This document shows positions 1 through 64,000 of a stretch of DNA of 64,000 nucleotides, piece after piece. How positions within the stretch are numbered: the first letter of the stretch is position 1; every line of letters begins with the position of its first letter. A model generated the notes under the pieces. That model saw only the letters and a program-made list of their open reading frames with translations, was not told the origin of the DNA and made no database searches. The position numbers and the translations under genes were made by a program. Location of the stretch: positions 129,177,121 through 129,241,120 of the forward strand of contig NC_091125.1 of assembly GCF_040183065.1 (NCBI RefSeq), read 5' to 3'. The DNA comes from Periplaneta americana (taxonomy: Eukaryota; Arthropoda; Insecta; Blattodea; Blattidae).

Positions 1-10
1 ATACATACAG

Positions 11-153
11 CCACCGGCGTAGCTCAGTCGGCTAAGGAGCTTGCCTGCGAATCCTCGGCCTCATCTCGCCAAATACCATCTCGCTATCACCACTCCCACG
101 ACGCTAAATAACAGAGTAGATGATACAGCGTCGTTAAATAACCAAGTAAAAAA
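11..153 (+). mobile_element. tRNA-derived SINE, internally deleted copy
   Basis: It begins GCCACCGGCGTAGCTCAGTC (A-box-like) and ends CAGCGTCGTTAAATAACC, matching the SINE at 35548-35803. The middle, including the B box, is missing. It is followed by an (ATAC)n tail. Confidence 0.75.
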
Positions 154-191
154 TACATACATACATACATACATACATACATACATACATG
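151..191 (+). repeat. (ATAC)n microsatellite
   Basis: A tetranucleotide run forming the 3' tail of the SINE fragment just before it. Confidence 0.9.
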
Positions 192-199
192 AGTATACG

Positions 200-1115
200 C
201 ATACACAGACGAGATAGTTGACCACCTTCTGACTTTTTACTTCCTTTCGCAAACGATTTTAATAGCAGCTCAGTTCAGTCTGATGAACACACGAGGGCGG
301 CCATGCACGGCACGTGGTGATGCGCATGCATTTCCGCTCATAACTTCCTGAATGTTAAACAGCCTATGTTTCCCGGTCGAAAAAAGACGTGGGAGGTGTG
401 CTTATGATCTAAACGTTCCCTATACACAAATTTCGTTGCAGGTTTAAAAACATTTTCGTTTAAGCTGCACTATGGTAGACGAGAATGATAGTCTGTTATT
501 TCACACTTAAAACACATTTTGTAGACTGTATTTTCGACGTACGTTTAAATTAACAGAAAACATGTTACTCGTTTATAAAACTGTTTTTCCACTCGAATTG
601 TTGTATGTATGCTGTTATTACGTTGTTTTCAGGCTAGTATCTAGTATCTAAACTTGCTTTAATTTCACCGTCCTTAGCGATCTAAACGATGGATTTATTC
701 ACTGCAGTGAATTAAACGTTTTTAATTCTCATACTAGTTAAAATTATTTAAATCACTCTCTCCTTGGCAACCAACACGTCAGCAACAATAAAATTCATAC
801 ATTCATTCATTTATAACTTCTTCACAAACAACACAGTACAAACTAAATGCCTACAATTTAAATTTGGATATTAGTCATGTATAGCAACGAGAGTAAATAG
901 ATTTTATGCACTCGTTGAAATTATCACCCTCGGCTTCGCCTTGGGCGCTAAACTTTCCACTTGCGGATAAAATCTAATTTTACTCTCTTGTACCTACTTA
1001 CTATTACCGTGATATTGTTGATCGCTATTGAAAACAGAACATAAGTCACGTTACTACCTTAGGGAAGAAAGTGAAAATATGTTTCGCACAACAGTCGTAT
1101 AGCAACAACAAACAA
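200..1115. other. No recognised gene; one hairpin
   Basis: AT-rich sequence. Bases 888-991 form an imperfect inverted repeat (gagagtaaatagattttat / ataaaatctaattttactctc type arms), possibly a small foldback element. Nothing else was recognised. Confidence 0.4.
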
Positions 1116-1455
1116 AATCATAGTCCAAACTCCACTATCCTTCCTACAGTTCTGATGTTAAATTTTGTAAAATAAAGAACTATATTTTTATTACGTAAAA
1201 TGTGGGAGCGGAAAAACATTATATACCCCAGGGATGCAGAACTGACAGAGAGAGGGATGGAAGTATGAGGAAAGCATTGGTTCCCCTGCCACAGTCCACA
1301 GGGGATTGAATGACGTATCCGTGATCCGTCCACAACCATGTGGTGAATTGCAACAAACTGGTGCTTACGAACAAAGTGACGAAAGTGTTTACTATAAGCA
1401 GTAGAATGAGCTGCTGCCAGGAAATCAAAAGGAAGATAGCAATAATGGTAACAGA

Positions 1456-1716
1456 GCATCTTCTGCGGACTTACGGAAAAAAGACTGAGGAAGATACTAG
1501 TGAAGTGCTGTGTGTGTAGTGTAGCATTTATGGCGACAGAAACATGGAAATTACGACGAAGTGAAGATAAATGATTAGAAATGTGGATATGGAGAAAGCT
1601 GGAGCGTGTGAAATGGACAAACGGAATAAGAAATGAAGATGTGTTGGAAAAAGTGAGTGAAGAAAGAATGATGCTGAAACTGATCAGAAAGAGGAAAAGG
1701 AATTGGTTGGGTCACT
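1456..1716 (+). mobile_element. LINE fragment (family B), left part
   Basis: Similar at DNA level to 54117-54545 (shared ATGCTGAAACTGATCAG and ...GGAATTGGTTGGG...CACTGG). It resumes after the inserted element near 2422 (AGACTAAGAGGAAGG). It is the C-terminal/3' region of a degenerate non-LTR element with no intact ORF. Confidence 0.6.
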
Positions 1717-2387
1717 GGCCCGCCGCGCACAAATCCGGATTACAGGAGAGATAGTGAGTGGTTTCTATGATCGTATTCTGAATCTCACCGGTGAGCAAAC
1801 CGATGGCATCACGGTGTTCCGAATTCCACCGATGACGTCATTGATGCTCCACCGGTGTCGCACCGGTGCCATCAACTTGCAGAGGTGCTGGCAGTCTCCA
1901 TCAGCCGCCATCAGTGAATCTGATTGGTTCTTGTATAGGGCGGGAATTAGCAGACGAATAACATCGTGCACTGTTGTGTCATGGCGGTGTGTTCTGCTTT
2001 AGTTCTGCTGTATTGTTTGTAATGAGCACAACGTAAAAACAATATGTTAATGGCTTATGAGCGAACATGTCAACGGACCCGTTATTACTACTGGTTGAAG
2101 AAATAAATTGTTTATGCTATCTTTTCTTTGAACGAGATGGGAGTACGAAAATTTCGCAAAATTTTGCTAGCGTAGCATAGACAACAACTTGTACAGTCGC
2201 CATGACAGCCATCGATCCTTCCAGCAGTTTTGTTCCTTATTTCGCTGCAACGTGACGTCATTGATGCCACCGGACCGGTGAGATTCGGAATACGCTGTAT
2301 AGCTGCGAGATGCGAGGTCTGCTCACCTCTCAGCTATAGAAACCACTCACTATCTCTACTCTAGTCCGGATTTGGGCGAGGCGGGCC
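1717..2387. mobile_element. Palindromic (foldback) element interrupted by a 529-bp TIR element
   Basis: The left arm (GGCCCGCC...AAATCCGGAT...AGAGATAGTGAGTGGTTTC) is matched in inverse by the right arm (GAAACCACTCACTATCTCT...TCCGGATTTGGG...GGCGGGCC). It lies in the LINE fragment that starts at 1456. Its own outer TSD is not clear. Confidence 0.65.
1769..2297 (+). mobile_element. 529-bp TIR element, copy 1 (MITE-like)
   Basis: The ends are GATCGTATTCTGAATCTCAC and the inverse of GTGAGATTCGGAATACGCTG, flanked by TAT (1766-1768 and 2298-2300). The palindrome around it shows the unduplicated site (TTTCTATAGCTG, mirrored by CAGCTATAGAAA), which supports a 3-bp duplication. A same-length copy in reverse orientation is at 32650-33178. 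Open frames on both strands are unsupported as genes. Confidence 0.75.
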
Positions 2388-2529
2388 TCGCATCTCGCAC
2401 GCATCGGTTCAGAAAAACCAAGGCTTTAGATATATGGATTGTATGCGGAGACTAAGAGGAAGGAAGAAAATAAAAAAAATTGAATACTAGGTGTGCAGTG
2501 AAAGACCTGCCCCAGGGCAAAAAATTATG

Positions 2530-2770
2530 AATAAATGAGTGAGGGATGAAATTGCAGAAGAACGGAGAAAGTTAAACAACACAGAACTTCACACATTATA
2601 TTCTTCACCTAACATAATTAGGAACATTAAATCCAGACGATTGAGATGGGCAGAGTATGTAGCACGTATGGGTGAATCCAGAAGTGCGTACAATGTGAGT
2701 TGGGAGATCCGAGGGAGAAAGATCTTTGGGGAGGCCGAGACGTAGATGGAAGGATTATATTAAAACTAGT
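2530..2770 (+). mobile_element. LINE family A, 3' fragment
   Basis: The translation contains NTELHTLYSSPNIIRNIKSR and RLRWAEYVARMGESRSAYNV, the C-terminal tail of a non-LTR reverse transcriptase also seen at 11140-12576. It is 5'-truncated and degenerate after GRPEGKRPLG-like sequence. Confidence 0.75.
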
Positions 2771-3078
2771 GGCTTGTGCAGCAAATGCTGCAAACTAAGT
2801 TCATTAGACGTTCAAATAAACATTTTTCAGATTTATTTTCAATGAAGAATACCAGACATTCGGGAAGTTATTTGCTTCCATAACAATGAAAGATACTCTC
2901 TCTCTCGAGCCAATACTGAAGAGAACCACGCATATAAATATCTACACCACACCGCCATTAAATATATGAAAAAGACCCAACCCCAATTGATTAATAATTA
3001 TAAAAATATTTGATTTTTAATAATATTATTATCTTACGTAAGTTTTATAGCTTTCAGTAACATATACTATATATACTA

Positions 3079-3865
3079 CAGAGGTGTGAAAATTATTAGA
3101 ATAATCTTAATTTTAAAGGTTTTTTAATAGTTCCTTCACAAATATTAATTGAATTGGTGAATATTGGTATATATTACTATACTGATGTAGGATATATTTA
3201 CTACTAACAATCCCGGAAAGCATTGTTGTACGTTGGTATTTTTCTTATTTTACAATTGTTATGGGAATTCAGAAATTATTATATTATGTTGGCGGAATTG
3301 GAAACATAAAAAAATTATATGCACAAAACAGATGTATACATTCATTTGAACCTTCACAACAATGTAAACGCAAAGAACAATTTGTTTAAAGCATTTCTTA
3401 ACATAACAATTGTAAAATAAGAAAAATACCAATGTACAACAATGCTTTCCGGCATTAGTAGTAAATATATCCTACGTCAGTATAGTAATATTATATACCA
3501 ATATTCATCAATTCAATGAATATTTGTGAAGGAACTATTTAAAAAACTTTAAAATTAAGATTATTCTAATAATTTTCACACCTCTGTACTTTAAACAGAC
3601 TGCCATCAAATAAGAACGAAACTAAACTACTTCCAAACTACAATTTCTCCAACATAATATAATAATTTCTGAATTTCCATAACAATTGTAAAATAAGAAA
3701 AATACCAATGTACAACAATGCTTTCCGGCATTGTTAGTAGTAAATATATCCTACATCAGTATAGTAATATTATATACCAATATTAATCAATTCAATGAAT
3801 ATTTGTGAAGGAACTATTAAAAAACCTTTAAAATTAAGATTATTCTAATAATTTTCACACCTCTG
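3079..3865. mobile_element. Tc1/mariner-type TIR element with a duplicated right end
   Basis: The left end CAGAGGTGTGAAAATTATTA at 3079 is preceded by TA. About 230 bp of it is repeated in inverse ending at 3586 (followed by TA), and again in inverse ending at 3865 (followed by TA). No transposase is visible between the arms. Confidence 0.7.
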
Positions 3866-3869
3866 TATA

Positions 3870-4530
3870 TAGCCGCCACTCGGTAAAATATAGAAATCAA
3901 AATCTAATTTAAGTTATTCTCTACATCTACCCCAAAACGTTTCACTTTCATATCATCAATATAGCATCAATATGTATAATTAATGAAAAATAGTTACATC
4001 ATGACATTAACTACAATAATATTTCATTTCTAGTGGTAATAATGTCATCAAACCACCTCAAGTTTTGTAGTTTTTAATATCCAATACACAGATGTACCCA
4101 GAAAATTACACACCACAGAATCGAAGCTGTAAATCATTTTTAGTAAGTTAAGTTTTTAATAGCCAATTTAATTTGAGCTCTAAATATGTCAGCGTTCTTG
4201 CAGATCATGGCCTTCGTGTAATATTGTTTACTGTAGTATGTGTTTTGTTTTATTCTGAAATGCAACACGGCCGACTTGATGCTCGCTTCGCTACTCCTTT
4301 ACAAAAAAGCGAAGGTAATATCAAGTCGGCAGTGAATGCAATTAGCTAGTTCTCAAAACTAACGACAGATTAATTTTGGAAAATAGGAAAATTATGTTTA
4401 AAAATTGACATTTCACTGAAAACTACTATTTTTTCGAAAAACTTTGAGTTGCAAGCTTCAAAATGAGAGGTCATTTATTAAAATCCGTCCAGCCGTTTTC
4501 CCGTAATTTCCATTACCAGTTCAAATTATA
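3870..4530. other. No recognised gene
   Basis: AT-rich. A short hairpin at about 4269-4333 has arms GCCGACTTGAT / ATCAAGTCGGC. Nothing else was recognised. Confidence 0.35.
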
Positions 4531-4536
4531 TATATA

Positions 4537-4654
4537 GATGGATTTGAGGGAGGTGGGATATGATGCTAGGTACTGGATTAATCTTGCTCAGGATAGGGAC
4601 CGATGGCGGGCTTATGTGAGAGCGGTAATGAACCTCCGGAGTCTTTAAAAGCCG
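4537..4654 (+). mobile_element. LINE family A, extreme 3' end
   Basis: Encodes the MDLREVGYD-like, WINLAQDRDRWRAYVRAVM tail. The DNA end CTTTAAAAGCC matches the other copies, but the usual (AAGT)n tail is absent. Confidence 0.7.
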
Positions 4655-4659
4655 AATTG

Positions 4660-5215
4660 TATGTAAGCAAGGTAGTGCTGTAGAGTACCCTGGCCATGTT
4701 CTCATAAGGGGAAAAATATGGATAAATATTACACATCTCTGAGCCATGCAGAGGCAATGCGACAGATGGGGCGTAGGAGCACAGAAGGATATGGAAGACA
4801 GGGACCCTGTAGGGAGGATGCAGAGAATCGTGTAGCTTGGCTGAGAACAGCAAGGCGGAGTTCAACTGTACGAATCTCCATAAGAAGATAAGGAAAGAGA
4901 AATCGGAATATTGTGCAGTAATTGAGGACAAGATTGCAAAAACTGCTTACTTCTAACTTTCTTGAAACAGAGAAACCAGAACGTAAAACTTAACGCTTCT
5001 AGATCGTTGATAATGCATTGTTTTGTTTTCATCAGTTGATGCTGACACATCGGCTTTCCAATAGTTGACTTCTCTTCGTATGCAGAATGAAGTTGTTAAT
5101 GTTTGTAGCCTACATGCTATGTCTGTTAAGAGTTTTCGTAGCTAAACCGCTGTTTTATCTTGAACACATTTTTAAACCTGACACTATATAAATAGACATA
5201 CAATACAGTGACGAG
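4660..5215. other. No recognised gene
   Basis: Contains minus-strand open frames with no recognised domain. Nothing could be supported. Confidence 0.3.
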
Positions 5216-5219
5216 CATA

Positions 5220-5355
5220 TAGCGGATTTTCGGTCCCTACACTGCGACAAGACGTCACGTTCCTTGACGTACGGAGGGAGCGTAGCAATGAGTTAAATGA
5301 CCTCCCTGCAACTGACGCATACCTAAAGTTCAGTATCGGGACCGAAAATCCGCTG
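5220..5355. mobile_element. Short MITE-like inverted repeat
   Basis: The termini AGCGGATTTTCGGTCCC and GGGACCGAAAATCCGCT are perfect inverses about 135 bp apart. No clear TSD was found. Confidence 0.6.
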
Positions 5356-5559
5356 GCTGGTGATGGTGAGAAATTCAAATCTAGAACCACTGTCTTCATT
5401 CGACAATGAAACTGCTATTAAGCCGTTGAATTCACATATATTTTTAATTTCTCAGCTAATTATTTTATTTTATCCAGCGTTCCATCTATGAGCGACGCGC
5501 CGAAACCGTACTTCTTTTTGCCGTCTTCGGCGTTGCCCTCGGTGTATACTAGGCAGACT

Positions 5560-6041
5560 GTATTCCAATGGATACCATCCCATTGTGGAATCCTGGGAAA
5601 CGAGAATGCGGATGCATTAGCAAAGAAGAGCAGCACTGCTACTTACAGACCTGTTACTAAATCTACGTATTACTCTGTGAAAAGATTTATTAAATCTACA
5701 TACTTAGACTTCAACAAACAAAATTTGATAACACAATCTCAAGGGAAAAAATGGAACTCTCTGCTTCATAATCCACAGTTAATTCCCGATTTACCACGAA
5801 AATCGCCTGTAGCTGCATTTATATTGGCAACAGGCCATGATTGTTTGGCCAAACACCAGCATAGAATTGGAATATATCAGTCCCCTAATTGCCCATTGTG
5901 CAACTCAAACCAAGAAATGGATTCGGAACACCTCAAAATCTGTGCTTCCGTGGCTGGCCATGATAATATCTTTGAAAAATATTGGCCTGCAAGAGGTCAA
6001 ATGACTTTATTGTCAAACGCCTGGCATTAGAAAACAACAAC
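5560..6041 (+). mobile_element. 5'-truncated LINE: RNase H C-terminus and zinc knuckle
   Basis: Encodes VFQWIPSHCGILGNENADAL, the last catalytic block of the RNase H domain of jockey/I-type elements, then CPLCNSNQEMDSEHLKIC, a CCHC-type knuckle. The frame stops at 6030 and an AAC-rich tail follows. A 14-bp duplication, ATACTAGGCAGACT, flanks it at 5546-5559 and 6042-6055, so the insertion boundaries are secure and the apparent ATG at 5488 lies in flanking DNA. Confidence 0.9.
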
Positions 6042-6148
6042 ATACTAGGCAGACTACATAGCACTGCATGATTATGATGATAATTAATGGAGCAATGGTA
6101 GAAGGTTATAGAGGAAATGGCAGTATCCCGAGAAAACCTATCACAAAA

Positions 6149-6237
6149 CACCGTTTTTGTCCATCATAAATTCTACTTGCACCCACCGGGATTAAAATCC
6201 AGGTTACCAGCGTGAAAAACCGACAGTCTAACCATTT
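6149..6237 (-). repeat. Short dispersed repeat, SINE-like
   Basis: Resembles 10890-10980 (CACCGTnTTT...CACAAATTCTA...CCGGGATT). The CCGGGATT...AACC block resembles a degenerate B box on the minus strand. Family unknown. Confidence 0.35.
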
Positions 6238-6533
6238 GCCTATGTTAAACATTTTATTATTTATTTTACTGATAGTTTCTGTACAGTTGACTTTGAAGAC
6301 CTTGCGTTGGCTTCATCAAGAAATTGTTTCAAGTTAATAGTCTTTCTGCTGTTATGAAGTGTATTACTTTTGTGATGTAGTGTACCATGTATTCCGGGTT
6401 GTAAAGAGATTTTAACAGTATAGCATAATTATTGCTATTCCAATACTAAATTGTGAAGCTGGTTTCGTAAGAACGAAATAAAAATTGTTTTTGTTGCTGA
6501 AAATGATGGTATTTATGGCAAAGTTACGCAAGC

Positions 6534-6535
<2 letters not shown>

Positions 6536-6583
<48 letters not shown>

Positions 6584-6600
6584 GTAATAGTAATAATATT
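6536..6600 (+). repeat. (AAT)n microsatellite
   Basis: A perfect to near-perfect trinucleotide run. It creates the poly-Ile frames on both strands. Confidence 0.95.
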
Positions 6601-6729
6601 TTTGTACACGAACATTATAAACAATCTCTATTATTGCTCAAAATCATTCACAAATAGCATTTTATGGCACATGTGCAATAAAATTTCCATAGAAACAATT
6701 ACGTCATTAACTAGTTTCTATTTATAACA

Positions 6730-7370
6730 ATGCTACTCCAAAATGCCAATATCAATAATATTAAAAGCGATAATCTGGACTGCCGCTGGGTAGCACACCG
6801 AAAACAAACGTTATGTTGTTTTCTTTTAGCATAATTTTAGTGTATAATATATGCAATAAAATTTTGTGTATAGGAAAAAGCAGAATTTCTAAAAGAAAAT
6901 GAATAATTTAATAAGACAGTTAACAAAAAAAAAAAAAAAAAAGATCGGTTTCGATATATATGCCAGAACCACTGCTTCTGAAGTCTCTTTCCTTTTCTTA
7001 CTCTCTAATCATGTAGTAAATTTTTTTCGTACTGTCTTTCATAGCTTCCACTTTTTTTTTAAGAATCAAGCTCATTTCTGAATTATAATCTTCTTTTGAA
7101 ATATGTTCTGGTAAAGTGAATTTCATATTTAGCAACAATGTCAATAAATATTCATCAAACCAAACATTGACGTCACGATTATATTGCAGACTTTGTTTCA
7201 GAGTAACATTAAAAATTTGAAATATTTACGAATTTCGTCTTTATTAATTCTCTTATAATGCTGTTGTACGAAAAAAAAAAGAAGAAGAAGAATGTATGAA
7301 ATTCGTTTGCTGTGTTGTAGATATTACATTCACTAAAGTTAGGAAACTCATGTCATAAAGTAGCCTATAT
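6730..7370. other. No recognised gene
   Basis: AT-rich, with an A-run at 6927-6943 and a short GAA run near 7280. Nothing was recognised. Confidence 0.35.
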
Positions 7371-7734
7371 CATAATACAGAGTGATGTACAAAGTTCTCT
7401 CTCGATTTGGGGAGGCGATTCCTCAGGATGTTTGGAACAAAATATTTAAATGAATTAATAGGATCACATTCATAATTACGGAGTTACAACACATTTTCGA
7501 AACGTGTCATAGTGAATGGAACGCTAGGCATGTTTGTTGTCATAACTACGTGTACCCTTAGACTACTGCATCTGGGGGTGGATGAACGACATCGTGTACC
7601 AGGTTAAGGTACGAACACGCGAAGAGTTGCTTCCAGGGCCAGATTTAGGTATAGTGCCGCCCCTAGGCAATGCTAAACTTTGCCCACTCCCAACTCTTAC
7701 AAACAGTTTATGAGCAGCTATTTATACAGGTACG

Positions 7735-8316
7735 GTCTTACTAATAAAAACTCTATATACACACGTTTAACTGTCTTATATAGTGAGTAGCTCGTTTATA
7801 AGTCGTGTGTAAATTCCTTACTAATAATCACTACATACGTCGTGTATAACAGTATAACTGTTACACAGCTACGTCATAGTTTCGTTATTACTTTGTTACG
7901 AAAGGTAATAGAATATCTGAGATTCTCTATTGCATCCGGTAGAGCTCTCTAGTGTGGCGTGTTAAATATCGATAGTACAACTGTCTCTAATCGATTACCA
8001 CACTACATTTTGGTCAAAGAGTACAAGCTACAGCAATATTATTCTAATAATTCTATGATCTTTGGTTTGTTCTTCTGTGGTTACAAGGTAACCATCATCG
8101 TCATTACGAACAGCTGTTAGAGGGGCGGCCATTTTTTCGCTATATACAACGCTTAAACAAGGGGTTTCGTGTATATAACTACTGCAAAGCAATTCCCATT
8201 GTATGGTTACAGCCTGTTTATACGTCCATAGCTTATTCACGGTTTATTAGTAACGTTTTCTCTCTCAACTCTGCATAAGTCTCGTATAAAAACTATACAC
8301 GGTTTATTAGTAAGAC
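7735..8316 (+). mobile_element. TIR element (GTCTTACTAATAAA family), copy 1
   Basis: The ends GTCTTACTAATAAA and TTTATTAGTAAGAC are inverse. A second copy lies at 62982-63586, alignable over most of its length. No transposase was seen, so it is probably non-autonomous. Confidence 0.65.
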
Positions 8317-8352
8317 TGGTATTGTTTAGTTTAAATTAGCTTTAAATGAAAT

Positions 8353-8575
8353 GGTCGACCTGGTTGCAATGTTGGTATAGCGCTGGCCTTCTATGCCCAC
8401 TGTTGCGGGTGCGATCCCGGGACAGGTCGATGGCATTTAAGTGTGCTTAAATGCGACAGGCTCATGTCAGTAGATTTACTGGCATGTAAAAGAACTCCTG
8501 CGGGACAAAATTTCGGCACACCCGGCGACGCTGATATAACCTCAGCAGTTGCGAGCGTCGTTAAATAAAACATAA
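8353..8575 (+). mobile_element. tRNA-derived SINE
   Basis: The head contains an A-box-like TTGGTATAGCGCTGG and a B-box-like GGTGCGATCCC. The body ends GAGCGTCGTTAAATAAAACA, resembling the end of the SINE family at 35548-35803. Confidence 0.7.
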
Positions 8576-9000
8576 CACTTTGTTAAATTAAATGTTACAA
8601 TTCAGAAAATAATAAATTACTGGAATCAAAATATGTGCATCTTACTTGTGAATTAGGCCTATAAAGATTTCCTTCGCACTTTCTTCACAGAGAAAGCATT
8701 GATGATGTCAATCTGACGAAGCACATCAGACTCGATGCAAAGAAATGTATTCAAACTTATTCATTGTTCAAACAAAATTGATTTGTAAAAGGCTAGCTGT
8801 GGTTTATTATTAAGCATTGATTTTGTTGGTGATATTATTACGAGCATTTCCTACTTCGATAGGAAGTATAAAGTAAATTGAAAAATGAACTCCAACTCCT
8901 TGCAGAATAAATCTTTCATATCGAGTTATATACAGTGCACATGCTGGAAAGTGATTAAATAATATTGTTGACGATATATTATATTGGAAATGTCGCTGTT

Positions 9001-9115
9001 CTTCAGTTGGTTCCCAAACAGAATATCAACAACGTGAGTAGGTTCCGCATGTTCAAATATAAACAACGTGAGTAGGTTCCCCATGTTGCAATATCAACAA
9101 CGTGAGTAGGTTTCG
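9001..9115 (+). repeat. Short tandem repeat, three units
   Basis: Three imperfect copies of a unit containing CAACAACGTGAGTAGGTT inside the hAT. Possibly subterminal binding repeats; function unknown. Confidence 0.6.
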
Positions 9116-9284
9116 AGACTGTATGGGAAGGAAATGTTTATCGATCATGTAGCAGAGTAGTGAAAGGTGTTCAGATATCAACAATGGGGATGAGGTAGTT
9201 GTTATTGCCTATAACGCCACCTATAATCAGTCATGACCCGTGGTTCCACCTACGTTAAAATATAAATACCGATCATAAGTTTCA

Positions 9285-9581
9285 GTGATTAGCAGAGTAG
9301 TGGCAGTGGAAGTACCGGACTGCATGGATTTCACTACTATGCTCAGTGAAAAGAGAAAGGTCAACGATCACAAGTTCGGTTTTCAGAAATCATTATCTGG
9401 CGGTGTAGAAATATATACTTGTGTTAAAAGAGGATGCAAGTATTTCGTGAAACTTTCTGATTCAGGTATTATAATGGAATGCAACGTCGAACATAACCAC
9501 GACACTTCTGATACAGCAACTTTAAATAAAATTATGGAAGTTTTTCGACGCAGCGTGTCAGCCAAGCACAAAACATGTTAA
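9285..9581 (+). CDS. FLYWCH-type zinc-finger ORF inside the hAT
   Basis: An open frame of 98 codons. Residues from about 30 to 75 fit a FLYWCH zinc finger: FGFQKSLSGGVEIYTCVKRG, then CKYFVKLSDSGIIMECNVEH and NHD, with CVKRGC supplying the cysteine pair and EHNH the histidines. Such domains bind DNA or proteins and are frequent in MULE-type transposases and proteins derived from them. The usual transposase core does not follow; the frame stops soon after. The start is uncertain because the M at residue 15 is equally good. A TATA-like stretch (AAATATAAATACC) lies upstream. It may be a captured fragment or a remnant. Confidence 0.55.
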   Translation: MISRVVAVEVPDCMDFTTMLSEKRKVNDHKFGFQKSLSGGVEIYTCVKRGCKYFVKLSDSGIIMECNVEHNHDTSDTATLNKIMEVFRRSVSAKHKTC

Positions 9582-10730
9582 CTTACCTACTACCGTAGAC
9601 AGTAGTTGACAGCTCTATGTCTGTATAAAATGGGAAGGGAAATGTTTTCTGGCTTGGTCTAGTGCGGGAACCAATTGCAGTACACAGATGAAATCAACCT
9701 GGAACCAACTCGAGTATAGCTCTGCGACGAGATGGGAACCGATTCATAGATTTGGGAACCAATTCCAGTACGCCCGGAAATGTAACTGAGGGTTCTGGTT
9801 ACTATTCATAGCGATAATATAATAAACACACATCCAATTTGATTTTCAACAATGCATTCTTGTTCATACAAGAAGTTAAATTTAAGCAGTTTCATACTAT
9901 AGTAACGTGATACCGGAATTACAATATAACTATGCAGCTGCACACTTTCCTTTTACTCTCGCCACGACAACGACAATGCGATAACAAAACAATATCCGAC
10001 TCCCACAAGGTATTCAAGAACAAACTTCAGAAAATATTTTCCAACAAGACAAGTGTTTTAAAAACAAATTTCACTGTAAAATAAAAATGAAAAAAAGGAA
10101 AGAAGAAAGAGAGAGAAAAAATGCCGCCCTTCTGGAAATTACCACCCTAGGCAACTCCCTAGGTTGCCTAGGCCTAAATCCGGCACTGGTTGCTTCAACG
10201 CATTCTGGATGACGCGGCGACAATAAGAAACAAACGCGTGAAACTTCGAAATGTTACACGTATGGTTCACATCCGTGCGGACCGTTGCTTTGGAGTTCAG
10301 GGAGGCATTTACGAAAATGTGATTTAAATCCACTGTAAATGAAAGATACTGATACATAAACGATCAATTGTTTGTATTTTATTATTACAGTATTATTATT
10401 ATTATTTTTTTTTTTCACTTTTGTTAATGAAATACTGAAATACAAGTTTTCTTTCTGCCGTTTTCAAATTACTGTAACTTCGTAATTATGAATGTGATTC
10501 CATTAATTTGTTGACATTTTTTGTTCCAAATAACCTCAGGAATCACCTCCACAAACCGGGGGGAGAGCTTCGTAAATCACCCTGTATACTATTTTATCCA
10601 GTGGCGGTTGCTTCAATTTTGCATCATTCAGCCAAGCATTCACTTCTACAAGTGACACTGTGAAGTTGTATTTATTTTTTCCCGCGATAGATGCTGCCCT
10701 CGGTGAATCGGTGCTACGTAGCACTCTCTG

Positions 10731-10790
10731 GTGGTGGTGGTGGTGGTGGTGGTGGTGGTGGTGGTGGTGGTGGTGGTGGTGGTGGTGATA
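10731..10790 (+). repeat. (GGT)n microsatellite
   Basis: A trinucleotide run that creates poly-Gly and poly-His frames. Those frames are not supported as genes. Confidence 0.95.
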
Positions 10791-11433
10791 GCGGTGGTGC
10801 CGGCGGCGGCGACAATGACGATGATGATGATTCGTGTGACTATGATGGAATGCTGATAGGAAAATGGGATATCCTGCAAAACCTACCAAGCACCGTCTTT
10901 ATTCACCACAAATTCTATTTTGACCGGCCGGGATTCCAACTGCTCCAGCTGGAAACGAAAGCGAAAAACATTAGTTGTATGCCTTCCAGGAGATATTTCA
11001 ACTTTACCACCCTGAAAGAAATCGGACTTGACGACTTATTCCCTACTTACTCATAGTCTTCAACGTCATACATCTAATAAAATGTTTCACGTTATTGTGA
11101 ATTACTGTTTGTAGGCCTATTATATTAATATTCAATATACTTACTTACTTATTTACTTACTTACTTGCTTACTTACTTACTGGCTTTTAAGGAACTCGGA
11201 GATTCATTGCCGCCCTCACATAAGCCCGCCATTGGTCCCTATCCTGAGCAAGATTAATCCAGTCTCTACCGTCATATCCCACCTCCCTCAAATCCATTTT
11301 AATATTATCCTCCCATCTACGTCTCCGCCTCCCCAAAGGCCTTTTACCCTCCGGCCTCCTAACTAACACTCTATATGCATTTCTGGATTCTCCCATACGT
11401 GCTACATGCACTCACCATCTCAAACGTCTGGAT

Positions 11434-11491
11434 TTCTTCTTCTTCTTCTTCTTCTTCTTCTTCTTCTTCTTCTTCTTCTTCTTCTTCTTCT
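11434..11491 (+). repeat. (TTC)n microsatellite
   Basis: The 3' tail of the inserted LINE, (GAA)n in LINE sense. Confidence 0.9.
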
Positions 11492-12218
11492 GCACTTCAA
11501 GGTATAGGCAAAATGCCTGTTCCGTCCTCACAGCATATCTCTCCATCTCTTCTTTGGTCGTCCCACGTCCCTCCTTCCAATCGGTCGGTATTGATACAGT
11601 AATTTTGGTAGTCTCGAATTGCTCATCTTATCTACGTGATATAACCAATTATTACGGTAGCTTTCAATTTGTTCGTTTATAGAAACTGTCTGCAATTCTG
11701 TTCTAATTTCTTCATTTTTAACTTTGTCCATTAGTGTGCAACCTTTGGTCCTCCTTAGAAAATACATTTCTGCACTTTGAATTTTTCTTTTTGTACCGTT
11801 CGAACTTACCCAGACTTCACTTCCATATAATAACGTTGAGACTGCCATTGTTTTGTAAAATTTCATTCTAGTTTCTTTTCTTGTTTTGTTTCTTAATGTC
11901 TTATGGATGGTGCTACATATCATCTTAAATCTGGACAATTTAATGTCTATGTCTTTTAGATTTCCTGAGTAGACACTCATTTCGCAACCTAAATATTTAT
12001 AATTGGACACCTGCTCCAAGGATTATTCATCAATTATAATTTTTGATCTTATTTGCATTTTTCCCAAGAAGGCCATTATTTTAGTTTTACTTTTCGAGAT
12101 TTTAAAGTTATAGTTCTTCGCTATCTGATTTAATATATGGAGAGAGTATTGTATCATTTTCGGTTTTCTATATTAAAACCACATCATCTGCATATAATAA
12201 AATATTTATTTTTCTTTC
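11436..12218 (-). mobile_element. LINE family B-like, 5'-truncated, inside LINE A
   Basis: The minus strand encodes INILLYADDVVLI, with the reverse-transcriptase catalytic YADD, then after a frame break VSNYKYLGCEMSVYSGNLKD, TLLYGSEVWV and GRRDVGRPKKRWRDML. The tail is (GAA)n. It is flanked by a duplicated AAATCCAGA (minus sense; 12219-12227 and 11427-11435). The host LINE reads through when the insert is removed (NIKSR joins RLRW). Confidence 0.88.
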
Positions 12219-12593
12219 TCTGGATTTAATGTTCCTAATTATGTCAGGTGAAGAATACAATGCGTGCAGTTCTATGTTGTGTAACTTTCTCCATTCTCCT
12301 GTAACTTCATCCCTCTTAGCCCCAAATATTTTCCTAAGCACCTTATTCTCAAACACCCTTAACCTCTGTTCCTCTCTCAAAGTGAGAGTCCAAGTTTCAC
12401 AACCATAAAGAACAACCGGTAATATAACTGTTTTATAAATTCTAACTTTCAGATTTTTTGACAGCAGAATGGATGATAAAAGCTTCTCAACCGAATAATA
12501 ACAGGCATTTCTCATATTTATTCTGTGTTTAATTTCCTCCCGAGTATCATTTATGTTTGTTGCTGTTGCTCCCAGGTATTAATATTCAATATA

Positions 12594-13195
12594 TCAATTT
12601 TAATGTTCGAAATATATTGGAAGGAAAATTACACACAAATGAAGGTCCTTTATATTTCTTTACATATATTATGACGAAAATTTGGTACTTTAATAAACAT
12701 TTTACATGAAATTTTATGAACGTTTGACCACAATAACATGACAGCCGATATTCAACACTGTTAACTCATTTCTATACCTTTTCACACGTATTAAAGACCT
12801 TTTGAAAGTGTTCATAAATAGTTATCGATTTTTCTACCATCTGATTCAAGCACCAGAGGCCATTGAGTCTCACGGAGACTATATATAGCTGTCTGTGGTG
12901 CAGGGATCTTGGTCGAGGAAAGAGGCGATAAATTTAATGTGCTTTCATCTCTACAAGGTTCTTTTGCTTACCGCAAATCTATGCTTCGAATCACCAGCAT
13001 ATGTCTATTATGTGTACAAATACATTTAAGGATTTTTGCCTTTAATCTTCCCTAGGCAATAGTCGGTTTTGAACCCCAAAGCTATTCGATCATAGAGGAC
13101 GGTATAGTAGGCTGTAGAAATACTATTGGTGCTGTGTAAGATATCAGCTTTAATTTCATACACATGTCCGTTTCCACATGACAAAATTAGATTGG
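12594..13195. other. No recognised gene
   Basis: AT-rich flanking DNA after the LINE. No domain or repeat was recognised. Confidence 0.35.
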
Positions 13196-13197
13196 CC

Positions 13198-13444
13198 AAG
13201 CGCAAGGAGTAACGGTTAGCCTGTCTGACCGTGAAACGAGCGGCTTGGGTTCAAATCCTGATTGGGACAGGTTACCTGGCTGAGGTTTTTTTTCCAGGAT
13301 TTTCCCCTCAACCTATTAAAAATTAATGCTGGATAACTTTCGGCGCTGCACCCTGGACTTATATCGCTGGCATTATAACCTTAAACTCATTCAGACGCTA
13401 GATAACCACAGCTGTTGATAAAGCGTCATAAAATAACCAATTAA
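13198..13444 (+). mobile_element. tRNA-derived SINE
   Basis: The head has GTAACGGTTAGCCTGTCTGA and the B-box-like GGGTTCAAATCCTG. The body runs GGCTGAGG...CCCCTCAACC to GTCATAAAATAACCA. The same family lies in reverse at 56138-56382 and, truncated, at 18672-18820. Confidence 0.75.
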
Positions 13445-13696
13445 AAAGTGAGATTTTCTCATAATAATGAGTCATATCAAATACCGGAATGTAAGTTGAG
13501 ATAACGTAACAGTTTATATACAGTTCTGTACTTACTAATTTTTTGTACAAAAAATAGAATATAACTTATCTAGAATCTCAGATTCTCATAAAAAAATTTT
13601 CCCTGTCTCTGAAGGTATTCTTAAATAATTATCCCACACTGACACTTTTTTAATTGCATCTTGGCTACAGATAAATTAAGGCAAATAAGTGCATGC

Positions 13697-13698
<2 letters not shown>

Positions 13699-13744
<46 letters not shown>
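13699..13744 (+). repeat. (ATT)n microsatellite, left of a hAT
   Basis: A trinucleotide run that continues at 14826-14864 after the inserted element. Confidence 0.9.
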
Positions 13745-13750
<6 letters not shown>

Positions 13751-14825
13751 TGTGGGGTTTAATCGATTAATCGCTCAATTTCTGTTGTAAGATTAATCGA
13801 TCAAAAATATTTAGTCGAATAATCGAATCGATTAAATTTAATCGGTTGTAGTTGATATTAATTATTATTTTGTTAATACAAACTCATACTAAAAATTCCG
13901 AAAATATTTCTCTCTTGGAAATTGCTTAGGCCTACTTAAAAGCACAATAGTACTGTTATTTTCTAACTGTAAACCAGGTAGCGTAGGGAAAATCTTTGCA
14001 CAAACATTTCAAAAAGAGATGGAGATATGAGGACAGTGACCCGGTCTACCTCTGTTGAAAGTCGAAATACAATGCTATATCCTTATTAAGTTTTATTGTT
14101 TTCCAAGAAAACTTCCGGGTTGTCAGCTCATCTTCCTAGCATATGAAATACATACTTTTCTGGGTTTCGTTCCCCTCATCCCTTATTTAATAGCCATGTC
14201 TACACTGTGTGCAAGTGAGAGCATAACTACCTTCTTCTCTTTCTAAAATCTGGTAATTCGATTACAATAGGGGCCAGTCTTCTGTTTCGACCTCAGTACT
14301 TTTGCAGTTGCAGTTTCTGTACTGAGTTTGTATTATGGAGGTTGTGTGTTTAGTTTGATAAAGAAAAAAAATCAGTTTTCTGTGGTTTGTGAAAAGTGTA
14401 AACTCCATTATGTCATATGAGAATTTGAGAGGTAAACTCGGTGAAACGTTTGGATTTAAATTGAGCGATCGTGGACGTGCTTGACAGAAAAACAGTTTTT
14501 TCGTGTTTAGTGATGCAGGAAACATTGTTACTAAACGTACAGCGGCATTTAATTTAGAGCATGTGAATGCACTCACTTGTTTAAAATCATGGATGAAGCG
14601 GTATTAACTAGGTGAGTCTTCATACTTTTTGTTATTTAGCCTATGTTTGTCTCAAAAATTCCCGGAGAAATTGACACGTTAAGTTATAAGCCTCATAATA
14701 AATATGTTAGTAAGTAATTAAAATAGTTGTTTTGTAATATAACGATACAATACATACAGATATCGATTAATCGATTAAATTTAAATAGTTAATCGATTAA
14801 ATATTTTGATCGATGAACAGCACTA
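13745..14825. mobile_element. hAT-like element inserted in (ATT)n
   Basis: The ends TAATGTTGTGGGG... and ...CATGAACAGCACTA-like inverse are followed by AATCGATTAATCG-rich subterminal repeats on both sides. ATTATTAT flanks both ends, consistent with an 8-bp TSD but not proof, because the target is a microsatellite. No intact transposase; ORF fragments at 14055 and 14262 are unrecognised. Confidence 0.55.

Positions 14826-14864
<39 letters not shown>
14826..14864 (+). repeat. (ATT)n microsatellite, right of the hAT
   Basis: A continuation of the 13699-13744 tract. Confidence 0.9.
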
Positions 14865-14866
<2 letters not shown>

Positions 14867-15295
14867 CATCAATCTGTTAATACATAATTATAAATTAAAT
14901 ACAGTTTCTTTAATCAGGGCTTTAGAAATTCATTTCCTATAGACAAGATATCACACAGTACTCGTAAGTTATCTTCTTCTTTCTTTCAAGGTTTAGTGTG
15001 TCAAGTCTGTCTGTCTGTCTTGAAGGCCTGAAGGACGATAATTTAGTGGTTGTTTTGAGATCCTTTTGTCTTGCATTCTCTGCTAATGGTTTATCCAGTC
15101 ATCTCTGTGTCGAGTTACCTACATTGAGGTAATTTTTTACTTCAGTGTTTGGAATTTGATACAGAAACCTACAGTCTTCCATTTAGGCAGTTCCTATTCT
15201 CCGGAGGTCTCGTTTATTCACTCTCATAAAGTAATGTTGGTACAGTCATCACACTGTAAAATTTAAGTTGTATAACCTTCCTCCCTTGACCTCTT

Positions 15296-15904
15296 ACAAG
15301 CAAGCATTCTGATGGGGACAGATAAAAAAGTTATTTTTTTTTCTTCCATCGTGTTAATAATGTCAAAACAAGTGCTTATACAAATTTTGGCCACTCGACC
15401 GCAATTACGAGGCCGTCCAGAAAGTTATTTTTCCTGGGGCCGTTTATAGGAAAGAAAAGCACAATTGCATGGAAAGGTTTATTGAAACAGATATAGCAAT
15501 TGTTGCACTATTTGTCAATATATCCCCCACTGGAACTGAGACATTTGTCATACCATGGGATCAATTTTTGTTTCTTTGTGTAGCAGAAGTCAGCCGCCTG
15601 GGATCGGAACCAGCGTTTGACAGCCGTCTGCACTTCTCTGTCGATCCCATGATATGACAAATTTCTTAATTGCGATGACAAATATGTTGAAAAATAGCTC
15701 AACAATTTCTGTGTCTGTTCCAATAAATTTTTCCAATGAAATTGTGTTTTCTTTCTGTTAACGGCCCCTGACGAAGTTATTTTTATGGCCCTTGTAATTG
15801 TGGTCGAGTGGAAAAATTTGTATAAGCACTTCTTTTGACTTTATTAACATGGTGAAAGAAAAAAATTAACTTTTTTATCTGCCCCATCAGAATGTTTGCT
15901 TGTT
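15296..15904 (-). mobile_element. Mariner-derived foldback element
   Basis: Arms of about 190 bp (ACAAGCAAGCATTCTGATGG...; inverse ...CCCCATCAGAATGTTTGCTT) enclose a minus-strand mariner transposase C-terminus: VQTAVKRWFRSQAADF and LIPWYDKCLSSSGGYIDK (family ending YDKCxxxxGDYVEK). The N-terminal and catalytic parts are missing. Confidence 0.7.
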
Positions 15905-15909
15905 AGATT

Positions 15910-18240
15910 ATTTCTTCTTAATATTTCGAATATTATTAGCATATGTTTAAATTTACTTCTTATTCTCTTTAAATGATGTTTGAGTTCCAATTAGTTAAAT
16001 ATAGTATCTATTAATTTTATTCAAAATAGATGACTTAATTTTATTAACACACGATACTTTACACTTTCTTCAGTGAATAAATTTCAGTTAGGCCTATCAG
16101 ATATTTCTACAATTAGACCTATGTAGATTCAAAATGTTTCGGTTCTTCCACAGCGTCGTAAACGCAAAAATAACCAATTTTTTTAAGTTACTTAGTAACT
16201 GTTACCATCAGGGAGGACAAAGGAAAGTTCCATTCGTTGGATTCATTTCCTTCAAGCCTGCTATCGCATTCACCTATTAGGTTCCCCTTTACCACACATT
16301 CCTTGATGATGGAGCTGATAAGTACCTCCGAAACGTTGGATGTTTCTGCTTTTATAACGTGGTGCAAAACCCAAAATTCTAGCACCACATTGAACACCAA
16401 AATTTCTTCTATTGTTAACAGATTTGAATGTTACGTATAGAGTATTTTTTTTATGAAAGTGGAGTAAAATTCTGTTTGCCGAATGATTAGAGTTTTATGC
16501 CGGAGATTCCGATTAAAATTCGGCTTGTCCAAGTGAAATTTAAAGTAGACAAATACTGTGTTTTGGAGAAGGTTTCCTCGAAGTCATGCTGTTTCTCCTG
16601 TTAGAATTCAAGCAGTTTTTCCACTCTTTGTCAGCATACTGGTTTTATGAGATCTACTACGCCCTCCATGGTACACTAGTAGCAATGCCGAAAACAGGGG
16701 AAAACAATACAGTACTTTCGGCCTGGTATTACTAAAGGGAGACCGTGTATTCCAGTCCTGGGCATAGAGGGTAAGCGAAAAGGAAAGGAGATACCTCTGT
16801 CTATGTCTTTTTCGCTTACACCGCTTTAGAAACAAACACGCAATAAGGCACTGCGCATCAGTGGTGGATTTTAGGCGACCAGCGAGAGCCGAAAGCTACA
16901 ATGCTTGCCTTATACAGGAACATCATTTTATTTTTACTTCAATTTTTATTGTACCTGAGTTTTTGAATGTACTTCACTCCCACCCCTTCTACTAAGGAAG
17001 TTCCAACTCCACACAGAACCAAGACCGCAGATAGTAAGCAGTACTGAGTTACTGAGTATAGTACGTTCCAGAAATATGTTCGCGTTTTCCAGTGACGAAA
17101 GAGCTTTCAATATTGAATCATATTTTCGCACAGGTACTGTCCGTTTGCCTACGTCGCATCCCGATTTCCCCCACCTGCTTCTGCTCGCCCCTCTGTAATA
17201 GCTGGGCTGTCTTAGCTCTTTTCTGAAAACATTAAGTTCTCTTAGGAATTGGACGTTTACGTAATATTATACAGCTGTTTAATTTAACTTAAATAAAAGG
17301 GCCTCGTTAAGTAATTAACTGACACGTGATTTCCTCCCTTTCTACAATCCTGCGGCATAACCACTTGGACGGACAGTAGATAGCACGTCTGAGTAATTTT
17401 ATATTTTCGGGTCGGGCAGAAGTGAAGATTGAATTCTCAGTACGTAGAGTAGGTACAGAATTATTTCAACATGAGTTACTAGTACGAAGGACGAAACTGG
17501 CAATTGGAATTAGATGCAATAGTCTATAGTGCGATAATATGCACAAAAGAACTGAGCCTGTATCGAAATGAACGGCCACCATTTTCAAAATTGTGTTTAA
17601 ATATTCATATTATGATTATTTTTCAATTTAACTTCTTTCTCTATATTGTACGCTAATGTGCTATAGACAGTATAATATACACTGCACAATGAATACGTTC
17701 GCATGGATAACTCACTTCGTGAGTAAAAACACTTATTCTTAATACAGTACTGTACTTTGATTGAAGAAAAACCTAATGAAAATTATCAAACTCAAAATCG
17801 CGATATTTCCTAGTTTACGTAAATGGATGAACTACTTTTCTTCCTTCCTATACCTAGTAGAGTGATTTGTGTTTTACGCCAGTATCATCGAACTCCAGTC
17901 TTGGAGGGGGGAGCAAGCGGTGTTTCCGATTCTCTAAAGATACAGACAGGTTAATATTAAAAATGTTAGTAAAAATAAAATGATGTCCCTGTACAATCCG
18001 TCACTCACAATGCTTGTCTTTCTGTCTACTAGTCTACTCGTCTACATAACTGTCTCTGCCGAGGAAAGTGGATTGGGGCGTTAAGGGCGTTAAGAGGTAG
18101 TCTGCAGTGACTCGATTGAGGTATTAGCACCCAAGCCTGCTATAGTCAATGTCAAAAGTTCAAATTATCGGTCATTAAGAAAATATTCGGTCAATTGTGT
18201 TCAGATATTCGAACTATTTAATTGTTTTCCTGTTTAATAG
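15910..18240. other. No recognised gene
   Basis: 2.3 kb of mixed AT-rich DNA. The small open frames on both strands (for example at 16237, 16608 and 16946) lack recognisable motifs. Confidence 0.35.
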
Positions 18241-18242
18241 CC

Positions 18243-18308
18243 ATCATCATCATCATCATCATCATCATAATCATCATCATAATCATCATCATCATCATCA
18301 TCATCATC
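18243..18308 (+). repeat. (CAT)n microsatellite
   Basis: A trinucleotide run with two AAT/TAAT interruptions. Confidence 0.95.
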
Positions 18309-18671
18309 TTTAAAAATTGGACTCTTTAACTTCCTCCGTCCTGGATTTTTAAATTCTGTAGAGTAAAGAGGAGTAGGTCTAATTTGAATAACTGGGAAAT
18401 ATAGATAATGCTAAGGTTTTGGCATCATCAAGACAAAATAGACATTTTTTTTATTTATGTTTGCTATTCATTATTGTGTATGATTAGGCCTGATTAATTA
18501 TTTGAAGGTAAATATCCAGTACTGAAGTAAAACTTTTTGAAAATAACATTTCCTATTTTATTTCGTAGGCCCTATTATCCATATTGTTCCACAATATATC
18601 CAAATTATCCCACATTTTCTATTGGTATACAACTTTGCGGGTAAATCGGATAGCTTTTTTTTTTAATTTAG

Positions 18672-18820
18672 TAGGTTATTTTACGACACTTTATCAACAT
18701 CTTAGATTACTTAGCGTGTGAATTAGATGAAGGTGATAATGGCTGTGAAATGAGTCCAGGGTCCAGCACCGATAGTTGCCCAACATTTGCTCATATTGGG
18801 TTGAGGAAAAAAAATCGGAT
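18672..18820 (-). mobile_element. SINE fragment
   Basis: Matches the 3' body of the SINE at 56138-56382 (GGTTATTTTACGACACTTTA, AAATGAGTCCAGGGTCCA, GGGTTGAGG). The tRNA head is missing. Confidence 0.65.
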
Positions 18821-19498
18821 AGCTGAATTGTGACTTCAGTTACAGTTATTTTCATTTTATAAAATTTCTATTGCTTCTTTAAATATGTAAATACAACCAT
18901 TCATATTAATATTAGCGATAATGTGAGTATATTTCAAGAAAAATGTTAAAATGTCTGAAATTCAAATTAGGTACCCCTCTTTACTCTAAACCACGGAGTG
19001 ACAGGCCATGAAGGGCCAGGACCGACCAGCCGACGGGATGTTGTACAGACTGTACAGAATTAAGAGAATAAAAATAAAAAAGACGCGCTTTTCACTCACT
19101 CCATGTTCTTTGTAAGCCTGGTATGTCGTTTGAACTTCGTCATTTTTTGTCAGAGTAAGTTAGAAAGATTCAAGAAGTATTTTTGAAAGATGTCGCACCA
19201 TAAACCACGGAACCTGTCAAGTAAATGCAAAAAAGCGTCGGAATATCCTAGTGAACATTTACTAATTTGTAATTAAAACACGGTATAATGATATTTTCTT
19301 GTGAGAGAGCCTCATTAAGTTGTGTGAAATTGCAGAAAACTTGTAGCTCATATTCAGAAAGAAACTAAATGATGCTATAGGTGCTCTACTCAAATGCAAT
19401 TAGAAGTTTTACAACTTCTTCCTTGTGACCTGGTTAGCATCTACGTCTGCATATAAAAGCGACGGTTATACAATATGTTATTAAAGTTCTGTGGTATA

Positions 19499-20383
19499 CA
19501 GCGTGTTAAAAAAGTAGCCAATATTTTAGGAGGTGCTAGTATACATCAAAACAAGAAAAAATGTCTAATAAACATGGGTCCTACAACACACACTTTCTGA
19601 GATCTGTACACTTGTTCATAGGAGGTGCTCAATGTAACGTCCATTCACGGCAGTGCATTCCTCTGCCCTTCGGCGTAAGCAATCACCCACTCTTTGAAAT
19701 TGACCTGGTTGTTCTTGATAACCAAAAGTCTAGGGGATTTAGATTTGAGGAACGAGTAGGCCAAGGTGTGGGGCCTCCCTAATCAACCCAGCGGTCCTGA
19801 AATGTCAGCGTCAGGTGTTCACGCTCATTGTGGAAAACATGTGCTGGTGTGCCATCATGCATGAACCACATTTGTAGTCTTTGCTGACATGGCACATACT
19901 CCAGCAATAAGAAAGTCCTGATAACGAGCCCCAGTTAATCACTGTGGTAGCACGTATGGCCCTTAATCTATCACCAAGAACGCCTGCCCATACGTTGATT
20001 GAGAATCGGTGCTGATGCCGTGTTTCTTCAACTGCATGGGAATTTTCATCAGCCCACACATGCTGATTACGAAAATTCACAACAACATCTCTGCTGAACC
20101 CCGCTCATATCCACAACCAAACTATTCTTCTCAGTATTCCTTGCGACGTACCAGTATTCCATGCCAGGGGTGTCAACTACGACATGATTATCTGGTAGCT
20201 GCTGTATTGTAGGGCAGAAAAACACATTGCCATAAATGGATGTCATATGAGCACCTCCTATGAACAAGTGTTCAAATCTCAGAAAGTATGTGTTGTAGAA
20301 CCCATGTTTATTAGGCATTATTTTCTTGCTTTGATGCATACTATCACCTCCTAAAATATTGGATACTCTTTTTTAACACCCTG
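19499..20383 (-). mobile_element. Tc1/IS630-like transposon, degenerate
   Basis: An 885-bp element with TIRs of about 170 bp (CAGCGTGTTAAAAAAGTAGC; inverse end ...TTTTTTAACACCCTG) between TA dinucleotides. The minus strand encodes NFRNQHVWADENSHAVEETR and HQHRFSINVWAGVLGDRL, typical of this transposase group, then GPTPWPTRSSNLNPLDFWLS. In that block the expected acidic residue of S-D-L-N-P appears as N. The N-terminal HTH is absent. Confidence 0.8.
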
Positions 20384-21075
20384 TAGATAAATTTGTTAAA
20401 AATAAGAGTTACCAGAGAAATGTGAAGTACAAACGGCACAAAATCTACAGTGTTCAGCATTCATATTGAGATAATTGTATTAGCTTTCGTTAAAGAATAT
20501 CATAGTGCATTCAAGCCACCACTGAAACTCGGCAGACATAGCCCATGTTTGTAAACACAGAATACACGATAACAACAGAATGCCGCATCCTCCCCTCTTC
20601 CAACTGCGGTTGCGCATCCCTGATCTAGAATATTAACGAAGTATAGTCACAGTCTAGTATATACAGTCACAAAGCTCAATAAATAGTAAATATGCATCCA
20701 TGGATAGTTGCTAACCACTTGGATCGCTACTATCGCCTCATTACAGACAATGCGAAATAGTACCGGCACAGTCTATTGTTCCTAGCAACCTCAACAACTC
20801 AAGCTTCGTGACTCTATATACTATACTGTGATATAGTACTTTACTATAAAACAATCTTATTACTAGACTTCGTTGAATTGCCACACGCAGCATGCAATCA
20901 GGTTGCCGATGTACGGTAGTATAGAGGAGGTGAGCGACCGCCCGGTCTCGTAGTAGCAGCAGTTCATGTTAAAAGTTGTGACCGGTCCAAATAGATAGAG
21001 CAGCTACAGCTAATGTATACCTATGTAAGCACTTGTTTTTGCATTACTATGGTTGGAGTAGTCAGAGTTTAACAT

Positions 21076-21312
21076 TTGTTCAGTGGAGACAAGAATTCAA
21101 TCAAACATACTACAATGAGGGTGCTGCTGTTCCAAACAATTGCTGCTGGAATACCCTTACCCCCGCAGCCAGTCTTCACCCGTTGGGGAATGTGGTTGGA
21201 TGCTGTTAATTATTATGCAGAACATTACGGAAAAATAATGGAGGTAATTCATGAATTGGATAGTACAGACAGTTCCGCTGTTGCAGCTGTAAAATCGTTG
21301 CTTTCTGATTAA
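21076..21312 (+). pseudogene. hAT/BED-type transposase C-terminal fragment
   Basis: An open frame containing IPLPPQPVFTRWGMWLDAVN YYAEHYGKIMEVI and LDSTDSSAVAAVKSLLSD. The P-x-TRWGTWL block with the following YYxEH is a recurrent part of insect hAT-like (DUF4371/zinc finger 862-like) proteins. Only about 80 residues remain, with no catalytic acid or dimerisation segment visible. Confidence 0.6.
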
Positions 21313-21417
21313 ATTTTAAGAGTTATATCTCACTATAAAATAATTGTGTATTTACATGTTTAGACATTTCCTACTTCAATGATCATTCATTATATTTCTT
21401 GAATGCAGGATACAGGT

Positions 21418-21423
21418 TTTATT
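21418..21423 (-). terminator. Candidate polyadenylation signal AATAAA of the beta-subunit gene
   Basis: This is the only AATAAA on the minus strand that I saw between the stop codon (22062) and the transposon fragment at 21076-21312. It would give a 3' UTR of about 640 bases. The hexamer is common by chance in AT-rich DNA, so this is only a candidate. Confidence 0.25.
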
Positions 21424-22061
21424 GTACCCGCAGTATACTGCTCAGTGTTTACATAGAGGCATTACTCCATCCTTGCACGCCCCCTTCTCATACAGTCTAT
21501 ACCGCGCGCACAGTAAACCTTGCGAATCTCGTGGCAATTCCACGAAGTCTACTTATTACTTTTGGAACAGACCTCTTATGTTGGAGTTGTCGTAAATGAA
21601 GACGAAGGAGGCGGTAACAATGAACAACATTAAATTAATTTTTCAGTCACAATGATACAGTTGTTACAAAACATCCAATTGTTGGCCAGTAAATTCCGAT
21701 CAATAATAATCATTAATGTACAAAAGTCTTTCTACAAAATTTGTGAACAGTAACGTTAATCACTTCCACTTCTGAAGGTAATCACTTGGTAGAAATACGT
21801 CATAGACTGTGAGTATTGTTAGTACTGGTTAAATAAGTGTTAATAAACCCAGCTGGAGTCACTGTCTCTCCGATAACAGCGAGTACTTGTAGGAACAAGT
21901 TGTTCTCGCTGAAATGAGGTCACACTCACACCACTTCGCTTGTCTGGCTCTCTCGTCCGGCTATGCCGCAGAATTTCTAGTTCAGAGAGCACATAACTGA
22001 TTTCCCAAGTATGTCCATCTTTACATGACACTCTGGTGGTTCAATCTCTTCATTGGACGAT

Positions 22062-22165
22062 TCAATCGATCATCAGCTGGAATTTCACGAAGCCTACTCC
22101 CTTTTCCTGGTCGTACTCGATGTTGGGAGCCCATAACCTGCATTCTACGCCGATGGCCACGCCAA
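22062..22165 (-). CDS. Na+/K+-ATPase beta, last coding exon
   Basis: The acceptor is ttttgcAG/TTGGC. Two bases complete a valine, followed by GVAIGVECRLWAPNIEYDQE and KGVGFVKFQLMID and a TGA stop. The sixth cysteine (VEC) closes the last disulfide by family analogy. The ending matches the family C-terminus (IECRAWAxNIxxDxxxxxGxVxFELMID). An overlapping longer open frame continues into the intron and is spurious. Confidence 0.95.
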
Positions 22166-22210
22166 CTGCAAAACAGACAAATGTGTGAAACATTGTCCAT
22201 CGTACATACC

Positions 22211-22278
<68 letters not shown>

Positions 22279-23164
22279 TGCTTTATTTTTTCTGGCATAG
22301 TTAAGGCCGTAAGGCATTCTCTTCCACTCAACCAACTAACTAGCTTACTGGCTTTTAAGGAACCCGGAGGTTCATTGCCGTCCTCACATAAACCCGCCAT
22401 TGGTCCCTATCATGAGCAAGATTAATCCATTCTCTATCATCATATCCCTCAAATCCATTTTAATATTATCTTCCCATCTACGTTCTCGGCCTCCCTAAAG
22501 GTCTTTTTCCCTCCGGCCTCCCAACTAACAATCTACGAGGGGGATCCAGGAAATAACGACCGTTCGCGCATACCCGCCGCACAGCTGACTCCCCTTCTTT
22601 GTTTGAAGGTCAACTGGCTTCCTTAACATGTGTTCTCATAATATTGTGAGTACTGATTGCAACAAGTCGCCATTGTGCATTTTGTGTTACTTCAAAATGA
22701 ACGACGTGATTGATAATCCCGCCGACTGTGAGGTGAGGAGTGTGATTCGATTTTTGAATGCCCGACATTTGAAACCTGCAGAAATTTACCGGCAATTGAA
22801 AGAAGTGTATGGTGATACTGTAATGAATGAAATAAATGTGAGAAAATGGTGCGAAATGTTCAACTCGAGAATTGCTGGATCAATTCGCTTAGCAAATCTT
22901 TGATCATCCGCCCTATAGTCCAGACCTTGCTCCTAGCGATTTTCACCTTTTCACTAAGCTGAAAGACTTTCTGGGTGGTACGCGTTTTGGAAGTGATGAA
23001 GAGTTGAAGAAGACAGTGAACACCTGGCTTAATGAACTGGCGGCAGAGGAGTATAACACGGGAATTCTAAAGCTAGTGAACAGATACGACAAATGTTTAA
23101 ATGTAGGTGGTGATTATGTAGAGAAGTAAAGGAAGCTTGAGTTATGTAACAGACTTTGTTTTTT

Positions 23165-23202
<38 letters not shown>

Positions 23203-23381
23203 AATTATTACAACAAAACGGTCGTTATTTCCTGGATCCCCCTCGTATATGCATTTCTGGATTCGCCCATACGTGCTACATGCCCTGCCCATCTCAAACG
23301 TCTGGATTTAATGTTCCTAATTATGTCAGGTCCTCAACCAGAGGATAAAAAGGAAACACATGATAATATAATGAATTATTA

Positions 23382-23435
<54 letters not shown>

Positions 23436-26400
23436 GCACAAGTATACTATCGGATCAGAAGAGAAATGAGGGACTGGAGCCAGTCAACGATAAATAAAAA
23501 AAATATAGAAGCAAATTGGATTCAACATGTTTTGAGGATGGGCACAAACAATACGTAGAATATTAACGGAGTATAGACTCAATCTTGCAGGTACAGCTTC
23601 TACCAAAGGTTTGATACTCATTCAAAATAGATGTTTCACTCCTGTCCTTAAACTTAAATCTCCTGATTTTTATAAAGGGACCAAATGCTTATGAAAAAAT
23701 GAAGTTTTTTTTTTACTGCAAACCCATGCTCTCCATTTTTCAAATTGTGAATTTATATAACAATTTTTGTGTTATGAAAACTTATTGGAAAATTACATTT
23801 TTGTAGGAAAAAAATTAATTACTCCAGAATGGTTGTACTTGTATCAATGAGTTTCGGGATAGAGTTAGATATTATCTCAAGTCATTATTCCACATTACAA
23901 TAATCTGTCACTTCACGTCCATACTCACTGAATTTCGACCCATTTTCATTTTTTTTTCAAGGAATAAATCTAACCTTTGCACACTTGTAACAAACCCCAC
24001 AAGTGTTTACCGAAAATGGGGGGAATAAGCTGATTGACCAGTGTTTACCAACTCCCAAAGTTATTATGTAAATGACAGTGGAGGTCCCTGATAAACGTTT
24101 AGCGAATTTCAAACTCAAGGGAATTTTAGAAACTGGAAATTTTTCCTTACTTACTTACTTACTTGCTTATTTACTTACTTACTTACTTACTTACTGGCTT
24201 TTAAGCAACCCGGAGGTTCATTGCCGCCCTCACATAAGCCCGCCATTGGTCCCTATCCTGAGCAAGATTAATCCATTCTCTATCATCATATCCCATCTCC
24301 CTCAGATCCATTTTAATATTATCTTCCCACCTACGTCTCGGCCTCCCTAAAGGTCTTTTTCCCTCCGGTCTCCCAACTAACACTCTATATGCATTTCTGG
24401 ATTCGCCCATACGTGCTACATGCCCTGCCCATCCCTCCCTGCTTAAGAAATTTTCCCTAAGTAAAAGAAAGAAATTATCTGGATTACAATGCGTGAATGA
24501 GCTGTCACATATTTTAAAAATAAAAAGTAATAATTTCACAAGAAAAATTTCATCCAAGTACACTGATTCTGGAGTAATTATTTTTTTTTCTACAAAAGAT
24601 GTAATTTTTCAATAAGTTTTCATAACAAAAAAATTGTTATATAATCCACAGTTGTCCTCTGACTGAGGTTCTGGCTGATATGTACATCTATTATCAGGCA
24701 GTAAATCTCACTTGATGATGTGTGTCAGAGGAAGAACTATTATTTGTATGCATCTGCAGTCTGACTAGTGTAATATCGTCGTTGTTCCGGCAATAACTCC
24801 TATGTGACATATTTATCGATTTTCAGATTTTTGCTCTATTAAATAACTTAAATAGTTATACAGCAAATAATAAAATCTCATATATGTAATTATATTTCTT
24901 TCTTTCGAAAATGTAAGAATTCACAATCTCCTATGCACTAATGCAATATAAGAATAAATCTGTTTTTTCTTCCTACTGAAAAACTTCATATTTTGCACAT
25001 AGGAGTTATTGCAGGAATAACGACGATATGTAGCTAGTCGGCGATGCATGCAATGGAGGGGGAAAGGAACTGGTCACTCTACCTCAATCTCCTGACCTAG
25101 TTGCCTCACAAGTGGTACCTTCTTGGTATCACTTGTGAGGTTCAGACCTGTCTTCGGACAGTTGACTCAACAACAACCACCACCCACGGTTTGAATGATA
25201 GAGAGGTTGCGTTTAAAGTAAAAATTTCATTCTTCACAGGCATTTGTTTCCTGTATAAAGATTAGGGGGTTTCACACAAGTACAAAGTCAGGTGTAAACA
25301 TCAATTTTTGAAGGGGTGTCCTTAAACTTTTGGTAGAAATTGTACACAGCAAGACCTTTTGAAAAGGCCATTGTATGAGGTCAAAACAGGCCTAACAATG
25401 CCAAAATTCGTGACGGATAATTATGATCATTACTGCTGTTTCATTTGCTTTCATGCTTACTGAAATATGCACTATCAATTACGTACATATAGGGAAACTT
25501 CCAAAATAATTATAGTAGTATGGAAGTTTTCTTAATATGTTAGTTGGGAAATGCGAAGAAAATAATATATCGCCGTTGTTTCTGCAATAACTCCTATGTG
25601 ACATATTTATCGATTTTCAGATTTTTGCTCTATTAAATAACTTAAATAGTGATACAGCAAATAATAAAATCTCCTATATGTAATTATATATCTTTGTTTC
25701 GAAAATGTAAGTATTCACAGTCTCCTATGTACGGCTGCCATAGGATGAATAAATGTGTTTTTCCTTCCTCCTGAAAGATTTTATATTTTGCACATAGGAG
25801 TTATTGCAGGAACAACGACGATATGTTTTGCGTTAATTGTAACGTCATGTAAGAAGTAATCCTTTCTATTTCCATTTTCTCGCTGCACACCAGCGGATCA
25901 TTTGCACCACATTACTGTCCAGTGACACACCGATTGAAAATGGCTGATTTAGAATTTTATAATAAACACATATTACACCCTTACCAATTTTTTCGTTTAT
26001 CTTAATGCCAGCCTTCGAAATGTTGCGAGTAACTAAATAATTCAGAAGCAATGGAAAGTGGACACGATATGTAACCGCACGCAAAAGACACCCAATGTAA
26101 TTAGCTAATATTCGAGCCCTTGGCAACTAAGAGGGATTGGCACTAGTGTTCAAGTGAATGGGGCATAGCACTAGAATTCCGAACCGGGCTGCGTTCTTAA
26201 ATGGCAGCCATTATAGTGATTTTAGAGAAAAATAGCTAATAGGATTGAATGCAGAAATACTCACCCATCGGTCTCTCGAAGGAGACGGCCACCATGGGGC
26301 TGAGATAATTGGGCGTGTTGTTGTACGGGAAGAAGTACCCGGGGAAGCCCTGCCACGGGATGTAGTGCACAGGACCGATGTGCTCCACGTCCATCGGCGT

Positions 26401-27266
26401 CTCCCCGCTGCAGCTCACCCAGATCGTTTTCATCTGCGAAGTAATTTATGAGTAATGGCAGTGAGTGTTTCAACCAGCCAACTACTTCTGACCAAAACTA
26501 AATTCTGTTTCTTACGGATATTTTAACTATTCCTGAAATGAACAAAATATTAATGGAATGAAGAAGATAAAGGAAAAAGGGAGATATTAATGGAATGAAG
26601 AAAATGAGGAAAGAAAACATATTTAATGAAACGAAGAAAGAAAGGAATATTAATGAAATGAAAATGAAGAATGGATAGAAGAAGAAAGAAAATAAGGAAA
26701 TGTTAGTGGAATGAAGAAAAAAAGAATAAAATATTAATGGAACGAAGTAAATGTAGAATTAATAGAAGAAAGGAAAGAAGAAAACGTTAATGAAATGAAG
26801 GAAATAAAGAACGGAAAGAAGAAAATATTAATGGAATGAAAAAATAATGAAAAGAGGTTAATGAAGAAAGAGTAGAAGAAGATATTAATGGAATGAAGAA
26901 AATAAATGAAGAAGGGAAGAGGAAAAAATAAAGGGAATATTAATGGAATGAAGGAAATGAAGAAAGAGGAGAATACGAAAAATAAATGAAAATATTAATG
27001 GAATTTAAAACAAAAATGAATGATTAGAAGAAGAAACAAAAGAGCAAATATTAGTGGAATGAAGAAAATAACGAAAAGAAGAAAATGGTAAGAAAATGAA
27101 GAAAATGAAAAAAAAGAGAAAAGGAAAGTTAAGGAAGTTTCCTCTATCCTAGGTTTTGGCAAATTCGTTTGATATTCCTCTACTCTCGACCTTCTTCTTT
27201 ACTCCTCACTATAGTAATATTAGATCTGACCTTTTGCTTATTTAGTGGAATAAATAATCGTATTTA

Positions 27267-27322
<56 letters not shown>

Positions 27323-30300
27323 TATCATCTCTCCCTTTCAGGACAGAATTCCAGGTTCAAGTATCAACAAACCAAAATAAACGGTTTTATTGTGACTATT
27401 ACACTTTTACTACTTCATACTACTTTTGACCAATAAAACGGTAGGCTACGAAAGGGCGTGTTTCAATCAATCATGCCTGTTTATCGCTACAATTTTATCA
27501 CTTCCCTAGCATTTGTTTGTTTTTATCACTTCGCTAGAATTTGTTTATTTTTCTTGTTTGTGTTGGAAATAAGATTTGTCGATTAGTTCCTATTCTTTCT
27601 CTAGCATTTGTTTTTTTTATCACTGCCCTAGCATTTGTTTGCTTACCAACATTTCAAACTGAAAAATTCTTTATGGTAGGCCCTACTATAAAACATGATT
27701 TGCGATCGTCATTTGTTTCCCGCATAGAAAATGGCGGCTCCGTTCAATCGTTTTGGTAAAGCCAACTTTAGTGAAACACGATTTTAGTAAGTCTATTAAT
27801 ACCTATTTTATTGTATTAGAGTTCTTTATTTCTTCTAATTTTTATATATTTTCTTCTGTTTTTATCACATCCCTACCATTTCTTTCTTTGTTTGCCAACA
27901 TTTCAAACTGAAAATTCTTTACGGTACTATAAAACATGCTTTGCGATATAATTTTAGTAAGTCAGTTAATATTTTATTGTATTAGAGTACTTTATTTCTT
28001 CTAATCTTTATATATTTTCTTCTAATCGTGTAATAGTCAATTAAATCCCACTCGAGTTTTGATTTTCTCTAGCTAAATCAAAGCTTCTAGTGAGATTAAT
28101 GTTGATAATCCAGTTTTCTATGTCATAGGTACACAAAAATGTTGTTACTCAATAACCCAAGTGGAATTTTTCATCTTTGTCTGCCAGTAAAATATGTCTG
28201 AAGTATTAAATTCAGAAATCAAACGTGACTCACTCTTAGCTGAACTCTGATTAAAATAGAAATTATTGAAGAACTGGAAGTTTTTTTAAGGATTAATACT
28301 TTTACCTCCAGCACCCTTGCATGAGTAAAACATTAATGTAGGGAAACTGTGTAGATCACTAGCTGCCATAGATGTACCTCTTGGCACAGCTAAGGAGAAG
28401 GATCCACCAGATATGAACGTGTACAGCTATTGTTTTCGTGTAAAAGACTAAGGTGACACCCCCAATCCGCGTAACTGGCTTAATAAATGAAATATCAGTA
28501 CTCGTAAATGAAGTCGGCTCACGACTTCACATATCAGACATTCTTGCCGAGGTGACAGTGGATAAGTTATATTTTGTCAAAGTTTTTCAATTCCGCTAAT
28601 GTCATTCTGTCATTGATTCATCATCTTCTCGGGCGGAAAGGCTTCTGAAGTTTAAAATTCCGTGCCACAACTGTTAGGGAATCAGAAAACAGTGAACGTG
28701 TTTAAAATTACAGGTGAACTCATTGTATATTACAAAAAGGAACTTCAGAAGCTTGTCCACGTGGTGTGTGCGTCACTATTTAGTCATCAGCAAGTATAAC
28801 TGAACTGGTATCAAAGTGGGCAGTCTCGTTGATTCATATGCCAGGAGGACCTATCAGCATTGTGCCATGCCACATGGAGTAACGTGGCGGCAAATAATTT
28901 TTTGTCAACAAAAATTTTATCTTTAAGCCCAAACAATAAAATTTCCTCTACCCTTTCCAGTCAGTGACCGATTGCGGAAGAATCTGCTTAGGTTAAAAGT
29001 GATGCTTGTCAATGTAAAGAAAACAGAGCGATCCACATAAAGGTTTACAATTTGAGTTTATAATTTTCATCTGGAAGCTAGCATAAACTTTAAATTGAGT
29101 TCAATGATCTCAGTGGCTCTGGAAGAATCTGTATCCCAACCATCCATTGTTGACTATAATGGCTATTATTGGCTATTAATAATATAGTTCGCAGTTTCTA
29201 GTTTTTACAGTCATAACACGAAAAGGCAGCTCTCAATTCGGCAGCGTGTTTTTATTGTGAAAACGTATTGGAAGACAAATTCCTTGATTCAAACACAACG
29301 GGCATTTCGAAAAGAATTCGGTGTGCGCAATGTTCCAACCAGGCCAATAATTTTATTGTTGGCAAGAAACCTGGTTTTCTCCTCAGCGAGCGTGGAAAAC
29401 ACAGACCTGCAATGAGTGAAGATTATGTTGATGACGTTCGAGAACGTTTAGTGAACTCACCAAAGAAATCATAAAGCGTATAGCCAGCTTCTTCGGTGAT
29501 CGCCTAAACTAAAAAGAAATCTGTGTCCCCGCAGATCACCGGACTTCTTACGGCACCATCTTAAGGACAGAGTATACAATAATAGACCGTGGTCACTTTC
29601 TGAACTCCGTTAGGCCATTAGAAATGAAATCAGCAACATGACGAGGATACACTTCGAACAACATCACGGAATATGGTGCGAGGAGTACAGTTGTGTATTT
29701 CTCCTAATTTTTGGAACAAAAGTGCAGGTTGCGTATTTTATGAGAGGAAAAAATCAGACCTACAAAATGTATTAACAAGACCTACGCCATAATTTGAGCT
29801 GGTTACGACATTCGAGTAAACTTGAAAATCATCGATAGTACAGCGACCTTAATGTCTCCAATCGATACATATCGAACGAGTAGCAGTGCATAATTTATTA
29901 TAAAGTTCTAATTGTTTCCTTATACAGTGTGAATGTCCGATTATTAAGGAGTCCTCTGAAGTTAAATATTTAGGCATAATTTTCGACAATCATTTAAAAT
30001 GGAACCAACACATTAATTACCTTTGTAATGAATTATGTAAAATAATATATTATTTGGTTTTATTGAGGAATTACTTGTCAATAAGTTTATTACGCGCAAT
30101 ATACTTAACTTTATTCTATCGGTAATTATGTATGGAATTATAGGATGGGGTAGGTTACTTAAATCCAATTTTAATCCATTTTATTTATTATATAAGAAAA
30201 TAATTAAAATATGTCGTCATAATCCTATTGATTTTCCATCTCAAAAATTGTTTTTAGACTTTAATGTTCTTAAAATAGGACAAATTTATTATATTGTATT

Positions 30301-33300
30301 AATAAAATTCATATATTTAAATCGAAATAATTTTGAATTGTATTCTCATAGTTATGAAACAAAAGGTACGAATTATTTAAGATTGTTTGAACCAAAATGC
30401 AACACTGCTACAGTATTTAATCATAGTAGTAATTTAGGTCCAAGAATATACAACAAATTTATATTTAAAAATCCTACTCTTGTCAATTGTAATAGTTCTA
30501 GTATTAAATTAAAAAAGTTATGTATGGATTTTATAAAAATTGAAAGATTGTAAATTTAAATTTATATATTCTCATTGCGTAGTAGATATAAGACAAATAA
30601 TTGTATTATATACTTCTTAATTTCAATTCAGGAATCCGCCCCTGAGCACGAGTTGTACTGTTTCAGGGGCGAGCTAAAATTTTTTTCTGTTTATATTATA
30701 TTTTATGTTACAATTATTAGCAAAATAAATAAAATAAATATCTAGTGCCCAATTCTCTGAACCATACATCAGGACAGCCATCACTTTACAGAATTTGAGT
30801 TGTGTGTCGATTCGGGTTTTCTTTCCCAGAGTTCTGTGTATTGTACCGGACATAAGTTGAAATTTGTACAATTTATTTGTAAGATCACTCTTCCTGTCAT
30901 GTGATACATCATACCCATGGTAATTAAAATGATACACTTCTTAAATTCCGGTAGTTCATTATTTACAATTACTTTTTATCTGGCCGGAAGAACTAATCAT
31001 GATAGTGCATCTTAAAAAGAATATCGTGACAAATTAATTCAATGTTGTTTTAAAAATTGAAATTGAACGTAAGAAGTGCTTCCAAAATTACGATTTTGTG
31101 TCACATAAGACATTTGTTGAAAATGGGGAAACGGAATGCGCACATTATACGGGGATTTTTTTCTTTATTTTACTAGGAAAAATTCGGGTGCGTACATTAT
31201 GCGGTAACGTCAATTATTCACGTACTTTCTATAATATGCAGTTCTAATTGAGAGTTGATCCCCAGACACATAGGTCAAAACAGTTATATTTTTAATGCTA
31301 ATTTTTTTCTCTAAGATTAAAGATTCTTGATTGTGAGCATATAAAAAACAGTAAGTAGAATCATATTTGATTAATAAGCTTAAATTACTCCAGGTTTAGT
31401 GTAAGAGTAGGCTATATCTAACGATGTCTCCCAGCAAATTACCTAATTTAAAAACAAAAAAATTGTAATAGAAGATTGAATTTGTGTATTTTCTCTGAAA
31501 CTTTCCAAATATTTGTAGGCAGTCTTTTACACTAGATTGCCGGAAATTGGTTTATAGCGCAACATTGGCAGTGATAAAAGTGTGAAATATTCGTTCAGTG
31601 GCTGGTGGATACTCTACATTGACCCTTATTCCTTTCTCTAATGATAAGAGTAAAAATAGGAATAGTACTTATTAAGTAAAACAGCATTAACATTTAAGGA
31701 AAAAACAATTTTTTTTCTGGGAAAAGTATTCATTTGGGACTATTATGGTACTTAGAATTTTTGTTGTACCGGTACTTTATCCAAGGAGTAAGCTCTTAAA
31801 ATCTGTACAGTTATATTACTTCACCCCGTATAAAATATTTGATTTACAATTATTTACGAAATTGTCAAAATATGTAGATCTGATTAATCTGTAAATAAAT
31901 AAAGTGATATAGGAAATAAAAATAAATACATAAAATAAAACGTTACTTATTTTAAACTGCTCCTATAACTTAGCTTTCCATAACGTATCAGAGAGGATTC
32001 TTTCATAATATAAGTAATTATGTTTTTGTGGTAGATGTATTCAAACTTATGTCTGGAATATTTTATTCAGTTTCAATGTCGCTTTTTGTAATTCGTAACT
32101 TTTATGAAATAACACTCCTGGTCGAGGATGTTCTCTCTTTCCTTCCAGCAAACGCTACAGCGTCATAAACAAAAAAAGCTATTTTCTTCGAACACAGATA
32201 AAGAGGTTATAGGAGATGACGTTACAGAATTCTGGCACGAGTCCAGGTTAGAAATTTTTCTCACATTAGAGTATATGCATTGGGATATCATGTCATTGGG
32301 TGATAGATACAGTATATGGAAAACAAAGCAATTATTATGTTGACTTACTTTGGTACAGTTAAGGCCATCAGGCTTAGAAGAAATTCGTTCGTTTTAATTT
32401 TCCTTCGAGATTTTTACTTCCATATCGTGTTTAAGTCTATTCAAAATTAGGCGGATTTTCGATATCCGAACCCCATCTAAAACAATTATGTCTCATTCCA
32501 CGCTTGTCTTGAAATTGGGAGGTCTGAAACGTTCTACCCCTGCCCAACTTCAAGATAAGCGTGGAATAGGACCTCTGCCATTCGTTGAATAGCAATTATA
32601 CTTTTCTCCTCCTTTGCCGGCAATGTTTACTTTTCCTATCAGACATTATCAGCGTATTCCGAATCTCACCGGTCCGGTGGCATCAATGACGTCACGTTGC
32701 AGCGAAATAAGGAACAAAACTGCTGGAAGGATCGATGGCCGTCATGGCGACTGTACAAGTTGTTGTCTGTGCTACGCTAGCAAAATTTTGCGAAATTTTC
32801 GTACTCCCATCTCGTTCAAAGAAAAGATAGCATAAATAATTTATTTCTTGAACCGGTAGTAATAACGGGTCCGTTGACATGTTTGCTCATAAGCCATTAA
32901 CATATTGTTTTTACGTTGTGCTCGTTACAAACAATACAGCAGAACTAAAGCAGAACACACCGCCATGACACAACAGTGCACGATGTCATTCGTCTGCTAA
33001 TTCCCGCCCTATACAAGAACCAATCAGATTCACTGATGGCGGCTGATGGAGACTGCCACCAACTCTGTAAGTTGATGGCACCGGTGCGACACCGGTGGAG
33101 CATCAATGACGTCATCGGTGGAATTCGGAACACCGTGATGCCATCGGATTGCTCACCGGTGAGATTCGGAATACGCTGTATGGGAAGCAGTAGAGGCGAG
33201 GGATAGACGTAATGTTCCCGCGCGGACACTGCTTACACCATCCCTTTATTTCCCCCTCCACAAGTATTCTGCCTGTCTGCGTATACGTACAGTAGGTGAA

Positions 33301-33731
33301 GGTTGGATGAACCTCCTACCATAGCTGTTCTAATCATGGGTGTGTGAAGTGGTGGAATATGATTGTAGTTATCGTTTTAATTTCAAATAAATATTGGAAC
33401 AAGAGTATTTTGTTGTTATGAATAACGGGAAAGCTCAATGCCTCATCTGTTCAGTTGAAATTTACTTAAAACGTTATATCTGACGGCACTTCGATCTTGT
33501 ATACAGAAAAATTTTAGTAGACATAAACTTACAGGTAAGAGTTTAATATAGGACTGTGGAAATACTTTATATTAAAATAATGCTTTACTTTTATGTAGTA
33601 ATAGTATTCAACCTAATACAGACTCGTCCTGGCCAAACAACGTAGGCGATCTAAACGATGAACTGTAAGTTATCGTAAAGCCATAGTGATAAAATACATG
33701 CCTATATTTTCTGAAATTTACATGAGGTTTC

Positions 33732-33800
<69 letters not shown>

Positions 33801-35180
33801 GCTATTAATACAGTATTAATATCTGTATTGATATGCTTTCTATTTGTTGTAGATATTTTAATCAGAAGTAGTTTCGTATAGAATATATTTTCCTAAATTA
33901 TCTGTGATGTCACATATCTCGTCCATGTGCTGAAGTTGCTTACCAGTGAACGATAGATCTTGTACTGCCTGGATATCACTAGCTTGAGTGTTTCAGGCAT
34001 ATCGGGAGGCAGTTCCGTTACGTTAGAGTAGAACTGGGGCGTCCAGTTTGCAATCTGTAAAAGGAAAGAGCAGGACCTTGTTAATGTAAGTTCTTATTAA
34101 TTCTGGGGAAACCTACTGTATGTCTTTCGTCGATTATAATTATATGTACGCATGATGTTTTTTTTTAATCGTAAAGAATCCTAAAACAACTTTTTTCAAG
34201 ACACAAAAATGCTTCTTCGAATTTATTTTACTATTATATAGTCTATATATGAAGAGTCCACTGCAAGAATGATTGATGTCATTTGGAATACATTTTGAAG
34301 AAGAAGCAATTGAAAGTTTGAAATGCTTAGCGCTCAAAGCTTAACTGTGATTTTCCGATTATTACTGGACAATGACTACCAGTGTTAATGCCATATAACT
34401 CTCTATGGACATTATATATGTCTTAAGCTATGCATTGGCAGTCTTGGTTCATTTTCGACAAGAAAGTGACATCCATCGTTCTTGCAGTGGACTCCTCATA
34501 TTTTTTCTTATTGTGCAAATTATATGAAATTGATAGTGATTGCTGATTACCCAGGCCAGAGCTCAGATTTCAAGCAAGACTGAATCCTTAATATTGAACA
34601 ACCAACATCTTCATTATATAGAATGGTTAGATCTGAGGTTTGTAGGATCACATCCAAATGATGATGATGCTGATATAAGTACTACAGCATTCGATAAGTA
34701 ATGGCAACAATGCTGTAAATCAGTGCTCCTAGCGGTGACCATTGAAATCTTGTAGTACGTAAGAGAACAACGATTGTTTAATAAATCTGCAATGTTGAAA
34801 GTCTCGAAGTAGCCATATTTTGTAAATACAATGGCTGTTTCTGATTTGTAGTAAACAATATAGCCCTAAAGGCACGAACAAAGGTGCTTTATAAAAATCA
34901 AAGTTGCAAGAGAAAAAATGCAATTCAGTGCCTTAGGGCATTACAAGAAGCCCATGGGAGAGAAGTCCTACCATACTGAACTACTGCAAGATGGGTGGAA
35001 GCGAGGTATCCAGAAATGCTGCTACAGATGGAGTTCGCTGTCTTCCAAGAATTTGGCAACTTATTCTTACATGGCAGGATACTATATATTTTGAAGTATG
35101 CAATGTCAAAAGTAACCAGAATAAATTGTGTGAAACAGTAACTGTGTTGCCATAACTTTTCGAATGACCTGGTATAAAAC

Positions 35181-35224
<44 letters not shown>

Positions 35225-35497
35225 GAATGAAATACAGATTAAGGTTGGGACAATAATTATTCCACACGCGGATGCATTGTGCTATGTTTGAAGTTGAATT
35301 GTGATATGTCTAGCATAATGCTAGTATATTCAACCTGAGATCCTTTAGTTAAAAGACGGGGTTATTTTACGTGCTGTAAATCTGGACTCGAGGCTTCCAG
35401 AGAATTTTTATAGCCCTTAAAATCCACCGTCCTCTGCAGATTTGAGCCCACGAATCAAGTACCCAATGATATCTAAAAAAACCATTAGACCACTACA

Positions 35498-35547
<50 letters not shown>

Positions 35548-35803
35548 GTTGGTTTTTTAACGACGCTGTATCAACTACGAGGTTATTTAACGTCGATGAG
35601 ATTGGTGATAGCGAGATGGTATTTGGCGAGATGGTATTTGGCCGAGAATTCGCCATAGATTATCTGGCATTCCTCTTACGGTTGGGGAAAACCTCAGAAA
35701 AAACCCAACCAGGTAATCAGCCCAAGCGGGAATCGAACCCGCGCCCGAGCGCAACTTCAGACCGGCAGGCAAGCGCCTTAACCGACTGAGCCACGCCGGT
35801 GGC

Positions 35804-35861
<58 letters not shown>

Positions 35862-38800
35862 ATTTTGCAAATAGCAAGGCAATTATATTCATGAACCTAA
35901 GGTGTATCTTGATCTCAAGATCTCTGAACACTTACAAAAATATGTAAACGGGCAATCTAACGATTCGGTTATTAGGCCTACCCTATGATCATAGGTCTGG
36001 TATTTGCTAGTTTGCACTTCATCAGATTCTTCCATTTGAAAATCCCTTTCTTATAGAATTTCTTTCTAATGGAATTGTAAAAGGTAAAAGGTAAAGGTAT
36101 GCCCGTAACATGCCATGAAGGCATTTGGGGGGCATGGAGGTAGAGCCCCATGCTTTCCATGACCTCGGCACTAGAATGAGGTGGTGTGGTCGGCACCACG
36201 CTCTGACCGCCTTTTACCCCCGGGAAAGACCCGGTACTCAATTTTATAGGAGGCTGAGTGAACCTCGGGGCCGTTCTGAAAGTTTGGCAACGAGAAAAAA
36301 TCCTGTCACCACCTGGGATCGAACCCCTGACCTTCCAGTCCGTAGCCAGCTGCTCTACCAACTGAGCTACCCGGCCACCCAATGGAATTGTAACTTGTGT
36401 AATTAAGAATTTCTTTTCTTATTGCCTATGCTAGGTTTATTGAATGACGAGATTTAGAGGAATTTTGCTGGTGAAAGTGCTTGTTCGTATGAATTTATTC
36501 GTTTTATTCAATTGTTAAAATCATTTGAAATATTCGAAATGTTAAGAAAATCATTCGAATGATTTCTGCGTAAGCAACCGAAAAGCTTCGGTTCTCACTG
36601 TAAAAAAAAGCGCTCTTTAAATGGCAAGCGATTTGTCCTTGAGCGCCTCGCGACCAGTGTCCAATGAGAAGGAGCGAAAAGAAAAAAAGTAGGCGCTCTT
36701 TATGCATGGAGCAGTAAGGTTCCACAAATATTAGTGTCCACTGGCTGTTTCGTAATTCGCATCCCACTTGAAATGTAAGTTGCAGCTGACATGATGATTA
36801 CACCATCCATGATATTACCGTATTTCTTCCTTATTTAACGTTTGTCCATTGTCACTGTATTGTCAGTGAATTCATTTCAGTACCAGTATTCAATTAGTAA
36901 GCACGAATTTCAAACTGAAAGACGCTAGTAGCAATGTGCGCATTAAAGCTCCTCTGTCCTCGACAGTGCATTGAATCAAAGATTGCATTCGAAATAAGTG
37001 ATAGGCCTATTCCAGCAACCAAAAAACTTCTCTTAATTTTTACAGAATTATAATTTTCGAATGATTTGATTTGAAACATATATTTCAGTAATCGAATATC
37101 CATTCGACTGCAAAAATCATTAGATTGTTCCCAACACTAATTCTTATGTTATTGCATTAAGAATTCGATTCTCCGCTGGGTGAATGGATACATTCCCAAT
37201 TTTCTGCTTTTTCTCATGTTAATTCGATATGCAGCTTCGAGACGGTACTTCTGTAGCTATTAGGTTTACGCAGTATATAAAAAAAAACTTTCATTACGTT
37301 GCAGTGTGTGAAAGTTTCAACTAATATTTTTAAGAATATTATTTGTCTTGTACTTACCCACAAGTTTCATATACTTGAGTTTTGAATTTTACTAATGTAA
37401 TTAAATATAAATATAATGTACTTGTCTTGCTATTGGCAAAATAATAATAATAGTATTAATAATACTAAAGATTAAGCCTTGTCATTCAATAAACCTAGCA
37501 TAGGCTAATAAGAAACATATCTCAGTATAATTCTAACTACAGCTTGTGTAGGGCTTTGAAAATAAGTGTCTAGCTTTGCTAATATAATGTAATTAAATTA
37601 ATCAATTTGCAAATACATATTGTCATGTTTTAACAGTTGGATCTTCGTAAGAGGTCATAAGAATCATCTAATTTCTTGCACAAATGTTAACTTGTACTAA
37701 TACAGGATGATTCAGTAAAAGCGTGCAAAAATTAAACAGGAAACAGGAAAACCTCTACAAAACATTTAGAAATAAGGAACTTGGGTCTGTGAAGTCAGAT
37801 TAAGGAGATGTACGTCTATATCTTTGTTTTCCATATTATCGACATTTATTATTTGAATTTTTTAGCTTGTTCTTTACGTTTATTTACAAATTATTATTTG
37901 CATTTGTTCGCACTTATAATTTGTTTTTATTTACATTTGAAATTACTTTCATAGTATTTATTTTACAAATCTAAGTTAACAATGTAGCCCACTATTATGT
38001 ACGTCACATGTGTTCGAAATGACTGCCATCAACATCTAGTATTTACTGTTAATATTAATATTTATTATCTACATTTACTTTTACATCTATTATTTCCATG
38101 TAGACAATTCATCATGTTTCGTCTTATGATGAAGGATGAGTGGAACGGAGAAAAATTCTCTCCGGTACCGGGATTTGAACCCGGGTTTTCAGCTCTACGT
38201 GCTGACGCTCTATCCACTAAGCCACACTGGATTCCCATCCCGATGTCGGATCGAATCCTCTCAGTTTAAGTTTCACCTCTTCGGTACATCGTAATAATAT
38301 ATGTTTCGTCTGGTGACCCATTATCCTCAAGGTCGTTCTGCCTATCGTATTTACATTGTCACATTACAAACATGATACGAGGCAACGACAGGCCCTTTGA
38401 TACCATTCGAAGAGTTAATCACAATGAGTGCAGTAGGTACGATGTTATCTCAAATTTGTAAACGATATAAACATAATTTTAAAGTATAAAGAAATGTAAA
38501 TAAATGTAAATAATAAGTGAAGAGTCCACTGCAAGAATGATGGATGTCACTTTCTTGTCGAAAATGAACCAAGACTGTCAATGCATAGCTTAAGACATAT
38601 AGAATGTACATAGAGAGTTATATGGCATTAACACTGATAGTCATTGTCCAGTAATGATCGCAAAATCACAGCTAGGCCTAAGCTTTGAGCGCTATGCATC
38701 TCAAACTTTCAATTGCTTCTCCTGAAAAATGTATTCCAAATGACATCCATCATTTTTGCAGTGGACTCTTCAAGTGTAAATAATAATTGCAAATACGTGT

Positions 38801-41800
38801 AAATAACAAGTGTAAATAGGCCTAAATTTAAATAATAAGTGTAAATAACAAGTGTAAATACATAAAAATAACAAGTGTAAATAAATGTAAATAACAAGTG
38901 TAAATACATGAAAATAACAAATGTAAATAAGTGTAAATACATAAAAATAACAAGTGTAAATAAATATAAATAACAAATGAAGAATACAGGGGAAAACCTG
39001 ATGAGTCGCATTTTACTCTTTTTACAGGAGAGCGAGTTAAAAGTTTCGAGATCTATTATATTCTATTGTCTTTGAGTTATCAGTATTCAAATTTCTTTGT
39101 CTAATGAGGCTGATAAACTATACAATCTACACTGCTTGAGCTATTACATGATATCTGAAACAGAAAATCAATAATTGTGGACTTGCCAAGTTTTTCCCCT
39201 GTGCTCTTCAAGTGTAAATAAATGTAAATAATAAAAGTCGGTAATGTGGAAAACAGAGACGGTGATAGACATATATATCCTTAATCAGACTTCGCAGACA
39301 CAAAGTTCTCTTTTGTAGAGCGTAATCTATTTCCTATTTAATTTTTGTACGCTTTTACTGAATCCTCTGTACACTAATAAACTTGAAAGACTTCGACTTG
39401 TAACCAATTTTCCCCCAGAAATGACAAGCTATCAGAGTTCGCTTTGTGAATCATCTCTGTTACAAATTATTGCCCGTGATTTGCTACTTTCTTTTTCGTG
39501 AAATAGGGTTTTGGTAAAACTCGGTATTGCTCGGTGCCTTATCTGTGCTAGAGAGAAGGAAGACAAGATATCACACAATATTCCTGTTAAATGTGAGATT
39601 CAAAATATAATTCAGAACCCTGTGTGCACAATAACTGATCTAAAGAGAATATACCTTGTTAAATCTTAGGAAGACGCAGGGCGTTGCTTTGTGGTAACCG
39701 AAGTAATTCTCTTTCACGCAGGGAAACCACTTAGAGATGTCTTGAATGCAGACTTTCCCGGGTTTGGGCGGCTTCTCGAAGTCACACTCCACAGAGTTGT
39801 TGGATGGCTTCAGGTAAGCTGTAACATTTGGAAGTCTGTTAGAATGATACCATAATGAACATGTTTACTAAATAGTAAGCTTCTTTCATTTCTCAATTAT
39901 TTGTGAAACATGTTTAGTTAGCATTTTTTCCTAACAAAGTAATTTCTCAAACGCACTTTTCTTCCTACGTTCGCAAATGACAGTTTCAAGAAGAAGAGTG
40001 GCATAGTCTATTACATTCGACGTGTCTCCCTCTGCCGTAAAATAGATGACACATTTTTCATTATACATTTACGTGTTTCGTAACAATTCATTTCGTTAAC
40101 AATTTAACAATGCTATTTCTTATATAAAAATTATACTATTTATTGCAACCTAAATAAGAACATAACATTTCAACTTCGTAATTGAATACACTCTTTTAAC
40201 ACTTAGGCCAATATAATGATAAAATTTGATTTCCTGCATTGTAGCGAAAGACAAGTTTGTAATCCCAAAGTTAAAATATATTACATTAATCATTAGATAA
40301 CTTGTATAAACAAAAGCCGCCCTAAATAAGGGTTCGATAGATCGGCCTACTAATAAATTCATAAAGAATAATAAGTAAACAAAACAATTTTGTGACACTT
40401 GGAAAGAAAAAGAAAAAAAACATTAAGATAAGAAAACGTAGGAAATCATTTACAATAAAAATTTTGTTGGGTACAAATGATTACTAATTATAGCTAAGGA
40501 TGATTTTAACACGTGAGATCCTATGGCATCAATCGTTGCATCAGAAATTTTGTATTGTTTAAGTTGATTTAAAGTTTCACGTGGGATCGTGCCACGGGCA
40601 CCGAACATGAGCCCAAAAACTGTCCAATGTGTAATGTGGTATTGTGCTCCAAGATGCTGACAACAAGGCTCATATATGACTTGTTTTTCACAACACATCT
40701 CTTGTGGCTGTTGCTCGTGCATCTCGAAACGGATTGTGGGATCAAGAATGACACCCTTATCCTTCTGCCGATCAATTATGATGATATCAGCCCGTCTAGT
40801 AGAGCGATCAGAAGAGACGCAACCAACCTCCTCATAAACCTCATAGGAAGCATTCTGACGGATTGAAGCTGCGATGAGAGAACGAACGAGAATATAGAAA
40901 TTCATAAACAACAGTTGTCTGAAACATTCAGTTAAAATACAGTTAAAATCTTCGGTTTATATACATTTCTCAAGGCAGATTCCGCCTCCTTTTCAGTAGC
41001 AATAGAATTACCTTGTGAGACTAAACTTAAAAATAAACTCATGGAAATATTCTTACGTGACAGAGATATTTGAATGGTATAATTTAATGGTACAATTTAA
41101 AATTAAATTTAATTCACAATTTCTTTCATAAAAATTGATCCATTAAATTATATCACACCTCTGATTGAGGTTCTGGCTGATATGTACATCTATTATCAGG
41201 TAGTACATCTCACTTGAACAATTGTTTGCACGCATCTGAAGTCTGACTAGTGGAATATGTAGCTAATCGACGATTGTATGCAATGGAGGGGAAAAGGAAC
41301 TGGCCACCCTATCTCATTTCCTGGCCTAGTTGCTTCATGAATGATGCCTTATTGGTGTCACTTATGAGGTTCAAACCTGTCTTAGGACAGTTGACTAAAC
41401 AACAACAAATTATATCATTCAAATAACTTTATCACGTAAGAATATATCCAAAAGTTCATTTTCTAATTTAGTAATAGGCTATAAGATAATTATATTACAG
41501 TGACTAATTGTACTAAAGATGAAGCAAAGATGTATAGAAACTGAAGATTTTAACTGTATTTTTGACTATGTTCAGGTAACTGTTGTTTATGAATGTTTAT
41601 AATTTTAATGACCAATGCAAATTTACATGTGAACACGGTATGAAATAAATTTGACCTTATTTGTCCATCTCTGATACATAATATACGTAACGTGTTTTAC
41701 TTCTATTAAATTAATTTAAGTTAGATATTTTACGACGCTGTATCAAGTAGCCTACTGGGTTATTTAGCGTCGATGGAATTGATGATAGCAAGATGGTATT

Positions 41801-44800
41801 TGGCTAGATGGGGCCAAAGGTGATCAGCGATCACAAAAGTGTTACTTAACAGTTAACTTTAAAGGCTGGTCCACAATAAACCGGGAACGGAAACGACAAT
41901 GAGAAAGAGAACGGAAGTATTGTTAAAATAAATGTATTTAAATGTCAGCATTCACAATTAACTTCACGTTCCCGTTCCCGGGCTGCGGCAAACTTCTCGT
42001 TAATTGTGAATGCTCACATTTAAATACATTTATTTTAAGATTATTTCCGTTCTTGTTTTTGTTGTTTCCGTTTCCAGCCTTTATTTCTGCTATTTCAGCT
42101 GATTTATAAGTTAGTCTATAGTTTTGAAATCAAAAGCGTTGACTCTCATTTTCTATCTTGGCTTTTTTCTTCGGCCTCACTAGACGGAAATACGTTGAGG
42201 CTTCTGTGACGTAGCTAGCCGCGACACCGGCCCTCTTTGGCTGGCAGGTTTTTCGAGGGCCGGATCCGAAATGAATCCTTGCGCCATACATGCGACGATT
42301 GTTGTAGTCCGACAGGCGACTTGAGTGGCCTTCGTGAATCCGCCCTGCCTCCATCCTCAGAAGAGTGCCTAATAAGTTTCAGGGCCCGGAACCCCAAGCC
42401 CTTCCTATGTCAGCATCGGAAACTCATACTATCCCCAAGACTTCACCCCAGTCTATTTTTAACTATTGCAGATGATAGATGAAATGAGGGGAAGATGGAG
42501 AGTTGATGAAATAAAAAAAGAAACGGAGTAGAACGTATTAAAATCACTACAACCGTTGCTTTGTCGAACCTGGTTCTCCTGGATGGAGACGCGGCTACTG
42601 TCTGAATGCACTATTCTCACATTCCACTGGAGAATGGAGCTCAAAAGCCTTATTTACATGCGTGACAGTGTTTTATTTCTGCATACAGTACCTCTCGTGG
42701 CTTCTTCCATGACTTTGGTCCACCCCAAGTACCTGTCGGGGCTGATACTGAAGTGGATGAGCGTGTCTTCTCCATCCTTGTCAGGGGGCCCGTAGCGCAG
42801 ACCTACAAACATAAACGACATTTTGAATTATCGGATTGCAAAACACGGTACTCGATGTATAATCGATAGAATAGACCCCTGACAGTCCAATGCAACGAAA
42901 TCCACCTTGTGATTTTGAGTAGGCCTACTTAGACTGTTATTTATGAATGTATGCTGATGCTAATTGCTGTTAAAAGTGCTTTGTGATTGTTAGAAGAATG
43001 TTTGCCGAAATATGAAAATATAACATAATTCTTTCAGTGCTAAAATATCTTCGGAATCGTGTAGGACTATTTTAAAAAAACTACAAATAATGCCCATGGC
43101 TTGTCAGTATATCTTTTCATTAAAAATCTTCCTCGTATGTAATCGTGAAAACTTTGTAACTAATTCAACAGTTCATAGCATAAATACACGTCAAAAAATG
43201 ACTTTCATACTCCAGCGGCAAGTCTATCATGGTATCAAAAAGGAGTGCGTTATATGGCAGTAAAAATTTTTAATAGCCTCCCTATCGATATAAAAAATGA
43301 AACTCAAAACATAAAATTATTTAGGGCCAAATTAAAGAAGTACCTAATTTCTCACGTCTTCTATTCTGTAGGTGAATTCATGACATTCAACAAAACTTCA
43401 TGAAACTAATACTAAAACTTTGTGTTGTACTAGTAGACTATATTGTAAATCTCGTCTGTATATATTTCATCTAGACTGTGACTATAAATTAAAATTTTAT
43501 AATAGTATTAAGTTTTTTGTCTTGTTCCATATTCTAGCTGTAAGCAATGTATGAATACCATAGAATGTTAATAAATACAATACAATACAGTAGAACCCCG
43601 ATTATCCGTCACCCTATTAACCGATTGTTGGATTATCCGTCTGTCATTCTCTCCTTTGTCCTTACTGTTCGAGTGACCTGTTTAATTTCTCTGCAAAATG
43701 TCTTCCAGAAGTGCCAAAAGAATACATGTTGTGCTAAGTATCGAAGAGATGTGCATATAATTGAGTGGTTTAGGAAAAGAGGAACTGTGGTTCATCTCAC
43801 ATCGGAATACAAGGTTTGAGTTACAACTGTGCGAGGTTTAATAAAAAACAAGGATAAAGTGTATAAATTACTTAAATCTATAACATGAGACCTATAGGCC
43901 TACTTTTCCTATCTTTCCACAGAAATCCATCATAGAAAGTTTCCTTGACTCTTAGAAACCAGTCATTGACATTCATTCATTGTGTTCTGTCACTGCAAAC
44001 CCAGCATTCTCGAGTCTTTCCTATTTTCTGCCTTCCTCTTAGTCTCCGCATATGATCCATTTATCTTAATGCCGTCTATTATTTGATATCTTCTGCCCCG
44101 AAATCTTCTCTCGCTCACCATTGTTTCCAGTGAATCCTTCAGTAGGCAGTTTCTTCTCAGTCAGTGACCCAGCCAATGCCTTTTTCTCTTCCTGATCAGT
44201 TTCAGCATTATTCTTTCTTCACCCACTCTTTCTAACAGAGTTATTATACTTAAAACTTCTGTCCACCACCTGTGTTAAAACACATGCCCACGGAGCAAAT
44301 TACGAAACTGCATTATGCAACACTTAATTTATTAAAGTCTTCTATGGTACGGATTATCCGATTTTTACGATTAACCGTTCAACCCACCCCCTTCATTACC
44401 ACGGATAATAGAGGTTCTACTGTACAATACAATCTTCGTTCCTAAACAATTTAGTTATCACTTATTCTGAAGTAATGATCCATAATATCACAATCTCACA
44501 TCCGCGAGGATAATCATGATTAACAAGAGCAGCCTTTCGAGTAGCGACTAGGCTCACAACTTTACATGGAAACTGGATCTAACATCCTCTCACGTGCGGC
44601 ACACTGTAAAACATATTAGGCCTACCCGCACGCCTACAGATCAATTTAACTTGTGGCGTTTTGTGCCGCACTGCCGGTCTAATTTATGCACTTTTCTCAA
44701 GAGTTGTACAGGATCTGTTTGCTTTCCAGGAATATATGTGGGCAAGCTGTCTTGGAAGCCGTGAAGTATTTACGCGGACTTGACCCACTTTAAACTTTAT

Positions 44801-46511
44801 TTCCAGCTTTCCTGTTTATTTTTCGTTCTTCACGCAATTAGGCACGAAGATGATAGCGGATATTCCTGTTCTCCCTCACGGTCTTTTATTTTATTTTTTC
44901 ATTTGTGTGTCAGTCTCTGAGTTACAAGAGTATAAATGTCTGAATCTGAACTGCAGAAGTCATTATTTTCATTCAGTTTAGATGTGATCATCATATTTTT
45001 CATTATCGCCACATTTATCATCGCCGTCATAATCATCATCATCCATCCTTAAGTCCCATTCCGGCGAGTAAATATAGACCTACACAGAATCCATCTTTTT
45101 CAGGCTTATCCAACACCTCTTTACAACTCTGGATTTCAGATGTAGGATTATTTTGACTGAATTTTGTTCAGTCTAATTTTCTGGATTATTTCTTTAGGCC
45201 TACTATTTCCGTATAATACATGCATACATTCATACATGCATAGTGTACAAATACGGAAATAAAATTTGAAACTCCCTTATTGCATGTTTCGGTTACAACA
45301 CAGTGTGCACGTGCAATAAACAAAAGCCCCTTTATACATGCTACTTGTGGACAGTCGTGAGAAATTGTTGCCTACATACAGGTGGACTTCCATCAAGACT
45401 CGCTCCAAATTTTAATTCCGTATCTGCACACATACGCTCATGCACACGCGCACGCGCGCGGAATTAAAAAATGGGCCGAGTCTTGGTAGCAGTTAGAGAT
45501 GAACAACGATCGAGAAAACGAGACTAACAGCGCCCGCAAAGCCGAAAACCCGCACGACAATGTTGTATTACATCGCGTCGTTGACGTAAAGACTGGTTGT
45601 GAGTGTTTTGAGACTCAATATTGATGAGTCCCGACATACCGAAGTCAAGCAGCCTTGAATCGCCAGTTGTTTATACCTGATTGAACCTTTATCTACTTTG
45701 GCAACTGTTATATATGAAGAGTTCACTGCAAGAATGATGGATGTCACTTTCTTGTCGAAAATGAACCAATACTGGCAATACATAGTTTAAGACATATAGA
45801 ATGTACATAGAGAGTTATATGGCATTAACACTGATAGTCATTGTCCAGTAATGATTGGAAAATCACAGTTAAGCTTTGAGCGCTAAGCATTTCAAACTTT
45901 CAATTGCTTCTCCTGAAAAATGTATTCCAAATGACATCCATCATTCTTGCAGTGGACTCTTCACATGTATAAACAATCAAGTAGCCTATTTGAAACATCA
46001 TCTCTACCTTTCAGTGTCTAATAATCCGTTCCCCAATCTTTATTTAATTACTAGGCTCTTATTAAAAGGCTAAGAATTTTCTTTTCATACCTTGAAGATC
46101 AAGTGTGCAATCTCAAGTAAAAAGATATTAATGTCATGTTTTATGTTTCTTAGAAATGCAAATTATTTGAGAATTGTTTTTTTTTAATTTATATAATCAT
46201 AGGTAATATCATATAATAGAACCAGAATATTTTGAAACTAAGATACTGTTCTGTTTTGTCTTTTTGTCTCATTTAAAAATTTATGTTATTTATTTCAATG
46301 ATGTATGTTATTCAAAGTTACGAAATCTTTCCACGCCGACCAAATGCTATTTCGAGAATGATGAGCGAGACTCGAAGCGCACGAGAATGACGAGCCGAGA
46401 CTCGAAAGACAAATGCAACGAACACAGCGAGTGAGAGCGGCAGTTAGTTTTGTTCATCTCTAGTAGCAGTCCTCTTCTATGTAGGCAACAAGCTTCGCAA
46501 GACTGTCCTAC

Positions 46512-46552
<41 letters not shown>

Positions 46553-46806
46553 CATAATCTTAATATTATCTTTAGTTAATTATTAGGGAGGCATGTCAGT
46601 AATACTACTTATCTGTAAACTGACAGTGTTCAGAATAATAATTATTTTTGCTTTTTAACTCTGCTTACATGTTCATTATCCAACTTCATTTTTAAAAACG
46701 TTTCAGAGCTACTTAAAGATTACCTTATCATTGCCAAAGATCTGTCGATTTCTACACTGTTGGGTCCGTTATGTACAAGTAGAAGTAACTGGAGGTAGTC
46801 ACCCGA

Positions 46807-46858
<52 letters not shown>

Positions 46859-47694
46859 TATTATTATTATTATTATTGTTGTAACTAGAGACGAGAATTT
46901 CATACACTATAAAATCCCAAAATATGCATGCATTCATGCGCTATCAAACTATTAAATACGCACGATCAAGCGAAAAATAAATTAAAATATGCACTTTCAT
47001 TTTTGTTCCAAATTTCTTATTTCACTTCACTTTTTTGCACGTTAACTAACATCATTTCTAAATTGATTTCTGTGAGGTTTCTGCGCTTGTCAGTCAATAT
47101 GTTTTTGTAGGCAGAATGATCTCTCTACATTGCAAGAAGTTATGGGTGCAAACTTGAATGAACCTTTTTCTGTTACTTGGTTTTTTTTTTCTTTCCCTTC
47201 TTCAATCCTGATTCCTGAAACTAAAATGAGAGTTATAATAGTCGAGAAACTGAGGTGTTCACTCAAAACCATTAACATATGCATTTAAACTGAATATAAT
47301 ATTATATTATATGCATTATTAAGCTAGAAATTGCTGAAATATGCATTATGCATGATTTTATCCCCAAAAAGGCCAAAACATGCAAATATGCACGGAAGAC
47401 GTACACATATTTTTAGAACTGAAAAGTAACGAAATGGATGAGTACGAAGTTTGACATATGTCCTATGTTCCTATAAAAACATGCATTTGCTTGAGATTCT
47501 CGTCTCTATAACAATATTCTCCTGAACACAAACGCTGTGAAATGCTGAAATCTCATGACAACAATGTAATCGAAAATATTTAGCGGTAGAACATACAAGC
47601 TAATAAAATTATGAAAATTGAAAAAAAAATACACAAATAAAAAATAATTAGCATGCTGTTCCAAAATAATGCGTAAACTTGTTTACAGAGATTG

Positions 47695-47756
<62 letters not shown>

Positions 47757-48557
47757 ACTTCGACCGGCCAGAGGCCGTTTTCCAAAGTATCTATTTTTGT
47801 TTTCTGTTTGTTTACCTTTGTTTCCTTTGTTTTTACTTATACTAATACAATCACAACACCCATGCCCGAGGCGGGACTCGAACCCACAACGCTTCGGACC
47901 AAGCGATAGGGACATGCCGTGCCCCTACCGCTTGAGCCATCCGGGCCGGCATTTCTATATTAAGTCGTCATTCTCCGAGAATCCTTGTCCTGTCACGTGA
48001 CATGCCATTTGAGGTTGTTTACTCAACACGCTACCCCAGCTGAATGAGCACTCCAAGCTGGGGACTACTCAGTTCTCGATGATTTTTTATTCAAATTTTT
48101 ATTTCGAAACATTACACTTAGTAGGGGGAGTTAATATTTTGTATTTGTCTATCTTATATGAATATCTAATAATGTACGATGTTTGAAGGGAGGTTTCGAC
48201 GTGAGCTCATTAACAGTTACCTTGTGAGACAGACTTTACCCAGGAGATATCAGATATCTGAACATAAGTAAAATATCAGGTTTTAAATAAACCTGAAGAT
48301 AGGGGGTACAGTGGTCCATTCTGAAGTCTACGCTGAGAAGATCCTAATATGGGGCTCGTAATTCAAATTAGATTTAATTAATTAATTCAATCCTGCCACA
48401 CACGAACCATAGCTGAGCGTTATGCCAGATAAGGTTGTTCGTAAGCAATGCGTCAGCTCAGTTGTACTACCTATCTACTTGCGTCTAGGGCTATTCAATT
48501 TTCTGATATTTTACTTGAGCTTCAGTTTCACAACCTTACAGTTATTATGACAAGATT

Positions 48558-48640
<83 letters not shown>

Positions 48641-50033
48641 GCTATCTGCGCAGCTTCAGAAAAAGTTTCAACGGGTCTGTATCAGTTGCGCGGAAAGAGA
48701 TTAAACTTCATTGATTGCGCTCGAACCCCTTGAAAGTGAACACATCAATTGCGAGTGGGTCCTCTAGTTACGTATAAACAAATCAGTTGTTCGTGAACTT
48801 TCTTACTAGTGTGTAGAAAACTTAACTCGCCTTATAAGGAAAACGCAGAAATTGAGTAATGGCTCCAATGGTGTTTGGTTTAGCACTTCTAGATCCTGCA
48901 CAGGTCGGAAATGCTTTTGTTGAAGATTTGATTAACATCCAACCGGTAGATCATAATTTGACGAACTTCGTCGATAATTTTGTAACAAACTTAATACAAC
49001 TTGAAATATTATTTCTTCCCGAGATTTTGTCTTCAAATTCAAATATTTCTGAAAAAATTACAAAGACACGACAGGCGTTTCATAAAGTTATTCTCCTAAT
49101 TTTAACAGTGCACCATACATATTCACGAATTTGTTAATGCTGTCAGTCAAACACAAACGAGTGTATATTTATTAAAACGAATGGCAGAGACAAAGTTCCT
49201 AGGGTCAATTCTGCAAATAAAAAACACAAACAATACAATGAATAGCTTATTTCTCAATATGAATACAGGAATGTCAGTAGACAATATTTCCTCAAGAGTA
49301 TCTTTGTTATTACAAAAAGAAATAGCACATCTACCATGCATTGTGGGTCCCTATCACCACGGCATGGCGCGTCCTCAGATTGCGGATCGAGGAGACGGCC
49401 TCCAGATATGGAGGGTAGCTGCGAATATATTGAATAAGTAGTCGTGGACAGCCGATCAGGGGTGGTCCTCCAGCTTGGGGGTTGGGCGAAAGGCTAACAA
49501 CCCATCACCGTAAAAAACAGCTTGTTACGAAACCTCAAAATAAGCCTCGGAATGGGACTGATTCTCTGGCACGACCACAGCAAAGAAATAAGATTGGATT
49601 AATCTTGCTCAGGATAGGGACCCATGGCGGGCTTATGTGAAGGAGGCAATGAACCTGCGGGTTCCTTAAAAGCCAGTAAGTAAGTACATCTAACATTAAT
49701 GACAGTCTTCATGTACGACCAAGATAAGCAGTATTTTTAACCATACTTCTGTTGTTAGCATACTGCTGCATAAAGAGTCCTAAGTCCCTATAATGGGAAG
49801 GAACATGTGCTAGCTAACAAATTTGATTTGGGGGGGGGGGCGACATGTGCCTTGACTGCTGCCCCTTGAATACGCCCCTGTAACACTAAATGGTTTCTCA
49901 CCTGGAATGGACTCGATGTAGAAATCATCCTGTTGCCAATGTGGAACGTGTGCAAAGAACACACGGTATATGAAGTAAGCGCATAGCAGCGCCACCAGTA
50001 TGCAGAAGAGCACCCCCAGCACGATGATCACAA
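22062..50033 (-). CDS. Na+/K+-ATPase subunit beta, six-exon gene model lacking the N-terminal exon(s)
   Basis: Exons in transcript order are 50033-49902, 42802-42692, 39818-39655, 34054-33944, 26433-26265 and 22165-22062. They join without a frame break to about 263 residues plus a stop; family members are usually 300-320 residues, so roughly 50 N-terminal residues are missing. The beta subunit is a type II glycoprotein that chaperones the catalytic alpha subunit to the plasma membrane and tunes K+ affinity. Seen: one hydrophobic span (VIIVLGVLFCILVALL), an ectodomain with six cysteines in family order (SVEC, GKVC, WFPC, ATPC, WVSC, GVEC), the FGYHKATPCVFLRFNK block, potential N-glycosylation sites (NNS, NWT, NVT, NNT), GYFFPYNNTPNYLSPMVAV, and a C-terminus ending KFQLMID. 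Open frames, canonical splice sites and intact cysteines argue for a functional gene. It is divergent, so which insect paralog it is (nervana 1, 2 or 3 type or a beta-like protein) is left open. The introns are 2.9-7.5 kb and full of transposons. Confidence 0.92.
22211..22277 (+). repeat. (AAT)n microsatellite
   Basis: A trinucleotide run in the last intron of the beta-subunit gene, about 45 bp upstream (in gene sense) of the last acceptor. Confidence 0.95.
22536..23245 (+). mobile_element. Internally deleted mariner transposon
   Basis: A 710-bp element with perfect TIRs of about 29 bp (CGAGGGGGATCCAGGAAATA / inverse) and TA at each side. The transposase N-terminus from 22697 reads VRSVIRFLNARHLKPAEIYR and INVRKWCEMFNSR (HTH). 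A deletion then joins to a C-terminal frame at 22899-23129 with PYSPDLAPSDFHLF (third catalytic acid) and YDKCLNVGGDYVEK. The first two catalytic acids are gone, so it is non-autonomous. Confidence 0.93.
23168..23200 (+). repeat. (TA)n microsatellite
   Basis: A dinucleotide run inside the 3' part of the mariner. Confidence 0.9.
23377..23434 (+). repeat. (ATT)n microsatellite
   Basis: A trinucleotide run next to the LINE/mariner nest. Confidence 0.95.
23738..24652. mobile_element. Foldback/TIR element containing a LINE end
   Basis: Arms of about 100 bp (ATATAACAATTTTTGTGTTA...ATTACTCCAGAA) recur in inverse at 24560-24645. The LINE A 3' end at 24146-24446 was inserted between them. No transposase seen. 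Confidence 0.6.
24146..24446 (-). mobile_element. LINE family A 3' end
   Basis: The minus strand encodes GHVARMGESRNAYRVLVGRP, RPRRRWEDNIKMDLREMGYD and WINLAQDRDQWRAYVRAAMN. The 3' tail is (AAGT)n. An imperfect duplication GAAATTTT(T)CC flanks it. Confidence 0.85.
24656..25187 (+). repeat. Dispersed repeat, split by a MITE
   Basis: CTGAGGTTCTGGCTGATATG to GACAGTTGACTCAACAACAA matches 41159-41406 apart from the 24777-25025 insertion and small indels. Possibly a SINE with an (AAC)n tail, but no clear A or B box. Confidence 0.65.
24777..25025. mobile_element. 249-bp MITE, copy 1
   Basis: TIRs CGTCGTTGTTCCGGCAATAA and the inverse of TTATTGCAGGAATAACGACG are flanked by ATAT on both sides. The related uninterrupted locus at 41251 reads GGAATATGTAGC, so the insertion is visible by comparison. 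Confidence 0.8.
25571..25820. mobile_element. 250-bp MITE, copy 2
   Basis: The same family as 24777-25025, in the same orientation, again with ATAT on both sides. The interior is nearly collinear. Confidence 0.8.
26265..26433 (-). CDS. Na+/K+-ATPase beta, distal ectodomain exon
   Basis: An exon of 169 bp with acceptor cttcgcAG/ATGAAA and donor CCGATGG/GTGAGT. It encodes MKTIWVSCSGETPMD, the fifth conserved cysteine, then IGPVHYIPWQGFPGYFFPYN and NTPNYLSPMVAVSFERPMG. This is the strongest family match in the window (WVSCxGExP, GFPGYYxPYxN, YLSPxVAVxF). The first ATG is internal to the protein, not a start. It leaves one base for the last exon. Confidence 0.95.
26540..27130 (+). repeat. Purine-rich degenerate tandem repeat
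   Basis: About 600 bp of units around GAAAATATTAATGGAATGAA with variable length (roughly 25-40 bp). It lies just upstream (gene sense) of the 26265-26433 exon, in the adjoining intron. Confidence 0.8.
27267..27322 (+). repeat. (ATT)n microsatellite
   Basis: A trinucleotide run in an intron. Confidence 0.95.
27640..28025 (+). repeat. Imperfect tandem duplication of about 240 bp
   Basis: Blocks ACATTTCAAACTGAAAAATT...CTATAAAACATG...ATTTTAGTAAGT...TTTATTGTATTAGAG recur at 27650 and 27897 in the same order. Confidence 0.65.
28030..29200. other. No recognised gene
   Basis: Intronic sequence with no repeat or domain that I could identify. Confidence 0.35.
29208..29760 (+). mobile_element. Tc1/IS630-like transposase remnant
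   Basis: The frame QLSIRQRVFIVKTYWKTNSL then AFRKEFGVRNVPTRP is the N-terminal HTH region of this group. A deletion leads to FLRHHLKDRVYNNRPWSLSE in another frame, the usual C-terminal block (HLKDRVY..RP.SLEEL). Stops and frameshifts are present. Confidence 0.6.
29920..30741 (+). mobile_element. LINE (jockey-like) C-terminal fragment
   Basis: VKYLGIIFDNHLKWNQHINY is the post-catalytic segment of non-LTR reverse transcriptases. After a stop the long frame 30128-30553 continues (MYGIIGWGRLLKSN...). It ends in an (AAATA)n tail. 5'-truncated and broken. Confidence 0.75.
30742..30960 (-). mobile_element. LINE fragment, reverse orientation
   Basis: GYDVSHDRKSDLTNKLYKFQ and LMSGTIHRTLGKKTR...VMAVLMYGSENWAL match the reverse-transcriptase tail of LINE B-like elements. 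It abuts the A-rich tail of the preceding LINE. Confidence 0.7.
30965..32480. other. No recognised gene
   Basis: Intronic DNA. An open frame at 32128-32343 has no recognisable motif. Confidence 0.35.
32489..32573. repeat. Hairpin, arms of about 26 bp
   Basis: ATTCCACGCTTGTCTTGAA and TTCAAGATAAGCGTGGAAT are near-perfect inverses. Confidence 0.7.
32650..33178 (-). mobile_element. 529-bp TIR element, copy 2
   Basis: Termini CAGCGTATTCCGAATCTCAC and the inverse GTGAGATTCGGAATACGCTG, flanked by TAT (32647-32649 and 33179-33181). Same length as the copy at 1769-2297 and very similar to it in reverse. Several ACCGGT sites recur inside. Confidence 0.8.
33733..33801 (+). repeat. (ATT)n microsatellite
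   Basis: A trinucleotide run within 150 bp of an exon of the beta-subunit gene. Confidence 0.95.
33944..34054 (-). CDS. Na+/K+-ATPase beta, mid-ectodomain exon
   Basis: An exon of exactly 37 codons, phase 0 at both ends, acceptor ttttacAG/ATTGC and donor TCACTG/GTAAGC. It encodes IANWTPQFYSNVTELPPDMP and then ETLKLVISRQYKIYRSL. The INWxPxxY...LPxxMP pattern follows the LNK motif in beta subunits. NWT and NVT are candidate glycosylation sites. Confidence 0.92.
34251..34497 (-). mobile_element. 250-bp MITE (GAAGAGTCCACTGC family), copy 1
   Basis: The termini GAAGAGTCCACTGCAAGAAT and the inverse flank a conserved interior. Inverted relative to the copies at 38519 and 45716. Confidence 0.8.
34500..35180. 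other. No recognised gene
   Basis: Intronic DNA with no recognised element. Confidence 0.3.
35187..35223 (+). repeat. (AAT)n microsatellite
   Basis: A trinucleotide run in an intron. Confidence 0.95.
35501..35860 (+). repeat. (ATT)n microsatellite interrupted by a SINE
   Basis: Runs at 35501-35547 and 35804-35860 on either side of the SINE at 35548-35803. Confidence 0.9.
35548..35803 (-). mobile_element. tRNA-derived SINE, full length
   Basis: In reverse sense it begins GCCACCGGCGTGGCTCAGTC (A box) with B box GGTTCGATTCC, then a body ending CAGCGTCGTTAAAAAACCAA. It inserted into an (ATT)n tract. This is the reference copy for the fragments at 11-153 and 41720-41809. Confidence 0.88.
36081..36380 (-). 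mobile_element. tRNA-derived SINE with TSD
   Basis: In reverse sense it begins GGGTGGCCGGGTAGCTCAGT, with B box GGTTCGATCCC, and ends in an AAAGGTAAAAGG-type tail. AATGGAATTGTAA is duplicated at 36068-36080 and 36381-36393. Confidence 0.9.
36400..37690. other. No recognised gene
   Basis: Intronic AT-rich DNA. Several ATTCGAAT-like motifs are present but no defined element was recognised. Confidence 0.3.
38098..38251 (-). mobile_element. tRNA-derived SINE (tRNA-like head)
   Basis: In reverse sense TGTGGCTTAGTGGATAGAGC supplies the A box and GGGTTCAAATCCCGG a perfect B-box arm. The head looks like a tRNA, but no complete acceptor stem closes, and a non-tRNA body follows (CTCCGTTCCACTCATCC). 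Confidence 0.7.
38519..38771 (+). mobile_element. 250-bp MITE (GAAGAGTCCACTGC family), copy 2
   Basis: TIRs GAAGAGTCCACTGCAAGAAT and inverse. Inserted in the GTGTAAATAA array. Confidence 0.8.
38979..39212 (+). mobile_element. MITE (CAGGGGAAAA family), copy 1
   Basis: The termini GAAGAATACAGGGGAAAA and TTTTCCCCTGTGCTCTTC are near-inverse. Collinear with 55213-55458. Inserted in the same tandem array as its neighbour. Confidence 0.7.
39655..39818 (-). CDS. Na+/K+-ATPase beta, exon with the first two disulfide pairs
   Basis: An exon of 164 bp with acceptor gttacAG/CTTAC and donor AACAAG/GTATAT. It carries four of the six conserved ectodomain cysteines: VEC and KVC (first pair by family analogy), then WFPC and ATPC (second pair). 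NNS is a possible N-glycosylation site. The family signature FGYHKATPCVFLRFNK is intact. It ends in phase 0. Confidence 0.95.
40450..40970 (-). mobile_element. LINE (R2-like) C-terminal endonuclease fragment
   Basis: An open frame of 153 codons (40450-40911). STRRADIIIIDRQKDKGVIL DPTIRFE has the spacing of a PD-(D/E)xK-like core (AD ... DPTIRFE), and GARGTIPRETLNQLKQYKIS follows. Such a domain ends R2-clade non-LTR elements, and I recall similar insect ORFs annotated as retrotransposon-derived. It is 5'-truncated, with no reverse transcriptase. It could alternatively be a domesticated fragment. Confidence 0.55.
41159..41406 (+). repeat. Dispersed repeat, uninterrupted copy
   Basis: The same family as 24656-25187 without the MITE, ending GACAGTTGACTAAACAACAA. 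Confidence 0.65.
41720..41809 (-). mobile_element. SINE 3' fragment
   Basis: ACGACGCTGTATCAAGTAGC...GATGGTATTTGGC matches the 3' body of the SINE at 35548-35803. Confidence 0.7.
41866..42085. mobile_element. Foldback MITE, about 220 bp
   Basis: The arms begin AAGGCTGGTCCACAATAAAC and end in the inverse TTTCCAGCCTTTA. The inner arms (AATGTATTTAAATG...CATTCACAATTAAC) pair for about 100 bp. Confidence 0.75.
42692..42802 (-). CDS. Na+/K+-ATPase beta, membrane-proximal ectodomain exon
   Basis: An exon of 111 bp with acceptor tttgtAG/GTCTG and donor GAGAG/GTACTG. It encodes LRYGPPDKDGEDTLIHFSIS then PDRYLGWTKVMEEATR, corresponding to the GLxFRP...STLI region that follows the membrane span in beta subunits. 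It starts and ends in phase 1, matching both neighbours. Confidence 0.9.
43084..43587 (+). mobile_element. LINE (jockey-like) 3' fragment
   Basis: CQYIFSLKIFLVCNRENF, SINTRQK and, after frameshifts, KGVRYMAVKIFNSLPIDIKN then LKKYLISHVFYSVGEF are the far C-terminus of such reverse-transcriptase ORFs. The (AATAC)n tail is split by a Tigger-like element and resumes at 44425. Confidence 0.8.
43588..44422 (+). mobile_element. pogo/Tigger-like transposon, defective
   Basis: TIRs CAGTAGAACCCCGATTATCC and the inverse of GGATAATAGAGGTTCTACTG between TA dinucleotides. A broken CENP-B-type HTH start follows (MSSRSAKRIHVVLSIEE, then after a frameshift IIEWFRKRGTVVHLTSEYKV). The catalytic domain is missing and a reverse-oriented LINE fragment sits inside. 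Confidence 0.85.
43955..44255 (-). mobile_element. LINE B fragment inside the Tigger-like element
   Basis: On the minus strand it matches 54250-54540 (shared ATGCTGAAACTGATCAGG, GCCACTGGCTGA-type and AGACTAAGAGGAAGGCAG). Degenerate. Confidence 0.6.
44430..45345. other. No recognised gene
   Basis: Intronic DNA with no recognised element. Confidence 0.3.
45494..46462. mobile_element. hAT-type non-autonomous element, 969 bp
   Basis: The termini TAGAGATGAACAA and TTGTTCATCTCTA are perfect inverses flanked by the 8-bp duplication GTAGCAGT (45486-45493 and 46463-46470). GAGACTCGAA-rich subterminal sequence. No transposase. Confidence 0.88.
45716..45962 (+). mobile_element. 250-bp MITE (GAAGAGTCCACTGC family), copy 3
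   Basis: Nested in the hAT at 45494-46462. The interior is collinear with 38519-38771. Confidence 0.85.
46512..46552 (+). repeat. (TA)n/(CATA)n microsatellite
   Basis: A dinucleotide run. Confidence 0.9.
46807..46878 (+). repeat. (AAT)n/(ATT)n palindromic microsatellite
   Basis: An AAT run turns into an ATT run at about 46858, giving a potential hairpin. Confidence 0.9.
46886..47508. mobile_element. hAT-like non-autonomous element
   Basis: The termini TAGAGACGAGAATTTC and GAGATTCTCGTCTCTA are inverse. Many AAATATGCAT-type motifs inside. The 8-bp flanks (GTTGTAAC / TAACAATA) do not match, so superfamily assignment rests on the ends. Confidence 0.5.
47698..47753 (+). repeat. (TA)n microsatellite
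   Basis: A dinucleotide run at the 3' end of the neighbouring reverse SINE. Confidence 0.95.
47758..47952 (-). mobile_element. tRNA-derived SINE
   Basis: In reverse sense GCCGGCCCGGATGGCTCAAG (A box) and GGGTTCGAGTCCCGCC (B box), then a short body ending at the (TA)n tail. Confidence 0.78.
47955..48540. other. No recognised gene
   Basis: Intronic DNA, nothing recognised. Confidence 0.3.
48556..48640 (+). repeat. (TTTA)n microsatellite
   Basis: A long tetranucleotide run. Confidence 0.95.
48790..49180 (+). pseudogene. MULE-type transposase remnant
   Basis: MVFGLALLDPAQVGNAFVED and NLTNFVDNFVTNLI resemble the LALVPxxxVxxAFExL ... LxDYFExTWIG region of MULE transposases. After a frameshift HIHEFVNAVSQTQTSVYLLK resembles the following NIYxFVxxLxxIQxxxYIxxR segment. 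The catalytic acids are not visible and the frame is broken. Confidence 0.5.
49334..49685 (+). mobile_element. LINE A 5'-UTR/3'-end deletion derivative with TSD
   Basis: 352 bp. The left 250 bp (CAGATATGGAGGGTAGCTGC...TGGGACTGATTCTCTGGCAC) looks like the 5' leader of the LINE A type. It is joined directly to the LINE A 3' end (TGGATTAATCTTGCTCAGGA...TTCCTTAAAAGCC) with an (AAGT)n tail. ACATCTA is duplicated at 49327-49333 and 49686-49692, so the deleted form itself was mobilised. Confidence 0.75.
49902..50033 (-). CDS. Na+/K+-ATPase beta, transmembrane exon
   Basis: The first recognisable coding exon, 132 bp, enters in phase 1 with two bases completing a codon. The acceptor reads tttcAG/TTGTG and the donor CCAG/GTGAGA. 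It encodes a hydrophobic segment of about 20 residues (VIIVLGVLFCILVALLCAYF), then IYRVFFAHVPHWQQDDFYIE and the SIPG turn that in this family precedes GLRF/GLRY. The last base (G) joins GT of the next exon to make the glycine of PGLRYGPP. The phase implies at least one upstream coding exon. Confidence 0.9.
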
Positions 50034-50253
50034 CTGAAACAAGACAATAGCGAAATAATAATGTCCATGAAACTTCGTAAGCGACGATAAAATTTAAGAG
50101 CTTCACTCATGTCATGGGTAAATAATTTTTTTTTTCTAAATTTTTACAGAAAACGATAGTCAAAATATTCTTAAAAACCTATTAATTACCCTTCTAAACT
50201 CATATTCCATTAATTTAAAATATAATACACAATTGAACAATTGTACAAATATA

Positions 50254-50255
<2 letters not shown>

Positions 50256-50335
<80 letters not shown>
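50256..50335 (+). repeat. (ATT)n microsatellite
   Basis: A trinucleotide run 220 bp upstream (gene sense) of the transmembrane exon. Confidence 0.95.
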
Positions 50336-50336
<1 letters not shown>

Positions 50337-50337
50337 C

Positions 50338-50620
50338 ACGAGGTGCGTTCAAGTACTAATGTCTTCTAATTTTTTTTCTCAGGACTAGGAGTAGGTAGAA
50401 ACATGTGATAAAGCTTAAAAACACAGGCACACTTTGTGAACATGTAGTACACATGGCGGCACTGTACGACGCACAGAACTCGAGTGGTTGCAGCGAGAGT
50501 TAGATGTTTTCGATACTTCAAATGGCGACGTTCTCATTACAAGAACAGCGTGTCTGATCTGGGTTCTTTCTCCACTTGCGTGGCGTTGACTGAGACATGC
50601 GGTGATGGTGTCATACGGAT
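50338..50620 (+). mobile_element. Possible 5' end of a mariner-like element
   Basis: ACGAGGTGCGTTCAAGTACT resembles a mariner-type terminus, followed by leader-like sequence and ATGGCGACGTTCTCATTACA. No matching 3' end was found. Confidence 0.35.
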
Positions 50621-51308
50621 GTTCCTGTTTTATATTAAATATCGAATATTTCCAGATATAAACTGATATAGAGTTCTGACGATTTTTGCAATGATGTGCG
50701 TGATGAAGTGTTATGGTAATAAATGTAAAAAAATCCTTTTAACTCGGTGTTATTACGTCTGCTAGATCTGAAAATAACATGTTCGAAATCATAGACCTCC
50801 AACCGGTTACCCCTAATGTTTCGCAGGCTAGACAACACCAGACGCATTTCATCATACAGAAAGACTGACATTTTCTAAGTACACAGACGGAGTAACAATT
50901 GAAGAAAATTTACTATGTGTAATTAAAAAAATGTATTCAGTCTATAATTGATTGGGTACTTTAATACACTTATCTTCATAACTAATATATAAAAGAACAA
51001 AATGGACACCGGTAACAACAAAGAAAATAAGTGTAATGCATAATATGGAATCTTGTGTGTAAAGAAATGCAAAAAGAGAATAAATTACGATTGCTTACTA
51101 AATAGAAGAGCAAATAAGTACATAGGTAGATTCTGTTGTAACGTTTACACTTTAAACTGAAAATGTATACCTTTAAAATAGTACTAGTTAATATATAATG
51201 AATTTTAATTACTCTAAGCAGATGCATTATTATTTCATTAATAAATCACTTTTAAAAAGATGGAGTGTTATTAACAAAAAGAAAAGTACTCTCAAGCTGT
51301 AATGCTTG

Positions 51309-51424
51309 TAGAGACCCAGAAACAAAATTTGGGCCAAGTTCCAAATATAACATACTGCGAATGCTAAGTAATACCTGGAACTTGGGAAAATTCAGGTGGT
51401 CCAAATTTTGTTTCTGGGTTTGTA
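51309..51424. mobile_element. Hairpin MITE, about 115 bp
   Basis: ACCCAGAAACAAAATTTGG and CCAAATTTTGTTTCTGGGT are perfect inverses. The inner AAGTTCCA/TGGAACTT also pairs. Confidence 0.75.
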
Positions 51425-51473
51425 CTTCTATTATGCATGTTGTTGCTCTTGAAGATACCCAACTGTAATACCT

Positions 51474-51650
51474 GGATGAATGAATGAACCATTGAATTAA
51501 TCAATGAATGAATGAACCAATCAGTAATTGAATCAATCAGCCAATGAATCAATTCATGAATCTATAAATGAGTGAATTAATGAATCGGTAGATGAATGAA
51601 TGAATCAATGAGTCGATGGATGGATCGATGGATGGATGGATGAATCGAAT
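51474..51650 (+). repeat. (TGAA)n/(GATG)n degenerate repeat
   Basis: A run of ATGAATGAA and GATGGATG-type units. Confidence 0.8.
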
Positions 51651-51904
51651 GTAGTGAGAGACGAAAAATTATCAATTAAATGGTAGGCCAACACGATGAT
51701 AATCGCGTCCTTGCAAGGGCTCTTGGAATTCCTGCATGGCTCACTGTGGTCTACCTTTGCTGTCCACCCACAAAGAGTGAGAAACAACTCGAGTATTTTT
51801 TTAAACCGAACACTGAAACACTGCGAGACGGAAGAGCTTTGCATACTGACTACAGCGCCAGGCGTTCAATAGCAATAGGGCTATATAATTTCTATTTTTC
51901 GTAA

Positions 51905-52655
51905 CCGGTTGTGCACGACTCTAATCCGTACATAAGTAAGCAACTCATCTCACTCCCACCTCCTGGGGGATATGCCTAATGGAACACTTTTAATCTAAAT
52001 GCATTAGAACTTTCGTACGTTGCTTGTACATATACGCAAGCACGCATCAGTCACACACTATCTTGTAAGGTCTCACAATTGGTGTCATTTCGATAAATAG
52101 GTGAAGAAGAATAATTTTATAATGCTCGCATCTGAGAAGAAAGGGAAAGCAGGGCGATTGCATGCAGCCGGCCGGCCGGCATGATGCTGATGACACAGTT
52201 AAATAAAACGAGTGTGGAAAGTTGCCAGTCGCTGTAGTGGGCAGCGGAGGCATTGAAGTCAGCGTCGCGAATAGCACGCGCCTGATCACATCTGCACCTC
52301 AACTGTTTGTTGTCTTTTCTTGTCGCGAAACTATTAACACTATACAGAATGGAAGTGAGATAATCCTGCAGATTGAAAGGGACGATAGTATACTCTTATA
52401 AGAATTGAAAACCTATATTACGTTTTGTGGTTAAATGCAAGGTTAATTAGAAAATTAAGTTGAAAGTTCCAGCAGTCTGGCAACATCCCCGCTAACACAC
52501 CGTTTCTCTCATCTCGTAATACAGATGTAAGAGGTCAACGAACTCAGGTCTGTCTCCCTATGTGAACTACCTCCCACCTCGCTCTCTGCCTATAATGTTG
52601 CAAGCTATTCACATTGGCCAGTGGCTTATAAATTAAATTTACACGAAAACCAGAG
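51905..52655. other. No recognised gene; GC-richer patch
   Basis: 52140-52320 is richer in GC and CpG (GCCGGCCGGCCGGC) than its surroundings. It could be a promoter or 5' exon region for the minus-strand beta-subunit gene, but no coding match or initiator was recognised. Confidence 0.25.
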
Positions 52656-52666
52656 AGATAAATGAC

Positions 52667-53362
52667 TAGAGCTAGGATTTTGATGATCTATAAATCATGA
52701 AAAGATGTCCTAAAAACAATGCATTTATGAACTAAAAAACCTTTTAAAAATGCCCTTAAAATGTCCTAAAATTTGATCTTACATAATTGGCTTAGTAGGA
52801 ATATTAATATTCAGACTAGTAATTAAATTAAATTCTAGTACCAACATTCTAGTTTATTTAATTTTACATAATTTTTTCTAAGTAGTACACTTTAATTAAT
52901 TATTTTACCTGATGTAGTTCCATGTAGTCCATCACAAGGCCACTCTTATCCGGAACTAGCAGGTGTAGAGGAGTCTATATTGAAGGGGTGGTTGGACTGA
53001 TCCATTACATGGGGGTGTACTACGTTAAAATGGCAATATTTATGTAGAAAAAAATTAAAATAATATACAATATAATGGGTATTAATTGAAAAAATATGTA
53101 GAGAAAATATCGAAGGAAATAAATAATATATTACATTAATAATGGGAATTTATGGCCAAAATTAAATGAAAATACCCAAAAAATGACCGAATAAAACAAA
53201 AAATGCTCTTATGAGTTGTAAGTACTAAAACATGCAAAAAAATTATCTAACAAATATGTTTTAAAACACTCCGTTTATCACATAACATATAAATACTAAA
53301 GCAGCAATGTTTCTGGCTTACTAGAAAAAAAAAGATGCAATTTCATCAAAATCCTAGCCCTA
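52667..53362. mobile_element. hAT-type non-autonomous element, 696 bp
   Basis: The termini TAGAGCTAGGATTTTGATGA and TCATCAAAATCCTAGCCCTA are near-perfect inverses, flanked by the 8-bp duplication TAAATGAC (52659-52666 and 53363-53370). No ORF. Confidence 0.85.
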
Positions 53363-53395
53363 TAAATGACTTTATTAGATTTTATATCCACAAAA

Positions 53396-53525
53396 TAGAT
53401 TTGAGGAAGGTGGGATATGATGATAGAGACTGGATTAATCTTGCGCAGGATAGGGACCGATGGCGGGCTTATGTGAGGGCGGCAATGAACCTGCTGTTTC
53501 CTTAAAAGCCATTTGTAAGTAAGTA
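53396..53525 (+). mobile_element. LINE family A, extreme 3' end
   Basis: DLRKVGYDDRDWINLAQDRD and RWRAYVRAAMN, then CCTTAAAAGCC and an (AAGT)n tail. Confidence 0.8.
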
Positions 53526-54116
53526 ACAACATAAGCTATTCGCTCTGAAAATCTGCAGGGTAATTTCACTTCTACTCCGAATAAAGCAATCTACAAGAAA
53601 CTTCACTGACATCATATCACTAATGAACATTAATATGTAATATTAATAATATTTCTATCTCATCAAACACAGAAAAATAACCGCAAATAACTACACGACC
53701 GACGCGACGTGGGGATAACGAAAAATAGAAGGGAGACTAATTCGAGCCTCTTTCCTTTTTCTTAGAGGATTAACAGTCACTAGTCATAAGGTTCTATTGT
53801 TACTGTGATTTAGTGAAAGTGCTCAGAAGGAATTAACCTACATCCTGCGTTGATTTTCATAAACGACGAGATATACCTGCCTGAACATCGTTTTTGTCCA
53901 TCAAAAATTTTACTTAAACTCTCTTGTATTTTATTATTTATATTGAAAAAGCAAATAAGACCTGTGGTACAAAACAAAATGTTCTGGAATTATGGACCAC
54001 CATAAAATAGTAACTTTTTTTGGAAACTTTTTGATACCTTTAAATGATAATGATTTTGAATATTTTAAATTTTAATCTAATATTGTAGCAAAGTACTTTT
54101 TTAAGTATCTCTCATA

Positions 54117-54545
54117 AGACTAAGCTCTTCTGTGGACTTCTGGAAAAAGAACTGAGGAAGAGTAGTGAAGTGTTTTGTGTAGACACTTTTTGGGGTAAAA
54201 TCATGGACATGCGACGAAGTGAAAAGAAACAACGAGAAGCATTTGAAATGTGGATATGGAGAGGAATGGAGCGTGTGTAATGGATAGACAGAATAAGAAA
54301 TGAAGCTATGCTGGAAAGAGTGGGTGAAAAGAGAATAATGCTGAAACTGATCAGGTAGAGAAAAAGGAATTGGTTGGGCCACTGGCTGAGAAGAAACTGC
54401 CTACTGAAGAATACACTGGAAGGAATTATGAACGGGAGAAAAGTTCGGGGCAGAAGAAGATATTAGATTATAGACAACATTAAGATACATGGTTCGTAGG
54501 CAGAGACTAAGAGGAAGGCAGGGTAAAAACTGGATGGATGGATGA
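54117..54545 (+). mobile_element. LINE B 3' fragment
   Basis: The longest of the three related copies (also 1456 and, reverse, 43955). The translation has broken frames resembling RLRWxGH...RRNCLLKNTLEGI and GRRRYxxIDNIK. The tail is GGATGGATGGATGAA. Confidence 0.65.
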
Positions 54546-54586
54546 ATCCGAAAGGAATGTCATAGGCCTATCCTTAATGCATTTTA

Positions 54587-55044
54587 TGCTCGACCATGCC
54601 GAAATGTAGTAATTATACACCTGGTAGTAGCCCTTTAATGGAACTCATTAAAGTATACATATTCATTAAAGTTCAGGTGTTCCACCAATCAGAAAATACC
54701 ATTGTAGCAATATGAAAGCGCAAGTATCGATTATTCTCGGATATGCAATCGAAAGACAACAATAAATCAATAAATCACCTATATTTGAAATAAACTCAGT
54801 TCTGTTACTATAATAATTAGCGTTAATTGTAAATAATATTCAAATAAATTCAATTTGTCATCTCGTTTTTCAATGTCAAGGTCAATGTCGACATCTGTTT
54901 CTCGGAAAAAATCATACTTTCGCGTCTACGCACATCTCACAATTTACGAGGTATTGCACAAGGTCAGTTCCGCTCCTCAGTCAGATAAGAATAACATGAA
55001 TACTTATGAATAATTTCAAGTTAGAAATATGGTCGAGCATAAAA
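54587..55044. mobile_element. TIR/foldback element
   Basis: TTTTATGCTCGACCAT and ATGGTCGAGCATAAAA are inverse ends about 450 bp apart. A second hairpin with arms TATAATGGTAATTAAGACGC lies just beyond, at 55062-55157. Confidence 0.55.
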
Positions 55045-55212
55045 AGTCGTATGAAACTTGACTATAATGGTAATTAAGACGCTCGTATGAAAATTATGAA
55101 ACTCGCTTGAGCTCGTTTCATAAACATACTCGCGTCTTAATTACTACCATTATAGGCTCGTTGCATAATGTACTATTATAACAATCTGAATTAAATGAAA
55201 GTAGTTGCATAT

Positions 55213-55458
55213 GAAGAAGTCAGGGGAAAAAATCTGATAATACATTTTACTGTTTTTACAGGAGAGCAAGTTTCAAGACACATTATAGACTATTCTATTG
55301 TCTTCGGGTTATCATTCTTCAAATTTCTTTGGACTAACGAAGTTGTTATTCTGTACATTTAAACTACACAAATCTACACTACCTGAGCATTACATGACAT
55401 CTAAAACAGAAAATAGATTATTTTGGACTTCCCAAGTTTTTTCCCTGTGCTCTTCATA
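55213..55458 (+). mobile_element. MITE (CAGGGGAAAA family), copy 2
   Basis: Collinear with 38979-39212. Ends GAAGAAGTCAGGGGAAAA and TTTTTTCCCTGTGCTCTTC. Confidence 0.7.
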
Positions 55459-55930
55459 TAGCTAATAAATAGCACACAAATTTTACCTAAAATAGTTAAC
55501 TTATTTTGATTTTTATTCTAACCACAAAGTTAACGCTATATCAACATTCGACATAGTTATATTTTACAAAGAAATGCCATTTAGGATATTCGTTGTTATG
55601 AAAATGAGTGCGTAGCAACGGATTCCTACGCAAGGTCCAAGAAGTCAAGGTTAAAAGTCGTAACGATGACTTAACCACAATCTCTGCTCGCGAGGATGCC
55701 TCTTACAGGAATTTACTCCATAACGCATTATGTAGTTCTCGTGTTTTATATTATTTCTTACATCAAATGGTCTTTTAAATTCTGAATCATTTTGCTTATG
55801 TTCATTGGCTAATTTTCAAGCACACTTAAATGGTTAAGAATTGCATAAACTGTTATCTAACGTTAGTAGAAGTGATGGCGAGTTAGAGAGTATTTCGAGA
55901 GGATAAATTCAACTGTCCCCTTCATGATCA

Positions 55931-55954
55931 TGATGGTGGTGGTGGTGGTGGTGG

Positions 55955-56000
<46 letters not shown>
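55931..56000 (+). repeat. (GGT)n then (GAT)n microsatellite
   Basis: A compound trinucleotide run. Confidence 0.95.
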
Positions 56001-56137
56001 ACCAAGTAATAATAGTTTTAATTCTAAGGTTTTTTTTATAAAACAAGTTTTGCAAGTCCTATATTTTTGTATGAAATTCGCAGAAGAAAAACTGCCGGGA
56101 AGACGACAACTGGGAAGGTCGCGTGTAATTTTTAATT

Positions 56138-56382
56138 GGTTATTTTACGAGCGCTTTATCAACTGCTATGGTTATCTAGCGTCTGAGTGAGATGAAGGTG
56201 ATAATGCCGGCGAAATGAGTCCAGGGTCCATAGCCGAAAGTTACTCAGCACTTGCTCTTAATGGGTTGAGGGAAAACCCCGAAAAAAAAACTCAACCAGA
56301 CAACTTGTCCCAACCAGGATTTGAACCTGGGTTCACTTGTGACACGGTCAGGCGAGCTAACCGTTACTCCACAGCGGTGGAC
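56138..56382 (-). mobile_element. tRNA-derived SINE
   Basis: Reverse copy of the family at 13198-13444: B box in reverse (CAGGATTTGAACCTGGG), head CGAGCTAACCGTTACTCC, body GAGTCCAGGGTCCATAGCC. Confidence 0.8.
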
Positions 56383-56491
56383 TGACCATGTGTAAAGGCA
56401 TATTCATTGGAAACATACTTGTTTAGATAGAGTAATCTGGCACATTATTATTTATTTTGCAGTGAAAAGTCTTCAGAACTTGTAAAGAAGA

Positions 56492-56493
56492 GC

Positions 56494-56541
<48 letters not shown>
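56492..56541 (+). repeat. (ATT)n microsatellite
   Basis: A trinucleotide run. Confidence 0.95.
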
Positions 56542-56559
56542 CGTTATTGTTGCAGTAGA

Positions 56560-58440
56560 ACTGAATGGCAGTGTGAGGTTTAGAAACTCACGTGAATAAT
56601 GTAATGGGACGTGAACCATTAACGAACAGAAACTTTAGGAATAAACATCAGATATCAATGACTGACTGCCACTTACAATTAGGTGGCATATTTCACTCAC
56701 GTAGGCTATAACGTGTTTTGCAAGAAATCTATGCTACTTGCGTACCAATTCGGAATATCATATATTCTAGTTGCGTCCTCGTATTAAATGCCAGACATAA
56801 ACAAGTTTCGTGCCTTCTTTAAATCGCACATATCCCTTCCCACTAAACCAGAATTAGGATTGGCCACCAAGTTTAATATCTACCAGAATAAAACTGAGTA
56901 ACAGCTGAAATTATGGCAGAAATTTCACTAGCTACTGGTTCGGCCTGTCTGAATTAGATCCCTTTTAGTAATGTAAATTTCACCTTTTCGGCAGATTTTT
57001 TGCATCGACTGATGTTTCTAACATTTGCATAATTCAAGTTTACGTAAGATATCGTCTGTTTTCATTGGTGGCTTCTAATAACTGATAAATGTTAGGGTAT
57101 GAGTGATAGAACATAGCGTTTGGCCGTGCATGAAAACTTCCACGAGCATTCATTCTTCGTGTAAGAGAATATGAGAATTCTGCTCATAGTGACGGTGGAA
57201 ATTCAGAATCAGGCTTTGTGTAATTTTCTAAAATACAATCTGGAATGAGGCATGCAGATACATCGTCTGGTTGGGAGGTCATAATAACGTTAATATCGTT
57301 ATTGTTTCAATCGTCTACTTCATAAGGTTTGCAGAAAGGAAGCTTAAAGGACACCTTAAAGAAGTCAATCATTCTAGCTGCTGTAAGCTTCTGCAAGACC
57401 CAAAGATTGGATTTTCTGGAACAAAGCCTGTTTAACATAAAAGTGATACCCTTATGGAGATGTACTTTGCCAAACGGGGAGAACAGCAGAATGAATACAG
57501 GCTAAAGGACTCGGGTAGTAAGGAAATACGAAGAGAAGATCGCCATCTCTCGCTCGTTTATGCAACTAATATCTTTGTGTTTCACATTCGATCCTTAACA
57601 AATGCGCCTACATTGGAACCTTTCGCAACTAAGAAGAGACCATCTAGTCATGTAAAAATGACGTGCTCGTTCACTGGGGTACTGACTGTAACATCTGATC
57701 ACATATTATATATCAGTTTGACCATTCCCATGTTGTGAAATGACAACATAAAAAGAGAACAACCACCAGAGGCTCCACTATCGAAAAGACACTTTTTGGT
57801 AACGGCCGCTAGATGGAAGAGCATTTGCAAGCTATTACTCCATGTATTTTCATAAGGCTTATAACGGGACTTAGTTTGTGGTCGCTAGATGGCAGCATAG
57901 TGAAATTGATATCACATTGGTTGTCCTGGAATCCCATTAGACTGATCAATCTGTTACAATATGTGATCAGGGCTATAATTGACTTAACCTGGTGTGGTGT
58001 AGGGAATTTTATGGACAGCAAAATTTGCCAATGTAAAGAATAAATATTTCTGCATATAATGATTAATAAAATTTCTCCGAAACTTTACGATCTGGGAACC
58101 TACTTCTCATCCCATCCCATTACATTTTAATTTTATGTTTTAAACAAAATTTAAGAGAACATTTTAGGATAGATATTCAGTTCATCGCTATTTCGTTTTT
58201 CATTTAAAGAGAAGATAAATTAATTTGAGTAACATACTGCATATTGTGTCTCATATTCATTATTTCCGGATAAATATACTCGTAGGTAGTGTATCGAATC
58301 GCTATACGCATACAGCTATGCGGCATGCCAAAAACGGCATTTTCGTTGTAAGGAATGTGAAAAGCTTGTATTTTCGCAAAAATTTCGAGATCACTATTTT
58401 GCTACTTGACCGTACTTCCCCTTATTCTTCGTATAATGAG
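56560..58440. other. No recognised gene
   Basis: Open frames at 57454-57738, 57813-58043 and 58225-58452 have no family motif and no clear codon signature. A CTAGATGGnAG pair at about 57810 and 57885 is short. Nothing supported. Confidence 0.3.
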
Positions 58441-58448
58441 AAAGTAAA

Positions 58449-58468
58449 ATAAATAAATAAATAAATAA

Positions 58469-58519
<51 letters not shown>

Positions 58520-58645
58520 GTAAATAAATAATTAGGCTAAGTAAATAAGTAAATAAATAATTAGGCTAAGTAAATAAGTAAATAAATATTTAGGCTAAGT
58601 AAATAAGTAAATAAATAATTAGACTAAGTAAATAAGTAAATAAAT
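58449..58645 (+). repeat. (AAAT)n followed by four 29-bp repeats
   Basis: A tetranucleotide run, then four tandem units of TAGGCTAAGTAAATAAGTAA plus nine bases. Confidence 0.9.
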
Positions 58646-58909
58646 AAAAAGTAGCAGGAGATTCACAGGATCCTGTAATTGCGTGAAACATTATGCTCTC
58701 GGTAGGGTGTCATTGTGATATTTAGAGTTTTAATAAATTGGTTCTTATTTATAAGAATTGTGAATATGTTTGAGAATTAAGTAAATTGCAGTTTGTGTTA
58801 TATTATTAATGATTATTTTTTCTTTATTTCTTTATTGAATAATATACACCATAGACCTATATCTGTATAATTATTTATAATGGAACTACTGTTTTTATGT
58901 AAATGAACC

Positions 58910-59206
58910 GTTGCTAAGGAAGTGATGTCAGAATAATATGACGTAATTCATTGCCGTTGCTAACCAATTGACATCAAAATAGTGTGAAGTAACTCATTGT
59001 CGTTGCTAAGCAACTGACGTCAGGATAATGCGAAGTAACTCATTGCCGTTGCTGAGTAACTGACGTCAGAATAGTGTGAAGTAACTCATGCCGTTGCTAA
59101 GCAACTGACGTCAGAATAGTGTGAAGTAACTCATTGCCATTGCTAAGAAACTGACGTCAGAATAGTGTAAAGTAACTCATAGTCGTTGCTAAGCAACTGA
59201 CGCCAG
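58910..59206 (+). repeat. 46-bp minisatellite with X-box-like and CRE-like motifs
   Basis: Seven units start at 58910, 58956, 59002, 59048, 59093, 59139 and 59185. The core is GTTGCTAAGCAAC directly followed by TGACGTCA. Units 3 and 5 have both motifs perfect. Unit 7 has a perfect palindrome; units 4 and 6 have a perfect TGACGTCA. The first is the palindromic form bound by RFX proteins, the second the canonical CREB/ATF site (established knowledge). Function here is inference. Confidence 0.92.
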
Positions 59207-59214
59207 ATGTTGAA

Positions 59215-60690
59215 ATTTTCGTAAAATTTTATTCATTTGACGCTCGATCATAAAACATTTCGCGTTAAAACATAGATTTATATTTTGTTTCCCTCACTTA
59301 CTAGGTTTTGCCCCTTGTAAGAAATAATGATTAAAATTAATTTCAGTTACCATTGAGTGTGTTGTGTGAATTAAGAAGACATTACCCATTGAAGTCATTA
59401 TTCTCATTGGAGTATGCTGATAACTCAGAGTATTTTTTCAGCCGATGCGAACGCTGCAAGTCTTCATCTGTTGACCATGTTGTTGTGCTACTACAGTTTT
59501 CGTAGTTTATATTGATATTTTAGTCGGGGAAGTTGGAAGTAATCAAGAAATAGGAAACGCATCACTTTTATTATGAAAGGAGGAAGGAGTATTTAATTTT
59601 TTTACTAGCGGGAAAATAACTTGTTTATTGTGCCATTGAAGTAGGATATAAGTAAGAAAACACATTTGGAATTCCATCATATAACAGTACATCCAGGAAC
59701 AGAACATTTTCCTATGCTAAGTAAAGTTCTGTAACACAAAAAGTCATTATTTCCCATTTCAAACAACTCTGTATTCTTTTTATAGTAGCTCGCCAATCAA
59801 ATGAACATGTTCAAAGTATGTCCCAGGTCTAGATAGTTTGGCGCCCGAGGTTACGTCAGCTGAGAAAATATTTTCAAACAGAAATATACAGTTTTTAATG
59901 GAACACGAAATATTTTCAAGGCGAACTTCTAAGTAAAGGGGGCGATTGTATTAACAATATTTGTTCCAGTTTCCTGAGCAATGCACTTAGAGCTATGTTA
60001 ACAGTTGTCTATAATTAATACCGATTAGAATTTTATTATAACACGTTTATTGACTTTTATGAAAGATATTTTTCGCAGACAATCGTCATGGTGGATCATT
60101 GTTAGCGCGCTGTACTTGTATAAGCCAGACAGTTCTGAATTTTGAAACTAGTGCTGGACAAACCCGTGGTCCTGGTAACACGGGAGTTTTCTCTAGGTAC
60201 TTTAGTTCCCCGGGTGACATCCCAACAATTCTTCACTATGTTCAGTACCAGTGTAATATAGATCCACCGCCTGTGGTGCATTCTGGTTAGTCTCTACATT
60301 TCTCGATACTAACGAATAACAGAACGTTTACATTTTCAAAAAGAAATAAAGGCTATTCAGTAGTTTGCATTAAAAGACTAAATGCATTCGAAGTACTTTA
60401 AGTAACTTATTTACAAGTAACGAAAAAGTGACTTCATAATTTTTATGTTGAACATAATTCAGTGTGCAGTAAAAGTGAGAATAAGCTTCACTGGGCGTGG
60501 CAGGCAGAAAAGTGGAGATTCATCTCCGTCCCATCGGACTGGGTGTGTGTCGTCCCTTGTGCTGTGTTAATTCTATTTCGTCTTTAGTAATAACCTCGTA
60601 CCACAATAGTCACAAAGTTAGGAACTCTCTAGTATATGCGAATTTTTTTAATTTATTATTCCCCAATATTAGCACTTTTATCAATATTCT
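59215..60690. other. No recognised gene
   Basis: An open frame at 60099-60290 and the segment 60130-60300 (GCTGGACAAACCCGTGGT...) may belong to a dispersed repeat but cannot be assigned. Confidence 0.3.
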
Positions 60691-60694
60691 TCCG

Positions 60695-60984
60695 AAAAAA
60701 ATACAGTTATCTAAAGTATTCGACCAATATCGACATCATTATCTCTAATATTGTTCCGATAAGGTAATCTACAATCTACTTTTCTTCCGGTATCAATGCC
60801 ATTATCGACATCCCACCGAAACAATACCGTTATTTATAGTATCGAACAATATCGATATCATTATCTCTAATATTGTTTCGATATCGTATTCTGCAATCTA
60901 CTGTTCTTCCGATATCAATGCCATTATCTATATCCTTCCGAAACAATATCGTTATCTATAGTATTCGACCAATGTCGATATCGA
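60695..60984 (+). repeat. 120-bp satellite, left block
   Basis: Units contain TCTCTAATATTGTTCCGATA, then TACAATCTACT-TTCTTCCGGTATCAATGCC, then CCGAAACAATACCGTTAT. The spacing is about 120 bp. Confidence 0.85.
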
Positions 60985-61700
60985 TTGACAACAAAACAAA
61001 ACTTCAACGTGCTCATAATTTGTGTGCACGTTTTGTAAGCAATGTTCGCAAATATGATCATATTACCCCATTCCTTGGAAGCATTAGATTGACTTAAACT
61101 AGATAAGAAAAGAAATTTACATTCACTTCTCCTCTTCGAAATATTGAACTATCCTATTCCTTCGTACCTGTCGTCTCGTTTCACTTACCTTTCTTCTCTC
61201 CATAATCTTAACACACGCTCTCGCCATGAAACAATACTAACAATACCATCCCATCGCACTTCCTCATACTCAGCCTCTTTCACAATAGCCCTGCCAAGAC
61301 TCTGGAATTCGCTAACTGCTAGCATCAGGGACTGTCGAATAAAATTGAATTCAAATCCAAACTTACTAGGTACTTGGTCCGTAATTGAGACTCGTTCAGA
61401 CATGGCTTCTGGTAAATAGTTATCTTATTCTATCACAAAATATTTCAATATCTGGTAATTTCATCACTATATAATTTTGTTATTCTAGGTTTAATTTGTA
61501 CTTCAGTAAAAACAAAATCTTTCGTTATTCTTAACTTCTATAATAAATTGCCTAGTCTTTATTAATCAGGTAATCTTTTAGTACTTCGATTTTTATTGAA
61601 ATTGTAAATTTAATATTAATTCCAATTATAATTGTAATTTTATTCTTAATATTGTGATTGTAATCCCCTGGTAGAGGGTTAAATAAATTCTACTACTACT
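60985..61700 (+). mobile_element. 5'-truncated LINE inside the satellite
   Basis: LQRAHNLCARFVSNVRKYDH ITPFLGSIRL, then after a stop LDKKRNLHSLLLFEILNYPI, SLHNLNTRSRHETILTIPSH RTSSYSASFTIALPRLWNSL form a non-LTR reverse-transcriptase C-terminus. The tail GGGTTAAATAAATTCTACTACTACTA-type ends in (TAC)n. Confidence 0.85.
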
Positions 61701-62300
61701 ATAACGTTATCGCTAATATTGTTTCGATACCGTATAATCTACAATTCACTGTTCTTCTGGTATCAATGCTATTATCAATATTCTTCCGAAACAACCGTTA
61801 TGTATAGCATTCGACCAATGTCAATACCGTTTTCTCTAATATTGTTCCGATACCGTGAACTACAATCTACTGTTCTTCCGGTAACAATGCCATTACCATT
61901 ATCCCACCGAAACAATACCGTTATCTACAGTATTCGACCAATATCGATATCGTTATCTCTAACATTGTTCCGATACCGTGATCTACAATCTACTGTTCTT
62001 CCGGTATCAATGTCATTATCATTATCCCCCGAAATAATGCCGTTATTTATAGTATTGGAACAAAATCGATATCGTTATCTCTACTATTGTTCCGATACCG
62101 TTACCTACAATCTACTCTTCTTTTGATATCAATACCTTTATCAATATTCTTCCGAAACAATACCGTTATGTGTAGGGTACTATTCTTCCAGAACTGATAC
62201 TGTTATTTACATTGTTCTTCCGATAACGATAACAATATTACCGTTATCTACACGATTTTTTTATCTTGATACTGTTGTCTATACACTATTCTTCCGATAC
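61701..62300 (+). repeat. 120-bp satellite, right block
   Basis: At least four further units (starts near 61707, 61832, 61952 and 62073), then increasingly degenerate ones. Confidence 0.85.
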
Positions 62301-62678
62301 TGATACTATTGTCTACCTGTACTGTTATTCTGATATTATTATTTCGATAACATAAGTAGTAACTGATACTTTTCCTTTGATATCATCAGAAAGACGGATT
62401 AATATATTTCACTGGTACTGAATTTAATAATGTAAAGGCGTCGAACGCGTATTTTCTCTTGTGAATGTCGTTTGAACAAAGCAAGAAATCATTTGTAGAG
62501 CTGGAAGCTACCATTATAGTAAAACAACATTTCCGTGGATTTCATAGTAACCGTTTTTGTGGATGAATTTAATAATGTAAGAGATTCATTGACCTGAAGG
62601 AAGATCTCTTACGAAGCATTTCGATATTTTTAGCCGAAACAAATCAAATTTCGGCATAGTTTCACGGCTGAATTTTGA

Positions 62679-62744
62679 TGATGACGACGACGACGACGAC
62701 GACGACGACGATGATGATGATGATGATTATGATGATGATGATGA
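62679..62744 (+). repeat. (GAC)n/(GAT)n microsatellite
   Basis: A compound trinucleotide run. Confidence 0.95.
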
Positions 62745-62981
62745 TAGGATAAGGAAGAGGATAAGTGTGCGATTTATTTTCCCAGGGATGGGAATGGCTG
62801 ACCAGCTGTCGCTCTTTCTCATTTCCTTTGTCTCTCTTTCTCTTCCTCTCTTTTGTCGTTCTCTGCCCTCTCTCTTCATCACCCTCTATGTTTCTGTATT
62901 TTATATTATTTTAAAATCTTGTTGGGCATAGTGCAGTAGGCCTATAATTCAATAGTAAAAAGGAAATGTTATATATAATCA

Positions 62982-63586
62982 GTCTTACTAATAAAAACTC
63001 TTATACAGACGTTTAACTGTCTTATATTTACACAATAAATAGCTCGTTTATAAGTCGTGTGTAAATTCTTACTAATAATCACTACATACGTCGTCTATAA
63101 CAGTGTAACTGTTAAATATCTACGTCATAGTTTCGTCATTACTTCATTACGAAAGATTATAGAATATCTGAGGTTCTCTATTGCATCCGATAGTGCGCGC
63201 TAGTGTGCCGCGCTAAGTATCGATAGTAGTACAATTGGGCCTGATCAATTACCATGCTGTATTTTGGTCAAAGGGTACAGCTACATCAATATAACTCTAA
63301 TTATTCTGTGCTCTTTGATTTGTTCTTCTGTTGTTACAAGGCAACCATCATCGTAAAATGGCAATCGATATGAACAGCTGGTTGAGGAGCGGTAATTTTT
63401 TTCTCTATAGGACAACGCTTAAACAAGAGGTTTCGTGTATATAGGCTAACTACTGCAAAGCAATTCTCATGTATAGTTATAGGCCGTTCATATATCCATC
63501 GCATATGTATGCTTTATTAGTAACGTTTTCTGTCACAACTCTGCATAAGTCTCTTGTAAAAAACTATCCACGGTTTATTAGTAGAC
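62982..63586 (+). mobile_element. TIR element (GTCTTACTAATAAA family), copy 2
   Basis: Collinear with 7735-8316 in the same orientation. The right end is GGTTTATTAGTAGAC, with one base lost. Confidence 0.7.
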
Positions 63587-63746
63587 TAAGCATAAATATG
63601 AATATTACTGTTTACTATAATTATGTCAAAATGACCAATGGATTATATTAATCACAGATTAGTGCAAGAAAGCATCAAAGGTGTGAAAAGACCGAACAAT
63701 TGTAGACTTGTAGAACATAAGCTACTGAATATGTTGTAATAATACA

Positions 63747-63895
63747 GGGTGTAAACGATATAAGCTGCTAAAAATGCTGGTGGTAGAGCATAAATAACGG
63801 AAGAAAAAATTCAAATGTTTTTTCTGTAACCGTAATGGTTTTCCCAGAAAGAAAAGTGTTATGTTTGAAAAGAGAATTAACAGTCATTATTTAAA
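63747..63895 (+). mobile_element. Left end of a possible Tc1/mariner-like element
   Basis: TACAGGGTGTAAACGATATA resembles the TA-CAGGGTG ends seen elsewhere in this window. No partner is visible before the window ends. Confidence 0.3.
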
Positions 63896-63903
63896 CCTTC
63901 AGC

Positions 63904-64000
63904 TTTTTTGAGAGCAGATTGGATGACAAAAACTTCTCAACCGAATTTTCATATTTATTCTGCGTTTAATTTCCTTCCGAGTGTCATTTATATTCGTTAC
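63904..64000 (-). mobile_element. LINE family A fragment, cut by the window end
   Basis: Matches 12462-12570 (GAGCAGATTGGATGACAAAA, CTTCTCAACCGAA, TTTAATTTCCTTCCGAGTGT). Confidence 0.75.

Follow-up and report, generated by a model that had tools for sequence, protein, structure and literature searches.

The locus and its tandem array

The window analysed here is a stretch of 64,000 bp from the genome of Periplaneta americana (C9:129177121-129241120), and the genome searched for copies comprised 3.23 Gb in 91 contigs. An Rfam search of the whole window gave a single match, a tRNA, at 38160-38231 of the minus strand (53.2 bits, above the Rfam gathering score), which is either a gene or a tRNA-derived repeat. 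The original prediction placed its repeat 8.9 kb upstream of beta-subunit exons, which are putative: the one minus-strand open reading frame searched near 50 kb (49813-50106) gave no Pfam match to E 0.1 and no PDB match to E 1. Two minisatellites with a period of 122-123 bp, at 60678-60982 and 61701-62169, belong to one family (84% over 310 bp) and were unrelated, in a model search, to the 46-bp unit described below.

The feature under study is a tandem array at 58908-59207, for which Tandem Repeats Finder gave a period of 46, 6.5 copies, 85% matches and a score of 432 in the window. Its units start at 58908, 58954, 59000, 59046, 59091, 59137 and 59183. The original prediction was of seven units of 45-46 bp; the repeat and its unit length are real (five units of 46 bp and one of 45 bp), and the seventh unit, at 59183-59207, is a partial one of 25 bp. 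Read on the plus strand, an X-box-like palindrome directly abuts a CRE-like octamer in all seven units, as had been claimed, and the variable spacer said to separate the two motifs does not exist there. The palindrome GTTGCTAAGCAAC is exact in three units and the octamer TGACGTCA in four. Both are exact in only two of the seven, where several intact pairs had been announced; exact string search places the composite GTTGCTAAGCAACTGACGTCA at 59002-59022 (unit 3) and at 59093-59113 (unit 5), both on the plus strand. In the first unit (58908-58953) the octamer is preceded by GGAAG. The names RFX-like and CRE-like are reasonable as descriptions of the letters, since four of the seven units fit the restricted Drosophila X-box consensus GYTRYY N1-3 RRHRAC (PMC2375033, of which part of the text was available). 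When GTTGCTAAGCAAC was searched with up to two mismatches on both strands of the window, 13 matches were obtained, against a mean of 1.53 and a maximum of 6 in 100 shuffles.

The array is the core of a dispersed element

To see what surrounds the palindrome elsewhere, 67 non-redundant loci were read around the first GTTGCTAAGCAAC places listed in the genome, so that each of them had been chosen for an exact palindrome. A model of 412 positions was built from ten of these loci, the window not being among the seeds. This model matches the window at 58649-58976 (E 2.9e-66) and again at 59137-59270 (E 1e-33), and it matches 28 of the 67 palindrome loci, the ten seeds included. Homology therefore continues on both sides of the array, and the model together with end alignment delimits an element of 620 bp on the minus strand, with its 5' end at 59270 and its 3' end at 58651. 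In 12 copies, including that in the window, the left end falls at model positions 2-11, and the majority of right ends lie near 398-405. A free-standing minisatellite is ruled out, since the DNA on either side of the array is homologous to flanking DNA elsewhere in the genome. An A-rich array of AAAT/TAAG type at 58447-58648 (Tandem Repeats Finder), T-rich on the element strand, touches the 3' end of the element and was likely the insertion target.

The search for other copies that the original prediction called for found the repeat at many loci. Genome-wide, 1180 exact copies of the palindrome were counted (656 + 524). The reversed string, used as a control, gave 26, a figure that may be low owing to the two CpG in it. 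For the exact 21-bp composite the count was 121 (62 + 59), and the reversed control gave 0; the matches listed lie on at least 14 contigs and include the third and fifth units of the window array. With the array as DNA query, 1061 first-look candidates (40 of them scored) and 293 matches were obtained, with non-self identities of 79-86% among the matches listed. Arrays of 5-6 kb were found elsewhere (for example C8:4009185-4015326 and C7:77960822-77966266). The array-free left part of the element gave 1285 candidates, and the 40 that were scored gave 40 matches. Both 1061 and 1285 are numbers of candidates, mostly unscored, and not of confirmed copies.

The remaining 39 of the 67 loci (e.g. 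L005, L013, L041, L061) carry the exact palindrome in surroundings unlike the element; real RFX sites or repeats of another kind may be among them. On C2, at about 2.4-9.3 Mb, six loci (L049, L055, L056, L057, L058, L059) have palindromes with similar flanks, and by eye they form a second local repeat family with the GTTGCTAAGCAAC palindrome.

The family consensus has the architecture of a HINE

According to the part of PMC4067079 available to us, HINEs are non-autonomous Helentrons, DINE-1 included, some copies of which have tandem repeats. Read on the minus strand, the parts of our family consensus come in the order TTTTAAC, 5' subterminal inverted repeat (subTIR), tandem repeats, interior, 3' subTIR, 3' hairpin and T-rich flank. 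This order is that of the published HINE description, and the element was likened to a HINE for this reason. The inverted repeat of the consensus, CGTGAAACGTTTATG(T/C)TC, has arms that match at 17 of 18 positions and scores 31, while the highest score in 2000 shuffles was 27. The arm is itself palindromic and folds as AACGT-GAA-ACGTT; published HINE subTIRs are about 12-15 bp long and, in mite families, palindromic as well (PMC4067079, in the same part). Outside the left arm lies a 3' stem-loop, ACAGGG...CCCTGT, which folds at -4.4 kcal/mol with DNA parameters.

In the window copy, all on the minus strand, the 3' terminal stem-loop region corresponds to 58654-58676 (window letters CAGGA...TCCTG), the 3' subTIR arm to 58682-58698 and the 5' arm to 59246-59264, both arms being degraded. 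The subTIR begins about 4 nt from the 5' end, and the 3' arm has its outer edge 31 bp and its inner edge 47 bp from the 3' end. In published HINEs the distance of the subTIR to the terminus is 2-4 nt on the 5' side and about 38-60 bp on the 3' side, with no measuring rule given in the text available to us, and the HINE insertion site is described there as T-rich, with at least two T on either side (PMC4067079). On the plus strand, all 12 left ends have at least three A among the five bases outside, and 15 of 19 right ends have at least three A in the four bases after GTT, which in an AT-rich genome is modest evidence. Central tandem repeats were found in the window array, in L026, L028, L067 and L068, and in 20 further arrays. 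The inverted repeat of individual copies is weak. Ten copies had best own-end scores of 11-27 (unturned control 12-18), and in four of the ten, the window included, the best own-end match was not the subTIR. The case for a HINE is made by the family consensus.

Cockroach element and HINE/DINE-1-like elements have in common a non-coding dispersed repeat, palindromic subTIRs, a 3' stem-loop, T-rich flanks and, in some copies of both, tandem repeats. Unlike them, the cockroach unit contains an X-box-like palindrome abutting a CRE-like octamer, and no such motifs are described for HINEs in the part of PMC4067079 at hand. That HINEs can bear satellite-like arrays is reported for Cg_HINE of the Pacific oyster (PMC7492417, also available in part), in which an array lies between two flanking subTIR modules, with a 3' palindrome and a preference for insertion at oligo-T, as in the cockroach. 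The oyster monomers are different ones, whereas here the monomer has 46 bp and stands beside an ordinary two-unit form; the left module of Cg_HINE also has a microsatellite and an extra inverted repeat. Taken as a whole, the comparison makes the element a newly mapped transposon family within the known HINE type. We judge it probable, at roughly 0.78, that the array is the central tandem block of an old, non-coding HINE-type element on the minus strand at 58651-59270.

Other classes of element were considered and rejected. A canonical Helitron ends in CTRR after its 3' hairpin; here the consensus has no CTRR 3' end and closes with ...CCCCTGTCAC and then the T-rich flank (element strand). A solo LTR is ruled out by consensus ends that are not TG...CA. 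A MITE with terminal inverted repeats does not fit repeats that are subterminal, with about 30 bp and a hairpin outside the 3' arm. For a SINE or another RNA known to Rfam, no gathering match was obtained in L043, L025, L001 and L028. One fixed long internal insert was also discarded, as only three pairs among nine gap segments compared shared a stretch of 33-76 bp. In the literature searched, the cockroach genome papers included, no report of this element was found, which does not prove that it is unpublished; the strings GTTGCTAAGCAAC and GTTGCTTAGCAAC were not found in the papers searched, nor was a paper on a transposon combining an RFX X-box with a CRE.

Probable growth of the array from an ordinary two-unit form

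Many ordinary copies of the element contain two 46-bp units (15 loci counted). The first unit ends in GCAAG before the CRE at nine of the 15 loci and in GCAAC at five, and the second unit runs into GATGTTGAAA. At least two dispersed copies, L037 and L047, have a single unit. In the window, the first unit has the G typical of first units (GGAAG) and the last, partial unit leads directly into the right side found in ordinary copies, as shown by unit alignment and model match. Because the end units thus resemble the ordinary first and last units, the array seems to have grown between them. At other loci different segments were amplified, of about 132 bp in L026, 113 bp in L068 and 96 bp in L067, from which we infer that local amplification occurred more than once.

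A course of events can be proposed. The X-box-CRE pair would originally have been part of the transposon's own 5' region, and copies would have spread by rolling-circle transposition with an autonomous partner acting in trans. Slippage, unequal exchange or over-replication may have taken two units to 6.5 at this locus, and the window array would now be in neutral decay.

As regards the putative partner, a Helitron_like_N profile search of the genome gave 9274 candidates, and all 150 that were scored matched. Helitron-type Rep domains are abundant genome-wide, and some lie in open frames as long as 692 aa (L109-L112). From the 150, a small sample of 18 Rep stretches was taken, mainly for score or open frame. 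The catalytic motif was legible in nine of them, eight with QKRGLPH and one with GFPH beside a stop. In the available part of PMC4067079, GLPH is given as the Helitron form of the Rep motif and GSPH as the Helentron type; none of the nine legible motifs was of the GSPH type. No copy of the element was found within about 3.3 kb upstream of Rep in four stretches (best model match E 0.25). An autonomous Helentron partner was thus not found among the Rep stretches sampled.

Divergence of the motifs and of the rest of the unit

The original prediction asked whether motif bases vary less between units than the flanking 25 bp. Measured against the consensus of the window array, 11 of 147 X-box and CRE positions are changed, and 12 of 153 in the rest of the units (p=1.0). 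The comparison was extended to 20 other arrays, at loci taken from the listed matches and picked by whole-array similarity, and 233 of 293 unit rows with at least 40 aligned columns were kept. The motifs differ at 243/4861 positions and the rest at 238/5543 (p=0.09), so that the motifs are slightly more variable, CpG not being separated; by part, the values are 130/2998 for the X-box, 113/1863 for the CRE and 238/5543 for the rest. Both motifs are exact in 15 of the 233 units, and they are broken in the consensus of several arrays. Judged by these substitutions, the arrays drift, and the motifs are no more conserved in them than the rest of the unit.

Dispersed copies gave a different picture. 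A motif-blind set was formed from 20 of the 39 non-self matches of the array-free left part, namely those reaching query base 238 or beyond. Twelve of the 20 still have a whole or partial unit, and eight have none in the stretch read. This yielded 13 first-unit rows (11 loci) and 10 second-unit rows, in which either C or G was allowed at the last X-box base. At non-CpG positions the motif differs at 31/405, compared with 44/242 in the spacer (p=7e-5); compared with 320/3101 in the left interior the motif is not clearly less diverged (p=0.095). For the second-unit CRE by itself the value is 9/60 non-CpG positions. Most first units have G as their last X-box base and so depart from the restricted consensus, and the exact palindrome stands in the consensus of the second unit only.

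A further count was made on palindrome-anchored copies at the 15 two-unit loci. Since selection of the 67 loci had required an exact palindrome, the count was restricted to the first unit, which is not the anchor. With G allowed at the last X-box base, the X-box plus CRE differ at 13/263 positions and the spacer at 38/325 (p=0.005); with G disallowed, the values are 22/263 and 38/325 (p=0.22). A modest constraint on the motifs within the transposon's own lineage is possible on these counts.

What the motif pair may do

The view that the window array is a host enhancer, in which strong RFX and CREB/ATF sites serve a nearby gene, can draw on the two units with both motifs exact and on the four that fit the restricted Drosophila RFX consensus (PMC2375033, available in part). 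We regard it as highly improbable, as motif bases are as variable as the rest here (p=1.0) and in the 20 other arrays, arrays of 5-6 kb are present at other loci, and the frame at 49813-50106 gave no Pfam or PDB match that would name a target gene. A regulatory role of the window array is not supported by what its letters show. The cluster of strong transcription-factor sites put forward at the outset is therefore less favoured than the neutral repeat named beside it, which fits best: the repeat is present at many loci, and motif bases in arrays vary as fast as the rest of the unit, which is the sequence part of what the original prediction had named as refuting it. Most likely the window array is an ordinary minisatellite of mobile DNA rather than a gene switch. 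MHC class II genes are a gene set of jawed vertebrates, and their promoters need a spaced Y/CCAAT box at a fixed distance downstream of X2. The parallel that had been drawn with the X1/X2 boxes of these promoters is not supported beyond the presence of an RFX-type site beside a CRE-type site. In contrast to them, the cockroach unit is a tandem transposon repeat in an insect, and an S-X-Y module was rejected because the unit has no spaced Y/CCAAT box; ATTGG is absent from the array, and its single CCAAT, at 58964, lies in a mutated X-box.

A role for the transposon itself is a separate matter. The X-box and the CRE next to it lie about 60 bp in from the 5' end and might serve the Helentron family as promoter or enhancer, attracting insect RFX and CREB/ATF, perhaps in germ-line or ciliated cells, with the arrays as relics or by-products. 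We hold this reading, which is compatible with the HINE-type explanation, as tentative and on the doubtful side. In the consensus an exact X-box abuts an exact CRE, a pairing expected about 5e-7 times in 400 bp of that composition, although this figure is post hoc and the copies are palindrome-anchored; an autonomous copy could have its promoter where the pair lies, and motif-blind copies show lower divergence in the motif than in the spacer. A parallel exists in a retroviral LTR with an EF-C/RFX-type site (PMC7077297, seen in part). RFX2 and CREM each act in mouse spermiogenesis according to the portion of PMC4745085 available, which makes germ-line use thinkable. Against a promoter stand the G at the last X-box base of most motif-blind first units, which is outside the restricted consensus, the 9/60 differences in the second-unit CRE, the exactness of both motifs in just 15 of 233 array units, and the failure of our sample to yield an autonomous copy that would show the downstream gene.

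The main rival at the level of the transposon is that the palindromic 46-bp units are iteron-like, that is, sites for the element's own Rep/helicase or for a rolling-circle structure, and resemble RFX and CREB sites by chance. Iterons flank the Rep origins of other rolling-circle replicons, and the direct repeats of this rolling-circle-type element carry palindromes near its 5' end, the subTIR arms being palindromic as well. We consider it unlikely; L037 and L047 have a single unit, so that two units are not in every copy. Quite unlikely, too, is a wider reading in which the Helentron family would carry a composite RFX-CREB site for the regulation of its own 5' region, spread in at least 121 exact copies, some of them amplified into arrays, with a minority acting as host enhancers or as RFX/CREB sinks in germ-line or ciliated cells. 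Such a transposon-built network would resemble the ISX helitron of Drosophila miranda (PMC4384637, known to us in part), likewise a Helitron-type element spreading a recognition motif for a host protein. The ISX motifs bind the MSL complex and were put to the test in vivo; those of the cockroach, read from sequence, show no constraint in arrays.

With the HINE-type reading preferred, a tempting enhancer candidate becomes a mapped transposon family with a simple recognition rule. Should the motif pair bind RFX and CREB, the exact, damaged and arrayed sites of the family across the genome would make up a natural panel for asking how a mobile element recruits host transcription factors and whether the arrays affect nearby genes. 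If it does not, the locus would illustrate that a perfect tandem composite motif should not be taken as evidence of an enhancer when the genome is rich in repeats.

Variants of the element

By eye, 12 copies (L002, L028, L031, L066, L089, L092, L094, L095, L098, L102, L104, L105) share an extra internal segment (...AAGTCTATC...GAGTCTGATCC) before the units, which suggests a second, longer subfamily. None of the open reading frames of at least 110 aa in the 67 loci looked helitron-like by eye. Near one element copy, at L066:990-1358 on the plus strand, there is a frame of 123 aa with a signal-peptide-like start and several cysteines.
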